Source: Leadbettera azotonutricia ZAS-9
GTDB taxonomy: Bacteria > Spirochaetota > Spirochaetia > Treponematales > Breznakiellaceae
Direction of reading: 5' to 3'
Length of the DNA stretch: 64,000 nt
Assembly (NCBI RefSeq): GCF_000214355.1
Contig: NC_015577.1
Span: 744,001 to 808,000, forward strand
The position numbers and the translations under genes were made by a program. The notes beneath the pieces are model-generated. The model made no database searches, was not told where the DNA came from, and saw nothing but the letters and a program-made list of their open reading frames with translations. Below are positions 1 to 64,000 of the stretch, piece after piece. Numbering within the stretch: position 1 is the stretch's first letter; the number at the start of each line of letters is the position of its first letter.

Positions 1-1
1 C

Positions 2-580
2 ATGCCTGAAAATCTTACGACAATACGCAGCATACTTCAGGGTTATTTTGATGTCCGCCTTGCAAAATCAGCAAAGCTTGCATTAGGCCTTTTGGATAAC
101 ATCATGCCTGAGCTCATACTCCTTGATATTGAAATGCCCGGTATGTCGGGTTTTGATTTCTTGGGGCAGATGCGTCGAGACCATCCTGAGAGCAAAAAAA
201 TACCGGTTATTTTTGTTACTTCCCATGCATCTGCGGATTTTATAACCAAGGCTATAAATGCAGGAGCAGTGGATTATATTGTAAAGCCCGTCAAGGCTGA
301 ATTGCTGCTTAAAAAGATAGATGCCATTATAGGGCTGCCTGAAACAAAGTCCGCCCATAATCCCCTGGAGGATAAACTCAGGAACCTTTTGATGATAATC
401 GCTTCGGGGGATGTTTCCAGAGCTGAACTTTTGATACGGGAAATGAGGAATATCGCTTCAAGCCAGAATGTGCATATACGCCGTTTCACCGATGAAATCG
501 GGGTTCTTGTGGATTCTTTTGACTATGAGAAGGCCAAGGGCAAAATCAAGGAATTTCTGGTGTACCTGTCAATCTCTTAA
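2..580 (+). CDS. Response regulator receiver protein (5' end outside window)
   Basis: Two-component receiver protein. The visible protein begins MPENL, which in this family normally follows the acidic pair of beta-1 (a DDxPENL-type motif). The first Met is therefore probably internal and the true start lies upstream of the window. The phospho-acceptor Asp is seen in the LILLDIEMPGMSGF stretch, the conserved Ser/Thr in FVTSHA and the conserved Lys in YIVKPV. After the receiver (to about residue 110) there is an 80-residue tail (MIIASGDVSRAELLIREM) with no recognised output domain. It may be a stand-alone or Hpt-like partner. Family assignment is firm; the partner kinase is not visible. Confidence 0.88.
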   Translation: MPENLTTIRSILQGYFDVRLAKSAKLALGLLDNIMPELILLDIEMPGMSGFDFLGQMRRDHPESKKIPVIFVTSHASADFITKAINAGAVDYIVKPVKAELLLKKIDAIIGLPETKSAHNPLEDKLRNLLMIIASGDVSRAELLIREMRNIASSQNVHIRRFTDEIGVLVDSFDYEKAKGKIKEFLVYLSIS

Positions 581-609
581 AAGAGGGAAACATCAGATTC
601 AGTTTGCAG

Positions 610-1635
610 CTATTCTGCGGGCAATTCTTCCAGTTTAAAGAGATTCTGTCTCAGGGGTATGTCCCCGCCTTCCTCCGGGCTTTCATAAAATGAGATAAAT
701 GCATTGCTGTTTACCACAGCCAGCGCGTCTGCCGCAGCATTAACCGCAATGCGGTTCTGTTCAGCAGGAGTAAAAGCCCGGCAGCTGGGGCAGGAGCACC
801 ATGACTTTTCCCCGCCCTTGTCCGGCCAGAGGTGGAAAACCTTTACATTTTTTGAAAGGCGGAAATACTTTTCAGCTTCAGTCCTGATAATTTTAATTGT
901 TTCGTGATTGGTGGGGCAAAAATTGATTCTTTTCTGCCGTTTTCCTTCCTCCATGCGGAAAAGCTCTTTGTGGAAGAGAAAGAGCTTCCTCGGGAGAAGC
1001 AGCGAAAGCTCCCTGCCGCCCCCTTCAATAAGCAAGGCATAGTCGTCGGCAAGTTTTGGCGCTTTGTCAAGACATTCGAGGGGGAATACCAGAGCATCGT
1101 ATTTATTTCTTGCGGCCCAGGCAACGAAGGCTTCACGTTTTTTGGAAGATTTCAGCGAAGTTTTTTTTGTTTTAACCACAAAACGGTGCCATGGCGCTTT
1201 TTTCAGATCTTCGCCTTCAAATTTTGATGGTTGATATGCGCCGTTTGTTTTGAAGGGGTATATATCATTTTCAGCAGGGGAGGGGAGTACCTCTTTTCCG
1301 GGTTCAGGCCAGCTTATTCCCAATGAAAGCAGAAAATCATAGACGCCCTTGCAGAGCCCCCTGGGGGATTCGCCGAAGATTTCCACCCTTGCGGCGCCTG
1401 CCCTCCAGGTAAAACCGTTCCGCTCAGGCCCGGCATTTTCACTATTGAGAACGATGACGGGAACGCTTTCAGGGGGAGCATCTCCCGAAGCGTCAAGAAG
1501 CGCAGGGGCGTCCTGCCCCTTGTCTTTGCGCAGCAGGGCTATGCACCGGGAAATATCTTCAGCCCCTTTTTTTGCAGCGGCCGAGTTTGGAGGGACTAAA
1601 ATGGCCCATTCTTTGGAAACATCAAAACCTGCCAT
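610..1635 (-). CDS. DUF4838-like / glycosidase-associated protein
   Basis: 341 residues. The N-terminal half resembles the alpha-glucuronidase-type N-terminal domain that precedes many glycoside hydrolases (ILVPPNSAAAKKGAEDISRC, then GFTWRAGAARVEIFGESPRG and GVYDFLLSLGISW). The C-terminal half resembles DUF4838, with HLWPDKGGEKSWCSCPSC followed by NRIAVNAAADAL. No signal peptide is seen, so it is probably cytoplasmic. It is the last gene of a leftward run, 15 bp behind the dehydrogenase gene. The function is unknown; a carbohydrate-related role is inferred from domain similarity recalled from memory and needs a profile search. Confidence 0.6.
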   Translation of the reverse strand: MAGFDVSKEWAILVPPNSAAAKKGAEDISRCIALLRKDKGQDAPALLDASGDAPPESVPVIVLNSENAGPERNGFTWRAGAARVEIFGESPRGLCKGVYDFLLSLGISWPEPGKEVLPSPAENDIYPFKTNGAYQPSKFEGEDLKKAPWHRFVVKTKKTSLKSSKKREAFVAWAARNKYDALVFPLECLDKAPKLADDYALLIEGGGRELSLLLPRKLFLFHKELFRMEEGKRQKRINFCPTNHETIKIIRTEAEKYFRLSKNVKVFHLWPDKGGEKSWCSCPSCRAFTPAEQNRIAVNAAADALAVVNSNAFISFYESPEEGGDIPLRQNLFKLEELPAE

Positions 1636-1650
1636 GTTCGGTGGTGTGCC

Positions 1651-2772
1651 TTATTTCTCCCAGGAGAATGTGAACTTCACCTTCCACTCATCCCTGGCAG
1701 CTTCAAGGGAAGTACGGACCGCGGGGTTGAGGGGGATGCCCTTCTTGCTCCTGTCCAAATATGCAATATATTCCTTTTCACCTGCTGTGTAGATACGGCT
1801 TTGGCCTTCCGCTTTTTTGGAAGCCCGAAGTTCCCGCAGTATATCGCCTGAAGTTTTTTTGAAAGCCCCAGGGTCGGTAAATGCCTCTATTTTGATCGCA
1901 ATGAACCAATGCCCCAGGTGGTAAGGTCTGTGGCTGCCATCGGCATTGATACCGGTGAGGGTCTTGAGGAAGGAACCGCCCTGGAGGGCAGCTGACAGTA
2001 CTTCTACTACTGTTGCCCAGCCATAACCTTTATAGCCTGCAAGCTCATCGCCAATACCGCCCACAGGGGTAAGGGCGCAGGTACCTGCTACAAGCCCTTT
2101 GAGGGCGATATTGGGGTCCGTAACGGCATTGCCCTTCCCGTCAATTACCCAGCCGGCGGGCATGGTCTTGTTGATTCTGGCGTAATGTTCGATTTTTCCC
2201 CGCTGGGTGATGGATGTGGCGCAGTCGATGACAAAGGGGAATTCCTCATCCGTGGGAAAGCCTATGGTGAGGGGGTTGGTGCCCAGCATATTCTCCACGC
2301 CGAAAGTTGGGGCTATGGAGGGGCGGGCATTGGTGCCTGTAAAGCAGATCATGTTTTCTTTTGCAGCCATGAGGGCATAGTAACCGGCGATGCCATAATG
2401 GGTAGAGTTCCTCACTACTACCATCGCAAGGCCGCACTTTTTGGCTTTTTCGATTGCCATGTTCATGGAACGTACGCCAATGACGTGGCCCATGCCATCG
2501 TGGCCATCTATCACCGCAGTGGAGGGAGTTTCCCTCACAATTTCAAAATTTGTTTTTACAAACTGAATCCCTTCTTTAATCCGGTCAAGGTAAATCGGCT
2601 TGAGCCGCCCTACGCCGTGGGAGTCAATGCCCCTCTTGTCCGATTCAATGAGCACATCGGCACAGACTTTGGCATCCTCCGGGGGTACTCCTGCTGCAAT
2701 AAAAGCCTGGCACATAAATTCATGCATTTCGTCAAAATGCGCATATACAGTCTCGTTGTTCTGAGCCATCAA
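1651..2772 (-). CDS. Ldh_2 family (malate/lactate/ureidoglycolate-type) dehydrogenase
   Basis: 373 residues, the usual length for the NAD(P)-dependent malate/L-lactate dehydrogenase family that is unrelated to classical LDH (relatives: YlbC, AllD, ComC). Diagnostic motifs are DKRGIDSHGVGRL near residue 50, the STHYGIAGYYALMA segment, and GTNPLTIGFP. It oxidises or reduces a 2-hydroxy acid; the substrate cannot be read from the sequence. It is the fifth gene of the run that starts with the cupin gene. A purine-rich Shine-Dalgarno (GGAGGATATTG on the minus strand) precedes the ATG. Overall family is very secure, substrate is not. Confidence 0.9.
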   Translation of the reverse strand: MMAQNNETVYAHFDEMHEFMCQAFIAAGVPPEDAKVCADVLIESDKRGIDSHGVGRLKPIYLDRIKEGIQFVKTNFEIVRETPSTAVIDGHDGMGHVIGVRSMNMAIEKAKKCGLAMVVVRNSTHYGIAGYYALMAAKENMICFTGTNARPSIAPTFGVENMLGTNPLTIGFPTDEEFPFVIDCATSITQRGKIEHYARINKTMPAGWVIDGKGNAVTDPNIALKGLVAGTCALTPVGGIGDELAGYKGYGWATVVEVLSAALQGGSFLKTLTGINADGSHRPYHLGHWFIAIKIEAFTDPGAFKKTSGDILRELRASKKAEGQSRIYTAGEKEYIAYLDRSKKGIPLNPAVRTSLEAARDEWKVKFTFSWEK

Positions 2773-2812
2773 TATCCTCCATGGGTTTATTATATAATAG
2801 CCGGAGTTTTTT

Positions 2813-3931
2813 TTAAAGCCTGATAATTCTGGAATTAGTCAGTACTTCCGCCCCGGTTTCGGTGATAAGCACGTCATTTTCGAGCCTGCAGCCGCCCTGG
2901 ACAGGATCATAGAGGCCCGGTTCCAGGGTGATGATCATGCCGGGTTCAAGTACCCAGCTGTTTTCGGCCCTGGTGTTGACATTGGGGGCTTCGTGGGCTT
3001 CAAGCCCTATACCGTGCCCCAGACCGTGGGGCATGAATTTCTTTGCCTTGGCAAAATGGGCTTCCACTGCCAGTGCAATATCACGGGTCGCAATGCCGGG
3101 GCTTGCCATGGCGAGGGCCAGATTGTAGGCCTTTTCGACCAGGGTGAGCATTTTTTCCTGCTGTTTTGAAAGGGGCTCCCTTGCAAAGGTGAGGGTCACA
3201 TCGCTGGTATAGCCCGCATGCTTGAGCCCATAGTCCAGTATGGACAAGCCCTGGCCTCCGAAAGCCCCGCCCGTATACGCGGGGAAGCAGTGAATGCCGA
3301 AGCTCCGGTCAGGCCCTGCAGCCAGGGTTTCAAAGCCTGTGCCCTCGCAGCCGCGCTTACGGCCTTCAGCATCGATGAAGTGCGCTATATCCGCTTCGGT
3401 TTTAAGTTTTCCTGCCCGTACCTGTTTTTCCAATAAATCGGTGATATCGCAGGTGAAGGCTGAGACTTTTTGATAGATCTTGAGTTCTTCACTGTCCTTG
3501 ACAGCCCTGGCTTTTTCCATTTCGGGGCTTGCGCCGTTATCGCGGCAAATAATATCAAAGTCTGTTACTGCTTCAATGTATTTGAGGAATTGGGGATAAG
3601 GCGTAGTGGGGGGGATTTCCACCCGTGAACCCAGGGGGGTTTTAAAAAGCGCAGCCGCTCCTTTAATTGCCTTTATGGAACTGCGGTTAAATTCTGAATA
3701 GGGGATGAAGGAATCAACATTTGCATAGAGCATGGCCATATTGATATCCCAGGGAACAAGAAGGCTTTTTCTGTCTACTGATAAAAAAAGGAGGGCGTCC
3801 CCGGGCTGCCCTGATAGCCAGCGCACCGATGGATCACGGCGATCTTCAAAATCGCTTATCATTACCAGGGTTATGCTTTCCCTTGCCATCCAGTCGTAAA
3901 TCTGTTCCCGTCTTGTCTGGTAAATGCTCAT
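2813..3931 (-). CDS. M24 family Xaa-Pro peptidase
   Basis: 372 residues: a creatinase-type N-terminal domain, then a pita-bread M24 catalytic domain. All five dinuclear-metal ligands of the family are visible: Asp in LDYGLKHAGY, Asp in TSDVTLTF, His in HGLGHGIGLEAHE, Glu in ITLEPGLY and Glu in RLENDVLIT. It should cleave Xaa-Pro bonds (aminopeptidase or dipeptidase). Its start codon overlaps the stop of the upstream aldolase gene by 4 bp (ATGA), so the two are translationally coupled. Cytoplasmic; no signal peptide. Confidence 0.93.
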   Translation of the reverse strand: MSIYQTRREQIYDWMARESITLVMISDFEDRRDPSVRWLSGQPGDALLFLSVDRKSLLVPWDINMAMLYANVDSFIPYSEFNRSSIKAIKGAAALFKTPLGSRVEIPPTTPYPQFLKYIEAVTDFDIICRDNGASPEMEKARAVKDSEELKIYQKVSAFTCDITDLLEKQVRAGKLKTEADIAHFIDAEGRKRGCEGTGFETLAAGPDRSFGIHCFPAYTGGAFGGQGLSILDYGLKHAGYTSDVTLTFAREPLSKQQEKMLTLVEKAYNLALAMASPGIATRDIALAVEAHFAKAKKFMPHGLGHGIGLEAHEAPNVNTRAENSWVLEPGMIITLEPGLYDPVQGGCRLENDVLITETGAEVLTNSRIIRL

Positions 3932-4977
3932 GAGGCGGCTGCCTCTGACCTGAATGCCTCCCGCGAGGCGGCCAGTATCGCTTGTGCCTCCGAATCCCCT
4001 ATCCAGTAATGGGTTACAAACCGGAATACCCCATGCTCGGGCGCATTGATGATTATGCCGTGCCCGGCAAAAATATCCACGATTTTTTTTGCGGTCTTCT
4101 CTTTTTCTGCCGCAGGCCAGGCAAAGAATACCATATTGATTTCAACTTCTTTAGGTTTAATGATGATGCCGGGGATTTTTGCCAGATCCTTTGCCATCTT
4201 TTTTGCCCTGGCGTGATCTTCTGCCAGATGGTTCACCTGCTCAGTGAGGGCAAGTATCCCTGCGGCAGCCAATATGCCTGCCTGCCTCATGCCGCCCCCC
4301 ATGATCTTACGCTTCATCCTGGCTTCTTCCACAAAGGCTTTGCTTCCTGCCAATAACGATCCAACCGGCGCACAGAGCCCTTTTGAAAGGCAGAACATCA
4401 CCGAATCTGCCCTGGCGGCTATGTCTTTTGCCTCGCAGCCCAGGGCTGCTGCGGCATTAAAAATACGCGCGCCGTCAAGGTGAATGGGAAGCTTCCATTC
4501 CTTTGCCACTGCCCGCGCTTCATCCATGGCTTTGAGGCTTACCACTTGCCCCAGGGAATGGGCGTTTTCAAGGCAGATGAGGGAAGTGGCCGGGAAATGG
4601 AGTTCACGATGCCGCAGCCTTTCTTCCAGGGCTTTTCGTGTCAAAATGCCGTCAGGCGCAGGGATAGTCCTGGTTTGTACCCCTGCAATCACCGAGGCAG
4701 CCCCCGCTTCGTGCTGAACAATGTGGGCTTCTTCGCCGAGTATCACTTCTGTTCCCCTCGGCGCCCAGGTAAAAAGGGCCAGCTGGTTTCCGAAAGTCCC
4801 CGAGGGCACGAAGACCGAAGCCTCTTTGCCCAGCATTTTTGCACCCAGCTTTTCAAGCTTGTTGATGGTGGGATCGTCGCCATAGACATCGTCGCCTACT
4901 TCGGCTTCGGCCATGGCTTTGCGCATAGCCGGTGTAGGCTTGGTAACAGTGTCGCTTCTGATATCAATTATGTTCAA
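3928..4977 (-). CDS. ltaE: Low-specificity L-threonine aldolase
   Basis: 349 residues. PLP enzyme of fold type I that splits threonine or allo-threonine into glycine and acetaldehyde. Seen motifs: the N-terminal DIRSDTVTKPTPAMRKAM, the VFVPSGTFGNQLAL segment, HLDGARIFNAAAALG, and the PLP lysine in MFCLSKGLCAPVGSLL. It lies 19 bp downstream of glmS and overlaps the M24 peptidase gene by 4 bp, so it is mid-operon. Assignment to the family is secure; stereospecificity cannot be judged. Confidence 0.93.
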   Translation of the reverse strand: MNIIDIRSDTVTKPTPAMRKAMAEAEVGDDVYGDDPTINKLEKLGAKMLGKEASVFVPSGTFGNQLALFTWAPRGTEVILGEEAHIVQHEAGAASVIAGVQTRTIPAPDGILTRKALEERLRHRELHFPATSLICLENAHSLGQVVSLKAMDEARAVAKEWKLPIHLDGARIFNAAAALGCEAKDIAARADSVMFCLSKGLCAPVGSLLAGSKAFVEEARMKRKIMGGGMRQAGILAAAGILALTEQVNHLAEDHARAKKMAKDLAKIPGIIIKPKEVEINMVFFAWPAAEKEKTAKKIVDIFAGHGIIINAPEHGVFRFVTHYWIGDSEAQAILAASREAFRSEAAAS

Positions 4978-4996
4978 TGCCCGCTCCTAAAGGAAT

Positions 4997-6838
4997 TTAT
5001 TCTACTGTAACACTCTTTGCGAGATTCCTTGGCTTGTCAGGATCAAGGCCTTTCAGTATGGACACATAGTATGCATAAAGCTGGGCCGGTATTACCGCCA
5101 GCATAGGTGAAAGACTCGCCATGGTACGGGGAATGCGGAAAACTTCGTCCGCAGTCTTGTCGAAGTAGCTTACGTCGTCCCAGGTGATGACCAATGTGGA
5201 CGCCCCCCGGGCTTTGACCTCTTTAATATTGGAATCCATCTTGTCAAAGAGATTGTCCTGGGTGCAGATGGCGACCAGCAAAGTGCTTTCGTCCACCAGG
5301 GCAATTGGGCCGTGCTTGAGTTCGCCGGCTGCAAAGGCTTCGGAATGGGTATAGCTGATTTCCTTGAGCTTCAATGCGCTTTCAAGGCTTACCGCATAGT
5401 CAAAAAGCCGCCCCATGTAGAAAACCTTGGTCTTGTTGGTCTGGAGGTAAGCGAAACGCTGTATGTTCTCTTTATCAGAAAGAATTTTTTCCGCCTCTGC
5501 GGGAATGTTTTCCAGGGCTTCTACCGCTGCGCCAAGTTCGGCATCGTTAAGCGTGCCCCGGAGCACGCCGAACTGAATGGCGATGAGGTAGAGGCACATG
5601 AGCTGGGTGGTAAACGCTTTTGTAGAGGCTACTGCGATCTCGGGACCTGCCCAGGTGTACATCACGAGGTCAGCTTCGCGGGCCAGGGTGGAACCCACCA
5701 CGTTGGTAATGGCAATGATGCGGGCGCCTGATTTTTTTGCCATCCGCATGGCTGCCAGGGTATCCGCGGTCTCGCCCGACTGGCTTATGATGATAAAGAT
5801 GTCTTTGGGATTGTAAATGGGGTTCCGGTAACGGTACTCGCTGGCAATATCCACATCCACAGGGATGCGCGCAAAATGCTCAAAGGCGTATTTTCCAATC
5901 ACCCCGGCGTGCCATGCAGTGCCGCAGGCAGTAATGACCACCCGGTTTGCCTCTGCCCAGGAAGCGTCAAAGCCTATCTCTTCAAGGTTGATGGCTTTCT
6001 TCCCTTCATTCTTGATCCGCGCCCTAAGCGTATCTGTGAGGGCCTTGGGCTGCTCGTGGATTTCCTTGAGCATGAAGTGTTCAAAGCCGCCTTTTTCGGC
6101 AGCCCCTGCGTCCCAGGTTACATGGGAGGTCTCTTTTCTGATGCTCTGGCCTTCTTCGTTGAAGAAATCCACATGATCCCGGTAGAGGACCGCAATTTCC
6201 CTGTCCCCGAGGTAGTAAACATCACGGGTGTGTTCCAGAATGGCCGGCACATCGCTGGCGATGAGGTTTTCGCCTTTACCCGCGCCTATGACGAGGGGGC
6301 TTTCCTTGCGCACTGCAATGATCCTGTCGGGATCGCTTTCGCAGATGATGCCCAAAGCATAGGAACCTTCGAGCCGCTTCAGGGCTTCGATGACTGCCTG
6401 GAGCAAATCGCCATTGAAATGGAAGTCTATAAGGTGGGCAATCACCTCCGTGTCGGTTTGGCTGCGGAATTTTACCCCGTGGGCTTCAAGCCAGGCTTTC
6501 AGTTTGGCATAATTTTCGATGATGCCGTTATGAACCACAGCGATCTTTCCTGCCACATCGGTGTGGGGATGCGAATTGATATCCGAAGGTTCCCCGTGGG
6601 TGGCCCATCGGGTATGGCCTATGCCCATGGTGCTTGCAAGGGCTCCGCTTTGAATCTCGGAGCCTATTTTTTCTTCCAGATTTTTCAGCATGCCCTTGGA
6701 TTTGCGTATCAGCAGTCCATTTTTGCCAAGGATCGCTACCCCGGCAGAATCGTAGCCCCGGTATTCAAGCTTGGTAAGCCCTTTGATGAGAACCGGCGCC
6801 GCCTCTTCATTTCCAATGTAGCCAACTATGCCGCACAT
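4997..6838 (-). CDS. glmS: Glutamine-fructose-6-phosphate aminotransferase
   Basis: 613 residues, full length. It makes glucosamine-6-phosphate for peptidoglycan and other amino sugars. The N-terminal glutaminase domain begins MCGIVGYIGN, with Cys2 as the nucleophile after Met removal. Two SIS domains follow (ACGTAWHAG and ISQSGETADTLAAMR; then the second SIS near GRLFDYAVSLESALKLKE). The C-terminus NLAKSVTVE matches the family end. It starts 9 bp behind the cupin gene, and no glmS ribozyme leader fits in that gap. Confidence 0.98.
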   Translation of the reverse strand: MCGIVGYIGNEEAAPVLIKGLTKLEYRGYDSAGVAILGKNGLLIRKSKGMLKNLEEKIGSEIQSGALASTMGIGHTRWATHGEPSDINSHPHTDVAGKIAVVHNGIIENYAKLKAWLEAHGVKFRSQTDTEVIAHLIDFHFNGDLLQAVIEALKRLEGSYALGIICESDPDRIIAVRKESPLVIGAGKGENLIASDVPAILEHTRDVYYLGDREIAVLYRDHVDFFNEEGQSIRKETSHVTWDAGAAEKGGFEHFMLKEIHEQPKALTDTLRARIKNEGKKAINLEEIGFDASWAEANRVVITACGTAWHAGVIGKYAFEHFARIPVDVDIASEYRYRNPIYNPKDIFIIISQSGETADTLAAMRMAKKSGARIIAITNVVGSTLAREADLVMYTWAGPEIAVASTKAFTTQLMCLYLIAIQFGVLRGTLNDAELGAAVEALENIPAEAEKILSDKENIQRFAYLQTNKTKVFYMGRLFDYAVSLESALKLKEISYTHSEAFAAGELKHGPIALVDESTLLVAICTQDNLFDKMDSNIKEVKARGASTLVITWDDVSYFDKTADEVFRIPRTMASLSPMLAVIPAQLYAYYVSILKGLDPDKPRNLAKSVTVE

Positions 6839-6847
6839 ACGCTTCCC

Positions 6848-7192
6848 TTAATATGTCACGATAACTGCGTGGAAGATCAGAAGATCTTCCCCGGTGTTTT
6901 TGATGCTGTGGGATGCGCCGTTGCCGGTGATAATGGAATCCCCCTGCTTTACCTGCACTTCTTTTCCATCATCGTTGACCGTTCCGGTTCCCGACAGGAT
7001 GAAGTAGTATTCTGTTTCAGAATTGTGCTGATGATAGCCGATGGAGCATCCTGGCTTAAGGGTGATCTCCGCAAACATCCTGGCATTCTTTTCCTTGCTT
7101 CCGTCAAGGAGATAGGTAAAATGAACGGTCCCCTCGCCATCCCTCATCTTTTCCTTGTCTTCAACCTTCATTTCATTGCGTCGTATAACCAT
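6848..7192 (-). CDS. Small cupin-domain protein
   Basis: 114 residues, a single cupin barrel. Cupin motif 1 is seen as GYHQHNSETEYYFILSGTG (two His, Glu) and motif 2 as a weaker GASHSIKNTGEDLLIFH with one His. Small cupins of this kind bind a metal and often a sugar or amino-acid ligand. Being first in the run with glmS only 9 bp away suggests a link with sugar-phosphate metabolism, but that is inference. The function is unknown. Confidence 0.8.
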   Translation of the reverse strand: MVIRRNEMKVEDKEKMRDGEGTVHFTYLLDGSKEKNARMFAEITLKPGCSIGYHQHNSETEYYFILSGTGTVNDDGKEVQVKQGDSIITGNGASHSIKNTGEDLLIFHAVIVTY

Positions 7193-7256
7193 AATTCACC
7201 TCTTAGGGATATTATCCACAATTACTTGACAATGAAAAGCCATAAGCATAAAAAGA

Positions 7257-7748
7257 ATGAGCATGAATAACCATGGGAGACAGCCCCCTCAAGCTTTGCT
7301 CATCATATACCGCAGCCTGATCGTGCTTGCATTGATCATTCTGCTTGTCATTATTGCAGGCGTGGTATGGGCGCTTTTTTTAAAGCCCCAGGATAATGCA
7401 AAGCCTGCGCAAACTTCTTCCCGGGTTTCCCCAGTCGAAAGCGGCAATACTTTTACCGGCATAGGGCGCCTCAGGCTTCCTCTTGGGGACAATCAGCCCG
7501 CGACAGCTATAGTGAGCATCACGTTTCCGTATAATCCCGGGGACAAAGCTTTTTCTGAAGAGCTTGCGTCCCGCGTTGGGGAGTTCAGGGCATTAACCAG
7601 CGCATATTTTAAGTCCCGAACCGCTTCCCAGCTTGAGAAGGTCGATGAGGAAGAAATCAAAAAAGCCCTCCTTGATCAGTACAATGGGGTGCTCAGGCTG
7701 GGGAAAATAGAGATTTTGTACTTTAATGATTACATGATCATAGATTGA
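7257..7748 (+). CDS. FliL-like membrane protein
   Basis: 163 residues: a short cytoplasmic N-terminus, one membrane segment (about residues 15-40, rich in I/L/V), a low-complexity linker, then a periplasmic FliL-type domain ending LGKIEILYFNDYMIID. FliL proteins associate with the flagellar stator. Here the gene is not in a flagellar operon but leads a module with a small membrane protein, an ECF sigma factor and a putative anti-sigma factor, so it may be a paralogue with a different membrane role. Start: ATG at 7257 or in-frame ATG at 7263; the spacing does not decide. Confidence 0.72.
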   Translation: MSMNNHGRQPPQALLIIYRSLIVLALIILLVIIAGVVWALFLKPQDNAKPAQTSSRVSPVESGNTFTGIGRLRLPLGDNQPATAIVSITFPYNPGDKAFSEELASRVGEFRALTSAYFKSRTASQLEKVDEEEIKKALLDQYNGVLRLGKIEILYFNDYMIID

Positions 7749-7826
7749 AGGCTCGTCAGCGCAACCAACAGTCATCAGGCGGGTCAAAAAGAGGGAACCC
7801 CCACCGCAGGTTCCAGGAGGAGATTC

Positions 7827-8162
7827 ATGGCGCAGTCGACAGTTGCCCAGGTTATTATTTCCATCATTCCCATAGTGGGGATATTCATGGGATCAGTGGT
7901 GGTTTTTTTCTACCTGCTCTGGAATCACAGGCGCAGAATTTTGCTTATCAAGGCAGGTCAGTACAATAAACCCGCATTTGATCTGCAGTCTTTCAGCCTT
8001 CTTGCCGGCCTTCTCCTCAGCGCGGTAGGGCTTGCGCTGACGATCTTTCTTTCCATTGTATCGGGGGCTGGTTTCGGCCTCCTGGGGGGCATAATTCCCC
8101 TTGCAGTGGGGGCGGGCCTTCTGTGTTACTACGGGATCAAGCGCAGCGATAGGGCTTCATGA
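7827..8162 (+). CDS. Small membrane protein upstream of ECF sigma factor
   Basis: 111 residues with three predicted hydrophobic segments (about residues 6-27, 53-73 and 76-100) and a basic loop NHRRRILLIKAGQY between the first and second. A good Shine-Dalgarno (AGGAGGAG at about 7816) sets the start at 7827. The stop overlaps the sigma-factor start by 4 bp (ATGA), indicating coupled translation. It resembles small DUF6249-type membrane proteins found next to ECF sigma factors, but I do not assign a function. Confidence 0.72.
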   Translation: MAQSTVAQVIISIIPIVGIFMGSVVVFFYLLWNHRRRILLIKAGQYNKPAFDLQSFSLLAGLLLSAVGLALTIFLSIVSGAGFGLLGGIIPLAVGAGLLCYYGIKRSDRAS

Positions 8163-8761
8163 ATCAGGAAGGCATCATCGCTGAAAGCGCCGGGGACGGC
8201 GATGACGACAGGATGATCCTGGAACAGATCCTTGCAGGCCAGAAAGAGCTTTACAGGCTTCTTGTAAAGCGCCACGAGCAGGCGATTTACGGAATGGGCA
8301 TAAGTTTTTTCCGCAATGCCGAAGATGCATCGGATTTTACCCAGGATGTTTTCTTCAAAGCCTATCGCAGCCTTGTGCATTTTGAAGGGCGGTCGCGTTT
8401 TTCGACCTGGCTTTACCGCATTGCCTACAATACAGCGGTGAACAGTGTTACACGGAAGAAGGATTACCGGAGCCTGGTTGAAGAAGAGCGTATCCCCGGC
8501 AAGGATACGCCGGAACGGAATGTTTTAAGGATTGCTTTACGGGAAGCAGTGAAGGAAGCGGTGAAGGAACTGCCGGATCGCTACCGGATCTGCGTGGATC
8601 TTTTCTTTTTCTACGATCGATCCTATCAGGAGATCGAAGCCATCACGGGGTACCCGGTGAATACCATCAAGTCCCATGTGTTCAGGGCTAAAAAGATCCT
8701 GAAGGAAAAGCTGAAAGAATTTGCCGAAGGGGGAACAGAATGGCAAAGCATACAGGACTGA
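8159..8761 (+). CDS. ECF-type RNA polymerase sigma factor
   Basis: 200 residues. Sigma region 2 is seen in about residues 35-100 (FFRNAEDASDFTQDVFFKAY, then FSTWLYRIAYNTAVN). Region 4 is seen near the C-terminus (LPDRYRICVDLFFFYDRSY, then TIKSHVFRAKKIL, the HTH). There are no regions 1 or 3, as expected of the extracytoplasmic-function group. It is coupled to the small membrane protein upstream (4-bp overlap), and its 3' end overlaps the putative anti-sigma gene by 22 bp. The arrangement implies control by membrane signalling. Confidence 0.93.
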   Translation: MNQEGIIAESAGDGDDDRMILEQILAGQKELYRLLVKRHEQAIYGMGISFFRNAEDASDFTQDVFFKAYRSLVHFEGRSRFSTWLYRIAYNTAVNSVTRKKDYRSLVEEERIPGKDTPERNVLRIALREAVKEAVKELPDRYRICVDLFFFYDRSYQEIEAITGYPVNTIKSHVFRAKKILKEKLKEFAEGGTEWQSIQD

Positions 8762-9228
8762 CAGCGCATGTAAGCGAAGAAATTTTTGAAGCATCAGGGG
8801 AAGGGCCTCTTCCTTTTTTGGCCCGTCTCAGAATAAGCATACATCTTTTTTTCTGTTCCCGCTGCGCAGGGGAAGCAAAAAAAATGGAACTCCTCCATTC
8901 GGTGATGATAGATGACTTCTTTCCCTCTGCCCCCGCTCTTGAAGATGCCATTATGCAGAAAATTTCCGCCGAGACAATCGATGAAGAGCCTGCTGCCGAT
9001 GCCCCTGCCGGATTGTCTCTCCGCAGCTGGGTGATCATAGGCTGCTTTGTTTTACTGTCACTCTCCACGGCGTTCTTCGGCATGGACTTTATCAATGTCG
9101 CTGACGCTCAGGGTTCTTCTTTCCTTCTCCCCGTAGGCATTACAATCGGTGCGGTGCTCACCGGTTACGGCGCGTTTTTTATCGGCAGCCATCTTAAAGA
9201 ACTCTCGTCACGCTTTGGAATTCACTAA
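8740..9228 (+). CDS. Putative zinc-finger anti-sigma factor, membrane-bound
   Basis: 162 residues. The N-terminal cytoplasmic part holds a short His-x3-Cys-x2-Cys element (HLFFCSRC, residues about 33-40), which is the anti-sigma zinc-finger (ZAS) signature. Two hydrophobic segments follow (WVIIGCFVLLSLSTAFFG and LLPVGITIGAVLTGYGAFF). Its position directly behind, and overlapping, an ECF sigma gene is the usual place for the cognate anti-sigma factor. No full ZAS domain was confirmed. Start is ATG at 8740 inside the sigma gene. Confidence 0.7.
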   Translation: MAKHTGLTAHVSEEIFEASGEGPLPFLARLRISIHLFFCSRCAGEAKKMELLHSVMIDDFFPSAPALEDAIMQKISAETIDEEPAADAPAGLSLRSWVIIGCFVLLSLSTAFFGMDFINVADAQGSSFLLPVGITIGAVLTGYGAFFIGSHLKELSSRFGIH

Positions 9229-9284
9229 AGATGTAAAAAGAGTGAAGATTTTTCTGAAAAAACGCGGATTTTTTTTTAAACTCG

Positions 9285-9313
9285 TTGACAATACTTGAAA
9301 TGGGGCATATCAT
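9285..9313 (+). promoter_or_regulatory. Sigma-70 type promoter of glgP, possibly leaderless
   Basis: TTGACA (9285-9290), 17-bp spacer, TATCAT (9308-9313). The expected start of transcription, 6-7 bp after the -10 box, falls on the ATG of glgP at 9320, and no Shine-Dalgarno sits at the right distance. Confidence 0.6.
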
Positions 9314-9319
9314 TTTATT

Positions 9320-11860
9320 ATGAATATCTCTACATATACTGTAAAACCAAAACTTCCCAATTCATTAAAACCCCTCGAAGAGATTGCCCGCAACCTTTGG
9401 CTTTCATGGAACTTTGATGCAGTCGAGCTTTTCATCCGCCTTGATTATGATGTGTGGCTTTCGTCGCATCAGAGCCCGGTAAGGACTCTTGGCATGGTAA
9501 GCCAGGAGCGGCTCGTTGAAGTTGCCAAAGACGATTCCTACATTGCGCGACTGAATGAAGTATACACCCGTTTCCTCAAGTATAAAAAAGGCGAGACCTG
9601 GTACCGTGGTTCCCGGAAAGATGTGGTCGCTTACTTCTCCATGGAATACGGCATGGATGTATCTCTCCCGATCTATTCAGGCGGGCTGGGCATACTCTCG
9701 GGGGATCATATGAAGACCTCCTCCGACATGGGTCTTCCTCTTGTAGGCGTTGGCTTCCTCTATCGCCAGGGTTATTTTAAACAGCTTCTCAATGCCGATG
9801 GTTATCAGCAGGAGAGCTACCCCGAGAACGACTGGTACAATATGCCTGTGGAGCTCAAAACAGGCAAAAACAACGAACCTGTCAAGATCACTGTGGATCT
9901 TGCAGGCCGCCAGGCTACAGCCCAGGTATGGGAAGTAAAAGTCGGGCGCAGTTCCCTCTTTCTCCTTGATACCAATATCCCCGAGAATGCGCCTGACATC
10001 AGGAATATCACTGCCACGCTCTATGGCGGCGACAAAGAAACCCGTATGCAGCAGGAAATCCTCCTTGGGATAGGCGGCATACGCGCCCTCCGCGCTTTGG
10101 GTGTCAATCCTGCCGCTACCCACATGAACGAAGGCCATGCAGCCTTCCTGGGCCTTGAACGTGTCCGGGAGCTTATGTCCGAGAGGCATTTCAACTTTGA
10201 CGAAGCCCGCGAAGCGGTGTGGCCCACCAATATCTTTACAACTCATACTCCTGTTCCCGCAGGAAACGAGCGTTTCGACATAGGTTTAATGGAAAAATAC
10301 TTCCGCAGTTGGCCCCAGATTCTGGGCATCTCCTGGAAAGATTTCCTCAGCCTTGGCCGCGAGCGTCCCTACGATGACAGTGAAACCTTTTGCATGACCG
10401 TTCTGGCTATCAAGTTTGCCGCTTATGCCAATGGCGTTGCGGCGCTCCATGGCGTGGTTTCCCGCAAAATGTGGCAGAACCTTTGGCCCGGCCTTCCCCT
10501 GAATGAAATACCTATTGACCATGTTACTAATGGTGTTCATCCCCGTACCTGGGTCTCAAGCAACATGGTGGAGCTGCTGGATCGTTATTTTGGCCCCCAT
10601 TTTGAAGAAGAGCCCACGGATCTTTCGGTTTGGAACCGCATGGATCGTATTTCTGACGAAGAGCTCTGGCGTACCCATGAGCGCCGCCGTGAACGGCTTG
10701 TTGCTTTTGCCCGGGAACGCATCAGGGATAACCTGAAGCGCAATGGCGCGGTGGAGCGCCGCATAGCCCAGGCAGAGGACGCGCTCTCGCCGTATACCTT
10801 GACCCTCGCCTTTGCCCGCCGTTTTGCGACCTACAAACGTGGCAATCTTCTTTTGAGGGACCCCGAGCGCCTCCTCAAGCTTTTAAAAGACACCGAACGG
10901 CCCATACAGCTCATTTTTGCGGGCAAGGCCCATCCTATGGATATGCCTGGCAAAGAACTCATCAGAAGCATCATCCATTTCGCGGAGCAGCATGATGTGA
11001 CAAGCCGCATTATCTTCCTTGAAAATTACGATATATCCATGGCCCATTACCTTACCTCCGGCGCTGATGTGTGGCTCAATACCCCAAGGCGGCCCATGGA
11101 AGCTTCCGGTACTTCGGGCATGAAGGCCGCAATGAACGGCGTTCTCAATTGCTCCATACTTGACGGCTGGTGGGATGAGGCATACAACCCTGAAGTGGGT
11201 TGGGCCATAGGCCGGGGTGAAGAATACGAGGACACTAATCTGCAGGATGAAATTGAGAGCAAGGCCCTCTACGATCTCCTCGAAAGGGAAGTCATCCCCC
11301 TCTTCTATCAGCGTGGAAGGGACGGGCTTCCCAGGGAATGGATACGCCGCATGAAGACCTGCATGAAGCAGATTGGACAGTCTATGTCCAGCCACCGTAT
11401 GCTTATGGATTATTCCAACAAGTTCTACTTCCCGGCGCTTAAAAACTATCGGCGCATTGTAAAAGACGATTATGCCGAGCCCAAGGCCCTTGCCGCATAT
11501 ATGGGTAAACTGCGCCAGGCATGGGACAGCATCAAGATCCAAAAAATCGAATCCAATGCCAAACCGATTATGCAGCGGGGCGATTCCCTCACGGTTACTG
11601 CGAGGGTTGAGCTGGGCGCTCTCTCCCCTGATGAGGTTCTGGTGGAGCTTTACCACGGTTCAGCTTCCAATCACGGCGATGGAATTGAAAATGCCAATAG
11701 GGCCGAGATGAGATCTGTCGGCCAGGAAGGGAATGTGGTTGTCTATCAGGTAAGGATTGAATGTGCCGATACGGGATTGCAGGGACATACAGTCAGGATA
11801 CTCCCCAAGCATCCGGCTCTGGTTCATCCCTACAGGACAGGTTTTATTAAGTGGGCGTAG
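9320..11860 (+). CDS. glgP: Alpha-glucan (glycogen/maltodextrin) phosphorylase
   Basis: 846 residues, the shorter alpha-glucan phosphorylase family (GT35, related to Thermotoga AgpA) rather than the E. coli GlgP/MalP type. The DUF3417-type N-terminus reads NSLKPLEEIARNLWLSWN. A substrate-site glycine run (YSGGLGILSGDH) follows near residue 122. The PLP-binding region is seen near RRPMEASGTSGMKAAMNGVL; the Lys in SGMKAAMNG binds PLP in this family. The enzyme releases glucose-1-phosphate from storage glucans in the cytoplasm. It stands alone behind its own promoter. About 110 residues at the C-terminus (from TARVELGALSPDEVLVEL) form the beta-rich extension seen in this subfamily. Confidence 0.95.
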   Translation: MNISTYTVKPKLPNSLKPLEEIARNLWLSWNFDAVELFIRLDYDVWLSSHQSPVRTLGMVSQERLVEVAKDDSYIARLNEVYTRFLKYKKGETWYRGSRKDVVAYFSMEYGMDVSLPIYSGGLGILSGDHMKTSSDMGLPLVGVGFLYRQGYFKQLLNADGYQQESYPENDWYNMPVELKTGKNNEPVKITVDLAGRQATAQVWEVKVGRSSLFLLDTNIPENAPDIRNITATLYGGDKETRMQQEILLGIGGIRALRALGVNPAATHMNEGHAAFLGLERVRELMSERHFNFDEAREAVWPTNIFTTHTPVPAGNERFDIGLMEKYFRSWPQILGISWKDFLSLGRERPYDDSETFCMTVLAIKFAAYANGVAALHGVVSRKMWQNLWPGLPLNEIPIDHVTNGVHPRTWVSSNMVELLDRYFGPHFEEEPTDLSVWNRMDRISDEELWRTHERRRERLVAFARERIRDNLKRNGAVERRIAQAEDALSPYTLTLAFARRFATYKRGNLLLRDPERLLKLLKDTERPIQLIFAGKAHPMDMPGKELIRSIIHFAEQHDVTSRIIFLENYDISMAHYLTSGADVWLNTPRRPMEASGTSGMKAAMNGVLNCSILDGWWDEAYNPEVGWAIGRGEEYEDTNLQDEIESKALYDLLEREVIPLFYQRGRDGLPREWIRRMKTCMKQIGQSMSSHRMLMDYSNKFYFPALKNYRRIVKDDYAEPKALAAYMGKLRQAWDSIKIQKIESNAKPIMQRGDSLTVTARVELGALSPDEVLVELYHGSASNHGDGIENANRAEMRSVGQEGNVVVYQVRIECADTGLQGHTVRILPKHPALVHPYRTGFIKWA

Positions 11861-11925
11861 GCTCTATCCGGTTTGTGGACCGGTTAATATAGGGTGATAA
11901 AATAATTTTTTTTTGGGAGGCTACT

Positions 11926-12270
11926 ATGGCAAAGACAATTGAAGGAGCTGCGAAGAAAGCACCGGCGAAGAAACCCGCAGCCAAGAAGGCGACAGCTGCG
12001 AAGAAACCTGCGGCTGCGAAGAAACCCGCAGCCAAGAAGGCGACAGCTGCAAAGAAGCCTGCGGCTGCGAAGAAACCCGCAGCCAAGAAGGCGACAGCTG
12101 CGAAGAAACCCGCGGCTGCGAAAAAACCCGCCGCTGCGAAAAAACCTGCGGCTGCAAAGAAACCCGCAGTCAAGAAGGCAGCAGCTGTGAAGAAGCCCGC
12201 AGCTGCAAAGAAAGCCCCGGCAAAACCGAGGGCCAAGAAAGCGGCTCCCGCTTCTGACCCCGCGCTTTAA
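11926..12270 (+). CDS. Lys/Ala/Pro-rich repeat protein (histone H1-like)
   Basis: 114 residues composed almost wholly of K, A, P and T. After a short leader (MAKTIEGAAKKAPAK) a 17-residue unit (PAAKKATAAKKPAAAKK) repeats about three times; at DNA level this is a 51-bp tandem repeat. The composition is that of histone H1-like or AlgP-like nucleoid proteins that bind DNA nonspecifically. Preceded by a Shine-Dalgarno (GGGAGG). A hairpin with a T-rich tail follows the gene. No structured domain is visible; the DNA-binding role is inferred from composition. Confidence 0.8.
   Translation: MAKTIEGAAKKAPAKKPAAKKATAAKKPAAAKKPAAKKATAAKKPAAAKKPAAKKATAAKKPAAAKKPAAAKKPAAAKKPAVKKAAAVKKPAAAKKAPAKPRAKKAAPASDPAL
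11963..12180 (+). repeat. 51-bp tandem repeat within the Lys/Ala-rich gene
   Basis: The coding DNA repeats with a 51-bp period (17 codons), with a few synonymous changes between copies such as CCC/CCT for proline. Such in-frame arrays expand and contract easily by slippage, so the length of the protein may vary between strains. Confidence 0.75.
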
Positions 12271-12285
12271 GGTTTGCTGAATTTG

Positions 12286-12320
12286 CCGCCGTAGGGTATT
12301 CTTGCGGCGGTTTTGTTCTT
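12286..12320 (+). terminator. Probable rho-independent terminator
   Basis: CCGCCG (12286-12291) pairs with CGGCGG (12305-12310), followed by TTTTGTTCTT. It lies just after the Lys/Ala-rich gene stop. A second GC-rich hairpin without a T tract (GCGGCGA-GTT-TCGCCGC, about 12335-12351) follows. Confidence 0.6.
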
Positions 12321-12398
12321 CTTTGGTACACAAAAGCGGCGAGTTTCGCCGCGGCGGTAGCCCAGTTACCCGCCTGAACAAAACAAGGATGGCAATCG

Positions 12399-13124
12399 GT
12401 GCCCAAAAATTCCTCCAAGACTGTTCACTTCCGTTATCTGGATCTTGTTATGGCTTTCTTCGTTGCCATACTTATCACCAGCAATGTAGCATCGTCGGCA
12501 AAAATCGTGGATCTCGGTATTTCTCTCTTTGGAATTCCTCTTGCTTTTGACGGCGGAACCCTTCTTTTCCCTCTTTCTTACGTTTTTGGCGATGTGCTCA
12601 CCGAAGTTTATGGTTTTAGGGCGTCCCGCAGGGTCATCTGGATGGGTTTCATCGCCTTGGCCCTTTCATCCCTTATCTTTTTTTTCCTCCGCCTCCTCCC
12701 TGCAGAGGCTGCCTGGGAAGGGTATGCGGGCAGCGCCGCATATGACGCAATACTCGGGGGCATGAGCACCGGCGGCATAGCCCTGGCGAGCCTTTTGGGC
12801 TACCTGGTGGGCGAGTTTTCCAACTCCGTGATACTTTCGAAAATGAAAGTTCTGATGAAGGGGAAATTGCTCTGGGTGCGTACCATAGGCAGCACCTTAA
12901 TCGGGGAACTTCTGGACAGCCTTGTCTTTGTATTGGCTGCAAGCCTTACGGGCGTTTTCGGCTGGGAACTCTTTGCTACCCTGGTGCTGACAAACTATCT
13001 TTTCAAATGCCTTATCGAAGCAGCCATGACCCCCTTCACCTATCTTGCGGTGATAAAGCTTAAAAAAGCCGAGGGGGTGGATGCCTACGATGTGGGTGTC
13101 AAATTCAATCCTTTTGGTTCTTAG
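12399..13124 (+). CDS. yhhQ: Queuosine precursor transporter (YhhQ/DUF165 family)
   Basis: 241 residues, about six membrane segments. Characteristic family stretches are ILITSNVASSAKIVDLG, then FDGGTLLFPLSYVFGDVLTE, and GSTLIGELLDSLVFVLAA. The family imports deazapurine precursors of queuosine, used for tRNA modification. The start is a GTG at 12399 preceded by AAGGA; a nearby ATG at 12389 is out of frame. Convergent with the GPH transporter gene: the last 20 bp overlap. Confidence 0.9.
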   Translation: MPKNSSKTVHFRYLDLVMAFFVAILITSNVASSAKIVDLGISLFGIPLAFDGGTLLFPLSYVFGDVLTEVYGFRASRRVIWMGFIALALSSLIFFFLRLLPAEAAWEGYAGSAAYDAILGGMSTGGIALASLLGYLVGEFSNSVILSKMKVLMKGKLLWVRTIGSTLIGELLDSLVFVLAASLTGVFGWELFATLVLTNYLFKCLIEAAMTPFTYLAVIKLKKAEGVDAYDVGVKFNPFGS

Positions 13125-14459
13125 GCCCGTTCTCAAGCATAAGCTTCTTATACGCTTCTTCGTCCAATGGATAGAACTGCATCAGCACTATTGCAATTAC
13201 AAAGATGAACGCAGGGAGGGGGCCAATAATGACCCTGATTGCCGTGAGAGCTCTTTCGCCCTGAATCGCATCGGCAATATAGCCGCCAAATGACAGTATC
13301 AATCCTGCCAGGAAAACCGAAAAGGCTGTGCCCAGCTTGGAGATAAAGGTCCACATGCCATAGTAAGCCCCTTCTTTTCTTTGGCCGGTTTTGGCAGCAT
13401 CATATTCGACTACATCGGGAACCATGGCAAAGGGGGCCACATAGCTAAAGCCTACCCCGATGCCCGCAAATACCATTATGCCCAGGAAGAAATTGACCCC
13501 CAGGCTCTCGCCAAGGAAGAAAATGCCCATACAGGCAGTTGCAATGATGATGAAACAGATTTGATAGGTTTTCTTTTCCCGATTTTTTTTGAAACCAGCA
13601 CTGATACGGGAATAAATACCATCGCAACTAACAGCAATACTATCATCGCCGGGGTAGTGATATCCTCTCGGCGGTAGATGTACTTGGTGTAATACACGAG
13701 TATCCCTGTGAGGAAGGTGATTGCCACCATGTGCAGGGCATAGGTAAGGAGGAGTATCATATAAGGCTTATTGACAAAGACCGCTTTATAGGTGGAAAAG
13801 AAGCCCTCTGTGGGAAGATCCGCCCTGGTGTGCTTTTTCTCTTTTGTGCCGAAAAAAGTGAGGAGGGTTGCGATTGCCATGAGGGACCCGAAGGCAAGAC
13901 CCGCCATGGAGAAGCCCGTTCTCTTGTCGGCGAAAAGCCCCACTATAGGCTCCACCCCCGCCGCCCCTATGAGAGTGCCGAAGACCGCGCAGCCGAAACG
14001 GTAACCGTTAAGGCTGCTCCGCTCGTGGTAATCGTCGGTCAATTCAGGGGTAAGGGAGGAGTAGGGGATATTGATGACAGTGGACGCGGTATTCACCGCC
14101 ATAAGCGCCAGGGCTGCCCAGACAGCGAGCATTATGGGGTTTTCGATTTGAGGGCTTGTGAAGAAAAACCACATGGCAAGGAGCATGGGTATTGCCCCGA
14201 AAAGGAGGTATGGCCGCCGTCTCCCCCAGCGGGTCAGGGTGCGGTCAGAGATGAAACCCATAACCGGGTCTGTAACCGCATCCCAGATTTTGCTTATCAT
14301 CACCGCTGCGCCTGCCCAGGCAGCTGCAAGGCCCACGGTATCCGTGAGGTAGTTGAGGCACCAGAAGGACATGACTGTAAAGAGCATGTTCCCGCCCAGA
14401 TCGAAGATGCCGAAGCCCAGTTTCTGCCTGACTGTCAATTTTTGTGGGAAATTTTCCAT
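13105..14459 (-). pseudogene. GPH family (MelB-like) sugar:cation symporter, frameshifted
   Basis: Two overlapping reading frames together encode one full-length transporter of about 452 residues. The first part (from 14459) begins MENFPQKLTVRQKLGFGIFD and carries the GPH signatures DPVMGFISDRTLTRWGRRRP. It runs in frame to SKKIGKRK, then leaves the family. The rest continues in another frame (CMGIFFLGESLGVNFFLG to the stop at 13105). Adding one A in the A-run complementary to 13569-13572 restores GKRK-TYQICFIIIATAC and the usual length. So this is one gene with a 1-bp deletion in a homopolymer, either a real pseudogene or a sequencing error. Substrate unknown; family members take up melibiose, glucuronides or xylosides. 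Confidence 0.85.
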
Positions 14460-14525
14460 AAGCCATTATTGCATATTTCCTGAATTATACATATCCTTTT
14501 TAAAGTATATGGTATTGTATTGATA

Positions 14526-14882
14526 ATGGAAATATTTGCGCAGCTCGCCATCATTCTGGCCTTTGGCTTTGCCGGTGAAATTTTAGCCAGGGCTTTGCCC
14601 CTGGGCATGCCTGCCAGTGTTCTTGGGATGATCCTCATGCTCATAGCCCTTGGCAGTAAGATGCTTAAGCCCAGCCAGCTTGGGAAGACCGCGGATTTCC
14701 TCGGTTCCCATATGGCTTTTTTCTTTCTTCCGGTTGCAATTGCCATTATCGAGAATTTTTCTTTTATACGTCCTGTGGTGTGGCAGTTCTTCGGGATCTG
14801 CATGGTTTGCACCATTGTCACCTTCAGCCTGACCTACGGTACGGTGAGGCTCTGCAGGGTGCTGCTTCGGGGCAGGGTGTAA
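14526..14882 (+). CDS. lrgA: LrgA/CidA (YohJ) holin-like membrane protein
   Basis: 118 residues with four hydrophobic segments. Family features: an early FAGEILARALPLGMPASVLGM stretch split by a polar loop, and LGKTADFLGSHMAFFFLPVA. LrgA/CidA proteins act with LrgB/CidB; they were described as holin-like and more recently as part of pyruvate or glycolate transport. The start is taken at ATG 14526, since the in-frame TTG at 14520 is weaker; neither has a strong Shine-Dalgarno. lrgB follows 2 bp later. Confidence 0.88.
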   Translation: MEIFAQLAIILAFGFAGEILARALPLGMPASVLGMILMLIALGSKMLKPSQLGKTADFLGSHMAFFFLPVAIAIIENFSFIRPVVWQFFGICMVCTIVTFSLTYGTVRLCRVLLRGRV

Positions 14883-14884
14883 AA

Positions 14885-15565
14885 ATGGTTCAGGCTTTGT
14901 CGCTCCCCGTCTGCGGCGTGCTCGTTTCCCTGGTTTGCTATCTTATAGGCATCACTATCAGGAAGCGTGTCCATTCCCCCCTGGCAAACCCCCTCGTGAT
15001 AGCAAATGTTCTCCTTATAGCAATCGTACTTTTTAGCCCCGTCGGTATTGAAGAATACAGGGCAGGCGGGAATTTTATCATTATGTTCATGGCCCCGGTC
15101 ACGGTGATTCTGGCCCTGAAGATTTACAACCAGAGGGATAAACTCAAAGCCAATATCATCCCCATACTGGCAGGCTGCATCGTGGGTTCTGTCAGCGCAG
15201 TGGGCAGTACCTGGGGGCTCTGTAAAATTTTAGGTGTTAACGAGGGCATTGCCGTTTCACTCCTGCCCCGCTCGGTTACTACTGCCATTGCCCTGGAGCT
15301 CTCCGAAAAGAACGGTGGCTTCCCGGGCATTACCGCCATGGCCGTGATCATCACCGGGATTTTTTCGGCCTTCGTCTCCCCCATCATCATTAAAACTTTT
15401 AAGCTGAAAGATCCCATAGCGGCGGGAATCGCCATGGGCGCTTCGGGCCATGCCATAGGGACTTCTGCCGCCCTGGAGCTTGGCGAAACAGAAGGCGCCA
15501 TGAGCGGCCTTGCCATTGGGGTAGTGGGGATAATCACAAGCGTATTTTTTATATTTTTGTTTTAG
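14885..15565 (+). CDS. lrgB: LrgB/CidB (YohK) membrane protein
   Basis: 226 residues, the usual LrgB length, with several membrane segments. Diagnostic: SLLPRSVTTAIALELSE and AAGIAMGASGHAIGTSAALE. The frame is open further upstream inside lrgA, but ATG 14885 right after the lrgA stop gives the family N-terminus (MVQALSLPVCGVLVSLVCY). It probably forms a complex with LrgA in the inner membrane. Confidence 0.92.
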   Translation: MVQALSLPVCGVLVSLVCYLIGITIRKRVHSPLANPLVIANVLLIAIVLFSPVGIEEYRAGGNFIIMFMAPVTVILALKIYNQRDKLKANIIPILAGCIVGSVSAVGSTWGLCKILGVNEGIAVSLLPRSVTTAIALELSEKNGGFPGITAMAVIITGIFSAFVSPIIIKTFKLKDPIAAGIAMGASGHAIGTSAALELGETEGAMSGLAIGVVGIITSVFFIFLF

Positions 15566-15596
15566 CAGGCAGCTTGGAAGCAGGCAGCCTGTATGC

Positions 15597-15624
15597 TTGA
15601 CAAAATTTATAAAGCACATATAAT
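15597..15624 (+). promoter_or_regulatory. Sigma-70 type promoter of the CysM-JAMM-carrier-E1 operon
   Basis: TTGACA (15597-15602), 16-bp spacer, TATAAT (15619-15624). Both boxes are perfect matches to consensus. The Shine-Dalgarno AGGAAA and ATG 15639 follow. The 13-mer TAATTACTAGGAA (15621-15633), which overlaps the -10 box, also occurs upstream of the ABC importer gene at 30454-30466 on the minus strand. Confidence 0.75.
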
Positions 15625-15638
15625 TACTAGGAAATAGA

Positions 15639-16532
15639 ATGAATATCCTTGATTTGGTGGGGAATACTCCTCTTTTGGAATTAAGAAAAATCCCTCATGC
15701 CGGAGCACAGCTTTTTGCCAAAGCCGAATTCTGCAATCCCTCAGGCTCTGTTAAGGACAGGGCCGCCAAAGCCATGATACTTGACGGTATCAAGCAGGGC
15801 AGTCTCAAGCCGGGCAAGATCATCATCGATGCGACTTCCGGCAATACGGGCATAGCCTATGCCATGATGGGCGCTTATTTGGGATATCCCGTGAAGCTTT
15901 ACCTTCCGGCAAATGCCAGCAATGAGCGGAAGGGGCTTATGAGACGCTACAATGCTCAAATTGTTGAGACAGATCCCCTGGAAAGTTCCGATGGCGCCCT
16001 CCTTGCGGCCCGGAAAGAAGTCGAACAGAATCCCGAAAAATACTTTTACCCTAATCAATACGCCAACGATGAAAACTGGAAGGCCCATTACAATGGAACA
16101 GCCCTGGAAATTTGGGAGCAATCAAATCACCGGATAACCCATTTCATTTGCGGCATGGGAACTTCCGGAACTTTCACAGGCTGCGCCAGACGACTTAAAG
16201 AACTTAACCCGAATGTAAAGGTGATAGCGGTGCAGCCCGATTCCCCCTTCCACGGCATCGAGGGGACCAAGCACATGGCGAGTACCATCAGACCTGAGTT
16301 TTATGATGAGCGCCTGCCCGACGAATTTATCGAGGTGAATACCGAGGAGTCCTACGCCCTGGCAAGGCAGCTTGCCGCAGTGGAGGGCCTTTTCGTCGGG
16401 GTAAGCTCCGCAGCCAATGTGCTCGCTGCCCTTCACCTCGCGGAGAAGCTTCCCCCCGATGCAGTGGTGGTTACCATCCTCTGCGACGGCGGCATCAGGT
16501 ATCTTTCAGATCCTTTCTGGGAAACAGCATGA
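15639..16532 (+). CDS. cysM: Cysteine synthase, CysM-type
   Basis: 297 residues. PLP fold-type II synthase that adds a sulfur donor to the aminoacrylate from O-acetylserine (or O-phosphoserine). The PLP lysine is K39 in NPSGSVKDRAAK. The substrate loop TSGNTGIAYA and the phosphate-binding GMGTSGTFTG are intact. Shorter and distinct from the second synthase at 26504-27481. Its stop overlaps the JAMM peptidase start by 4 bp, and a ThiS-like carrier and an E1-like enzyme follow. That context points to use of a protein thiocarboxylate as sulfur donor, as for Mycobacterium CysM with CysO. Donor specificity is inference. Confidence 0.9.
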   Translation: MNILDLVGNTPLLELRKIPHAGAQLFAKAEFCNPSGSVKDRAAKAMILDGIKQGSLKPGKIIIDATSGNTGIAYAMMGAYLGYPVKLYLPANASNERKGLMRRYNAQIVETDPLESSDGALLAARKEVEQNPEKYFYPNQYANDENWKAHYNGTALEIWEQSNHRITHFICGMGTSGTFTGCARRLKELNPNVKVIAVQPDSPFHGIEGTKHMASTIRPEFYDERLPDEFIEVNTEESYALARQLAAVEGLFVGVSSAANVLAALHLAEKLPPDAVVVTILCDGGIRYLSDPFWETA

Positions 16533-16954
16533 TCAGGCTCAGCGCCGAATGTGAAGCCCTTGTCAGGAGGGAAGGGGAGAGGGCCTTCCCCAACGAATGC
16601 TGCGGCGTTCTTTTGGGTCCGCTGCTTGATGGTGATGGCCGGCAAGTGGAAGCTGTCCTCCCCATAGAGAACAACCGCGAAGCTGAAGAGCAGTACCATC
16701 GTTTCAGGATCGAGGCCGAAGATTTGATGAGGGCCGAAAAAGAAGCCCGCAAGCAGAACCGCGAAGTGCTGGGTTTTTACCATTCCCACCCGGATCATCC
16801 GGCGCGGCCTTCGGAGTACGATCGTGAGTTTGCATTGCCCTTTTATTCGTATATAATACTTGGAGTCGAAGGCGGCCGTGCGGCGGAACTGACAAGCTGG
16901 CGGCTCACCGAAGACAGGTCGGTTTTTAACAAGGAGGAGTTGCTATGCCGGTAA
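16529..16954 (+). CDS. JAMM/M67 family metallopeptidase (Mec-like)
   Basis: 141 residues. The zinc-peptidase signature is complete: an early Glu in the NECCGVLLG stretch, H85 and H87 in HSHPDH, then S95 and D98 in PSEYD. In Mycobacterium the homologue Mec frees cysteine from the CysO-cysteine adduct; in other bacteria such enzymes trim the tail of ThiS-like carriers to expose Gly-Gly. Both roles fit here, because the adjacent carrier ends GG-IQG. Start overlaps cysM by 4 bp, and its end overlaps the carrier gene by 10 bp. Confidence 0.9.
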   Translation: MIRLSAECEALVRREGERAFPNECCGVLLGPLLDGDGRQVEAVLPIENNREAEEQYHRFRIEAEDLMRAEKEARKQNREVLGFYHSHPDHPARPSEYDREFALPFYSYIILGVEGGRAAELTSWRLTEDRSVFNKEELLCR

Positions 16955-17223
16955 TACAAATACCCACCGCATTGAGAAGCTTTACAGAGAGGAAATCCGA
17001 AATCACCGTTGCAGGTGCTACTGTAGGGGAAGCAATCGCCAAATTGGCAGAGGCTTATCCCGATATAAAGCAGCATTTGTACCAGGGCGCAGAATTGCGC
17101 TCGTTCATCAATGTTTTTGTGGGAGAGACAAATATCAAAAAAATGCAGGCCCTGGATACGCCGGTCAAGGATGATGATACTATCATGCTGGTCCCGGCCA
17201 TTGCGGGCGGCATCCAAGGATAG
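16945..17223 (+). CDS. ThiS/MoaD-family sulfur carrier (CysO-like) with C-terminal extension
   Basis: 92 residues, beta-grasp ubiquitin-like fold. The N-terminus IQIPTALRSF, the middle VFVGETNIKKMQAL and the end IMLVPAIAGG match CysO/MoaD carriers. Instead of ending at the Gly-Gly needed for adenylation, the protein continues with three residues, I90-Q91-G92 after G88-G89. That form needs proteolytic trimming before the E1 enzyme can act, and the JAMM peptidase encoded just upstream is the obvious candidate. A strong Shine-Dalgarno (AAGGAGG) lies within the preceding gene. Confidence 0.88.
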   Translation: MPVIQIPTALRSFTERKSEITVAGATVGEAIAKLAEAYPDIKQHLYQGAELRSFINVFVGETNIKKMQALDTPVKDDDTIMLVPAIAGGIQG

Positions 17224-17229
17224 AAGAGC

Positions 17230-18402
17230 ATGACTGACAGCGTAATTAAGGATCGGGAACTCACCGATCTTACCAATGCCGAGATCGGCCGTTACAGCCG
17301 CCACCTCCTCCTGCCTGAAGTGGGCATTGAGGGGCAGAAGCGGCTCAAGGCAGCGCGGGTGCTCCTTGTGGGAACCGGCGGGCTCGGCGCGCCTCTGGCC
17401 CTCTACCTTGCAGCAGCAGGCGTGGGCACTCTCGGCATCGTTGATTTTGATTTTGTGGAAGAATCCAATCTGCAGCGCCAGGTGATTCACGGAACACGCG
17501 ATGTGGGCCGCCCCAAGGTCGCCTCCGCCCAGGATCGCATTAAGAGCATTAATCCCTATATCAAGGTGAACACCTACAATACCATGCTCTCAAGCGCCAA
17601 TGCCCTGGATATCCTCAAAGATTACGATGTGGTAGCCGACGGCACCGACAACTACCAGACCCGCTACCTGGTGAATGACGCCTGCGTGCTTTTGGGCATC
17701 CCCAATGTGTATGGTTCGATTTTCCAGTTTGAAGGCCAGGCTTCGGTGTTTTACGCCAAGGAAGGCCCGTGTTACCGCTGCCTCTATCCCGAGCCTCCGC
17801 CTCCGGGGCTGGTTCCTTCCTGTGCCGAGGGCGGCGTTGTCGGGGTGCTCCCCGGCATCGTAGGAACCCTCCAGGCCAACGAAGTGATAAAGCTCATTGT
17901 GGGCGGCGGTGACAGCCTTGTGGGGCGGCTTCTCCTCTTCGATGCGTGGAAGCTCAAGTTCCGGGAACTCAAGCTTGATAAAGACCCCCATTGCCCCGTC
18001 TGCGGCAGTAATCCTACTATCCACGAGCTTATCGATTATGAGCAATTCTGCGGCCTCAAGAAAAATGAAGATGAAGTGCCGGTTGACACTATTACTGCGA
18101 AAGAACTAAAAGCGCGGTTTGATAATAACGAGCCCTTGCAGATCATCGATATACGCGAACCTCACGAGCGGGCCATTGTCAAATTCCCCAATGCCAAGGC
18201 AATCCCCCTGGGGCAGATGGTCCGCAGGATTGATGAATTCGATCCCGCCATTGACGCAGTGTTCATCTGCAAAATCGGGCAGCGCAGCGTATTCGCTATC
18301 CGGGCCCTGCGGGAAGCAGGATACAAGGGGCGGCTGTTCAATCTGAAAGACGGGGTCAATGCCTGGGCAAGAGACGTTGATGCATCTCTGCCCCAGTATT
18401 AG
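17230..18402 (+). CDS. E1-like adenylyltransferase/sulfurtransferase (MoeB-ThiF fold with rhodanese domain)
   Basis: 390 residues. The N-terminal ThiF/MoeB domain has the ATP-binding GTGGLGAPLALYLAAAGVG, the catalytic-loop cysteine C198 (VPSCAEGG) and a zinc Cys-x2-Cys (CPVCGS). The C-terminal rhodanese domain (from about residue 290) has its active cysteine C347 in FICKIGQRS. It should adenylate the Gly-Gly end of the neighbouring carrier and pass on sulfane sulfur to make the thiocarboxylate. The fusion resembles MoeZ/Uba4-type enzymes. Six bases separate it from the carrier gene; its stop overlaps the end of the convergent glycosidase gene by 4 bp. Confidence 0.92.
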   Translation: MTDSVIKDRELTDLTNAEIGRYSRHLLLPEVGIEGQKRLKAARVLLVGTGGLGAPLALYLAAAGVGTLGIVDFDFVEESNLQRQVIHGTRDVGRPKVASAQDRIKSINPYIKVNTYNTMLSSANALDILKDYDVVADGTDNYQTRYLVNDACVLLGIPNVYGSIFQFEGQASVFYAKEGPCYRCLYPEPPPPGLVPSCAEGGVVGVLPGIVGTLQANEVIKLIVGGGDSLVGRLLLFDAWKLKFRELKLDKDPHCPVCGSNPTIHELIDYEQFCGLKKNEDEVPVDTITAKELKARFDNNEPLQIIDIREPHERAIVKFPNAKAIPLGQMVRRIDEFDPAIDAVFICKIGQRSVFAIRALREAGYKGRLFNLKDGVNAWARDVDASLPQY

Positions 18403-19658
18403 TAAAGTTCGAAGGGCTGAAAATTTCCTTCCCAGGTGATAAAGACAGGGGTGCGGCCCAGCTTGATTGTGTCGTCTGTCAGCATCTCCTCTTTATCTGA
18501 GGCAATGTCGTGCATGATCGGCATGGCGTCGGGGATGGCAAGATGGACGGTGCGTTTTATGCCGGTGTTCCAGAGGATAAGCGCATTCCGGCCTTCGCCG
18601 CGAAAGAAAAGGCTGGTAACAGATTTGCTGATGTCCTTCCTTTCCGGGGCAGAAGGCATGTATGTTGTATTGGAAAGGTATTCACTGCAAAGTTTGTATG
18701 CAAAGGCCCCTTTCTTATAGGAAAAATCAGGGTAAACAATGCCGAAGAAGTTCTCGGAATCGAAATTTGAGGGCGCTTTTTTCTTGTTGTATTCATCAAA
18801 AAGCTCGTACCATATAATAGGATTCACTCCGCGCACCGCAAGGCCGGCTATGGTTTTTACAATATAAGCAGGATATTTGTCTTCGCTCACCCGTGTCGGG
18901 TACCAGCCGTGTGTCGGATACCCTACCTCGGTCACCCAAATCCCACCGCGGTAGTTGTAGTCTGCCAGAATGGCTGCCAGTTTTTCGTAAAGCCGCAGCG
19001 TATACCCGGGGCTGGCCGCGTAGGGGTGAAAAGAAACAGCATCCACATGTTCCATTGCGCCGGCTTCAAACATGCCCCGGATATATCGTTTCGGCGTGCG
19101 CCAGAACGCTGCGGATACGATTTTGGCTTCAGGATCAATATCCCTGATTCTCTGCGCGGCTGCCTTGGCAAGGGCAATGAAATGTTCGTCCGAGCCTTTC
19201 CAAAAGGTCAAGTTCGGCTCGTTCCAGATTTCCCATGCGTCAACCCTTCCCTTGTACCGCAAAACTGTCCTCTCAACATACTCCAGAAAATACGGCAGCT
19301 CTCTTTCTGTCAAATCCCGGTGCTCCTTGCGGTCATCGTACAAATACCCGTTGTCAAAACCGAGGGATATCATTATTTTTTTCCCCGCAGTTTTGCCGTT
19401 GTCGATATATTCGTCCCAATAGGAGTAATCCCACTTGCCGGGTTCCCTCTCGACACTGGTCCACCGGAGAGTCGTCCGTACCCATGCTGCGCCAAGCCCA
19501 TCCATCAGGATGCAATCCGCTTCCTCCAAAGAAGAGCCGTCCGGGGATATCCCCAGAAAGCCTGGCGAAATATGCTGTTCATTCTTTACGGAAAATGTTT
19601 TTGTCGCACATGAACAAAGCGCAAGGAATATGCATATAAAAAAGAAATAAGGTTTCAA
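18399..19658 (-). CDS. Lipoprotein glycoside hydrolase, clan GH-A type
   Basis: 419 residues. Lipoprotein signal with lipobox LALCSC at residues 12-17. The TIM-barrel domain has AWEIWNEPNLTFW, in which NEP carries the acid/base Glu of clan GH-A, and a later TEVGYPTHGW that could carry the nucleophile Glu. The closest general match is GH39/GH5-like bacterial proteins. It is probably anchored on the cell surface or in the periplasm. The substrate is unknown. Transcribed alone, divergent from the phosphodiesterase lipoprotein across a 56-bp gap. Confidence 0.8.
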   Translation of the reverse strand: MKPYFFFICIFLALCSCATKTFSVKNEQHISPGFLGISPDGSSLEEADCILMDGLGAAWVRTTLRWTSVEREPGKWDYSYWDEYIDNGKTAGKKIMISLGFDNGYLYDDRKEHRDLTERELPYFLEYVERTVLRYKGRVDAWEIWNEPNLTFWKGSDEHFIALAKAAAQRIRDIDPEAKIVSAAFWRTPKRYIRGMFEAGAMEHVDAVSFHPYAASPGYTLRLYEKLAAILADYNYRGGIWVTEVGYPTHGWYPTRVSEDKYPAYIVKTIAGLAVRGVNPIIWYELFDEYNKKKAPSNFDSENFFGIVYPDFSYKKGAFAYKLCSEYLSNTTYMPSAPERKDISKSVTSLFFRGEGRNALILWNTGIKRTVHLAIPDAMPIMHDIASDKEEMLTDDTIKLGRTPVFITWEGNFQPFELY

Positions 19659-19714
19659 TATAGTTTCCTTTATCCTTGATAATTTGAAAGATACTTCTTA
19701 TTATAGCAGAAAGT

Positions 19715-20638
19715 ATGAAAAAGAAAACGCTGTTCAGCCGGATATCCTGCGCAATGCTTCATGCAGTTTTGCTGACAACCTGCGCTTCGGTGCCGCGCAT
19801 TGCCGAAGACGAAAGCGCTATCCATGTTGTCCTTATCGGGCTTGACGCATGGGGAGCGTACAGCGTTCCCGGCGCAGACATACCGGTAATCAGGCAGATG
19901 ATGGCACATGGCGCATATACCCTTGAGGATCTCAGCGTCATGCCATCGGACAGCGCTCCCAACTGGATGTCCATGTTCTCGGGCGCAGATCCCGGCCTGC
20001 ATGGGTTTACCTCATGGAACTCAAAGGAGCCTGGCTTCCAGCCTGCCGCTGTAGACAGCCGTGCCTTTTTTCCGGGCATCTTCGGCCTTCTCCGGGATCA
20101 GAAGCCTGAAAGCACAATCGCCTACTTTTATGAATGGAGCGGCATGAAGTACCTGGTTCCAAAAGATGTGCCAAACCGCATGAAACTGGTTCCCCTTCTC
20201 TCCTATTGGAAACCCGGAGCAAATAAGATAGCCAGGTATATCAAGAAGCAAAAGCCCGGCTTTGCCTTCATCGGTTTTTATGGCACCGACATGACGGGCC
20301 ATAGCAAGGGCCACGACACGCCCGCGTATTACAAGAAGCTGTCCCAGATTGATGGCTATATCGGCATCATTGAGCAGGCAGTCAAGGATGCCGGCATCTA
20401 CGACAATACCATCTTTATCCTCACCGCAGATCATGGCGGGGTCGGCAAAGGCCACGGCGGCGAATCAATGCAGGAACGGCAGGTTCCCCTTATCCTATAC
20501 GGGAAGGGAATCAAGAAGGGATACGAGATTGTCGGGGAAGTGCACACCTACGACACTGCCTCGACCATTGCGAGAATCTTTGGCCTTGTTCAGCCTGATG
20601 TGTGGATCGGCAAGCCTGTGGAAGAGGCGTTTGAGTGA
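19715..20638 (+). CDS. Alkaline-phosphatase-superfamily phosphodiesterase (exported)
   Basis: 307 residues. N-terminal hydrophobic segment ending LLTTCAS (likely lipobox). The domain resembles type I phosphodiesterase/nucleotide pyrophosphatase: metal-ligand Asp in VVLIGLDAWGAYS, putative nucleophile Ser/Thr region SDSAPNWMSMFSG, GTDMTGHSKGHD, and LTADHGGVGKGHGG. It would act outside the cytoplasm on a phosphate ester. Encoded next to the divergent lipoprotein glycosidase, which suggests, without proof, a joint role on a surface glycan or polymer. Confidence 0.83.
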   Translation: MKKKTLFSRISCAMLHAVLLTTCASVPRIAEDESAIHVVLIGLDAWGAYSVPGADIPVIRQMMAHGAYTLEDLSVMPSDSAPNWMSMFSGADPGLHGFTSWNSKEPGFQPAAVDSRAFFPGIFGLLRDQKPESTIAYFYEWSGMKYLVPKDVPNRMKLVPLLSYWKPGANKIARYIKKQKPGFAFIGFYGTDMTGHSKGHDTPAYYKKLSQIDGYIGIIEQAVKDAGIYDNTIFILTADHGGVGKGHGGESMQERQVPLILYGKGIKKGYEIVGEVHTYDTASTIARIFGLVQPDVWIGKPVEEAFE

Positions 20639-20816
20639 ATCGGTAAAGCTGGCGCTGCGTTCGCTCAAATCCTTCATACCTTAGAAATCATAGGGCTTGA
20701 CAATATCCTACAATTCCTATAGGATAAATTGGCATACTTATTTGATAGACTAACTCTATAATATGTGGTAGATTGAAAGTTGATAGATAAAATTTGCTAT
20801 TATATGGAGAATCATT
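20639..20816 (+). promoter_or_regulatory. Upstream region of the encapsulin operon with palindrome and -10 box
   Basis: TATCCTA (20704-20710) and TAGGATA (20720-20726) form a 7-bp inverted repeat, and TCCTATAGGA (20715-20724) inside it is a perfect 10-bp palindrome. A TATAAT -10 box lies at 20757-20762; no clear -35 box at the right distance was found, so activation may be needed. A good Shine-Dalgarno (GGAG at 20806-20809) precedes ATG 20817. The palindrome is a candidate regulator site. Confidence 0.5.
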
Positions 20817-21758
20817 ATGGCTGAAAAAACGATCAATGCGCTGGGAAAGGACGCGGCTTATCAACTGGCGAATGTTACCAAGACGCCGCCCCAGTACGGA
20901 GCCCTGACGCCCAAGTGGCTGACCAGGGTATTGGAATTCAAGGGCCTTGAAGCGGGCATTTACCGGGTGAACAAGGTGGTGGAAGGGGATACCCCCCTCG
21001 ATATCCTGTGCAGCCAGGACCCCAAAAAGGTTGATATTCCCCAGGGCTTCATCGATTACGAGGCCAAGCCCAGGGAGTACCGGCTTAATTCCATCAGTAC
21101 CATTATCAATGTGGATACCAAGGTCGCTGATGTGTACAGCGCCCCCTACGATCAGACCCAGGAGCAGATCTCTCTGGCCATCGAAAGCCTTAAAGAGAGG
21201 CAGGAGAGCCAGATCATCAATAATGATGATTATGGGCTTCTGAAAAACGTTGCTGATTCCCAGCGTATTCAAACCCGGGCAGGGCGTCCTATGCCCGACG
21301 ATCTTGATGAGCTTATCACCAAGGTGTGGAAAGATCCGTCCTTCTTCCTCGCCCACCCCCGGGCTGTTGCGGCTTTTGAGCGTGAATGCACACGCCGGGG
21401 TGTGCCGCCTGTAACGGTGAATATCGGCGGCGGGACTTTCATCGCATGGCGGGGCATCCCCATTATCCCCACGGACAAGCTTTTTGTGGACGGCCTTAAA
21501 AACCCAAAAGGGAAAGGCGGCAAAACCAATATCCTTCTGGTTCGCACCGGAGAAGCCAAGCGGGGTGTTATCGGCCTGTATCAGGCGAATGTGCCCGGCG
21601 AGCAGTCCAGGGGGCTTTCTGTCCGGTTCAGGGGCATTGACGATTCAGGCGTTGCCTCCTATCTCCTTTCGGTTTACTGCTCCGCCGCAATCCTCGCCGA
21701 TGACGCTCTAGCGGTATTGGAAGATGTGGAAGTCGGTGACTACTATGATTACACCTAG
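20817..21758 (+). CDS. srpI: Family 2A encapsulin shell protein (SrpI-like)
   Basis: 313 residues. It aligns by eye along its whole length with SrpI of Synechococcus elongatus, the family 2A encapsulin: LANVTKTPPQYGALTPKWL, EAGIYRVNKVV, IESLKERQESQIIN, DDLDELITKVWKDPSFF, RRGVPPVTVNIGGG, ILLVRTGE, LSVRFRGI and DDALAVLEDVEVGDYYDY all have counterparts. Family 2 shells share the HK97 phage capsid fold, and 2A members assemble closed icosahedral cages around a cysteine desulfurase. The desulfurase is encoded immediately downstream with overlapping ends. No cyclic-nucleotide-binding insertion is seen, which excludes family 2B. Older annotations call such proteins major membrane protein or sulfur-starvation protein. 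Confidence 0.95.
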   Translation: MAEKTINALGKDAAYQLANVTKTPPQYGALTPKWLTRVLEFKGLEAGIYRVNKVVEGDTPLDILCSQDPKKVDIPQGFIDYEAKPREYRLNSISTIINVDTKVADVYSAPYDQTQEQISLAIESLKERQESQIINNDDYGLLKNVADSQRIQTRAGRPMPDDLDELITKVWKDPSFFLAHPRAVAAFERECTRRGVPPVTVNIGGGTFIAWRGIPIIPTDKLFVDGLKNPKGKGGKTNILLVRTGEAKRGVIGLYQANVPGEQSRGLSVRFRGIDDSGVASYLLSVYCSAAILADDALAVLEDVEVGDYYDYT

Positions 21759-23220
21759 CAGTTATGCCGGGAATGCAAACCCTGCGGACTGGGGGCTTCC
21801 CTCTGCTGCCGAGATTGCTGCCCTGGCTTCGGCTTATTTCCCGGAATTTGCCGCACCGGTGAGCGTGCCGGGGGCTGGCAGTATTGCTGCGCCTTCTTAC
21901 TCGCCGTCGGTGCTGTCAACAAAGGATGCTGAAGCTTATAAGACCGCTGCGCATTCCGCATACACTGTTCCTGACAGCAATGCTGCGCATCATGGTTATG
22001 CTGTCGGATCGAGAAGCCTTGAATCCATACGCGGCGATTTCCCCATTCTCTCAGAAAAAATAAACGGCCGTGATCTGGTCTGGCTTGACAACGCAGCCAC
22101 CACCCAGCGTCCCCGGCAGGTGATAGACCGGCTTGTGCACTATTACGAACACGAGAATTCCAATGTCCACCGGGGCGCCCATGAGCTGGCTGCCCGGTCA
22201 ACCGATGCCTACGAGGACGCCCGAAAGAAGACAGCCGGTTTCCTCGGCGCCCCTTCACCGGACAATATCGTCTTTGTGCGGGGAACCACCGAGGGGATTA
22301 ATCTTGCGGCCCAGGCTTATGTCAAACAGTACTTAAAGCCCGGGGACGAGATCATCCTTACCCTTTTGGAGCACCACGCCAATATAGTGCCCTGGCAGCT
22401 TATTGCCGAGGAAACAGGCGCGGTGTTGCGGGTGGCTCCCATCGACAAGACAGGGCAGATCATTCTTTCAGAGTACACGAAGCTTTTTAACAGCAGGACC
22501 CGTTTTGTGTCCGCAACCCAGGTGTCCAACGCATTGGGAACGGTCGCGCCTGTAGCGGAAATGATACAGATCGCCCATGCCCATGGCGTGCGGATTTTAA
22601 TAGACGGCGCCCAGTCGGTGTCCCATATGCCTGTCAATGTTTCTGCCCTGGATGTGGATCTCTTTGTGTTTTCGGGCCATAAGATCTTCGGCCCCACAGG
22701 AATCGGCGCGCTCTACGCAAAAACCGATGTCCTTGAAGCTGCCCGGCCTTACCACGGCGGCGGCAACATGATTGCGGATGTTACTTTTGAGCGTACCCTT
22801 TACCAGCCTCCTCCCGCAAAGTTTGAAGCCGGAACCGGGAATATCGCCGATGCAGTAGGTCTTGGGGCTGCCCTTGATTATGTGAGCGCCATCGGCATGG
22901 AAAACATCGCCGCCTGGGAGCATACCCTGGTGCAGTACGGCATGGCGGAACTTGCCAAAGTGCCGGGGCTGCATCTTGTCGGGACTGCGCTGAATAAGGC
23001 AAGTGTCCTTTCCTTTGTCCTTGACGGGCACGAAACGGAAGATGTCGGCAAATACCTTAACACCAAGGGCATTGCTGTCCGTGCGGGCCATCACTGCGCC
23101 CAGCCTGTGCTTAGGAGCTTCGGCCTTGAAGGAACAGTGCGGCCTTCCCTGGCGTTTTACAATACTCCGGAAGAGATTGACGCACTGGTAAGGGCGCTGT
23201 TTGAACTGGTCAGGAGATAG
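21745..23220 (+). CDS. SufS-type cysteine desulfurase with encapsulin-targeting N-terminal extension
   Basis: 491 residues from ATG 21745, chosen because GGTGA precedes it by 5 bp; the in-frame ATG 21724 has no spaced Shine-Dalgarno. Residues 1 to about 91 are rich in A, S, P, G and Y and look disordered (for example GAGSIAAPSYSPSVLSTKDA). The SufS-like core then starts at LESIRGDFPIL. PLP lysine K313 (FSGHKIFGP) and persulfide cysteine C451 (RAGHHCAQP) are both present. It releases sulfur from cysteine as an enzyme persulfide. Known family 2A cargo desulfurases carry such an N-terminal extension that tethers them inside the shell. Overlaps the encapsulin gene by 14 bp. Confidence 0.94.
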   Translation: MITPSSYAGNANPADWGLPSAAEIAALASAYFPEFAAPVSVPGAGSIAAPSYSPSVLSTKDAEAYKTAAHSAYTVPDSNAAHHGYAVGSRSLESIRGDFPILSEKINGRDLVWLDNAATTQRPRQVIDRLVHYYEHENSNVHRGAHELAARSTDAYEDARKKTAGFLGAPSPDNIVFVRGTTEGINLAAQAYVKQYLKPGDEIILTLLEHHANIVPWQLIAEETGAVLRVAPIDKTGQIILSEYTKLFNSRTRFVSATQVSNALGTVAPVAEMIQIAHAHGVRILIDGAQSVSHMPVNVSALDVDLFVFSGHKIFGPTGIGALYAKTDVLEAARPYHGGGNMIADVTFERTLYQPPPAKFEAGTGNIADAVGLGAALDYVSAIGMENIAAWEHTLVQYGMAELAKVPGLHLVGTALNKASVLSFVLDGHETEDVGKYLNTKGIAVRAGHHCAQPVLRSFGLEGTVRPSLAFYNTPEEIDALVRALFELVRR

Positions 23221-23223
23221 GCG

Positions 23224-23754
23224 GTGCAATTTTCTCAAGTATCCAAAGTTGATACAAGCCGATGGATCAAAAGCATCCAGGGCTGGTCATGGATAATCAC
23301 AATACTGTGGATAACTATTGCCAATATCTGGAAACCTTTCGGCCTGTACGGCCTTGTCTGTATGTTTACACCCATTATCATAGCTCTCTCGGGCCGGGGG
23401 AAAATGCATTGCGCCAGAGTCTGCCCCCGGGGTTCTTTTATCAGGTTGTTCACTAAAAAAATTTCTCTCGGGCTCACAAGGCCGCGCTTTATGAACTCCC
23501 GCGCTTTTCATTGGGTACTCTGGGGAATGATGATGGGAACTTTTTTAGGCCTTTTCATTTATACCGCTCCCCAGGGTGTTTATGTGCTTGGCAATACTAT
23601 TCTTGTATTCATGGAAGTTGCCACCGGCTTAGCCTTTATTTTCGGTATTCTTTTTACGCCCCGCGCATGGTGTACCGTGTGTCCCATGGGATTTACTACA
23701 GGAAATCTGCGGACTCTGCTTGAAAGGAAGGGAAAAAATGGAAAAGGTGCATGA
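23224..23754 (+). CDS. NapH-like membrane 4Fe-4S protein
   Basis: 176 residues, GTG start with AGGAG upstream. About four hydrophobic segments (WSWIITILWITIANIW, LVCMFTPIIIALSG, VLWGMMMGTFLGLF, ILVFMEVATGLAFIFGILF). Two cysteine motifs face the same side: CARVCPRGS after the second segment and CTVCPMGF after the fourth, as in the NapH/YccM/CcoG-like polyferredoxin group, but with too few Cys for two complete ferredoxin clusters. It may pass electrons between the quinone pool and a cytoplasmic sulfur reaction. It starts 3 bp behind the desulfurase gene and overlaps the next gene by 17 bp, so it belongs to the encapsulin operon. Confidence 0.82.
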   Translation: MQFSQVSKVDTSRWIKSIQGWSWIITILWITIANIWKPFGLYGLVCMFTPIIIALSGRGKMHCARVCPRGSFIRLFTKKISLGLTRPRFMNSRAFHWVLWGMMMGTFLGLFIYTAPQGVYVLGNTILVFMEVATGLAFIFGILFTPRAWCTVCPMGFTTGNLRTLLERKGKNGKGA

Positions 23755-24691
23755 GATAAAGACGCTGGTGAATCTTCTGCTTGAGAGTTATGAGGATCAT
23801 GCGGAAATCATCAAGGTTGATACAGGGGATCAACTGAACCGGAGCGTTATAATAGAAACTATTGATAAACTGCGGGCTCTCATTTTTCCTGGTTACTTCG
23901 GCAAGAAAAATATTTCAACCCGTTCGGTGGAATATTATGCGGGGGATCTTCTGGAAGATATTTTTTTTACCCTTAGACCCCAAATCGCCCGTTCGCTCAA
24001 TCACAGTGAGGAGTACCAGGGACTGAGCGACGAGATTATAGATGCCAAAGCAGAAGAAATCACCTTTGCATTTCTGGCCAAACTGCCCGAGATACGCAAT
24101 TACCTTGCCGATGATGTTACCGCTGCCTTTGACGGCGACCCTGCGGCATTCAGCAGGGACGAGATTATTTCTTCATATCCGGGGATCTATGCGATTGCCG
24201 TTAACCGTTTGGCCCATGTGCTTTACGATCTCCGGGTCCCCCTGATTCCCCGCATTATGACCGAGCATGCCCACAGCGTTACGGGCATCGACATACATCC
24301 TGGCGCATCCATTGGGCATCATTTTTTTATTGATCATGGTACAGGAATTGTAATTGGCGAAACCACTACCATTGGAAATTTTGTAAAGATATACCAGGGC
24401 GTTACCCTTGGCGCGCTCTCTACCAGAGGCGGTCAGGTTTTAAAGGATGTTAAACGTCATCCCACTATAGAAGATCATGTTACCATTTACTCGGGGGCTT
24501 CCATACTTGGAGGCGCCACCGTGGTCGGCGAGGGCGTGGTAATCGGCAGCAATGCCTTTGTTACCAAGTCTGTGCCGGAGAAAACCAAGGTAAGCGTTAA
24601 AAACCCCGAATTGCAGTTCAAGACCGATAAACAGCATTACTCCGAACCCCAGGAATTCCAGCAGGCGGAATTCTGGGATTGGGTGATATAG
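23738..24691 (+). CDS. cysE: Serine O-acetyltransferase (EpsC/CysE type)
   Basis: 317 residues from ATG 23738, preceded by AAGGAAGGG; the TTG at 23720 is a poorer start. A helical N-terminal domain is followed by a left-handed beta-helix of hexapeptide repeats (DIHPGASIGHHFFIDHGTG, TTTIGNFVKIYQGVTLGAL, then ILGGATVVGEGVVIG). The catalytic His/Asp pair is in FIDHGTG. It makes O-acetylserine, the acceptor for cysteine synthesis. Longer N-terminus than E. coli CysE, as in the EpsC-like group that accompanies family 2A encapsulins. Confidence 0.93.
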   Translation: MEKVHEIKTLVNLLLESYEDHAEIIKVDTGDQLNRSVIIETIDKLRALIFPGYFGKKNISTRSVEYYAGDLLEDIFFTLRPQIARSLNHSEEYQGLSDEIIDAKAEEITFAFLAKLPEIRNYLADDVTAAFDGDPAAFSRDEIISSYPGIYAIAVNRLAHVLYDLRVPLIPRIMTEHAHSVTGIDIHPGASIGHHFFIDHGTGIVIGETTTIGNFVKIYQGVTLGALSTRGGQVLKDVKRHPTIEDHVTIYSGASILGGATVVGEGVVIGSNAFVTKSVPEKTKVSVKNPELQFKTDKQHYSEPQEFQQAEFWDWVI

Positions 24692-24693
24692 CC

Positions 24694-25908
24694 ATGAGTA
24701 AACGCAAGTTCGGCAGGGAACTGGGTTTTCATACCAGGGCAGTGCATACAGGCAACGATATTGATAAAGAGACCGGAGCAATCAGGCGACCCATCACCAT
24801 GGCGAATAGTTATGCCCTTCCTTACGATCCATCGGATCTAAACTGGAGTTCTGCCGGCGGGGATGATGATTCGGGGGCGGCGCAAAATCTTTACACTCGG
24901 AACGGAGGAAGCAACCAGCAATACCTCCAGGAAAAACTTGCAAGCCTCTCCAATGGCGAAGATTGCGTGGTTCTGGGTAGCGGCGTTGCGGCCCTGTCGG
25001 GGCTTTTTTTCTCTCTGCTGCAATCAGGCGATCATGTGGTGTTTTCCAGTGTCACCTACATCGCGGTGTACCGGCTCCTCAACGATCTTTTTAAAAACAA
25101 ATTTAAAATTGAAACCACTATTGTTGATACTTCCGATCTTGACGCGGTACGCAAAGCCATGCGTCCCAACACCCGCCTGGTCCATATTGAAACACCGGGG
25201 AACCCTACCATCTCCATAGCGGATATTAAAGCTATCGCTGAGATTACCCATTCGGGGGGCGCTCTGCTTTCTGTGGACAATACTTTTGCCTCGCCTTACA
25301 ATCAGCGCCCTCTGGATTTAGGAGCGGACTTCTCGGTGGAGAGTCTTACCAAATATATCAACGGCCACGGCGATTCCATGGGCGGCGCAATTATCGGGAA
25401 AAGGGAACTCCTCGATCCTATACGCAGCCAGGCCCAGGTGAATCTTGGCGGGGTGATTAGCCCCTTTAACGCGTGGCTCATCATGCGGGGCGCAGTAACA
25501 CTGCCCCTGCGCATGCGGCAGCACAACGAAAATGCCCAGCGCATTGCCGGGTATCTCGAAAGCCTCCCGTCTGTGCGTTTTGTAAGCTATCCGGGCCTCA
25601 AAAGCCATAAGGGGCACAGTATTGCTGTTTCCCAGATGTCCCCCGGTTTTGGCGGAGTCTTGAGCTTTGGCCTTAAAGCTGACCACGATACCCACAACCG
25701 CTTTGTAAGCGAATTAAAGGTTATCACTTCCGCAGTATCCCTGGGGCACGATGAAAGTCTCATTGTTTTTTTAGGCGAGAAGGACGAACGGCAGTATCTT
25801 TACCCTGAAGAATTTCATGGGGGATTTTTCCGTTTTAGCGTTGGCCTTGAAGATGGGGAAGATTTAATTGCCGATATAGAACAGGCATTAAAGAAAACCG
25901 CGAGTTAA
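24694..25908 (+). CDS. Cys/Met-metabolism PLP enzyme (cystathionine gamma-synthase / gamma-lyase family)
   Basis: 404 residues from ATG 24694. Trans-sulfuration family features: HTRAVHTGND near the N-terminus, the NLYTRNGGSNQQYLQEKL stretch, the HIETPGNPT substrate motif, and the PLP lysine K220 in ESLTKYINGHGDSMGG. Members include cystathionine gamma-synthase, O-acetylhomoserine sulfhydrylase, methionine gamma-lyase and cystathionine gamma-lyase; sequence alone does not decide. It starts 2 bp after the acetyltransferase gene and closes the encapsulin operon, linking cysteine with homocysteine/methionine or thiol release. A decayed chimeric copy of its 3' end lies at 30976-31018. Confidence 0.9.
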   Translation: MSKRKFGRELGFHTRAVHTGNDIDKETGAIRRPITMANSYALPYDPSDLNWSSAGGDDDSGAAQNLYTRNGGSNQQYLQEKLASLSNGEDCVVLGSGVAALSGLFFSLLQSGDHVVFSSVTYIAVYRLLNDLFKNKFKIETTIVDTSDLDAVRKAMRPNTRLVHIETPGNPTISIADIKAIAEITHSGGALLSVDNTFASPYNQRPLDLGADFSVESLTKYINGHGDSMGGAIIGKRELLDPIRSQAQVNLGGVISPFNAWLIMRGAVTLPLRMRQHNENAQRIAGYLESLPSVRFVSYPGLKSHKGHSIAVSQMSPGFGGVLSFGLKADHDTHNRFVSELKVITSAVSLGHDESLIVFLGEKDERQYLYPEEFHGGFFRFSVGLEDGEDLIADIEQALKKTAS

Positions 25909-25916
25909 GCGTAGTT

Positions 25917-26507
25917 TCAGTTAATAACCAGTTCAATATCCCGTGAAGCTCCCATGTAGCGGCCATCCCCCGGATAGGTAATTGCCGCCCGGTAGCGGCC
26001 CCGTTGAACCGGAGGCCCGGGCAACGCTAATTCAGGCGCAGTTTCCGCATAATAGGTGATGACCAGTGTTACCGACGATTTCACAACTGCTGCTTTGGGA
26101 TTTCCGTCGTAATCAAATTCCTGTATCGCTTCAGCCTCAATGGGCACAAAAGTTTTCTGGATATAATACTCAACCTTGATAGGCTTCCCTGCCTTATAGC
26201 CCTTGCCGGCGGGACGTTCGATGCGGACATAATACGCGCCTACTTCGCTGGGAACTTCGGCGGTTCCTCCGGTGTTACTCAGCAGATCCGCTTCGGAATT
26301 GAAGTAGGTGATGACGAAGGGAGGTACTTCTTTTGCCGCCCTGGCTTCAATAGGCTGAGGCTGCCCATTATACAGGGTATGCTGATAGGTCGCGGAAGTG
26401 ATAATGGGCGGATCTTCCAGGGTTTCCCTGCTGGTACAAAAAGTAACCGAAACAAGAAGCGCTATCAGCAGTATTAGTGTTAAAAGGGATCGTGTTGGGC
26501 TGCTCAT
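25917..26507 (-). CDS. Exported MBG-like domain lipoprotein
   Basis: 196 residues from ATG 26507 ([14 protein letters not shown]). A longer in-frame reading into the cysK gene is not likely, because the hydrophobic signal then sits too deep. The signal segment ends VSVTFCTS, a loose lipobox of spirochaete style. Two Ig-like/MBG-type units follow ([19 protein letters not shown] and [15 protein letters not shown], each with a later GxYxxxI strand). Such domains occur in surface proteins and mediate binding. The start overlaps the cysK stop by 4 bp. Its role in a sulfur operon is unknown. Confidence 0.75.
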
Positions 26508-27481
26508 TCTTCTGTATCCGAAAGCTGGGTTGAAAGATACCGTTCCCCCGAATCGGGGAGGATCACCACAATGGTCTTGCCGGCGCTTTCTTTCCGCCCC
26601 GCGATTTGCAGGGCAGCCCATACTGCGGCGCCTGCCGATATTCCTACGAGGATTCCTTCGGTACGGGCAACACGGCGCGCGGTATTGATGGCGTCTTCAT
26701 TGGTTACCCGGACTATTTCGTCGATGATCGAGCGGTTGAGCACCTTGGGGATGAACCCTGCGCCTATGCCCTGGATGCGGTGGGGGCCGGGCCTGCCGCC
26801 CGAAAGCACCGGCGACGCGTCGGGTTCCACTGCGACTATTTTCACACCCGGCTTCCGTTCTTTTAGTACTTCTCCTACTCCGGTAATTGTTCCGCCTGTG
26901 CCAACGCCGGCGACAAAGATATCCACTGCGCCGGCTGTGTCGTCCCAAATTTCGACTGCAGTGGTTCTGCGGTGAGCCTCGGGGTTGGCGGGGTTTTCAA
27001 ATTGCAGGGGCATGAAACTGTTGGGAATGGACTGAACCAGTTCGCGGGCCTTGTTCACCGCGCCGTTCATGCCGTCCTTGCCCGAGGTGAGCACCACATC
27101 GGCGCCGAGCATTGCCGCAAGTTTTCGCCGCTCCACCGACATGGTTTCGGGCATGGTGAGGATGAGCTTGTAATTACGGGCGGCGCAGGCAAAGGCCAGG
27201 CCTATGCCGGTGTTCCCTGAGGTGGGCTCGATGACCGTGCCGCCGGGTTTTAGTTTCCCGTCCCGTACCGCAGCGTCCAGCATGGCCGCCCCGATGCGGC
27301 ACTTTACGCTGTTCATGGGGTTAAAGGCTTCGACCTTGGCAAGCACTGTTCCGCTTAAGCCCTCGCCCAGTTTGGCAAGGCGCACCAGGGGCGTGTTCCC
27401 TCTGGCAGCGGTGATGTCGGCGTATATCCTTCCCCGCGAATCCGTCGGACCCAAAGGCCCGGCCTCAGTATTACTGCTCAT
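26504..27481 (-). CDS. cysK: Cysteine synthase A (O-acetylserine sulfhydrylase)
   Basis: 325 residues, closely like E. coli Cys[16 protein letters not shown], the PLP lysine K60 in [53 protein letters not shown] and [11 protein letters not shown]. It condenses O-acetylserine with sulfide to give cysteine. It is the second cysteine synthase in the window and is transcribed with an ABC importer of the sulfonate/taurine type, 11 bp behind the ATPase gene, so it probably fixes the sulfide released from the imported compound. Confidence 0.95.
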
Positions 27482-27492
27482 GCATTACCCCG

Positions 27493-28371
27493 TTAAATTG
27501 AATATTCGCTTTCCTGATTAAGATCGTATTGGAACATTGCAAAAATGCGTTCCTGAATTTCGACCACGTCCTGGTCTGTCCTTGCCCTGGGCCGCTTGAT
27601 ATCCACAGGGATCCTGTTGCGGATAGTGCCGGGGCTGGGGGAAAAAACCACCACCTCGTCCGAAAGATACACCGCCTCGGAAACATCATGGGTTACCATA
27701 ACGATGATAAGGCTCGATTTGGTTTCTTCCCAGAGGCGCAGCAGATCATCCTGAAGTTTTTCCCGGGTCAGGGCATCCACTGCCGCAAAGGGCTCGTCCA
27801 TAAGGATAATTTTCGGTTCTACCGAGAGCGCCCTTGCCAGGGCAAGCCGCTGCCGCATGCCGCCGGAAAGCTGGGAAGGGTACTTGTATTCCACCCCGCT
27901 GAGACCCACCTTGCCAAGGTAGTACCGGCTCCGTTCATTCCGTTCCTGCCGTTTAATGCCCCGGAGCTTCAGCGCAAAATTGATATTTTCGACAGCTGTC
28001 ATCCAGGGGAAAATCGCATAATCCTGAAAGATCATGGCAATGTCATGCTTGGGCCTGTCCCTAAAAACGCCATTCGCCAGGGGGGAGATAAAACGGTAGC
28101 GCCGCTTGTAGTCCTCCATTTCTTTCCGTGTAGAAGGCAGGGGTTCCAGAACCCGTTTGCCGTCGATGCGTATTTCCCCATCCGTAGGAGCCTGGAGCCC
28201 AGCAAGTATTTCGAGGAAGGTCGATTTTCCGCAGCCCGACGGCCCCAGCAGTGTTACAATTTTCCCGTCAGGGATAGTAATGGACACATTTAATACCGCA
28301 GTGAGTCCCTCGGCGAGGCCTTTTTCATTTACTACGGAAAAGAATTTCGTAATGCTTTTTGCCTCGATCAT
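27493..28371 (-). CDS. ABC transporter ATP-binding protein (nitrate/sulfonate/taurine type)
   Basis: 292 residues. Walker A GPSGCGKST, Q-loop in MIFQDYAIFPW, signature LSGGMRQRLALARAL, and Walker B IILMDEPFAAVD are all present. An insertion of about 30 residues (from RKEMEDYKRRYRFISP) lies between Walker A and the Q-loop compared with SsuB/TauB. It energises the adjacent permease. Located between the permease and cysK genes in one leftward operon. Substrate by family: nitrate, taurine, alkanesulfonates, thiamine precursors or similar; sulfonates fit the context best. Confidence 0.92.
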   Translation of the reverse strand: MIEAKSITKFFSVVNEKGLAEGLTAVLNVSITIPDGKIVTLLGPSGCGKSTFLEILAGLQAPTDGEIRIDGKRVLEPLPSTRKEMEDYKRRYRFISPLANGVFRDRPKHDIAMIFQDYAIFPWMTAVENINFALKLRGIKRQERNERSRYYLGKVGLSGVEYKYPSQLSGGMRQRLALARALSVEPKIILMDEPFAAVDALTREKLQDDLLRLWEETKSSLIIVMVTHDVSEAVYLSDEVVVFSPSPGTIRNRIPVDIKRPRARTDQDVVEIQERIFAMFQYDLNQESEYSI

Positions 28372-28447
28372 GAGGGAACCTCCTCACTGCGTTCATCGGA
28401 TGAGGGTTCACGTATATTCCCCAGGCAAAAAAATAATTTTTTGCACA

Positions 28448-29284
28448 TTAACGGCCAACTTTCCAAATGGCGAGTTTTATTTCTACATATTTAAGGATCT
28501 CAATGAGGAACCAGCCAATCCAGCCGAGTATAACCATGCAGACCATCATCTCGGGGATCACAAAGTAATCCTTGGCCTGGCCCAAAAGGAAGCCAATGCC
28601 CATACGGCCGCCGTAGGATTCGCCAATGAGGAGCATCACGAGCCCCATGGCAATGCCGGTTTTAAGACTCATGATGATGGAACCGAAGGCGTGCCAGAAA
28701 TACACTTTCCGGAGTAGGGTAAATTCGCTGGCGCCAAATACACGCGCCCCTGCAAGATAACGGGGGTCAGTGTCTTTGATACCCTGATAGGTATTGAACA
28801 GTACCGGGTAAAATATTCCGATGAACATCAAAAAAATGTGCATCTTCGATCCTATGCCGAAGAATATGATCGTCATAGGCACCCAGGCCGGTGGCGGAAT
28901 GGGCGAAAGGAGCTGCCAGAGGGGCAGCACATAGGCGCGTATTTTAAGGTTCCACCCCATGAGGAGCCCGATGGGCACTGCCAGCGCCACAGCGATGCCA
29001 AAAGCCGCAAAGAAGCGGCCCATGCTGTAAAGCACATGGAACACCAGGCGCCGGTGAAGCAGCATATCCCAAAACTTTAAAGCCACCGTGCTTAACGAGG
29101 GGATAAGGCTTTTGGGTATGATGCCCCACCGGGGCAAAAATTCCCACAGTAACAGTAATGGTATTAGAACGGTGAGAAATTCCAGGGAGAAAAAATTCCC
29201 CAGAGAATTTTTAAAAAAGCCTCCGAGTTCATACAGAACGCGGCGGATACCCCTGGTTTCGTATTGTACTTGCTGGTTAATCAT
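28448..29284 (-). CDS. ABC transporter permease (SsuC/TauC type)
   Basis: 278 residues with about six membrane segments. The binding-protein-dependent transport motif lies in ARVFGASEFTLLRKVYFW and the following loop. The N-terminal LIPLLLLWEFLPRWGIIP is typical of the nitrate/sulfonate permease family. Gap to the ATPase gene is 76 bp and to the binding-protein gene 103 bp; the latter gap holds a stable hairpin. It forms the inner-membrane channel, as a homodimer in this family. Confidence 0.92.
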   Translation of the reverse strand: MINQQVQYETRGIRRVLYELGGFFKNSLGNFFSLEFLTVLIPLLLLWEFLPRWGIIPKSLIPSLSTVALKFWDMLLHRRLVFHVLYSMGRFFAAFGIAVALAVPIGLLMGWNLKIRAYVLPLWQLLSPIPPPAWVPMTIIFFGIGSKMHIFLMFIGIFYPVLFNTYQGIKDTDPRYLAGARVFGASEFTLLRKVYFWHAFGSIIMSLKTGIAMGLVMLLIGESYGGRMGIGFLLGQAKDYFVIPEMMVCMVILGWIGWFLIEILKYVEIKLAIWKVGR

Positions 29285-29326
29285 TTTTGTTCCACTATTC
29301 TACAAAGAGATTAATACGATAAAAAT

Positions 29327-29364
29327 AGAACCCCAGAGGAAGAATTACCTTCCCCGGGGGTTCT
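29327..29364 (-). terminator. Intra-operon hairpin between binding-protein and permease genes
   Basis: AGAACCCC (29327-29334) pairs with GGGGTTCT (29357-29364), with further pairing inside. On the minus strand it is followed by ATTTTTAT. It is probably a partial terminator or 3'-end stabiliser that lets the binding protein be made in excess over the membrane parts. Confidence 0.6.
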
Positions 29365-29387
29365 GTGTTTTTTAAATCCTTCTTTTT

Positions 29388-30440
29388 TTACCAGGTAATT
29401 CCCTTAAACTCAGGCGCAAAAAGTTTGTCGCCGGGGTTCGTGTCAATGGTTCCCTGGTTCACCAGAGCCTGTGCATAACCGATAAGATGGTGGGTGTCCA
29501 GATGGGTGGTAAAGCCCAGCTTGGGATTGCTGTTGATAATTGCCTGCTCTGAAACATTGGGCACATACTTGTGGGCAATAGCCACAATATCCGAAGCCAC
29601 AGGATTAGCCAGGATGATCTGGTCAGCTTCCGCAATGGCTTCGATAAACACCTTTGCATCCCCGAGCCTGTCCTTGATAAAGGTTGTATTGGCGTTGATG
29701 GTGCGGCAGGGCGGGTCTTCGCCGGCAAGGTTCTTGTCGATGGTCCCGTCGCCGTTGGCGTCCGAGTGGCCATCAAAGATGGTCTTGTACTTGGGATTGC
29801 CCGCCGCATCCTTTAGGAGCAGGGCTTCCGCCACAAAGGGCTCTTCGAGAATGGCGCCTTTCACCGCGGCCCCTTCAAGGGCGGCCAATGCGGCGCCGGG
29901 AGCCAGAGCTACAAGCTCAAATTCGGTGCTGTACTGGCTTTTCAGGGTGTCCCTGATGGCAATAACCGCGCAGCAGGTATTTGAAAGCCCCGCAAGCTGG
30001 AGATTCTTGAGATCCCCCGGATTTTTAATCGGGGAATTCACCGGCACCACCAATACCGAGGTGCAAGGAATCTTTACCTGGCTGACGATAATGATGGACT
30101 GCCCCTTTGCAATGGGAGTAATGACCCCGGTGGGGCAATTAAAGACAATGTCCGCTTCGCCCCCGACCACAGCGGCAACCCCGGAACTGGTCTGCTGAAT
30201 CTCCACCTCAAGCCCCCGTTTGGCAAAGAGGCCCTTCTCGTAAGCCACGTACAGGTTAAGATGGTGGGTGGAATTCGCATCGGCGACGATGACTTTCTTC
30301 CCCGACAGAACCGGCCCCTGGGCTTGAGCTTGCGGCTGAACCTCAGGCTGTACTGCCGGCGCGGCATCCTTGCTTCCCCCGGCCCATATAGGCAGGGTCA
30401 AAGCCAGCAATAGCAAAGAGACACAAATTTTCCTAAGCAT
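29388..30440 (-). CDS. ABC transporter substrate-binding protein (NMT1/SsuA-like)
   Basis: 350 residues from ATG 30440, preceded by AAGGAG; the reading frame is open further upstream but the signal peptide (MLRKICVSLLLLALTLPIWA) fixes the start. A Pro/Gln/Ala linker follows, then a two-lobe periplasmic binding fold of the NMT1 type: DANSTHHLNLYVAYEKGLF, GLEVEIQQTSSGVAAV, and KGAILEEPFVAEALLL. It captures an unidentified small organic molecule in the periplasm. The unusual SNTCCAVIA may lie near the ligand pocket. First gene of the importer-cysK operon. Confidence 0.88.
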   Translation of the reverse strand: MLRKICVSLLLLALTLPIWAGGSKDAAPAVQPEVQPQAQAQGPVLSGKKVIVADANSTHHLNLYVAYEKGLFAKRGLEVEIQQTSSGVAAVVGGEADIVFNCPTGVITPIAKGQSIIIVSQVKIPCTSVLVVPVNSPIKNPGDLKNLQLAGLSNTCCAVIAIRDTLKSQYSTEFELVALAPGAALAALEGAAVKGAILEEPFVAEALLLKDAAGNPKYKTIFDGHSDANGDGTIDKNLAGEDPPCRTINANTTFIKDRLGDAKVFIEAIAEADQIILANPVASDIVAIAHKYVPNVSEQAIINSNPKLGFTTHLDTHHLIGYAQALVNQGTIDTNPGDKLFAPEFKGITW

Positions 30441-30453
30441 AAAAATCTCCTTA

Positions 30454-30506
30454 TTCCTAGTAATTAGATAGTATTTATAATATAGTATATCGATCGGAAT
30501 TGTCAA
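30454..30506 (-). promoter_or_regulatory. Promoter of the ABC importer-cysK operon and shared 13-mer
   Basis: On the minus strand: TTGACA (30506-30501), 16-bp spacer, TATATT (30484-30479). Between the expected transcription start and the Shine-Dalgarno lies TAATTACTAGGAA (complement of 30454-30466), identical to the 13-mer at 15621-15633 in front of cysM. Confidence 0.65.
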
Positions 30507-30603
30507 GTAAATTTGCGAATTTTTGCGATTTTTTTGAGTTTCGTAGCTAGGGTACATACCCCGACCGCTCTCCGGCTTTTTACGTTGCCTAATAGGTCCC
30601 TCT

Positions 30604-30723
30604 GTGATATGCTTATTATTATATTGGAATGATGAAGCCCAGGTATGGGTTGCAGTAAACGGTAAACCCCATGAAGGCATACCCCTTCATTTTAAAGCCG
30701 ACAGGGTCGTAGTAGCTGCATAA
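30604..30723 (+). pseudogene. HicB/DUF1902-like antitoxin remnant
   Basis: A 40-codon open stretch encodes YWNDEAQVWVAVNG, resembling the first strands of HicB/DUF1902 antitoxins (xxWDxEAxVWVA). It then diverges and stops at 30721-30723, before the usual remainder of the fold. A clean ATG (30609) is one base out of frame. It sits directly in front of a HicA-like remnant, which supports the reading as a broken toxin-antitoxin pair. Moderate to low confidence. Confidence 0.4.
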
Positions 30724-30733
30724 ATGGCAGAGT

Positions 30734-30917
30734 ATGAAAAAAGGTACGAGCCAAGTTATTGGAAAACGGCTGTACATTCCAGAGGCATGGAAAGGGGGGC
30801 CATGATATTTGGTATAGCCCCCTTTCCAATAAGCATGTCACAGTTGATGGAAAAATACCTTCCCGCCATACCGTAAACGCAGTTATGAAACAAGCAGGCA
30901 TCAAGTACCACTTTTAA
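30734..30917 (+). pseudogene. HicA-like (YcfA) mRNA interferase remnant, frameshifted after start
   Basis: From 30738 the frame reads KKVRAKLLENGCTFQRHGKG, then GHDIWYSPLSNKHVTVDGKI, then PSRHTVNAVMKQAGIKYHF and stop. This matches the small HicA/YcfA toxin fold, including the catalytic His in the GGHDIW turn and the SRHTxNAxxKQAGI end. The only ATG (30734) is one base out of frame: six A follow it where five would give MKKVRAKLL. So the gene appears inactivated by a 1-bp insertion in a homopolymer, or starts at a rare codon further in. Confidence 0.55.
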
Positions 30918-30975
30918 TCCGCGAATGGCACTAGGCATAGCGTAGGCAGGGCTGGATAGGTAGTACCTGGGCATG

Positions 30976-31018
30976 CGGCAGCATCTTTACCCTGAAGATG
31001 GGGAAGATTTAATTGCCG
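30976..31018 (+). repeat. Chimeric scrap of the trans-sulfuration gene 3' end
   Basis: 30976-30997 equals 25789-25810 except for one base, and 30997-31018 equals 25852-25873 exactly. The 41 bases between them in the intact gene are missing, with the join at a CTGAAG/TTGAAG repeat. It is a deleted partial copy of the end of the PLP-enzyme gene, 5 kb away. Confidence 0.7.
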
Positions 31019-31103
31019 GTAGTGATTTACGCACCTGTTTATACAAATTATAACGGAGTCTCCATCCAAAAGCCCGTATACGCTTAACATTTCAATTATT
31101 TGA

Positions 31104-31433
31104 GATCTGGTTCCAGCACAGGATCATAAAAACAATATATTCACCGAAGTTGACGTTTTTATGGAAAATGGCGATTGTGTCATGATTGTTGAAACAAAGG
31201 CCAAACCCAACACGGATGATATAGACGAACATATTAAGCGCATGGAAAAATTGCGCACCTATGCGGATTTGCATAATGATACGCGCAAATATTTTGGGGC
31301 CATTGCAGGTGTCGTTATGAATGATAGTGAAAAGAAATATGCCCTTAAAAAAGGCTTTTATGTTATTGAGCCTTCGGGGGAGACCTTTAATATTACCGAG
31401 CCGGAAGGCACCGGTAAGCCCAAGGCATGGTAG
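31104..31433 (+). pseudogene. DUF3782-like (PD-(D/E)XK-type) protein, 3' fragment
   Basis: Open from 31104 (after an in-frame TGA at 31101) to 31433; an ATG lies at 31161. The encoded IFTEVDVFMENGDCVMIVET and EHIKRMEKLRTYADLHNDTR match the C-terminal nuclease-like half of DUF3782 proteins and align with the broken gene at 56626-57192. The N-terminal coiled-coil half is absent. The D...ExK-like core (EVDVF, VETK) remains, but an isolated C-terminal half is unlikely to work. Confidence 0.65.
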
Positions 31434-31457
31434 AGGGCAAGGGCGCCTGCCGCCCTC

Positions 31458-32333
31458 TCACCCGCCCAGTATCTCGTAAAGCCTGTCTAAATCTTCCATA
31501 GAATAATAATCAATCACGATTTTGCCTGCCTTGAGATCCCCGTTAATGGCGACCTTGGTTCCCAGGCGGCCGATGAATTTCTCTTCCATGGCGCCGAGCT
31601 CGGGGGCGCGGCCTTTGGGATGCGGCCCTTCGGGACTCTTCTTTTTGCCCTGGCCGTTTAAAATGCCTGCATGGCGCTCGGCTTCGCGCACGGAAAGGCT
31701 TTTTTTCAGTATCTCCCTAAAAAGAAGATCCTGTTTTTTGGCGCTGTTCACTGAAAGCAGAGCCCGGGCATGTCCGGGGCTAAGGTCGCCTTCCTGAAGG
31801 CTTTCTTGCATCTCGTAGGGAAGCTTGAGGAGCCGCAGGGCGTTGGCGACAGTGGAGCGGTTTTTGCCCACCCTCCCGGCGACTTCGTCCTGCGAAAGGC
31901 CCGTGAGTTCCATGAGCCGCTTGTAGGCGCCGGCTTCCTCGATGGGGTTGAGGTCGGCCCGCTGCACATTCTCGATGAGGGCCACCACCATGCGTTTTTC
32001 GTCGGAGTATTTGCGGATTATGACCGGCGCTTCCGTGAGCCCCGCGATTCTGGCGGCCCTGCTCCGGCGCTCGCCTGCGACTATGGTGTAAGTCCCGTCG
32101 CCGCTTTCCTCCACGATGATGGGCTGGATGATGCCATGCTCTTTTATCGAATCCGCAAGTTCGGCCAATTCGCCGTCGTCGAAGCTTTTGCGGGGCTGGT
32201 CAGGATTGGCCTTGAGCTTTTCGAGGGGGATGAAGATCTCAGTCCCCGGGCTTTTTGCCTGGGTTTCACTGTCTTCCTTGCTGTTTTCTATAAGGGCAGC
32301 CAGGCCCCTGCCGAGCCGGTTTTTAGGCGCCAC
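31458..32333 (-). CDS. parB: Chromosome-partitioning protein ParB
   Basis: 291 residues. N-terminal RLGRGLAALI; ParB/Srx CTP-binding domain with the GERRSRAARIAGL motif and VALIENVQRADLNPIEEA; then the HTH domain (GLSQDEVAGRVGKNRSTVAN) that reads parS; and a C-terminal dimer domain. It loads on parS sites next to the origin and works with ParA. Its start overlaps the parA stop by 11 bp. No parS sequence was found in this window. Confidence 0.96.
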   Translation of the reverse strand: MAPKNRLGRGLAALIENSKEDSETQAKSPGTEIFIPLEKLKANPDQPRKSFDDGELAELADSIKEHGIIQPIIVEESGDGTYTIVAGERRSRAARIAGLTEAPVIIRKYSDEKRMVVALIENVQRADLNPIEEAGAYKRLMELTGLSQDEVAGRVGKNRSTVANALRLLKLPYEMQESLQEGDLSPGHARALLSVNSAKKQDLLFREILKKSLSVREAERHAGILNGQGKKKSPEGPHPKGRAPELGAMEEKFIGRLGTKVAINGDLKAGKIVIDYYSMEDLDRLYEILGG

Positions 32334-33087
32334 GGTTCAGTATCTCCATGGCGAGGCTTTGGTAGGCTTTGGCCCCAAGGCATTGGGGATCGTACTTTGA
32401 TATGGGGAGGCCGTGGGAGGGGGCTTCGGAGAGCCGCACATTGCGGGGGATGATGGTAGAGAACACTTTGCTCTTGAAGTAGGCGCTTACCTCTTTTACT
32501 ACCTGCTGTGCAAGGCGGGTACGGGAATCGTACATGGTAAAGAATATGCCCCCTATGTCCAGATGGGGGTTTGTGCTCTTTTTTATCCCCCTGATAGCCT
32601 TGAGGAGATGGGAAAGGCCTTCCATGGCGAAATATTCGCACTGCATGGGGATTAAAGCCGCATCGGCAGCGGAGATTCCGTTGAGGGTCAGAACCCCGAG
32701 GCTGGGGGGACAGTCGATAAAGATATAGTCATAGCGCTTTTTCGCCGGTTCCAGGGCTTTTTTGAGGAAGAAGTCCCGCTCGTCCTGTTCGATAAGCTCC
32801 ACCGCAGCCCCCGAGAGGTCGATCCCGGCGGGAATCACCGAGAGACCCGGGGTGGATGTCTGCCGTATAGCCTGGTTCAAGTCCGCAAGGCCCGAGATGA
32901 GTTCATACACACCGGGTTTGGAATCGGCTTCGACTATGCCCACCCCGCTTGAGAGGTTGCCCTGGGAGTCGAAATCCACGAGGAGCACTGTTTTGCCGGC
33001 TTCGGCAAGATAGGCGCCGATATTTATAGCCGAGGTGGTCTTGCCGACCCCCCCTTTTTGGTTAACAAAAACAAAAATTTTGCCCAT
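32323..33087 (-). CDS. parA: Chromosome-partitioning ATPase ParA (Soj)
   Basis: 254 residues. Deviant Walker A KGGVGKTTSAINIGAYLA at the N-terminus, Walker A' VLLVDFDSQGNLSS and Walker B YIFIDCPPSLG. The short N-terminus without an HTH marks the chromosomal Soj-type. It binds DNA as an ATP dimer and is stimulated by ParB. The intergenic region to the divergent HAD gene (33088-33155) is AT-rich and has a TATAAT-like element. Confidence 0.96.
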   Translation of the reverse strand: MGKIFVFVNQKGGVGKTTSAINIGAYLAEAGKTVLLVDFDSQGNLSSGVGIVEADSKPGVYELISGLADLNQAIRQTSTPGLSVIPAGIDLSGAAVELIEQDERDFFLKKALEPAKKRYDYIFIDCPPSLGVLTLNGISAADAALIPMQCEYFAMEGLSHLLKAIRGIKKSTNPHLDIGGIFFTMYDSRTRLAQQVVKEVSAYFKSKVFSTIIPRNVRLSEAPSHGLPISKYDPQCLGAKAYQSLAMEILNRGA

Positions 33088-33155
33088 TTTTCAAAAGTAT
33101 GATATAATTTTTAATCGCTATTGAATAGTGGGAAACAAGGGGTTATTCTTATAGT

Positions 33156-33974
33156 ATGAGGACAATACGCTTACTTGCCCTGGACCTGGACGATACTCTC
33201 CTTCGGTCGGATCTTTCCATTTCCTACCATACCAGAAACGCCATTAAGCGGACTGAATCTGCAGGCGTTACGGCAGTCCTGGCTTCGGGCCGGATACCGG
33301 CTGCCATGGAGCGGTTTTCCCGGCTCCTGGGCATGCACAAGCGCCCCGGCTACCTGATTGCCAACAATGGCACGGTCATTCTGGAAAGCCATACCGGGAA
33401 TATCATTCACGAGGTCAGGATCGAGCCCGAAATCGCCCTGGCAGCCTGCGACCTTGCCGCCGCCGAGGGCTTCGCGGTGCAGATCTACGAGGACGACATC
33501 ATGTATGTCTCCCGGCAGAATGAGTATTCAAACTATGACCAGAAGCTCACTGGGCTTCGCCAGGTGGTAGTGGAGAACTTCCGCGCCATGGTAGGGCAGG
33601 GCTGTTACAAGCTCCTTATCCCCGGCGACCCCATGCTCCTCGCCCCCCTGGAATCCATACTCAGGACCTATCTCGGGAAGGATATCACCCTCTTTACGAG
33701 CAAGCCCTATTTCCTTGAGATACTCCCCCCGGAGACCAACAAGGGGACAGCCCTTGCCCGGGTCGCGGAAATCATGGGCATAGGGGCGGACGAAGTTTTG
33801 GCCATCGGGGACTCCATGAACGACGAAGCTATGCTGCGCTGGGCCGGCCTGGGCGTTGCCATGGCAAACGGCGATGATCGCATCAAGGATATTGCGGACC
33901 TCGTAACGGATCATTCCAACGATGATGACGGCGTGGCCGAGATCATCGACAAGTACATTCTGGGAAAGGGATAG
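33156..33974 (+). CDS. HAD superfamily phosphatase, Cof type
   Basis: 272 residues. HAD motif I LALDLDDTLLRSD, motif II in AVLASGRIP, and motifs III/IV at GDSMNDEAML, with the C2-type cap between. Cof-type enzymes dephosphorylate sugar phosphates, FMN or pyridoxal phosphate; the substrate here is not predictable. It is followed after 3 bp by the CBS/HATPase gene, so the two are probably co-transcribed. Confidence 0.93.
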   Translation: MRTIRLLALDLDDTLLRSDLSISYHTRNAIKRTESAGVTAVLASGRIPAAMERFSRLLGMHKRPGYLIANNGTVILESHTGNIIHEVRIEPEIALAACDLAAAEGFAVQIYEDDIMYVSRQNEYSNYDQKLTGLRQVVVENFRAMVGQGCYKLLIPGDPMLLAPLESILRTYLGKDITLFTSKPYFLEILPPETNKGTALARVAEIMGIGADEVLAIGDSMNDEAMLRWAGLGVAMANGDDRIKDIADLVTDHSNDDDGVAEIIDKYILGKG

Positions 33975-33977
33975 GCC

Positions 33978-34958
33978 ATGGATTCGCCGCTGGCACAGTC
34001 TATTCAGGGAATGGAATCAAAGCCTCTCGATGATATCCCCATCAACACGGTCGATTCGCCGTCGGTGGTGCTGGAACTCATCTATCAGCTTAAGATAAAA
34101 GACGTGATGACCACCGCCGTGGTTACGGCAAACAAAACCGATACCATGCGCCATGTCCAGGCTCTGATGCGCGAAAATTATATCACCGGCCTCCCGGTAA
34201 CCGATGACAGGCAGCTTCTGGGGATTGTCTCTATAGAAGATATCATCATGGCCCTGGATCAGGGGTGCATTGAATGCGCCGCCGGGGAACGCATGACCCA
34301 AAATGTCATAGTCCTCGAGGACGACATGCCCCTTTCTTTTGCCATTTCCTATCTTAACAAATACCGCTACGGCCGTTTTCCGGTGCTCAATAAAAAAAAG
34401 GAATTAGTAGGAATACTCACATCCAAAGATGTGATCAACACCCTGCTTGTCGAAATGAACCGTGAAGTGCTGAGGCTCGAAAAGCTGCATCAAAAAGAAG
34501 GCAAGGCGCCGGATCATTATTCCGAGATGGAATTCACCACGGTGAAGTTCGACTTTGAGCTTGCGGGCAGGGCTTCCACGGAGATCAAAAAAGCCCTTAA
34601 AAACCGCAGCATCGATCCCAAGATCATACGCCGCGTGGCTATCGCAAGTTACGAGCTGGAGATCAACCAGGTTGTCCATTCTCTGGGGGGGACGATTTCC
34701 TGTTCCATACAGCCCGATAAAGTGGTGATAGTCGCCGCCGACATCGGCCCGGGCATTCCCGACCTCAACCTTGCGCTGCAGGAAGGCTGGTCCACTGCCA
34801 ACGAATGGATACGTTCCCTTGGCTTCGGCGCAGGCATGGGCCTTGCCAACACCAAACGGGTGTCCGACGAATTCTTCATCGAGTCCAATGTGGGCACGGG
34901 CACGACTGTCCGTTCCGTGGTCTTTATCAACTCCCCCAAGGAGGATGCCGGGGCATGA
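33978..34958 (+). CDS. CBS-pair protein with HATPase (anti-sigma kinase-like) domain
   Basis: 326 residues. Two CBS repeats (about residues 35-155: IKDVMTTAVVTANKTDTMRH and ERMTQNVIVLEDDMPLSFAI), then a C-terminal GHKL-type ATPase resembling RsbW/SpoIIAB kinases (AIASYELEINQVVHS, ADIGPGIPD, GFGAGMGLANTKRVSDEF). CBS pairs sense adenine nucleotides. In clostridia and thermotogas the same architecture precedes DRTGG and PHP genes near hydrogenase genes. It may be a regulator linked to energy state. Catalytic-type N-box Glu/Asn are visible, but the partner protein is unknown. Confidence 0.85.
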   Translation: MDSPLAQSIQGMESKPLDDIPINTVDSPSVVLELIYQLKIKDVMTTAVVTANKTDTMRHVQALMRENYITGLPVTDDRQLLGIVSIEDIIMALDQGCIECAAGERMTQNVIVLEDDMPLSFAISYLNKYRYGRFPVLNKKKELVGILTSKDVINTLLVEMNREVLRLEKLHQKEGKAPDHYSEMEFTTVKFDFELAGRASTEIKKALKNRSIDPKIIRRVAIASYELEINQVVHSLGGTISCSIQPDKVVIVAADIGPGIPDLNLALQEGWSTANEWIRSLGFGAGMGLANTKRVSDEFFIESNVGTGTTVRSVVFINSPKEDAGA

Positions 34959-35299
34959 CCATCAGGGAAGCTGCTTCCAGCCTTGGGGCAGAAATAGTCC
35001 AGGCTGAATTCGAGGACGCCGATCTTGAGGGGGCTTACACTTCCGATCTTCTTTCCGATGTTATGGCCAATGCCAAGGACGGCGGTGCCCTCGTCACCAT
35101 ACAGGCTCATAAAAACACGGTTGCCGTGGCTACTTTGGTGGATATTGCCTGCATTATTGTGTGCAATAACCGGCCCCTCCCGGAAGACATGCTCGAGGCC
35201 GCCAGGGATGAGGGGATAGCGGTTTTACTGACAAAAGAGAATCAATACACTGTTTCCGGGAAGCTCTATAAGCTGCTGAACCATGGCGCTGCTGGCTGA
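34955..35299 (+). CDS. DRTGG-domain protein
   Basis: 114 residues from ATG 34955, which overlaps the preceding stop by 4 bp; longer readings upstream run within the CBS gene. The N-terminal MTIREAASSLGAEIVQAEF and the later ATLVDIACIIVCNNRPLPED match the DRTGG domain, a small regulatory fold also found in phosphotransacetylases and next to CBS domains. Function unknown. Overlaps the PHP gene by 17 bp, so the three genes form a tight cassette. Confidence 0.82.
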   Translation: MTIREAASSLGAEIVQAEFEDADLEGAYTSDLLSDVMANAKDGGALVTIQAHKNTVAVATLVDIACIIVCNNRPLPEDMLEAARDEGIAVLLTKENQYTVSGKLYKLLNHGAAG

Positions 35300-36071
35300 T
35301 TTTCATAACCATTCATGCCTCTCCCCCTGCGGTTCCCTGGATCTGTCGCCCCGGAATCTGGCGTGCCTGGCGTCCGCCCGGGGCATAAAAGTCCTTGCCC
35401 TGACAGATCACAATTCGAGCCTCAACTGCCCTGCCTTCGCCAAGGTTTGCCCACCCCTGGGCATACTTCCCCTTTTCGGCATGGAGGCTACCACCCAGGA
35501 AGAAATCCACGCCCTCTGCCTTTTTACGAATCTCGAGGCCAGCCTCGCCTGGAGCGAATATGCGTATAGCCTCATCCTGCCCTTCCCCAACGATCCGGAA
35601 AAAACAGGGGATCAGGTTTATGTTGACGAAGAGGACAACATCGAAGGGGAGGTGGAGTATTTTCTTCCAAGCGCTTTGGATTTTTCCATTGAGTACCTTG
35701 GCACCAAGGTTGCGGAATACGGGGGCATTGTTATCCCGGCCCATGTGGACCGTTCGGCCTTTTCCATGGCGAGCCAGCTGGGCGTGGTGGTGAAAGGGCC
35801 CTGGGCTGCGCTGGAATGTGTGCGCCTCCCTCCTCGGGTATATCCCCCAAACCCCGGGTCTGCCGTCCCGAGCGCGCGGCGCGAAGGTTCCCCTCTTAAC
35901 ACCTTGGGCTATCCCCTCACCACCTCGTCCGACGCCCACTACCCGGAAGATGTGGGCCGCAGGCCCTTCGAGCTGGATGTTGCCATGGAAGAGCTTGCCC
36001 CCCATGGGGTAAGCGGGGAGGCTGATATGGAGGCCCTGAAGGAAGCCTTGCGGAAAAGGCCGCGATTTTAA
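35283..36071 (+). CDS. PHP-domain metal-dependent phosphoesterase
   Basis: 262 residues. PHP metal ligands: DFHNHSCLSPCG, LALTDHNSS, the Glu in FGMEATTQEE, PAHVDRSAF and TSSDAHYPEDVG. It belongs to the YciV/TrpH-like group that hydrolyses nucleotide phosphates (RNase AM and 3',5'-bisphosphate activities are known in relatives). Encoded as the third member of the CBS-DRTGG-PHP cassette. Confidence 0.9.
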   Translation: MALLADFHNHSCLSPCGSLDLSPRNLACLASARGIKVLALTDHNSSLNCPAFAKVCPPLGILPLFGMEATTQEEIHALCLFTNLEASLAWSEYAYSLILPFPNDPEKTGDQVYVDEEDNIEGEVEYFLPSALDFSIEYLGTKVAEYGGIVIPAHVDRSAFSMASQLGVVVKGPWAALECVRLPPRVYPPNPGSAVPSARREGSPLNTLGYPLTTSSDAHYPEDVGRRPFELDVAMEELAPHGVSGEADMEALKEALRKRPRF

Positions 36072-36083
36072 AAAAGGAGCGTT

Positions 36084-37226
36084 ATGAAAAAGCCGATTCT
36101 GTTTTTTTTCCCTGCCATGATTTTGGCCCTGTTCCTTGGGGGCAATCTTTTTGCTGTTGTTCCCATACAGGGCGTAACCCTCAGGGGCGAGGCTGCCTAC
36201 AATGCCCGGTACAGGCTGCTTGCGGCTGCCGAAGCATACCTGGGGACACCCTACCGTTATGCAGGGGTGAGCCGGGCAGGGGTGGATTGTTCGGGCCTTG
36301 TGTTCTTGAGTTTCCGGGATGCCCTGGATACCCAGCCGCCCCGGACCACCGTGAGCCTTTATGCCTGGGCGGAGAAAATCGATACAGCCGATCTGAGGGT
36401 GGGGGATCTTGTCTTCTTTATAACTGACGGACAAACAGTGTCCCATGTCGGAATTTACGCGGGCGGCCGCAGGTTCATACATTCAGCTTCCGAAGGGCCC
36501 CGAACCGGGGTGATGTATTCGACTCTGGACGAAGCCTACTGGCGCCGGACCTATACCGGCGCGGGCAGGGCCTTGCCCTGGGATGCCGAAGCCGAGGCAG
36601 CCTTTATCGCGGGGCAAGTCCCTGACGCGCCCATGGCAGGGGGCGGCAATGGGGCTGATGCCGTATATGATGGCGGCGGATATGCCGATAAAGGGGGCAT
36701 GCCCCGGACTGTTTCGCCCCCGCTCAAGTGGGCATCGGATCATGGCGTTTTTACCGGCTTCGGCCTTTCCTGGACTTTCGGCGGTTTCATCGAGGGGGCG
36801 CCGTCGGTTTTCAGGGGCCTCGCAGGGCAGGCTAAAATCGGGTACAAGTGGGATACCTTTCGCATAGCCCTGGAAGTGCGCCCCCAATGGGACAGGGGCC
36901 TGGGTGTATTCCATCTCCCTTTGGATATATGCCTGGGGACCGATACGTTCCAGATTTTTGCAGGCCCTGCCTTTACCTTTGGAAAGCCTGAACTGGATAC
37001 CGAAGGGGGCAGAACCTATTACCAGTCCTTTGCCTGGCTCGGAGAGCTTGGGCTTGCCATGGCCCTTCCGCCCATCAGAATAGCAAGCGGGGCATTATCG
37101 TTCTTTGCGGAGCTTGCCTGGCAGCCCTTTAGCGCCGAAGAAGGCCAGGGCTCGAACTGGAAGGCTAATGTTACGGCAAACATGCGGCTTTCGGCAGGGG
37201 TCCGGTATCTTTGGCTTCTCATATAA
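36084..37226 (+). CDS. Secreted NlpC/P60 peptidase with C-terminal beta-rich (outer-membrane-like) domain
   Basis: 380 residues. Signal peptide (MKKPILFFFPAMILALFLGG). An NlpC/P60 (C40) domain follows at about residues 45-160: catalytic Cys in AGVDCSGLVFLSF, His in VSHVGIYAGGRRFIHSAS. After a Gly/Ala/Asp-rich linker the last roughly 170 residues alternate polar and hydrophobic residues (GLSWTFGGFIEG, YKWDTFRIALEVRP, FQIFAGPAFTFG) and end in a strand VRYLWLLI, as in a small beta-barrel. It probably cuts peptidoglycan cross-bridges in the periplasm while held at the outer membrane. The barrel is inferred from strand pattern only. Confidence 0.83.
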   Translation: MKKPILFFFPAMILALFLGGNLFAVVPIQGVTLRGEAAYNARYRLLAAAEAYLGTPYRYAGVSRAGVDCSGLVFLSFRDALDTQPPRTTVSLYAWAEKIDTADLRVGDLVFFITDGQTVSHVGIYAGGRRFIHSASEGPRTGVMYSTLDEAYWRRTYTGAGRALPWDAEAEAAFIAGQVPDAPMAGGGNGADAVYDGGGYADKGGMPRTVSPPLKWASDHGVFTGFGLSWTFGGFIEGAPSVFRGLAGQAKIGYKWDTFRIALEVRPQWDRGLGVFHLPLDICLGTDTFQIFAGPAFTFGKPELDTEGGRTYYQSFAWLGELGLAMALPPIRIASGALSFFAELAWQPFSAEEGQGSNWKANVTANMRLSAGVRYLWLLI

Positions 37227-37332
37227 GTGTTGTAACTTCTTTTTATATGCGTTGTTGTAATTAATGAAGGGCCAAAACCGAGTTTCGGTAATACGCTTTT
37301 TCATACAGACCTCCAAAATGTTTTTTTCCTTC

Positions 37333-37376
37333 ATGCCGCTGCCGTTTTCCTCCTTTCGGCAGCGGCATTCTTTTTA
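37333..37376 (+). terminator. Strong rho-independent terminator
   Basis: Perfect 12-bp arms ATGCCGCTGCCG (37333-37344) and CGGCAGCGGCAT (37357-37368) with a 12-base loop, followed by TCTTTTTAT. It separates the NlpC/P60 gene from gltB. The rest of the 37227-37435 gap holds a TATAAC-like -10 box and the gltB Shine-Dalgarno AGGAG. Confidence 0.88.
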
Positions 37377-37435
37377 TATTGAATAATCACCCTATTTTTT
37401 GTATAACTATAAGACTTTCCATATGAGGAGCTGCC

Positions 37436-40400
37436 ATGGGCGGACAGGGTCTATATCTTAAAGAGCACGAACATGATTCCTGCGGCATTGGTTTTGTCGC
37501 GGACATTAAAGGCCGTAAATCCCACGATATTCTGAAGCGGGGGCTGGAAGTCCTGGAACGCATGGAGCACAGGGGCGCCGAGAGCGCCGACAACAAAACC
37601 GGTGACGGTTCGGGCGTTCTCCTGCAGATTCCCCATGAATTCTATAAAAAACTCATCCCCGGCCTGCCGGAAGAGGGAACTTATGGCACGGGCCTGGCCT
37701 TTTTCCCCCACCAGAACAAAAATGATGATATCCATGGCAAGGTAAAGGCGATTATCGAAAATGTTGCCAAAGCTGCGGGTTTTTCCATGCTGGCATTGAG
37801 GGATGTGCCGGTTAACAGCAATGCTATCGGCATCATTGCCAAGTCGGCGGAGCCTGTGATCAAGCAGCTGGTGCTGGTCCCTCTCAAGGCGAAGGCCGGC
37901 GCATCGGGCATAGAACCTTCGGAACTGGAATTCAGCCTCTTCATTTTCAGGAAAAAGCTTGAAAAGGCCCTGGAGGGTGACGAGAGTCTTAAAAAGGCAG
38001 GGGCTGAATGCTATTTTCCATCCCTTTCTTCTAGGACTATCATATACAAGGGGATGCTCATGTCGTCCCAGCTTAAGGATTACTTTCCCGAGCTGAGCGA
38101 CAGCGCCATGAAGACCGCAGTGGCCCTGGTCCATTCGCGCTTCTCCACCAACACCTTCCCCAACTGGCCCCTGGCCCAGCCCTTCCGCATGGTGGCCCAC
38201 AACGGCGAAATCAACACGGTCAAGGGAAATCGTTTTTGGATGGCAGCCCGGGAAGCCCTCCTTGACCACCCCCGTTTCGGCGCAACCCTGAAAGAGATAC
38301 TCCCCATAATTGACAAGGATGGGAGCGACTCGGCCAGCTTTGACAATGTGCTGGAGCTTTTGGTGATGTCGGGCCGCAGCCTTCCTCATGCTTTGATGAT
38401 GATGATCCCCGAGTCCTGGAACAACAAGAACCCCATACCCCAGGAGCTCAAGGATTTTTATGAATACCACGCCTGCATCATGGAGCCTTGGGACGGTCCC
38501 GCTTCCATGGTCTTCTGCGACGGCCGCTTTGTAGGCGGCACCCTGGACAGGAACGGCCTCCGGCCTTCGCGCTATACGGTTACCAAGGATGACCTTATCG
38601 TCATGGGGTCAGAGACAGGTGTCCAGGATTTCAGCCCGGATGAAGTAGCCTACAAGGGCCGCCTCCTTCCGGGCAAGCTTCTCCTGGTGGATCTTGAGGA
38701 GGGGAGGATCATCCCTGACGCGGAGGCTAAGCGGGATGTGTATTCTCACAGGCCCTACACCGAGTGGGTGGGCCGCCAGGTTACCACCCTTAAGCAGGAG
38801 ATAGACGCCCCCACGGTTCACGAGGGCGGCAAGGATGCGGGCAAGGCGAACGATCACTTGGGTGATGCCTATGGGGCGGCCCTTTTTGGGGATGCCCAGA
38901 TCAAGACTGAAAGCTCTGTCCTTTTTATGGAACGCTCGGCGGGCTATACCCGTGAAGATCGGGAGCAGCTTCTTATCCCCATGGCGCTTACCGGGCAGGA
39001 GCCCACAAGCTCCATGGGCACCGATACGCCCATCGCGGTTTTTTCCAACCAGAGCCAGCGGGTCTATTCCTACTTCAAGCAGGTCTTTGCCCAGGTTACG
39101 AACCCTCCTATAGACTCAATCCGGGAAGATCTGGTTATGACCCTCACGAGCTTTGTGGGTCCCCAGGAAAATCTCCTTGATGAAACTGAAAACCACTGCC
39201 GCCGTATCAAGGTGCTTAACCCCATTATGACGCCGGCGGATCTTGAAGCGTTGAAGGAACTCAAGCCTTCGGTATACAAGTCTAAAACGCTGGATGCAAC
39301 CTTTGAAGCGTCCGGGGCTCAGGGAGCATCCCTTGAAAAAGCACTGGACAGGCTTGTAGACGAAGCGGTCAAGGCGGTAAACGCCGGGGCTTCGCTCCTC
39401 ATATTGAGCGACAGGGAAGCCCTGCTGCCGGAAGCGGGCAAGGCCCCTGTTCCGGCCTTGCTTGCGGTCGGCGCGGTACATCACGGCCTCATACGCAAGG
39501 GCCTCAGGATGAAGGCTTCCATCATCGCCGAATCTGCTGAACCCCGGGAGATCATGCACTTCGCCCTGCTCTTCGGGTACGGCGCCGACCTCATTGTGCC
39601 TTACGGCGCGCTGGCTTCGATTGCGGCAATCTGCAGGGGCGCGGACAGCAAGCGGGTAGGGGATTTTGCCCATGCCAAGAAGGCCTACCTCAAGGGGCTG
39701 GCCAAGGCCATGCTCAAGGTGATGTCCAAGATGGGTACCAGTACCCTCCGCTCCTATCGGGGGGCTCAAATTTTTGAAGCCATAGGGCTGGGGCCCGAGG
39801 TTATCGATACATGCTTCAGGGGAACCACGAGCCGCATAAAAGGCGCGGGCTTTGCGGAGCTTGAGGCCGAGGCCCTTTCCCATTACGCAAACGCCAAAGA
39901 AGCTCATGCACAGTCGGAAACTATACCCGCGCCGGGCGATTATCTTTTGGATGGGGCGGGCCAGTATCGCTGGCGCAAATACGGCGAGAAGCACGCCTGG
40001 AACCCCGAGACCATTCATCTCTTGCAGTGGTCAACCAGAACCGGCGATTACGCCAAATTCAAGCAGTTTACCGAGGCGGCCAATACCCTGAACCAAAGCC
40101 CCCACGTGATCCGGGGTCTTTTGGACTTCGTCCAGCTGGGCAAGGCCATTCCCATAGAAGAAGTGGAAAGCGTGGACGAGATCATGAAGCGCTTCACCAC
40201 TGGGGCCATGTCGTTCGGCTCTATTTCCAAGGAAGCCCACGAGACTGTTGCCGAAGCCCTGAACTCCATCAAGGGCCGATCCAATTCCGGGGAGGGCGGC
40301 GAGGACGCTGAACGTTTCCCGATGCTGCCCGACGGCAGGTGGCTGCGCAGCGCCATCAAGCAAGTGGCTTCCGCACGTTTCGGTGTCACCAGCGAATATC

Positions 40401-42145
40401 TTGCCAACGCCAGGGAACTCCAGATTAAGATAGCCCAGGGCGCAAAACCCGGCGAAGGCGGACAGCTTCCGGGCCACAAGGTGGCATCTCCCATTGCGCG
40501 TACCCGCCATTCGACTCCGGGTGTTACCCTCATAAGCCCGCCGCCCCATCACGATATTTATTCAATAGAAGATTTGGCTGAACTCATCTTCGATCTGAAA
40601 AACGCCAACCCCGGCGCACGGATCAGCGTAAAGCTCGTTTCCGAAAGCGGGGTGGGAACCATTGCCGCAGGTGTTGCCAAGGCCCACGCCGACAACATCC
40701 TCATCTCGGGCTACGACGGTGGAACCGGGGCCAGCCCCCAGTCCAGCATACGCCACGCGGGCCTCCCCTGGGAGCTGGGCCTTTCAGAGACCCACCAGGT
40801 TCTGGTGCGGAACGGCCTCCGGGGCAGGGTAAGGCTCCAGACCGACGGCCAGCTCAAAACCGGCCGCGACATTGTCATAGCCGCCATGCTGGGGGCCGAG
40901 GAATTCGGCTTCGGCACTTCCACCCTTATTGTCCTGGGCTGCGTGATGATGCGCAAATGCCACGAGAACACCTGTCCCATGGGCGTTGCCACTCAAGATC
41001 CTGAACTGCGCAAGCGCTTTACAGGCAAGGCGGCGCACCTCATCAACTTTTTCCATTTTCTCGCTGAAGAGACCCGCGAAATCATGGCCTCCCTGGGCTT
41101 TAAACATTTCGATGATCTTGTCGGAAGGGCGGATCTCCTCGTCCAGCGCAAGATCGAAAATAGGGATACCCTGGCTCTGGCCAAAGCAGCAGGGGTGGAT
41201 CTCTCCGCTCTGCTTTACAAGGCCGAAGGCCCTGCTGATATTCCCGGCGGGCAGGCGCTTCACTGCGTAACTGATCAGATCCACAAAATTTCCGATATCC
41301 TCGACAGGAAGCTCATCGACAAATGCCTTGCTGCCCTGGATCGCAAGATCCCCACGGCTCTTCAGTTCTCCATAAAGAACACAGACCGCGCAGTGGGGGC
41401 CATGCTATCCTATGAAGTGAGCAAGCGTTTCGGCGGTGAAGGGCTCCCCGAAAATTTCGTCACTGTTGACTTTGCAGGTTCCGCAGGTCAGAGCTTTGGC
41501 GCATTCCTTGCCAGGGGCATCACCTTCCGCCTCTCTGGGGATGCCAACGATTATCTGGGCAAGGGCCTTTCCGGCGGTCGCATCGTGGTTGCGCCTCCGC
41601 AGGGTTCGGCCTTTAAGACCAGCGAGAACATCATCATTGGCAACACGGTGCTTTACGGCGCGACTTCGGGGGAGCTCTATGTTGCAGGCGTCGCAGGCGA
41701 ACGTTTCGGCGTCAGGAATTCCGGCGCATTGGCGGTGGTGGAAGGCACGGGCGATCATGCCGCCGAATACATGACGGGTGGACGCCTTGTTGTGCTGGGC
41801 GCAGTTGGCCGCAACTTCGCTGCAGGCATGTCCGGCGGTATAGCCTATGTGCTCAATCTGAACGGCAACTTCGAATTCTTCCTCAATAAGGGCATGGTTG
41901 AACTTTCCGGCCTGGACAATGAAGAAGACGAAGGCTTTGTCAAAGACATGGTGCGCAAGCATGTGTACTGGACCGGTTCAGCCTACGCCAAAAATATCAT
42001 CGACAACTGGGCCGAATACAAACCCAAGTTTGTTAAAGTGCTGCCTGTAGAATACAAGCGGGCCTTGCAGCAGATGAAGCTGGCGGAGCTTGACAGGAAG
42101 CTCTACGAAATCCGCGAGCGTGAAGATATAGAAGTCAAGGCATAA
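37436..42145 (+). CDS. gltB: Glutamate synthase large subunit
   Basis: 1569 residues, full length. The class II glutaminase domain needs a new N-terminal Cys; here it is the Cys in EHDSCGIGFVADI, so a propeptide of about 16 residues is expected to be removed. A central domain and the FMN-binding synthase domain (HRGAESADNK near the start; KPGEGGQLPGHKV and SGYDGGTGASP later) follow. 3Fe-4S cysteines are C1169, C1175 and C1180. The C-terminal GXGXG beta-helix is present. It makes two glutamates from glutamine and 2-oxoglutarate with GltD. Confidence 0.97.
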   Translation: MGGQGLYLKEHEHDSCGIGFVADIKGRKSHDILKRGLEVLERMEHRGAESADNKTGDGSGVLLQIPHEFYKKLIPGLPEEGTYGTGLAFFPHQNKNDDIHGKVKAIIENVAKAAGFSMLALRDVPVNSNAIGIIAKSAEPVIKQLVLVPLKAKAGASGIEPSELEFSLFIFRKKLEKALEGDESLKKAGAECYFPSLSSRTIIYKGMLMSSQLKDYFPELSDSAMKTAVALVHSRFSTNTFPNWPLAQPFRMVAHNGEINTVKGNRFWMAAREALLDHPRFGATLKEILPIIDKDGSDSASFDNVLELLVMSGRSLPHALMMMIPESWNNKNPIPQELKDFYEYHACIMEPWDGPASMVFCDGRFVGGTLDRNGLRPSRYTVTKDDLIVMGSETGVQDFSPDEVAYKGRLLPGKLLLVDLEEGRIIPDAEAKRDVYSHRPYTEWVGRQVTTLKQEIDAPTVHEGGKDAGKANDHLGDAYGAALFGDAQIKTESSVLFMERSAGYTREDREQLLIPMALTGQEPTSSMGTDTPIAVFSNQSQRVYSYFKQVFAQVTNPPIDSIREDLVMTLTSFVGPQENLLDETENHCRRIKVLNPIMTPADLEALKELKPSVYKSKTLDATFEASGAQGASLEKALDRLVDEAVKAVNAGASLLILSDREALLPEAGKAPVPALLAVGAVHHGLIRKGLRMKASIIAESAEPREIMHFALLFGYGADLIVPYGALASIAAICRGADSKRVGDFAHAKKAYLKGLAKAMLKVMSKMGTSTLRSYRGAQIFEAIGLGPEVIDTCFRGTTSRIKGAGFAELEAEALSHYANAKEAHAQSETIPAPGDYLLDGAGQYRWRKYGEKHAWNPETIHLLQWSTRTGDYAKFKQFTEAANTLNQSPHVIRGLLDFVQLGKAIPIEEVESVDEIMKRFTTGAMSFGSISKEAHETVAEALNSIKGRSNSGEGGEDAERFPMLPDGRWLRSAIKQVASARFGVTSEYLANARELQIKIAQGAKPGEGGQLPGHKVASPIARTRHSTPGVTLISPPPHHDIYSIEDLAELIFDLKNANPGARISVKLVSESGVGTIAAGVAKAHADNILISGYDGGTGASPQSSIRHAGLPWELGLSETHQVLVRNGLRGRVRLQTDGQLKTGRDIVIAAMLGAEEFGFGTSTLIVLGCVMMRKCHENTCPMGVATQDPELRKRFTGKAAHLINFFHFLAEETREIMASLGFKHFDDLVGRADLLVQRKIENRDTLALAKAAGVDLSALLYKAEGPADIPGGQALHCVTDQIHKISDILDRKLIDKCLAALDRKIPTALQFSIKNTDRAVGAMLSYEVSKRFGGEGLPENFVTVDFAGSAGQSFGAFLARGITFRLSGDANDYLGKGLSGGRIVVAPPQGSAFKTSENIIIGNTVLYGATSGELYVAGVAGERFGVRNSGALAVVEGTGDHAAEYMTGGRLVVLGAVGRNFAAGMSGGIAYVLNLNGNFEFFLNKGMVELSGLDNEEDEGFVKDMVRKHVYWTGSAYAKNIIDNWAEYKPKFVKVLPVEYKRALQQMKLAELDRKLYEIREREDIEVKA

Positions 42146-42154
42146 GGAAGAATC

Positions 42155-43609
42155 ATGGGTGATCCAAAAGGTTTTTTGACGATAAAAAGAAAGGTCTCGG
42201 GCTACAGGCCGGTTGAAGAGCGTGTCAACGATTACAGCGAAGTTGAAGTCCAGCTTCCCGATGAGGAGAGGCGGCTTCAGGCTGCGCGCTGCATGGATTG
42301 CGGGGTGCCTTTCTGCCACTGGTCTTGCCCTGTCAGCAATGTCATGCCCGAATGGCAGGATAAGGTGTACCGCAGCGACTGGGTAGGCGCTTGGGCTATA
42401 TTGCAGGATACCAACCCCTTCCCCGAATTCACCGGCCGGGTCTGTCCTGCGCTGTGCGAAGCTTCCTGCGTGTTGGGGGCCAACGACGAGCCTGTGACCA
42501 TCAGGCAGAATGAACTTGCGGTTATCGAAAAGGCTTTTTCATTGGGCCTCGTTGTTCCCCGGCCTCCAAAAGCGAGGAACAACAAAAAGGTCGCCATTGT
42601 TGGCGCAGGGCCGTCTGGGCTTTCGGCGGCTTATTTTTTGAACCGCTTTGGTTTTTCCGTAACCGTCTACGAAGGAGATCGTAAAGTTGGCGGGTATCTC
42701 CGCTACGGCATTCCCGATTTTAAACTTGACAAAAGCTTTATCGACCGCCGCGTCAGGCTCATGGAGCAGGAAGGGGTGGTGTTCAAAACCAGCACCAGGG
42801 TTGGGGACGCGGTTTACGGTTTTGGCACCGGCAGCAAAGACAGCGCAGTTATAAGTCCCAAAGAGCTTGAATCCAAATACGATCTCATACTCCTCACCAT
42901 AGGCGCCCGTGATGCCCGTAACATCAAAGTTCCGGGGCGCGAAAATTCCGGCATAGTGCAGGCTTTGGATTTCCTTTCCCTTCAGAACCGGGCGGTGGGC
43001 AAGGAGCAGAATGAAGGCGCCGAACCTATTACCGCCTATGGCAAGAGGGTAGTGGTAATCGGGGGCGGCGATACCGGCTCGGATTGCGTGGGTACTGCAA
43101 ACCGCCAGGGTGCAATGAGTGTTACCCAGATAGAAGTCATGCCCAAGCCCCCTGAGCACCGGCCCGATTCGGCGCCCTGGCCCCTTTGGCCCACTGTGCT
43201 CAAGACCTCAAGCTCCCACCAGGAAGGAGGGGAACGCCTCTGGGCAGTCAACACTAAAGCGTTTAAAGGCAAAGACGGCAAGGTCAGCTCCCTGCAGCTG
43301 TGCAAGGTTGAATGGGCCATGAAGGACGGCCGTTTCGGAATGAGCGATATCCCCAACACGGAATTTGAAATCAACGCGGATCTTGTGCTTCTTGCAATGG
43401 GCTTTACCCATGTAGTGCAGGCAGGGGTCGTGGCCGATTTCGGCCTTGAACTGGATCAGAGGGGCAATATACGCACCGCAGGAAGCTTCCACACAAGCAA
43501 CCCAAAGGTGTGGGCCGCCGGGGACGCCAAAAACGGCGCAAGCCTCGTGGTGCGGGCCATTGCCGAGGGCAGGGCAGCCGCCGAAGCCATTGTGAAGCAC
43601 TTGGCCTAG
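42155..43609 (+). CDS. gltD: Glutamate synthase small subunit
   Basis: 484 residues. N-terminal two-cluster 4Fe-4S region (CMDCGVPFCHWSCPVSN and RVCPALCEASCVLG), an FAD site (VAIVGAGPSGLSAAYFL), and an NADPH site (VVVIGGGDTGSDCVG). It passes electrons from NADPH to GltB. Starts 9 bp after gltB. Its stop overlaps the end of the convergent tlpA gene by 4 bp. Confidence 0.97.
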   Translation: MGDPKGFLTIKRKVSGYRPVEERVNDYSEVEVQLPDEERRLQAARCMDCGVPFCHWSCPVSNVMPEWQDKVYRSDWVGAWAILQDTNPFPEFTGRVCPALCEASCVLGANDEPVTIRQNELAVIEKAFSLGLVVPRPPKARNNKKVAIVGAGPSGLSAAYFLNRFGFSVTVYEGDRKVGGYLRYGIPDFKLDKSFIDRRVRLMEQEGVVFKTSTRVGDAVYGFGTGSKDSAVISPKELESKYDLILLTIGARDARNIKVPGRENSGIVQALDFLSLQNRAVGKEQNEGAEPITAYGKRVVVIGGGDTGSDCVGTANRQGAMSVTQIEVMPKPPEHRPDSAPWPLWPTVLKTSSSHQEGGERLWAVNTKAFKGKDGKVSSLQLCKVEWAMKDGRFGMSDIPNTEFEINADLVLLAMGFTHVVQAGVVADFGLELDQRGNIRTAGSFHTSNPKVWAAGDAKNGASLVVRAIAEGRAAAEAIVKHLA

Positions 43610-44154
43610 CTTTTAAGCAATGCCTCAAAAGCCGCGATAATTTTCGGATTGTCCCAGTTAAGGCTTCCTGCAACGCGTATGATTATTTTCCCGTCCCGGT
43701 CGATAATGCAGGTAGTGGGAATTGCCCGCACTCCGTATCTGGAACTTACGCTTCCCGAGGTGTCCAGGGTCGCAGGAAAAGTAAATTTATTGCTCTTCAT
43801 AAATGACAGTACTTCTGCGTTTTTTTCCTGGCAGTTTACGGCGAGAATCTCAAGGCCCTGATTTTTAAAACGCTGATAAAGATTCTCCATGGAAGGCATT
43901 TCCACTCTGCAGGGCCCGCACCATGTGGCCCAGAAATTGAGAAATACTACTTTCCCCTTTAAGGCAGAAAGTTTCTGCTCCTTCCCGTCCAGGAGGGGCA
44001 GGGAGAATTCTATGGGGTTTATCCTGTCTTTTAGAACCGGCAAGCCTGCATCGGCAAAGGCTTTTGCTATATCGCCAGGTACCGGATCTGCGAACGCAGC
44101 AATAGGCGACAGTAAAAGTACTAATACCACCAACCGGAATTCAGCTTTTTTCAT
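43606..44154 (-). CDS. TlpA/ResA-like periplasmic thioredoxin
   Basis: 182 residues from ATG 44154; an upstream in-frame ATG gives a poor N-terminus. Signal peptide (FRLVVLVLLLSPIAAFA) and a thioredoxin fold with active site WATWCGPCRVEMP and the cis-Pro region RAIPTTCIIDRDGKI. It reduces or oxidises thiols in the periplasm, likely with electrons from the CcdA encoded nearby. FluC is encoded between them on the other strand. Confidence 0.9.
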   Translation of the reverse strand: MKKAEFRLVVLVLLLSPIAAFADPVPGDIAKAFADAGLPVLKDRINPIEFSLPLLDGKEQKLSALKGKVVFLNFWATWCGPCRVEMPSMENLYQRFKNQGLEILAVNCQEKNAEVLSFMKSNKFTFPATLDTSGSVSSRYGVRAIPTTCIIDRDGKIIIRVAGSLNWDNPKIIAAFEALLKS

Positions 44155-44232
44155 ATTTCTGCCTCTTTCAAATCTGTTACCGTCATGATATAAGTATAGC
44201 ATCATTCTTTTTAAAGGCCAAGGAGCATGGCA

Positions 44233-44610
44233 ATGGATTATTTATGCGTATTTATAGGAGGAGGCGCCGGTTCTTTGCTGCGCTTTATCTCAATTCAGTT
44301 TGTCAATCAATTTTTTGATAGTAAATATTCAACCGGGACGTTGTTTGTAAATTGTTTTGGCGCTTTTGTTGTCGGCTTTTTGGTAAACAAGCTGGTTCCC
44401 TTTGATGTTAAATGGAGATTGTTTTTTATTACCGGTTTTTTGGGAGGGTATACAACCTTCTCCACATATGCGCTCGAGACAGTGCGCTATTTTACTGACG
44501 GAAATTTAAAACAGGGGATTATTAATATTTTGCTGAACAATGTGTTGAGCCTGCTTTTTGTTTTGCTGGGAATGGGCTTGAGTTCGGATTTCATAAAATC
44601 CCCCCGCTAG
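44233..44610 (+). CDS. fluC: Fluoride channel FluC/CrcB
   Basis: 125 residues from ATG 44233 (AAGGAG ends 8 bp upstream; the ATG at 44227 is too close to it). Four membrane segments. Family signatures: GGGAGSLLRF, TLFVNCFGAFVVGFL with the channel Asn, and GFLGGYTTFSTYALE with the Phe/Thr/Ser of the pore. It exports fluoride as a dual-topology dimer. I looked for a fluoride riboswitch in the 78-bp leader and saw none. The last 20 bp overlap the convergent ccdA. Confidence 0.94.
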   Translation: MDYLCVFIGGGAGSLLRFISIQFVNQFFDSKYSTGTLFVNCFGAFVVGFLVNKLVPFDVKWRLFFITGFLGGYTTFSTYALETVRYFTDGNLKQGIINILLNNVLSLLFVLLGMGLSSDFIKSPR

Positions 44611-45286
44611 GAATAAGCCTGTTCAATATTGTAAATTTTCCGCTCAGTATCAGTATTCCGATAAGAATAAGCATAACGCCGCTTATCTTCCTGATCAAGG
44701 GAAGGCGGGATGTGAGCCATGCCTTGCGGGCCAAAAAACGGTCAAAGAAAATCGCAACTCCCAAAAAAGGCAGCCCAAGGCCCGCAGAATACACAACCAG
44801 GTAGAGGACCGCAACACCGGCTTTTCCCTGCTGGCCCGCCAAAAGAAGTATGCTGGCAAGTATGGGGCCTATGCAGGGAGTCCATCCTGCGCCGAAGGCA
44901 AGGCCGGCAAGAAACGTGCCGATAATTCCCCTCGGGCGTTTTTCTGAATGATAGCGTTTTTCATAATTAAGAAAGGAAAGAAAATCGAAGATGACATTCA
45001 GCCCCAGAACAATGACAATGATCCCCGCCACGATATTTATGTATTGCGATATTCCTCCAATAAAGAAAAAGAAGAGGGACGAAAGTATGCTGAGCAGCAC
45101 AAAAACTGCGCTGAAACCCAAAATGAAGCTCACTGTCCCGACTATGAGGTGAGGCCCCCTTGAATCCCCGGCACTCATGCCCCCAAGTATGCTTAGGTAC
45201 GAAGGGATGAGAGGCAGCACGCAGGGGGAGAGGAATGAGAGCAGCCCTGCGGCAAATGCCAAAAATATTGAAAGCGTATCTGACAT
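44591..45286 (-). CDS. ccdA: CcdA/DsbD-like thiol-electron transporter
   Basis: 231 residues from ATG 45286 (MSDTLSIFLAFAAGLLSF); longer readings upstream run antisense to the HAD gene. Six membrane segments with the two redox Cys of the family, in FLSPCVLPLIPSY and GAGWTPCIGPILA. It moves reducing equivalents from cytoplasmic thioredoxin to periplasmic TlpA-type proteins. Divergent from the HAD gene with only 28 bp between. Confidence 0.94.
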   Translation of the reverse strand: MSDTLSIFLAFAAGLLSFLSPCVLPLIPSYLSILGGMSAGDSRGPHLIVGTVSFILGFSAVFVLLSILSSLFFFFIGGISQYINIVAGIIVIVLGLNVIFDFLSFLNYEKRYHSEKRPRGIIGTFLAGLAFGAGWTPCIGPILASILLLAGQQGKAGVAVLYLVVYSAGLGLPFLGVAIFFDRFLARKAWLTSRLPLIRKISGVMLILIGILILSGKFTILNRLIPSGGIL

Positions 45287-45314
45287 ATCTTTTATTTTAG
45301 TATATACTGGGGAT

Positions 45315-46178
45315 ATGTCAACTTCATTGGATACTTCAAAAATAAAAGCCCTGGCCCTGGATTTGGATGGTACCCTTCTTGCGCCCGGCGCTGTCTTGAG
45401 CGAAAGAACTGCCCGGGTCATAAACGCCTGCCGGGAAAAAGGCCTGCAAATCATTTTTGCCACAGGCCGGGCCAGGGAGGCTGCGGAGAAATTCAGGATA
45501 CCTCTGGGCGCCGAAGGACCCATGGTCTACTTTAACGGTGCCATTGTGGCTGATATGCCGTCGGGGAAGACGCTGCATACCTGCCTTATGGACAAGGAAT
45601 CCGTGGAGTTTTGCATAGATCTTTCAAGGCAACTGGATATCTATTATCAGGTTTATTTCCCTGGAACCGCTGCCCGGCCCGAATCTTTTCTCATGGCCGA
45701 GAAGGCCGGAGCCCAAAGGGATATGTATCACAACCATACCGGTATTCTTGCCGAGCTGGGAGATCTCAAAGAAGCCCTCGGCAAGCCCGGAATTACGGGA
45801 GTTGTTAAAACCATGTATCTGGCTGAACCCGAGGTTCTGGACAGTGTCTTAAGGCCCAAGCTTGAAGATCATTTTGGCAAAGGCCCTGGTTCCGCTGTTT
45901 ATATGGCCCGCACCTTAAAAACTTTTCTTGAGGTTATGAATATCACCGTTTCAAAAGGTTCCGGCCTCAGCATAGCCCTGAACAGGCTGGGCATAAAAAG
46001 CGAAGAAGTAATCGCCTTCGGAGATGAAGAAAACGATCTCCCCATGTTCAAGATCGCAGGCTATTCCGTTGCCCCCGCCAATGCCAAGGATGCAGTGAAA
46101 GCCGCTGCTGATCTTGTAATTGGTACAAATGCTGAAGACGGGGTGGCTGTATTTTTGGAAGAAGCATTTTTGCGTTAA
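45315..46178 (+). CDS. HAD superfamily phosphatase, Cof type (second copy)
   Basis: 287 residues from ATG 45315 with GGGG upstream; the reading frame is open further back across ccdA but is not needed. HAD motif I KALALDLDGTLLAPG, FATGRAREAA, and FGDEENDLPMFKIAG. Cap domain of the C2 type. Substrate unknown. Distant paralogue of the gene at 33156. Convergent with the ribokinase gene (4-bp overlap). Confidence 0.92.
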   Translation: MSTSLDTSKIKALALDLDGTLLAPGAVLSERTARVINACREKGLQIIFATGRAREAAEKFRIPLGAEGPMVYFNGAIVADMPSGKTLHTCLMDKESVEFCIDLSRQLDIYYQVYFPGTAARPESFLMAEKAGAQRDMYHNHTGILAELGDLKEALGKPGITGVVKTMYLAEPEVLDSVLRPKLEDHFGKGPGSAVYMARTLKTFLEVMNITVSKGSGLSIALNRLGIKSEEVIAFGDEENDLPMFKIAGYSVAPANAKDAVKAAADLVIGTNAEDGVAVFLEEAFLR

Positions 46179-47074
46179 AAGACTTCGCTTGCAAAAGGAA
46201 CTGCTTCCATGGCCCCGGGCCTGGATACCGCAATGGACGAAGCCTTGCACGCGAGGCGCAGAGCTTCGTTGACATCGATGCCTCTTGCCCTGGCCGCGAT
46301 AAAATAACCTGAAAACGTATCTCCTGCGCCGGTGGTGTCCACTACCGGAATATCCACTATATCGCCCTTGGCTCTTTCGTTTTTGAATCCGTAGAAGGCT
46401 CCTTCTTTTCCCGCAGTGAGGATGATCTCCGCATGTGGAAATTTCGTTACCAGTTTTTCGAGGATAACCGGGAAAGGCGCATTCTTGTCGGCACCGCCGG
46501 TTCCGCCCTCGGCAGCGAGAGCTGCGCCCTCGAGTTCATTTACGAAGAAGGTGTCCACGAGATCCAGGGGCACGGAAGAAATTTTTTCATCGTACGGTGA
46601 AGGGTTAAAGCAAACCTTGAGGCCCCGCTTCTTGGCCTCGGCGATGATTTCCGCTGCATGTACAATTTCATTTTGCAAAATGACGATATCGTCCTTGCCA
46701 AAGTTGCCGAGCACTTTATTGACTTCTTCCACAGTAATTGCACCATTGCCCCCCGCATAAGGGACTATGGCGTTCTGTCCGTTTTTATCAACCTGAATGA
46801 GCGCGTTGCCTGTAGCCCCCTCATAAATGGTGACAAGGCTCGTATCAACTTTATAACTGCGCAGCAGTTCCAAAAGGAACTCGCCATCATGGCCAATTTT
46901 CCCGGCCAGGTATACCGGCACCCCTGCCTTTGCCAGTGCCGCCGCCTGGTTTGATCCCTTGCCCCCGGGTCCGCGTTTAAAATCGCCTGCGCTCACCGTC
47001 TCGCCGGGCATGGCAATATGATCCACAGAAAAAATAAGATCGATATTGATGGCCCCGTATACAAGTATTTTCAT
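46175..47074 (-). CDS. rbsK: Ribokinase
   Basis: 299 residues, PfkB family. KFxG-type start (MKILVYGAINIDLIFSVDHI), first signature GGKGSNQAAALAKAG, second signature DTTGAGDTFSGYF with the catalytic Asp. It phosphorylates ribose (or a similar sugar) to the 5-phosphate. The start overlaps the LacI-regulator stop by 4 bp, so the two are one unit, divergent from the sugar ABC/glycosidase operon. In that setting it could handle ribose freed by the nucleoside hydrolase and ADP-ribosylglycohydrolases. Confidence 0.92.
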   Translation of the reverse strand: MKILVYGAINIDLIFSVDHIAMPGETVSAGDFKRGPGGKGSNQAAALAKAGVPVYLAGKIGHDGEFLLELLRSYKVDTSLVTIYEGATGNALIQVDKNGQNAIVPYAGGNGAITVEEVNKVLGNFGKDDIVILQNEIVHAAEIIAEAKKRGLKVCFNPSPYDEKISSVPLDLVDTFFVNELEGAALAAEGGTGGADKNAPFPVILEKLVTKFPHAEIILTAGKEGAFYGFKNERAKGDIVDIPVVDTTGAGDTFSGYFIAARARGIDVNEALRLACKASSIAVSRPGAMEAVPFASEVF

Positions 47075-48093
47075 ATATTCCTCACGCTGCCCCGGATAAC
47101 CAATTTTCCTGAAACCAGGATCTTTTCCGGGCTTGAATGGGTCAGCCCATTGATTTTATCCGACAACCGTTCCAAAGCCCGTTCCCCAATCTGATGGGTA
47201 GAAACTTTCACGGTGGTAAGGGGAGGCTCGGTAATGCTGCTTGAAGGGAGATCGTCAAAGCCTATGACGCTGACATCTTCCGGCACCCGCAAGCCCCTGT
47301 CCTTCAAAGCCCTTATGCAGCCGAATGCCATAATATCGTTCATGCAGAAAAAAGCAGTTGGGATGTTCCCCGGCTTGCCGAGGAAACGGCTCATATCGCT
47401 TGCAGCCTGATCCACCGTGGGATCGACGCTGACCAGGTATTTTTCCTGCACCGGCATGGAGAAGTACTCCATTGCCTCCCGGAAGCCTTCTTCCCTCATC
47501 CTGAAATTCCTGGTTTCAAAACGACTCTTCACAAGCCCTATGCTCCGGTGGCCGCTTTTGTAGAGATATTGGACAGACTGGAACACGCCGTCGTCATTGT
47601 CAATGTCGATACAGTCAAAAGCCGCCAAAGGAAAACAGGTATCAATAAAAACCATGGGGATGGAAAGGCCGGTGAAAAAATCCAACTCATGGGCGTTAAG
47701 CTCGGTCCCCAATACGATAAGCCCGTCCGCCGCAGTTTCCCGCTGGGCCTCCACAATGTCTTCCACAGGCACTTTATTATAGAACGAAACTTCAAGCTTG
47801 TACTTCCGCTTTTTTGCCCCTGCTTCTATCCCTTCAAGGTATTCGGTGATAAAGGCGTTGTGCCGCTCGTTGACGATATGCCCGTGCTTGGCGATTTTCA
47901 GCATCTTGATAGTGATATTTTCGTTGGTTTGATAAGGATTACCTAGTATAGACTTATACCCCATCTGGGTGGCGATATTGAGGATGTTCTGCCTAACTTT
48001 ATCGCTGACCCCGGTTTTGTTATTCAAAGCCAAGGAAACGGCAGCAGGGGAGACTTTTGCGATCTTTGCTATGTCTATAACTCGAGGAGACAT
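47071..48093 (-). CDS. LacI family transcriptional regulator
   Basis: 340 residues. N-terminal HTH (IDIAKIAKVSPAAVSLALNN) and hinge helix, then a periplasmic-binding-like sugar domain (DGLIVLGTELNAHEL, FFCMNDIMAFGCIRALKD, VIGFDDLPSSSITEPPLTTV). It is coupled to rbsK and divergent from the ABC operon, whose start carries a 26-bp inverted repeat placed where a repressor would sit. It probably represses both units until a sugar is bound. Confidence 0.93.
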   Translation of the reverse strand: MSPRVIDIAKIAKVSPAAVSLALNNKTGVSDKVRQNILNIATQMGYKSILGNPYQTNENITIKMLKIAKHGHIVNERHNAFITEYLEGIEAGAKKRKYKLEVSFYNKVPVEDIVEAQRETAADGLIVLGTELNAHELDFFTGLSIPMVFIDTCFPLAAFDCIDIDNDDGVFQSVQYLYKSGHRSIGLVKSRFETRNFRMREEGFREAMEYFSMPVQEKYLVSVDPTVDQAASDMSRFLGKPGNIPTAFFCMNDIMAFGCIRALKDRGLRVPEDVSVIGFDDLPSSSITEPPLTTVKVSTHQIGERALERLSDKINGLTHSSPEKILVSGKLVIRGSVRNI

Positions 48094-48259
48094 ATACTCA
48101 CTTTGTAGTACTTTTCTGAAGTTTTGTCAATTGGGAATAAAATATTTTACTATAAATATAAAATTTTTTAGTACAAGGTCTTGGTTATCTCTATAATTCG
48201 TTATATTATATATAATTAACAGATATAATAAAAAAAGATAGAAAATTTTGATAAAACGC

Positions 48260-48326
48260 TTGACATTTTTAACCTTGATCTTGTATAAATAAAAATTAAG
48301 ATATTACTAAATAATTTTAGTAATAT
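48260..48326 (+). promoter_or_regulatory. Promoter plus inverted-repeat operator of the sugar ABC operon
   Basis: TTGACA (48260-48265), 18-bp spacer, TATAAA (48284-48289); start expected near 48296. Just downstream, ATATTACTAAA (48301-48311) and TTTAGTAATAT (48316-48326) form a perfect inverted repeat with 11-bp arms and a 4-bp spacer. It overlaps the annotated ATG at 48325. A +5 to +30 position is typical of a LacI-type operator. Confidence 0.72.
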
Positions 48327-49317
48327 GAAAAAATTTATATGGAAGGGGCTAAACTTGATTAGGGAAAGGGATCGGTCATTTTCTCAAATATCTCCAAATA
48401 GCCATTTATGGAGGCAGCGGATATTGGATGAGATTAAATCAAATTGGATCCTTTACTTATTTGTTTTTCCGGCGTTTCTTACAGTTTTATTTTTTAGTTA
48501 TGGACCGATGGTGTTTTTAATAACTTCATTTTTTGATTACAACCCCATACGAGGTCTTATGGGAAGTCGTTTCATAGGATTTGCAAATTTTGCAAGGGCG
48601 ATTAATGATAAATATTTTTGGCAAGCCTTTGGAAATACTGTATTTATTAAGACCAGCGAGACTTTAATAACATTCCCCCTTTCAATAATACTATCGCTTT
48701 TTCTCTTTGAGGCTAGTCGGGGTTATAAAAAAATAGTGCAAACCGCAACAATATTGCCCTATTTCATTTCATGGATTGTTGTTAGTGCTATGTTTAAAAA
48801 CCTTCTTGCTCCCAGTGGAGGTCTTGTTAATGAAATTTTGGTATCGGTATTCAAAATTAAGCCTATTGCATTTCTTACAACGAGTTCAACCTTTCGGTGG
48901 GTAATAATTTTACAGGATGCCTGGAAGTATGGCGGATATTTTGCAGTAATCTACCATTCTGCAATGATAGCCATTGATACCACGTTGTTTGAAGTTGCAA
49001 CTTTGGATGGTGCCGGTAGGTGGCGCCAAATGGTTTCAGTTACTTTGCCTAGTATTAAGCCAACGCTGGTTACCATGTTTGTCTTGTTAACCGGTTATAT
49101 AGTAATTGGACCTTTTGAACAGGTTTTTGCTCAATACCATCCGATTGTATATGATACAGGTGATATTGTTGAGACTTATTCCTATAGATTGGGATTATCG
49201 CAATATAAATATGGCTTTGCTGTCGCCATCGGTTTTATCCAGTCAATCATTGCTACAACAGTAGTTTTGATAGCCAATTTTGTTTTATTGAAGAAAACAA
49301 ACGAAAGGGTATTTTGA
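48325..49317 (+). CDS. Sugar ABC transporter permease (LplB/YteP type)
   Basis: 330 residues from ATG 48325. This ATG has no Shine-Dalgarno and lies in the operator; TTG 48355 is in frame, preceded by GGAAGGGG at good spacing, and may be the real start (320 residues). Six membrane segments; EAA loop at ATLDGAGRWRQMVSVTLPSI. Typical CUT1 partner of YtcP/LplC. Visibly AT-rich, unlike the flanking genes upstream of 48.1 kb. Confidence 0.93.
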   Translation: MKKFIWKGLNLIRERDRSFSQISPNSHLWRQRILDEIKSNWILYLFVFPAFLTVLFFSYGPMVFLITSFFDYNPIRGLMGSRFIGFANFARAINDKYFWQAFGNTVFIKTSETLITFPLSIILSLFLFEASRGYKKIVQTATILPYFISWIVVSAMFKNLLAPSGGLVNEILVSVFKIKPIAFLTTSSTFRWVIILQDAWKYGGYFAVIYHSAMIAIDTTLFEVATLDGAGRWRQMVSVTLPSIKPTLVTMFVLLTGYIVIGPFEQVFAQYHPIVYDTGDIVETYSYRLGLSQYKYGFAVAIGFIQSIIATTVVLIANFVLLKKTNERVF

Positions 49318-50204
49318 TGAATAAAGATGTCCAGGAAAGATTGCGCATCGGGATCAAGAGTGATCCTATCGGTTTTTTATTCATCCATGGTACTCTTCTA
49401 ATAGCGATAATTTTAACCGCATATCCTTTGTTTTATGTATTGTTATTGGCTGTTATGCCTTATAAAAACTTTGTTCAAACCACTATTCATTTTCTTCCCA
49501 ATGGATTTACTACAATATATTTCAAGCAAATATTTTCAGATGCAAATCTTCCTTCAGGATTTATTGTATCAATATTCCGAACAGCTGTCGGGACAATATT
49601 GAGTGTTGTATTTACAATGATGGCTGCATATGCACTCTCAAGCAAACGACTTAGGTTAAGTAGAGCCTTGTCTATATTCTTTTTGATCCCGATGTTTTTC
49701 TCTGCTGGCATTATTCCATTTTATTTAACAGTTAATGCCTTTAAACTAACTAATACATTTTGGTCCATGATTTTTCCGAATATTTGTATGCCTATGTGGT
49801 TTTTTGTTGCGAGGGCTAATTTGTCAAGTTATCCACAGGAAATTTTGGAAGCAGCACATATTGATGGTGCTGGACAGTTACGTATTTTTTGGAGAATAGT
49901 ATGGCCCACCAATACGCCGATCATTGCTACTATTGCGATGATGTATGGTGTGTTCCATTGGAATGAATATTTTTATACGCGAATCTTGGTACATAAAAAC
50001 CTGTGGACGGCTCCAGTGCATTTATATAACCTTATTCAACAGCAGAGACTTTTATCTAGTCTTGGAATTGGTGCGGTTATGACAGAACCGCTTTGTTATC
50101 AGGCCGCAGTGTCTGCATGTTTGATTTTGCCTATTTTAATTGTATATCCCTTTTTACAGCGATTTATCGTTTCTGGATTAACGGCAGGTTCTGTAAAAGG
50201 ATAA
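49317..50204 (+). CDS. Sugar ABC transporter permease (LplC/YtcP type)
   Basis: 295 residues from ATG 49317, in a TGATG overlap with the preceding stop. Six membrane segments; EAA loop at LEAAHIDGAGQLRIFWRIVW. It forms a heterodimer with the preceding permease. No ATPase gene is in the operon; CUT1 systems often share an MsmK-type ATPase encoded elsewhere. Confidence 0.93.
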   Translation: MNKDVQERLRIGIKSDPIGFLFIHGTLLIAIILTAYPLFYVLLLAVMPYKNFVQTTIHFLPNGFTTIYFKQIFSDANLPSGFIVSIFRTAVGTILSVVFTMMAAYALSSKRLRLSRALSIFFLIPMFFSAGIIPFYLTVNAFKLTNTFWSMIFPNICMPMWFFVARANLSSYPQEILEAAHIDGAGQLRIFWRIVWPTNTPIIATIAMMYGVFHWNEYFYTRILVHKNLWTAPVHLYNLIQQQRLLSSLGIGAVMTEPLCYQAAVSACLILPILIVYPFLQRFIVSGLTAGSVKG

Positions 50205-50227
50205 ATATTATTTCAGGAGGAGCAGAG

Positions 50228-51781
50228 ATGAAGAAATTTTTATTGTTGTTGGTAAGTATGGCTTTAATAATGGCCATACTTGGGTGCTCGGGTAAAAAAA
50301 ATAATGCCAGTGGTTCTGGTGGTCCTGATTCTATCCGAATGATGATAACACAGAGTGGAGGAGGTATTTCAGATTGGGCAAACAATTCTATTTTTCAGGC
50401 AATTGAAAAAGCAACGAACACAAAAATAGAAATGGAATTTGTAGAATATGAAGGATTTCCAGAGCTTTTAACCACCGCTGCGGCTTCAGGCACTTTCCCT
50501 GATATGGCTTCGTTCATTTTCCATGGGTCAAAGACATTCCTTCAGACATTGGTTGAAAATGATATTATAGCGGCATATGAAGGAGATGTAGCAGCAGCAT
50601 GTCCAGAAATAATAAAAAGATATGCTGAAAACCCAAGTCTGACTGAACTGAAAATAAATGGGAAAATATATTTTCAGCCGCTGTATTGGGGAAATAAAAA
50701 TGATCCAAATATTGGACTTATTCACATACGTAAAGATATAATTGATAAATATGGCTTAAAAATACCGGATACGTGGGATGAGTATCTTGAGTATTTAAGA
50801 ACTTGCGTAAAAAAGGAAGGGATTTATGGAGTTACTTTTAACGGACAGGCTGCCGGTGATGGCCTTCAGCAGGCGTTAAATGTTTATTTAGGTTCTTATA
50901 GTATACCTTATGTTGGATGGTATAAAGATGATAAAGGGAACTACCAGTATTGGTTAACTGCAGAACATTCATCTGATGCTATCGTCGCTTTCCGGCGTTT
51001 ATTTGCCGAAGGGCTTGTTGATCCAAATGTAATGACATATAACGAGGAAATGCTGAAGAATTCATATATTTCAGGACGTAATGGGTCAATGATTTATAAT
51101 GGTGGAGGACATATTGGTCGTACTCAAAATGATTTTGCTTTAGTAAACCCTGGTTATAAAGAATATGTAACTCAAGCCTTGGATTGCGGTGGTGGTTCTC
51201 GTGGTTATACCCAGGAGCCAATGTTCGGACAGTTAAATGCCATTGGAGGAACCCCTTATAATAATCCGGTTGCAGCAGCAAGGATTGTGAATTTTCTACA
51301 AAGTGCAGAAGGTGAACAGCTTACAGCTATAGGAATTGAAGGGGAAGATTGGAGACGTGAGAATGGAAATATTGTCTGTCTTGAAGCTAAATACCAACAC
51401 GGCTTTCCTAGAGAAGCTGGTGTGAATGGTGCGCATCCTCTTTCAGCAGGTATTGTTAGTTGGCAGTCTCAGGCGTGGCAAGATTTTAATCTTCTTTATG
51501 GTAAGGACGAGGCTTATAATAATTGGTATAAGGAAATGAGAGATAATCAATGTCGTTATCAGGTACCAGCTTATGGAATTATGCTAACTACACCTGAATG
51601 GTCAGATTTTCAGGCGGTAGGCAATGATCTACTTCAAAGGGCCATAGCAACTGCTTGGCATGCCAATTCTGATGATGAAGCACGTAGAATTTGGACTAAT
51701 TTTGTAAAAGAATGGGTAAATGCTGGAGGTCTTAAAGCTTCTGCAACAGTTGAAAAGATACTTAAACAAATGTATGGTTAA
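50228..51781 (+). CDS. Sugar ABC transporter substrate-binding lipoprotein (LplA type)
   Basis: 517 residues from ATG 50228 with CAGGAGGAG upstream; longer readings reach into the permease gene. Signal peptide with lipobox MAILGC at the end of about 20 residues, then a large (over 500-residue) binding protein of the LplA/YtcQ group (NTKIEMEFVEYEGFPELLTT, LIHIRKDIIDKYGLKIPDTW). It binds an oligosaccharide or glycoside outside the membrane. Gene is AT-rich. Confidence 0.92.
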   Translation: MKKFLLLLVSMALIMAILGCSGKKNNASGSGGPDSIRMMITQSGGGISDWANNSIFQAIEKATNTKIEMEFVEYEGFPELLTTAAASGTFPDMASFIFHGSKTFLQTLVENDIIAAYEGDVAAACPEIIKRYAENPSLTELKINGKIYFQPLYWGNKNDPNIGLIHIRKDIIDKYGLKIPDTWDEYLEYLRTCVKKEGIYGVTFNGQAAGDGLQQALNVYLGSYSIPYVGWYKDDKGNYQYWLTAEHSSDAIVAFRRLFAEGLVDPNVMTYNEEMLKNSYISGRNGSMIYNGGGHIGRTQNDFALVNPGYKEYVTQALDCGGGSRGYTQEPMFGQLNAIGGTPYNNPVAAARIVNFLQSAEGEQLTAIGIEGEDWRRENGNIVCLEAKYQHGFPREAGVNGAHPLSAGIVSWQSQAWQDFNLLYGKDEAYNNWYKEMRDNQCRYQVPAYGIMLTTPEWSDFQAVGNDLLQRAIATAWHANSDDEARRIWTNFVKEWVNAGGLKASATVEKILKQMYG

Positions 51782-51815
51782 TTACTGATTTGTAATTTAT
51801 ATTACGCGAAAGGAT

Positions 51816-51863
51816 AAAGCACAAGGCTTTGAGTTAATAATTTTCTTAAAGCTTTGTGTCTTT
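51816..51863 (+). terminator. Stem-loop after the binding-protein gene
   Basis: AAAGCACAAGGCTTT (51816-51830) pairs with AAAGCTTTGTGTCTTT (51848-51863) with one G-T pair and a bulge. It lies in the 119-bp gap between the binding-protein and glycosidase genes. Probably a partial terminator or mRNA 3'-end stabiliser. Confidence 0.5.
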
Positions 51864-51900
51864 CATTTAGAAATATTTTATTATTTATTAAGGAGATACT

Positions 51901-54039
51901 ATGAGTTTTTATACTGAAAAGATGGAACAGCTGAAAATGGTTCCTATGAAATCAAATCATCCTAATTGGATATGGAATCGAAGTGATACCCATATTTTTT
52001 TAAAAGTGCCAGAAGCACATGATGCATTTGCTACAGTAGTTGAGCCTGGTAATTCTTTTTCTCCGGGACCAGGATCCTATGGTGTTTCTACATGGGTTAC
52101 TGTGGATAATAAGCTTTATGCTCCTGAGAAAATAGATTTAAAGGAAATTCTCTGGGAATTTGAAGATAAAAAGTATCCTATTAGTCATGCTTTGTGGGAT
52201 ACTGGAGATATAAAAATAGATAGTTCATTATTCACTTGGCAGAATGGAGATATAATTGATTATAGAGATTATTTTAGAGTAAAATTATCGAATAATGGTA
52301 AAGTATCAAAAAGAATAAAATTTGATTTAGTTATTAGGTCATTTGGGGCAGCCGGTGGTCCAATTGGAAAATTAAGTGAAAAAGATGGTATTATTTATAT
52401 AAATGGAGCAGCACTGGTTTATGCTGAGACAAAAGGAAAATTTGGTGCTGTAAGTTATGCTGAAAATAAAAAAGATATATCGGAATATTTGCAAAACAAT
52501 CAATTCCCAGAAACCAAAGAAGTTGAAGATTCTGAAAAATGGGCCAGTGGGAGTCTAAGATATGAATTCGATTTAGATGTAGGTGTTGAAAAAATATTTG
52601 ATTTTGCTTTTCATCTTCATGCCGAATGTGATTTATATAGTTGGCTTAAACAATTGACTTTCCCGATTGAGTTTGATATGAAAAAACAAGACTTAATAAG
52701 GAAATGGAATGGATTAACAAAATCAGAATTACATGTACCTGATGAAAGAGTATATGAAACATTCCATGCCCAAATTAATCATTTGTATATGGCTTCTGGA
52801 CTTAATGCACCGCATATATCTCCCATAACGTATCCTACTTGGTGGATGCGTGATTCTGCTTATATATGTACAACGCTAGATCAATGTGGGCTTCATGACT
52901 TTGCAGGAAGATCTGCTCATACAGCTGGACGGTATAATGTTTCTGCCCCTTTTGGTCCGGAGGCAGATCTTCAAGGTTGTAGAATTTGGGTTATAAGTGA
53001 ACATTGGTTATTAACTCGGAATAAGAAATTTTTAGATGATAACTATTCTTATATTACAGAAAACGCTGAAGAAATATTATTAATGATTAATGCTGATAAA
53101 CCTCTTCGTTTTTATTGTGAATCGTTTAATCATCAAACCATAAATTGGCCAGAGGTGGTTTATTCTTGTGCTCCTGCAGAAAATGGTATGGCTAAAGGTC
53201 GCATGGATTTTGTTAATCGAGATTTTTATTGCAATAGCTTTTGCTATTTAGGGTTGCGAAGGGCCGAAATGTGTGCAAAGGAATTGGACAAGACTGATGA
53301 TGAAAAACGTTATGGTGAATCTGCCGCCAAATTACGGAAGGCAATGCTTGATTACGTTCCTGGTCATTTTACTAGAATGGCAGGTTTTAGTAAAGCTATT
53401 GGATCATTTGTTGGTGAAGAGTTAATTTATACTCATCATGATTCTTGTACTACATTTTATCCTGGTACATGGGGTGATTTAAACAATAAAGAACTTCTTG
53501 ATGCCTATGAAAATTATTGGAATAAATATAATTGTCCTAATGGAAAACCTTTTCACGAGGCTCTTTGGACTTATATGGAAATAGGCGATCTTCGTAATCG
53601 TCTTATACTTGGACAAAGAGAAAGAGTCTGGAGTGTTTTGGATTATTATTTTAAAATACAAAATAGTCCTGGTCTTTATACATGGCATGAAAGTAACAAA
53701 GATGAAAACAGTCTTTTCTTAGCGTGGGAAAAAGTACGTGGATGGGAAAAGGCTCCATTTGTTACACCCCATGGCTGGACCGGTTCATTAATGCTAGGGA
53801 TGATGCGGGATATCATGGTACGTGAAGATGACAGAGGAAATATTTATCTTGGTAGTGGTGTGCCTAAATCTTGGATGGATAAACCCTTTTCCATTGATAA
53901 TTTCCCTACATATTATGGAGTTATTTCTTATAGTTACACTCCAAAGGATAAGAAAGTTAAAGTTCATTTGAACAAAACAAGCGAGTGTAAAATCATTTCT
54001 TGTTTCCTTGGTGATGTAAATATCGAAATAGTTTCTTAA
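51901..54039 (+). CDS. Six-hairpin (alpha/alpha6-barrel) glycosidase-like protein
   Basis: 712 residues, AAGGAG before ATG. An N-terminal beta-sandwich-like region (about residues 1-270) is followed by an alpha-helical part with the look of the six-hairpin glycosidase superfamily (GH15/GH63/GH78-like): SPITYPTWWMRDSAYICTTL, AGRYNVSAPFGPEADLQG, FHEALWTYMEIGD, and VTPHGWTGSLMLGMM. A C-terminal beta domain closes it. No signal peptide, so it would act on an imported glycoside. Exact GH family and substrate not identified. AT-rich like its neighbours. Confidence 0.7.
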   Translation: MSFYTEKMEQLKMVPMKSNHPNWIWNRSDTHIFLKVPEAHDAFATVVEPGNSFSPGPGSYGVSTWVTVDNKLYAPEKIDLKEILWEFEDKKYPISHALWDTGDIKIDSSLFTWQNGDIIDYRDYFRVKLSNNGKVSKRIKFDLVIRSFGAAGGPIGKLSEKDGIIYINGAALVYAETKGKFGAVSYAENKKDISEYLQNNQFPETKEVEDSEKWASGSLRYEFDLDVGVEKIFDFAFHLHAECDLYSWLKQLTFPIEFDMKKQDLIRKWNGLTKSELHVPDERVYETFHAQINHLYMASGLNAPHISPITYPTWWMRDSAYICTTLDQCGLHDFAGRSAHTAGRYNVSAPFGPEADLQGCRIWVISEHWLLTRNKKFLDDNYSYITENAEEILLMINADKPLRFYCESFNHQTINWPEVVYSCAPAENGMAKGRMDFVNRDFYCNSFCYLGLRRAEMCAKELDKTDDEKRYGESAAKLRKAMLDYVPGHFTRMAGFSKAIGSFVGEELIYTHHDSCTTFYPGTWGDLNNKELLDAYENYWNKYNCPNGKPFHEALWTYMEIGDLRNRLILGQRERVWSVLDYYFKIQNSPGLYTWHESNKDENSLFLAWEKVRGWEKAPFVTPHGWTGSLMLGMMRDIMVREDDRGNIYLGSGVPKSWMDKPFSIDNFPTYYGVISYSYTPKDKKVKVHLNKTSECKIISCFLGDVNIEIVS

Positions 54040-54058
54040 AGTTAGTAAAAAGTGGAAT

Positions 54059-54092
54059 ATAGGGGTTTAACTGGATATAGTTAAACCCCTAT
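54059..54092 (+). other. Perfect 14-bp stem-loop between glycosidase and ADP-ribosylglycohydrolase genes
   Basis: ATAGGGGTTTAACT (54059-54072), loop GGATAT, AGTTAAACCCCTAT (54079-54092). There is no T tract, so it may be a processing or stabilising hairpin, or a regulator site, rather than a terminator. Confidence 0.7.
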
Positions 54093-54114
54093 TAGGATAT
54101 ACATTGGGGGTAAT

Positions 54115-55464
54115 ATGGATACTAGGTGGATGACTCTTTCGGAGACCGTTAAAATTGAATTGTATCAAAGTATGGAAGAAGGGAGAGATGTAAAAAGCTT
54201 TGAAGAAGATGTAGAGCAAATTCTTGAAAATTTTAAAATTGGTCAATTAAGGGAGGAAGATGCGAGGATTTTAATAGATCGAATAAAAAATTCACCTATT
54301 AAGGTTGATTATTCATATTTTGAACCTGTAGCCTTACTTGAAATAAAAAAATTAAAGCCCAAAAAGGAAAAAACGACTTTAAATAAATTTGATAAAAATT
54401 CATATTATAATAAGATTTATGGTGCTTGGCTAGGGCGCTGTGCTGGTTGTTTATTAGGGCAGCCTGTTGAAGGATGGATGAGTAATAGAATTCTTGGAAT
54501 GTTAAAGGAAACAGGAAATTATCCAATTCATAATTATTTATCCTCTGCAGTTGATAAAACTATTCGACAAAAATATAGTATTGTTGATGAAGGACACGTG
54601 TATGGAAGTAATTTTATTAATTGGATTAATAATGTCTCCTATATGCCGGAGGATGATGATACCAATTATACAATTTTATATTTGAAAATTTTGGAAACTT
54701 ATGGTAGAGATTTTACCAGTGAAAATGTTGCACATAGCTGGTTGATGGATGTACCAATTTATCATGTTTGTACAGCAGAGCGTGTTGCTTATATGAATTT
54801 AGTTAATAGAATCCTTCCTCCTCTCTCTGGATCATATTACAATGCCTATAGGGAGTGGATAGGAGCTCAAATAAGAGCAGATTTGTTTGGCTATATTAAT
54901 CCTGGAGATACTGAAATGGCAGCTGAATTTGCATGGCGTGATGCAAGAATAAGTCATGTAAAAAATGGAATTTATGGAGAGATGTTCTGTGCGGCAATGA
55001 TTGCGCGTGGAGCTGTAAGTGATGACATAATTGATATTATTAAACAAGGTCTTGGCGAGATTCCTGAAAAGTCTCGATTAACAGAAGGTATTGAAAAAGT
55101 TCTTAATTGGTTTAAGCAGGGATTATCATGGGAAAAGGCACTGGAAAAAATACATTTATTATATGATGAGGGTAACAATCATCATTGGTGTCATACTATA
55201 TCAAATGCAATGATTTGTACTATAGCTCTTCTTTGGGGAGAAAAAGATCTTGAAAAAACAATAGGGATAGCTGTATGTGCTGGTTTTGATACTGATTGTA
55301 ATGCTGCTACCACAGGTTCAATTATTGGTATTATTAATGGAGCTTCAAATTTACCAGAGAAATGGATTGCTCCTTTAAATAATAAAGTCAAATCTGGTAT
55401 AGATGGTTTTGGCCTTACAGAGATATCTGAATTGGCTGAAAGAACAATGAAAATAGTAAAATAA
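54115..55464 (+). CDS. ADP-ribosylglycohydrolase family protein A (AT-rich paralogue)
   Basis: 449 residues. An N-terminal helical extension of about 95 residues is followed by a DraG/ARH-like domain: IYGAWLGRCAGCLLGQPVEG, the metal-binding MPEDDDTNYTILYL, and CAGFDTDCNAATTGSIIG. All three metal motifs are intact. Family members remove ADP-ribose from proteins or nucleic acids, or hydrolyse related N-glycosides. It is highly similar, motif by motif and with almost the same length, to the gene at 58536. Last gene of the AT-rich operon. Confidence 0.88.
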   Translation: MDTRWMTLSETVKIELYQSMEEGRDVKSFEEDVEQILENFKIGQLREEDARILIDRIKNSPIKVDYSYFEPVALLEIKKLKPKKEKTTLNKFDKNSYYNKIYGAWLGRCAGCLLGQPVEGWMSNRILGMLKETGNYPIHNYLSSAVDKTIRQKYSIVDEGHVYGSNFINWINNVSYMPEDDDTNYTILYLKILETYGRDFTSENVAHSWLMDVPIYHVCTAERVAYMNLVNRILPPLSGSYYNAYREWIGAQIRADLFGYINPGDTEMAAEFAWRDARISHVKNGIYGEMFCAAMIARGAVSDDIIDIIKQGLGEIPEKSRLTEGIEKVLNWFKQGLSWEKALEKIHLLYDEGNNHHWCHTISNAMICTIALLWGEKDLEKTIGIAVCAGFDTDCNAATTGSIIGIINGASNLPEKWIAPLNNKVKSGIDGFGLTEISELAERTMKIVK

Positions 55465-55485
55465 GAGAAGGATCTGATAGACTAA

Positions 55486-55611
55486 ATACTGGATCAGACA
55501 GGCATTAAAAGGAGTACCAATGAAGTCTTGGGACAAGAGGGATTATTAAAGTGGCTTACAGATAAATTGAGTAAGTATCAAAAAAATATTGTGAAACTAT
55601 GTTTCAATTAA
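55486..55611 (+). mobile_element. Possible IS256-type transposase remnant
   Basis: A 42-codon open stretch encodes NEVLGQEGLLKWLTDKLSKY, like the LGxDGLLKxLTKxL start of IS256/mutator transposases, then stops. No terminal repeats or the DDE core are present. The surrounding gap 55465-55700 holds nothing else recognisable. A tentative call. Confidence 0.33.
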
Positions 55612-55700
55612 CCTCGGAAAGAAATTTATTAAAATTTACTATACAAGTGTTAATATATTAAGTTAAAAAGTATATGTTATATCAATGGTAAGGATAATTA

Positions 55701-56621
55701 ATGGAACAGGACAATGCCGGGCTGCTTAAACGCCTGAGGAAACCTTCGGGTAAGGATATTGATGTGATCATTGATACCGATACCTATAATGAGATTGATG
55801 ACCAGTTTGCCCTGGCATTTCTGATTAAATCTGATGAGAGGCTCCACCTTAAAGGCATTTATGCCGCCCCGTTTTATAATGCCAATTCATCAAGCCCTGC
55901 TGATGGCATGGAAAAAAGCTATGATGAAATTTTAAATATCCTTACCCTTATGAAGCGTGAAGATCTAAAGGGGATAGTTAAAAAAGGTTCCACAAAATAC
56001 CTTCCTTTGGAAACCGAAGCTGTAGATTCACCTGCTGCAAAGCATCTCGCAGAAATAGCTATGTCTTACACCGAGGATAAACCTCTTTATATTGTTGCAA
56101 TTGGCGCAATTACGAATATTGCTTCGGCTTTGATCCTCAGGCCGGAAATAAAAGATCGCATTGTCCTGGTTTGGCTGGGAGGCCATGCCCACCATTGGCC
56201 CGATACCAAAGAATTCAATATGTTTCAGGATGTAGCAGCTGCCCGTGTTGTTTTTGGCTGCGGCATTGCACTTGTGCAGCTCCCCTGTATGGGGGTAGTG
56301 TCTTCCTTCACTGTGAGCGGACCGGAGCTGGAATATTGGCTCCGGGGGAAAAATGAGCTTTGCGATTATTTAACCGAGTATACAACAAAATCGGCTATTA
56401 AAGACGGAGGCATGCCCAACTGGACAAGGGTTGTCTGGGATGTAACAGCTGTTGCCTGGCTATTGGATGGAGACTATATGCTGGACAGGCTTGAGCCAAG
56501 TCCCATCCCCCAATACGATCATCATTATGGTTTTGATCCAAACCGCCATTTTATCCGCTATGTGTACCATATCAACCGGGATAAGCTTTTCAAAACTCTT
56601 TTTGATACACTGGCGAAATAA
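55701..56621 (+). CDS. Nucleoside hydrolase (IunH family)
   Basis: 306 residues. Calcium-binding N-terminal motif in the variant form DVIIDTDTYNEIDDQFALAF (instead of DPGxDD); a later LVWLGGHAHHWPDTKEFNM and the C-terminal VWDVTAVAWLLDGDYM. It splits the N-glycosidic bond of a nucleoside to give ribose and a base. G+C is back to an intermediate level. Fits a pathway with ribokinase and the ADP-ribosylglycohydrolases. Confidence 0.9.
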   Translation: MEQDNAGLLKRLRKPSGKDIDVIIDTDTYNEIDDQFALAFLIKSDERLHLKGIYAAPFYNANSSSPADGMEKSYDEILNILTLMKREDLKGIVKKGSTKYLPLETEAVDSPAAKHLAEIAMSYTEDKPLYIVAIGAITNIASALILRPEIKDRIVLVWLGGHAHHWPDTKEFNMFQDVAAARVVFGCGIALVQLPCMGVVSSFTVSGPELEYWLRGKNELCDYLTEYTTKSAIKDGGMPNWTRVVWDVTAVAWLLDGDYMLDRLEPSPIPQYDHHYGFDPNRHFIRYVYHINRDKLFKTLFDTLAK

Positions 56622-56625
56622 TTTC

Positions 56626-57192
56626 TCACCATGCCCTGACTTTTGCTTCCTCAGAGGCAAGGACATTGACTGTATCTCCGGATTGCTCGACCACATATAA
56701 CCCTTGGTTAAGGGTGTAGTTTAGTACATTGTTGGGAATAATTGCCCCTGCGATGGCGCCGTAAAGCTTCCGTTTGTCATTGTGCAGATCTGCTCATTGG
56801 CGCAATTTTTCCATGCGTTCAATATGCTCAAGAATATCCTTATTATTGGGTTGGGATTTAATCTCCACTGCCATGGCACAGTCTCCGTTCTCAAGGAGAA
56901 TATCAATTTCGGTAAAAATTTGATGAATGGTATCTTGGATAAGTATATGATCTGAAGATTTTCCAAAGGTATAGCCGAATTGATGGAATTTTTTGTGTAG
57001 GTTTGGGATGAACATATATTCAATAACACTTCCAAATTTTCGCCCCAAGTCGCTGACAATTTTTTTTGTTTCTTTAAATTTTTTGTCGGTTTCCTGGAAC
57101 ATAGCCCAAACCTTTTCAAAGTTAATTCTGAGTCGTGCTGTATCTGTGCTTCCGTCTCTGCTTCTCTTGAATAATAAAAATATACCATACAA
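56626..57192 (-). pseudogene. DUF3782-like PD-(D/E)XK-type protein, broken by one stop codon
   Basis: Reading leftward from 57192: MYGIFLLFKRSRDGS, a coiled-coil stretch FQETDKKFKETKKIVSDLGR, then the nuclease-like core FTEIDILLENGDCAMAVEIK. An in-frame TGA (56794-56796) follows MEKLRQ, after which the same frame continues ADLHNDKRKLYGAIAGAII to EEAKVRAW and the natural stop at 56626. The homologous fragment at 31104 has TYADLHND in that place, so the stop replaces a sense codon. A single nonsense mutation or a sequencing error explains it. Total 189 codons. Confidence 0.75.
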
Positions 57193-57194
57193 GC

Positions 57195-57220
57195 GTTAAG
57201 ATGTCAAGGATAAAAATTTG
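57195..57220 (+). repeat. Left direct repeat flanking the DUF1016 gene
   Basis: GTTAAGATGTCAAG, then GATAAAAATTTG. The right copy at 58456-58480 differs by one base and one missing A. Confidence 0.7.
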
Positions 57221-57425
57221 GACATACCAAAAAATTCAAACGCAATTATTGAGAAAATCTGCTCCCGGTGAGTTGCCAAAATCTTCGACCCACTTTTCTT
57301 CCTTTTAGAGCCAGGAGGACTACTAGAGGATGTCCAACCTTACAAGTCCTATTGTAGATTGACAACTTGAAATCCTCTACGGAAACCTGGATAATAATGC
57401 AAAATATATGGGGATTTAGGGTACC

Positions 57426-58460
57426 ATGGATAAGTTGATAAAGGCCGACAAAGTATATATTGAATTTATCCGCGATATAAAGCAACGCATACAAACCGCG
57501 CAAATAAAAGCATCGGTAGCGGTAAATCATGGGTTGATAGAGCTTTATTGGGATATAGACGCAAGTATTGTCGTGAAGCAGAAACAAACTGCTTGGGGCG
57601 ACGGCTTCTTGAAACAGATGAGCGTAGATTTACAACATGATTTTCTTGATATGAAAGGATTCTCCGTTACTAACCTAAAATATATGCGGCTATGGTTTTC
57701 ATTCTGGTCTATAGAAACAATTGGTCAACAAGTTGTTGACCAATTAGGGCAAATCCCCTGGGGCCATAATCTGGTAATTATATCGAAAATTAAGGATCAG
57801 CAGGAAGCTCTATTTTATGTCCAGAAAACCATCGAAAACAACTGGTCCAGAGCGGTTCTGACCCATCAGATTGAGGGGAAACTATTCCAGCGTAGCGGGA
57901 AGGCAATAAACAATTTTGAAGTAATGCTTCCCAAACCGCAATCAGACCTTGCCAGAGAAACCCTTAAAGACCCCTATATGTTTGATTTCCTTATGCTCCG
58001 GGAAAAACACGGTGAGCGGGAACTTGAAAATGCCCTGGTGGATCAGGTTACCCGCTTTCTCATGGAACTGGGTGCCGGTTTTTCATTTCTGGGGCACCAG
58101 TATAAAATAACTGTTGGGGATGAAAATTTTTATCCAGATATGCTTTTTTATCACACCCGGCTTCATTGTTATGTAGTTGTGGAGTTAAAGGCGGTTAAAT
58201 TTAAGCCTGAATTCGCCGGGAAGCTTAATTTTTATATCTCTGCTGTTGATGGGATATTGAGGACAGAAGGGGATAACCCGACCATCGGCATGTTGATTTG
58301 CAAGTCAAAGAACAAAACAATTGTGGAATATGCTTTAAAGAACATTAACAAACCGATTGGTGTCAGTGAATACGGGATAAGCAGGGTTTTGCCTGATGAA
58401 TACAAGTCATCGCTGCCGAGTATTGAGGAGATTGAGGCGGAGTTGGAGGGGGTGGGTTAA
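57426..58460 (+). CDS. DUF1016 family (YhcG-like) PD-(D/E)XK nuclease
   Basis: 344 residues. The N-terminal DUF1016_N part (IKASVAVNHGLIELYWDI, FSVTNLKYMRLWFSFW) is followed by a PDDEXK nuclease domain (LGAGFSFLGHQYKITVGDEN, FYPDMLFYHTRLHCYVVVEL, LKAVKFKPEFAGKLNFY), with the catalytic Asp and ExK in place. Such proteins are linked to mobile DNA and restriction-like systems. The gene is bracketed by near-identical 25-26 bp direct repeats and interrupts a metabolic region, which suggests a mobile cassette. The gap 57193-57425 upstream holds only the left repeat and a TAGAGGAT/ATCCTCTA inverted pair. Confidence 0.9.
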   Translation: MDKLIKADKVYIEFIRDIKQRIQTAQIKASVAVNHGLIELYWDIDASIVVKQKQTAWGDGFLKQMSVDLQHDFLDMKGFSVTNLKYMRLWFSFWSIETIGQQVVDQLGQIPWGHNLVIISKIKDQQEALFYVQKTIENNWSRAVLTHQIEGKLFQRSGKAINNFEVMLPKPQSDLARETLKDPYMFDFLMLREKHGERELENALVDQVTRFLMELGAGFSFLGHQYKITVGDENFYPDMLFYHTRLHCYVVVELKAVKFKPEFAGKLNFYISAVDGILRTEGDNPTIGMLICKSKNKTIVEYALKNINKPIGVSEYGISRVLPDEYKSSLPSIEEIEAELEGVG

Positions 58461-58480
58461 GATGTCAAGCATAAAATTTG
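58456..58480 (+). repeat. Right direct repeat flanking the DUF1016 gene
   Basis: GTTAAGATGTCAAG, then CATAAAATTTG. It overlaps the last codons of the DUF1016 gene and pairs with 57195-57220. Confidence 0.7.
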
Positions 58481-58535
58481 TAATATAGCGATTTTATCTC
58501 AATAAGAGTATACTTACCTATTCAGGAGATTCATC

Positions 58536-59888
58536 ATGAACCATCTTTGGCTCACCCTTTCCGAAACGGTGTTGATAGAACTGGAACAAAGCGCTGACGA
58601 AGGTAGGGATGTCCGGGCTTTTGCTGATGAGGCCCATCTTATCCATGAGATGTTCGGCCAGGGAAAACTTATGGAGGACGAGGCCAGGCGTTTGCTGGAT
58701 AAGATCCGCGAAGCTCCCATCGCTTCCGATTTTTCCTTTATTGAACCAAATTGCCTTGAGGGGATAAAAAAAGCCCGCCCCGGGAATCGCAAAACGGATA
58801 ATTCTGGCAAACCCAGGGGCGGGGAGTTGTACGACAAGATTTATGGCGCATGGCTGGCGAGGTGCGCCGGCTGTTTGCTTGGGCAGCCTGTTGAGGGCTG
58901 GCGAAGGGGGCGCATAACCGGGCTGCTCAAAGAAACGGATAATTATCCTGTAAAGAAATATATTTCGTCAAACGTTGGCGAAGCATTGCGGGCAAAATAC
59001 CGCATTGCTGACGAGGGCAATGTTTACGGCAGCAATAAAATTAACTGGATCAATAATGTTTTGCATATGCCCGAGGATGATGACACTAATTATACTATCC
59101 TCTATTTAAAGACTTTGGAAACTTATGGCCGCAATTTTACTTCTGATGATGTATCGGCAAGCTGGCTTATGAATGTGCCCCTCCTTCATGTGTGCACTGC
59201 TGAGCGGGTTGCTTATCATAATTTTACCAACCAGATAACGCCGCCCCTTTCGGGTTCCTATTATAATGCATACCGTGAATGGATAGGCGCCCAAATCCGT
59301 GCCGATTTTTTTGGCTACATTAATCCAAGCGATCCGGAAACAGCCGCAGAATATGCCTGGCGTGACGCAAGGATAAGCCATGTAAAAAATGGCATTTATG
59401 GGGAGATGTTTGTGGCCGCTATGCTTGCCCGTGCTGCAATCGACAGCGGCATAAAAGATATCATTGATGCGGGCCTTGGGGAAATTCCGGAAAAATCCCG
59501 CCTGACCGAGGGCGTCAAAAAAGTTTTGGCCTGGTATGATGAGGGCATAAATTGGGAACAAGCTGTTGAAAGAATCAACCAGCTTTGGGATGAAAGCAAT
59601 GGCCATCATTGGTGCCATACAATATCGAATGCAATGATTTGCACTGCGGGCCTTCTCTGGGGGGACGGGGATCTTGAAAAAACCATAGGGATAACCATCT
59701 GCGCAGGCTTCGATACAGACTGCAATGCGGCCACAACGGGGTCTATTATTGGCATGATGAAGGGCGCAAAAGGCTTGAGCGAGCAATGGATTAAACCGTT
59801 GGGCAACAAAATTAAATCGGGCATTGATGGTTTCGGTCTGACCGAAATATCAGAGTTGGCTGAGCGGACAGTTAATCTGATCCAGTAA
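58536..59888 (+). CDS. ADP-ribosylglycohydrolase family protein B
   Basis: 450 residues with the same layout as paralogue A: N-terminal helical extension (MNHLWLTLSETVLIELEQSA), then IYGAWLARCAGCLLGQPVEG, MPEDDDTNYTILYL, and CAGFDTDCNAATTGSIIG. Long blocks such as SGSYYNAYREWIGAQIRAD and GEIPEKSRLTEG are identical in both. Codon use is clearly more G+C-rich than in A. Preceded by AGGAGA. It probably forms a unit with the GNAT gene 5-17 bp downstream. Confidence 0.9.
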   Translation: MNHLWLTLSETVLIELEQSADEGRDVRAFADEAHLIHEMFGQGKLMEDEARRLLDKIREAPIASDFSFIEPNCLEGIKKARPGNRKTDNSGKPRGGELYDKIYGAWLARCAGCLLGQPVEGWRRGRITGLLKETDNYPVKKYISSNVGEALRAKYRIADEGNVYGSNKINWINNVLHMPEDDDTNYTILYLKTLETYGRNFTSDDVSASWLMNVPLLHVCTAERVAYHNFTNQITPPLSGSYYNAYREWIGAQIRADFFGYINPSDPETAAEYAWRDARISHVKNGIYGEMFVAAMLARAAIDSGIKDIIDAGLGEIPEKSRLTEGVKKVLAWYDEGINWEQAVERINQLWDESNGHHWCHTISNAMICTAGLLWGDGDLEKTIGITICAGFDTDCNAATTGSIIGMMKGAKGLSEQWIKPLGNKIKSGIDGFGLTEISELAERTVNLIQ

Positions 59889-59905
59889 TTAATATGAGGA
59901 CTGCT

Positions 59906-61063
59906 ATGACTGTTGAATATGAACTTGCAAGGTTAGAGGATTATGACGAAGTCATAGATCTGGGAAATTATGTATTTTCTGCTGCCCATGTTCCTCACGA
60001 TTTTCCTGCAATCCTGCCCAAGCTTTATAGACGGGAAAATTTTATGGATGGGCTTCATTATATTGCAAGGGAAGACGGAAAAATAAAATCCATCATCGGG
60101 GTTTATCCCATGGAGCTTCATGTCCTCGGAGAAGTCCTCCAGGGCCGGGGCATAGGCATGGTTTCGGTGCACCCCTACAGCCGTTCCAAAGGCTATATGA
60201 AAACCTTGATGAATCTGGCCCTGGACGATATGAAGCGCGACAGGGTGGCTTTTAGCTGCCTGGGGGGCCAGAGGCAGCGTTACGAATATTTTGGCTATAC
60301 CCCAGTTGGAACCAGGGTTGGCTTCTGCTGCGATAAAGCAAATGTCAACCATGTAAAAGGAAGGGATTTTGTTTCATCCCTTTCTCTTAAACCGCTTGGC
60401 CCTGAGGATGCAGCCTGCCTGGAAAACATACGGCATATGCACGAAAAAAAGCCGATGTATTTTGGACGCCCTGCCGAAAGCCGCCGTTTTTATGATGTCC
60501 TCAATTCATGGAGGGCAGGGGTCTATGCGGTGATGGAAGGCGATGAGTTTTTTGGCTATTTTATTGGCAATCAGAAAATCGGCCAAATTACAGAAATCAA
60601 TTTAAAAGACAGTTTCCGTATCATCGAGGCAGTAAACCTCTTTATGAAGGATCGTAGCGATCTTACAGTAAGGGTTCAAGCCTTTGACCGGGAAAAGATG
60701 GCAGCCCTTTCTGACTTTGCAGAGGACTGCCAATTGGACACCGCATATAATTACCGTATTTTTAATTTCCCGGCAATGCTAAAAGCATTGTTAAAATTCC
60801 GCTTAAGCCTTGGCAGCGTTCCTGACGGGAAATTGAGCTTTAAGATAGGCGAACAGGAACCCCTGAATATTGCTGTTTCCCATGGAGAAGTCTCTGTGAC
60901 GCCATTCCCCGGCAAGCCTGATCTTGCCTTGAGCGAGCTTGAGGCAGTGTCGTTTTTCTTTTCGCCTTTGACGCCCCTGGCTTCTTCCCTTGTAAAAGGG
61001 AACCCTTTTTTGCAGTCCCTGTTGCCCCTTCCATTGTTTATGGAACACGCCGATGAGGTGTAG
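59906..61063 (+). CDS. GNAT acetyltransferase, Eis-like
   Basis: 385 residues from ATG 59906, preceded by GAGGA; ATG 59894 (four residues longer) has no Shine-Dalgarno. An N-terminal GNAT domain with the acetyl-CoA loop VSVHPYSRSKGYMKTLM and CLGGQRQRYEYFGYTPVG, a second GNAT-like domain, and a C-terminal SCP2-like part, as in Eis-type proteins. The acceptor is unknown. Located right behind ADP-ribosylglycohydrolase B. Confidence 0.85.
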   Translation: MTVEYELARLEDYDEVIDLGNYVFSAAHVPHDFPAILPKLYRRENFMDGLHYIAREDGKIKSIIGVYPMELHVLGEVLQGRGIGMVSVHPYSRSKGYMKTLMNLALDDMKRDRVAFSCLGGQRQRYEYFGYTPVGTRVGFCCDKANVNHVKGRDFVSSLSLKPLGPEDAACLENIRHMHEKKPMYFGRPAESRRFYDVLNSWRAGVYAVMEGDEFFGYFIGNQKIGQITEINLKDSFRIIEAVNLFMKDRSDLTVRVQAFDREKMAALSDFAEDCQLDTAYNYRIFNFPAMLKALLKFRLSLGSVPDGKLSFKIGEQEPLNIAVSHGEVSVTPFPGKPDLALSELEAVSFFFSPLTPLASSLVKGNPFLQSLLPLPLFMEHADEV

Positions 61064-61133
61064 CGTCAGGGTATATAATGAAACCTTGACAATTATGCCC
61101 GACAGGTTCAAAATATTATTTAAGAGGCAAAAT

Positions 61134-62372
61134 ATGAAGAAACATACGATTTTTGGCTTGGCTCTGCCGGTTTTGTTGGCAGTTCTTGCTTTAGGCGGAT
61201 GCTCTACGGATGGAGATAGCAATAGCCGGGATAGCGGTATTCTGACTATCAGTAATATGCCGACTGTTACTTCGGCTTCAATCTATATTCTGGATCAGAA
61301 TGTCACTCTAACAAGTGTTCCACAAACAATTTTGGGAGGCGCTGTAGCAACGGCTACAAAACCATTACCGAATAGTACTGAATCTATAACATTGACTGAA
61401 GGCCTGCTTCCGCCCCAGCGTTTTACAGCCACTGGGGATTATTCCATTTTAATTGTCACTATTAATCCAGTGTTTACTGTATATAAGAATAATGTCCATT
61501 TTGATAATGGCTGTCTTTCAATTTCCTGGAATAAGTTATTCGAGTTTGGCAAAGGCGGAACTCTTAGCGTTGCTGATGTGCCGGTAAATACTATCAGTTT
61601 ATTTGCATATCTAACTGCACAGTCAATCAGTTATGAAGATAAAGATAATATATCCAATATTATTACCAATCCTGCTGCGGCTGGAACAGGAGTAATTTCT
61701 GTTGAGTCTGCAACTGTAGATTTAAAAACTCTTTCTGAAACTCTGGGATTTGATAAAACAGGTTCCTATACGGTAATACTGAGTACAGGAGGTGTTCCAA
61801 GCCTTTTCAGAAACGATGTCGAGTTTGTAGATGGCTCTGCTTCAATTTCTTGGAATGATCTATGGGATATTGGCAATTATCAATATATTGTATCCGTTAA
61901 GGATTGTGCCAATATCGAAGCCTTGACGGCTTTTTTGAAAAGTGCTCCGCCCAATACCTCAAGTACGCCGTACAAGATTAATATTTCTGCGGGATCGCTT
62001 TCTGATCTTATCAAAGATGGTGATTGGTTAGGCGGGATTCTATCTGCTCTGAATGGCCACTATATTTCTCTTGACTTGGGCGGTGTTGCAGGAACTGCGA
62101 TTCCTGACAGTACTTCCCGGCCTGCAGATGACAAAATTAAAAGTATTACCTTGCCTGCCGGTATTACCTCTATCGGGGCAAATGTGCTTGTTAATTTGAC
62201 AGGACTCACCGGTCTAACCGTTAACGTTGTTAACCCACCTGTTTTGGCTGGTTCACTGGGTTCTGGTTTGACCCCCAGTATCTATGTGCCTTCGGCATCT
62301 GTTGTCGCATATCAAAACGCCGAAACTTGGAAGAATTATACAATAGTGGCTATAAGTAGCATTCTTCCCTAA
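61134..62372 (+). CDS. Surface lipoprotein with repeated modules
   Basis: 412 residues from ATG 61134 with AAGAGGC upstream. Lipoprotein signal ending LALGGCSTDG. Two similar internal modules of about 110 residues are visible (each with a TGxYxIL..., VHFDNGCLSISWNKLFEFGK / VEFVDGSASISWNDLWDIGN end). The C-terminal part resembles BspA-type leucine-rich repeats (SITLPAGITSIGANVLVNL) and a terminal IYVPSASVVAYQNAETWKNY as in treponemal LRR proteins. Probably surface-exposed, binding function inferred. Confidence 0.78.
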   Translation: MKKHTIFGLALPVLLAVLALGGCSTDGDSNSRDSGILTISNMPTVTSASIYILDQNVTLTSVPQTILGGAVATATKPLPNSTESITLTEGLLPPQRFTATGDYSILIVTINPVFTVYKNNVHFDNGCLSISWNKLFEFGKGGTLSVADVPVNTISLFAYLTAQSISYEDKDNISNIITNPAAAGTGVISVESATVDLKTLSETLGFDKTGSYTVILSTGGVPSLFRNDVEFVDGSASISWNDLWDIGNYQYIVSVKDCANIEALTAFLKSAPPNTSSTPYKINISAGSLSDLIKDGDWLGGILSALNGHYISLDLGGVAGTAIPDSTSRPADDKIKSITLPAGITSIGANVLVNLTGLTGLTVNVVNPPVLAGSLGSGLTPSIYVPSASVVAYQNAETWKNYTIVAISSILP

Positions 62373-62392
62373 AAGGACGAAGGCCGAGGATA

Positions 62393-62439
62393 TTGACAAA
62401 AAATGGGCTTCTATGCCATAGTTTGACATGGAAGCCCAT
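62393..62439 (+). promoter_or_regulatory. purB promoter with overlapping dyads, possibly leaderless
   Basis: TTGACA (62393-62398), 18-bp spacer, CATAGT (62417-62422). ATGGGCTTC (62403-62411) and GAAGCCCAT (62431-62439) form a 9-bp inverted repeat around CTATG-C-CATAG. The transcription start expected near 62429 coincides with the ATG at 62428; no Shine-Dalgarno is seen. Confidence 0.5.
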
Positions 62440-63894
62440 AGTTCAACACGGACAATTTTTCAAAATATAAGCTCTATCGATCACCGGTACTCAATTTCTG
62501 AAGCGGCTGTTTTTGACGCCCTGGTTCCCTGGATTTCCGAGGAAGCTTCGGTAGGGGCATGCGTCAGGGCGGAAATAGCCCTGGTCGTGGCCCATCTAAA
62601 AGTCAGGGGCCAGCTTAATGATTCTCTAAGGAAGAACCTCGAACACGCTACGGAAATTATAAGCCCTGAGGAAGTGTACGCCGAGGAAGAAAAAACCCGC
62701 CACAATATACGCGCCCTGGTGAATGTTATAAAGAAGAAAGTCCCTTCCGAGGTCGCCCCCCTGGTTCATCTGGGGGCTACCAGCGTTGACATTCTGGACA
62801 CAAGCCTTTCGTACCGCATGAAGGGCGTTACCCTGGCGGTGGTACTCCCGGAACTCAAGAAACTCGAGGTCCTGCTCTGCAATTTTGCCGAGAAGGAAGC
62901 GGAGACCCCCCAGGTTGGCCGCACCCATGGCCAGCACGCGGTGCCCATCACTGTGGGTTTTGCCGTGGCGGAATATATTTCCCGCCTGGGCAAGTCCATA
63001 CTCGAAATTGAGCGCCTTGCGGGGAACCTCAAAGGCAAGCTTGCCGGCGCTGTGGGGGCTTACAATGCCACCAGCATGATAGTCAAAGACCCCGAAGAGC
63101 TTGAACGTATCTACCTCGCTGAACTCGGCCTTGAACCATCCGAACATTCGACCCAGCTTGTAGAGCCGGAATACCTTCTCCGGCTGCTTCTGGAATTCAA
63201 CACCGCCTTCGGTGTCATTGCCAATCTGGCGGACGATCTCCGCAACCTCCAGCGCAGCGAAATCGGCGAACTCCGTGAAGGCTTTGGGGCTGACCAGGTG
63301 GGATCTTCCACCATGCCCCAAAAGCGCAACCCATGGAATTCCGAGCATGTCAAAAGCCTCTGGAAGGCTTTCATGCCCAGGGTGATGACCTTTTTCATGG
63401 ATCAAATCAGCGAGCACCAGCGGGATCTTTCCAATTCCGCAAGCCAGCGTTTTATTGCCGACTATGTTGCGGGCTTCAGCCTCGCAGTGTCCCGCATGTC
63501 CGGCGTAATCGAAGGCCTCGGCGCCGACCATGAGCGGCTTTTAGCCAACCTCAGGGGCAACACCGGCATCCCAGGCGGTGTCCTTGCCGAACCCGCATAC
63601 ATACTGTTGGCCGAAAGCGGCGTCTCGGACGCCCACGAAGTGATACGCAAGATCACCCTTGCTGCAGAAAAAGAAAAACTCTCCTTTGCCCAGGCCCTAT
63701 CAAGGGAAAGCGATGTGCTTGCCCGTATTGGCAATAAAATGCTGGAACTTGGGTTGATATCAGCATCAGGCGAAGTCTCAAAAGCCGCCTTGGCATGGTT
63801 TGAGAAACCTGAACAATATTGCGGTTTGGCAGTAAAGAAAGCTAAAACTCTTTCTGCTAAATATAGAGAATTAATGGAGACAAAAAATGTTTGA
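62428..63894 (+). CDS. purB: Adenylosuccinate lyase
   Basis: 488 residues. Fumarase/aspartase superfamily: early [40 protein letters not shown] with the catalytic His, and the signature loop [18 protein letters not shown] with the catalytic Ser. It acts twice in purine synthesis, releasing fumarate from SAICAR and from adenylosuccinate. guaB begins inside its last codons, so the two are one operon covering both branches of IMP use. Confidence 0.95.
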
Positions 63895-64000
63895 CGAAGC
63901 CTATTCCTACGATGACGTGCTCCTCCTTCCGGGGTATTCGGAAATACTTCCCAAGGAATGCGACATCGCAACTACCCTTTGTGCCGATATACGGCTCAAC
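63887..64000 (+). CDS. guaB: IMP dehydrogenase, N-terminal part (3' end outside window)
   Basis: From ATG 63887, preceded by GGAG, 38 codons to the window edge: [20 protein letters not shown], then [18 protein letters not shown]. The [13 protein letters not shown] motif is the conserved IMP dehydrogenase N-terminus. The enzyme converts IMP to XMP for guanine nucleotide synthesis. Overlaps purB by 8 bp. Confidence 0.9.

Follow-up and report, generated by a model that had tools for sequence, protein, structure and literature searches.

The first 95 residues of a cysteine desulfurase encoded by Leadbettera azotonutricia ZAS-9 are very likely the cargo-loading domain of a family 2A encapsulin system, and its second conserved motif is YSPSVLS rather than the canonical AASPYYFLDG. 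In the mechanism that we propose, shell and desulfurase would be translated from overlapping genes, the 60-subunit shell would assemble, and its inner surface would bind the disordered tail, probably close to the three-fold axis, so that the desulfurase becomes trapped inside. A predicted helix, GLPSAAEIAALASAYFPEF (motif 1), would provide the main docking contact; YSPSVLS, kept some 45 residues ahead of the enzyme core, would make a second contact instead of AASPYYFLDG; and the remainder of the extension would act as a flexible linker. We infer that either motif touches the shell, and likewise where docking takes place and how the motifs share the work. Both the loading role of such an extension and its first motif have been described before. 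We tentatively propose, as a reading that could well prove right or wrong, that in a large family 2A lineage, found mainly in gut and rumen, AASPYYFLDG gave way to the unrelated [YF][SA]PxV[LVI][SP] with its spacing from the enzyme unchanged, which would give one encapsulin family a second, possibly orthogonal loading code. No description of this swap was found in the literature searched, the coverage of which was incomplete; a 2024 study of how family 2A encapsulins store elemental sulfur may describe related motifs. The short motifs that load family 2 encapsulins are only partly worked out, and the Synechococcus tail that has been tested is long. With both conserved motifs in 95 residues, the window tail offers a minimal version provided by nature. 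Should the second motif truly dock, sulfur-handling compartments could be loaded by means of a new tag, and the case would show how a cargo-shell recognition pair changes in evolution. The shell lineage concerned is widespread among gut and rumen anaerobes, and we found no study of its physiology there. The features of the locus, which lies in the 64,000-nucleotide stretch that was analysed (the window; contig NC_015577.1, positions 744,001 to 808,000), are collected in Table 1.

Table 1. Features of the shell-desulfurase locus, in window positions (NTD, N-terminal domain).
Feature	Position	Strand	Evidence
Family 2A encapsulin shell protein	20817..21758	+	NF041162 489 bits (cut-off 380), PF19307; closest solved shells 8t6r, SrpI 6x8m
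Shell stop region overlapping the desulfurase start, 14 bases; ATG inside YYDYT codons	21745..21758	+	sequence; exactly -14 in 82/148 relatives
N-terminal extension, 95 aa, very likely cargo-loading	21745..22029	+	low AlphaFold2 confidence outside motif-1 helix; conserved motifs
Motif 1, GLPSAAEIAALASAYFPEF, predicted helix, very probable LARLANEFFS homologue	21793..21849	+	91/111 NTDs; leave-one-out p=0.0002
Second motif APSYSPSVLSTK (residues 49-60), core YSPSVLS, apparently in place of AASPYYFLDG	21889..21924	+	78/111 NTDs; leave-one-out p=0.0002; 1/22 canonical or intermediate NTDs
Conserved pre-core junction GYAVGSRSLESI (residues 84-95)	21994..22029	+	motif in 74/111 NTDs
SufS-type cysteine desulfurase core	22030..23217	+	TIGR01979, PF00266; invariant Lys313, Cys451 (56-sequence alignment)
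Catalytic cysteine codon, Cys451, RAGHHCAQP	23095..23097	+	invariant in 56 aligned relatives

The shell gene lies directly upstream of the desulfurase gene on the same strand, and its 313-residue product aligns end to end to NF041162 and has no cNMP-binding insert. Its closest solved relative by sequence, 8t6r, is what we take to be the Acinetobacter baumannii family 2A desulfurase encapsulin shell. No family 1 encapsulin was found in the genome. The AlphaFold2 model of the window shell was poor (mean pLDDT 57) and was not used. The desulfurase ORF (21745-23220, plus strand) has a SufS-type core that matches TIGR01979 with 531 bits from residue 94 onwards, as well as PF00266. Against NF041166, an NCBIfam model with a full-length threshold above 800, it scores 795.6 bits, with model positions 212-622 covered by the core and the N-terminal 211 positions left unaligned to the shorter tail.

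The first-pass annotation had described an Ala/Ser/Pro/Tyr-rich, disordered-looking extension of about 91 residues, foreign to ordinary SufS, as a cargo-loading peptide, and this description agrees well with our results. The 95 residues contain 22 Ala, 15 Ser, 9 Pro and 6 Tyr, and taken alone have no family match in Pfam or NCBIfam. In the AlphaFold2 model of the desulfurase (input alignment of 50 relatives, with rows from the window and the genome loci only), pLDDT falls below 50 at residues 1-8, 38-57 and 69-74, and the core is mostly above 90; a helix at residues 21-31 lies within the main segment of moderate confidence in the tail, and confidence is low around YSPSVLS. Three other class-V desulfurase-like ORFs in the same genome encode only 384-407 aa, which leaves no room for an extension, and no second copy of the tail was found in the genome. 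The two strings quoted earlier as recurring patterns, GAGSIAAPSYSPS and HSAYTVPDSNAAHHGY, do not recur, as no word of 4 residues or more repeats within the extension. The first of them holds part of the conserved YSPSVLS, but the second is mostly unconserved linker, and only its last residues reach the conserved pre-core VGxRSLxxI.

In order to examine conservation, we gathered family 2A loci from Spirochaetota genomes, other genomes and plasmids, and extracted 148 desulfurases encoded downstream of a shell gene, with tails of about 30 up to more than 320 residues. A search for motifs in 111 non-redundant NTDs, under a zero-or-one-occurrence model and with shuffled sets as control, returned motif 1 (ELAaLAnayFPE, score 1800), the pre-core junction motif VGxKSLxxI (score 1493) and the YSPxVLS motif (aYsPvVlpkd, score 1123), compared with scores of 208-214 for the shuffled sets. 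When the window sequence was left out of the matrix, its motif 1 and its YSP motif each still scored above all 5000 shuffles. The discovered motif-1 site in the window tail is EIAALASAYFPE (residues 23-34); this motif, the strongest, had been overlooked in the first-pass annotation. A hydrophobic-moment calculation on the motif-1 helix was unremarkable and did not single it out, and in a motif scan of the other window proteins none scored near the desulfurase.

The desulfurase start overlaps the shell gene in some form in 128 of the 148 relatives, and by exactly the same 14 bases in 82 of them; because of this agreement, the start at 21745 is likely the right one. The overlap also suggests translational coupling. 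Read in another frame, the codons of YYDYT, the conserved shell C-terminus, contain the start of the desulfurase (TATGATTACACCTAG), and therefore the first residues, M[IT]T, are largely set by the shell gene across the clade. It might be argued that the extension is an unconstrained low-complexity tail, or the product of a wrongly chosen start, with no role in loading; it is indeed unconserved over most of its length, matches no database family and is missing in two relatives. We regard this as highly improbable, given that two motifs are kept across phyla far above the shuffled controls, that the overlap with the shell gene is conserved, and that the homologous domain of Synechococcus was established as a loading domain by experiment (PMC8049743).

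In that system, Nichols et al. (PMC8049743) found the N-terminal domain to be both necessary and sufficient for cargo loading, described two motifs, LARLANEFFS and AASPYYFLDG, in most family 2A desulfurases, and placed the cargo density on the three-fold axis of the shell, close to SrpI residues F262 and Y273, which are kept as F271 and Y282 in the window shell. A survey by Andreas and Giessen (PMC8346489) covers 1281 family 2A operons in 12 phyla, with desulfurases as putative cargo. The window locus shares with Synechococcus elongatus CyD and SrpI the shell family, a SufS-like cargo, a disordered Ala/Pro/Ser-rich NTD, the shell-cargo gene order and the motif-1 segment. It differs in having a tail of 95 instead of 225 residues, one strong copy of motif 1 instead of two degenerate ones, YSPSVLS where Synechococcus has FYFID (AASPYYFLDG consensus) at an equivalent distance from the core, and shell and cargo genes that overlap. 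The Acinetobacter baumannii cargo (L151) resembles the window cargo in having TIARLANEFFSA, but its tail of about 260 residues, more than twice the length of the window tail, carries two YFL motifs, whereas the window tail has none of this type. A matrix built from motif 1 of the gut clade only recovers LARLANEFF-type sites in 17 of the 22 canonical or intermediate NTDs; for this reason, the window motif 1 and the published LARLANEFFS are very probably homologous. This homology to a motif of a tested loading domain, together with the adjacent family 2A shell and the predicted disorder, argues well for a loading function of the extension.

A long N-terminal extension is also present in family 2B encapsulin systems with desulfurase cargo (PMC12407261; spirochaete locus L008), whose shells carry the cNMP-binding insert that the window shell lacks. 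The desulfurase encoded downstream of a two-shell family 2B system (L008, L010) in a less closely related spirochaete (G179) has a tail that begins NTIARLASRIYNEVPGA, resembling motif 1. Motif 1 may be older than the split between families 2A and 2B.

The second motif behaves differently from the first. No AASPYYFLDG or YFL-type motif was matched in the window tail, where YSPSVLS is found instead, and the YSPxVLS matrix (consensus [YF][SA]PxV[LVI][SP]) matched only one of the 22 canonical or intermediate NTDs. In the canonical clade, which includes Cyanobacteria, Pseudomonadota and Acidobacteriota among others, the tails have segments such as YFLD or FSFLE, of the kind seen in AASPYYFLDG. The two second motifs are practically mutually exclusive, with no tail containing both beyond single ambiguous matches. 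The median distance to the core is 46 residues for the last canonical motif and 45 for YSPxVLS, and the linker between motifs 1 and 2 varies from 2 to 181 residues. By these distances, YSPSVLS replaces AASPYYFLDG at the equivalent position before the core.

This roughly constant distance is also compatible with a different role, in which loading depends on motif 1 alone and YSPxVLS either lies against the desulfurase dimer or brings in a sulfur acceptor, for which the MoeZ rhodanese and the CysO-like protein encoded nearby would be examples. The Synechococcus fragment with the second motif alone failed to load cargo (PMC8049743), and in 61 of 72 clade loci the shell gene directly follows a MoeZ-type gene, which makes contact with an acceptor conceivable. 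We nevertheless consider this role rather doubtful. First, AlphaFold2 does not place YSPxVLS with confidence on its own core (block-mean pLDDT about 46-57). Second, the motif sits where the published second motif does. Third, some clade members without YSPxVLS retain the MoeZ gene, and an acceptor outside the shell would not easily reach an encapsulated tail. A second contact with the shell thus remains our preferred reading of YSPxVLS.

The distribution of the new motif was mapped on a maximum-likelihood shell tree, obtained by a quick search with SH-aLRT support only. All tails of the new type fall in one clade of 97 shells (83 with the motif and 14 without), and all canonical tails fall outside it (SH-aLRT 99), so that the swap maps to one well-supported branch. 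The first-pass annotation had spoken of a spirochaetal shell, a label too narrow for a clade that spans Spirochaetota, Bacillota, Fibrobacterota, Synergistota, desulfovibrios (Desulfobacterota), Planctomycetota and others, several of its records being metagenome bins whose names are possibly wrong. According to the record titles, many of them come from the rumen and other animal guts. The phylum spread suggests horizontal transfer. One spirochaete bin (G562) contains two family 2A shell-desulfurase loci (L041 and L053). The shell and tail of Aliarcobacter cibarius plasmid pACIB (L014) are intermediate between the clades, with motif 1 present and neither second motif found; the plasmid holds an entire CysM-JAMM-CysO-MoeZ-shell-desulfurase cluster, interrupted by IS elements.

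It is also worth considering an extension of the loading model, with which it is in no contradiction, namely that shell and tail co-evolved, an altered docking site accepting YSPxVLS and rejecting YFLD-type tails. SrpI site 263 corresponds to R272 in the window shell, beside pocket residue F271. It is occupied by Arg or Lys in 82 of the 83 shells paired with a cargo of the new type; the 18 shells whose cargo carries only the canonical motif all have Met or Thr there. However, the changes in shell site and tail motif both lie on a single branch and count as one event, and therefore this covariation is not independent evidence. Moreover, five other shell sites segregate about equally, adjacent strand residues usually point in opposite ways, one shell (L016) has Met together with the new motif, and clade members without the motif still have Arg. 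Such co-evolution at this site is, in our opinion, unlikely.

The extension is conserved among the encapsulin-linked desulfurases that we compared, with two divergent exceptions. These relatives (L138 and L141) lie beside very divergent family 2A shells and have only 31 and 37 aa before the core; motif 1 is absent from every ORF of both loci. Being nearly extension-free, they imply that the extension is not universal among family 2A-linked desulfurases. They represent either natural tests of the requirement for an extension or shells with lost or changed cargo.

Upstream of the shell gene, on the same strand (15639-18402), the window contains a cassette encoding CysM, a JAMM protease (Mec+-like), a CysO/ThiS-like carrier and MoeZ (adenylyltransferase plus rhodanese). 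The recurrence of a MoeZ-type gene immediately upstream of the shell in the 61 of 72 clade loci suggests that cysteine synthesis by the protein-thiocarboxylate route draws on sulfur that the encapsulin stores or releases; no literature linking an encapsulin to this cassette was found in our search. Unlike in most relatives, two unrelated-looking ORFs, one glycosidase-like on the minus strand and one phosphodiesterase/sulfatase-like, lie between MoeZ and the shell gene in the window (18399-20638).
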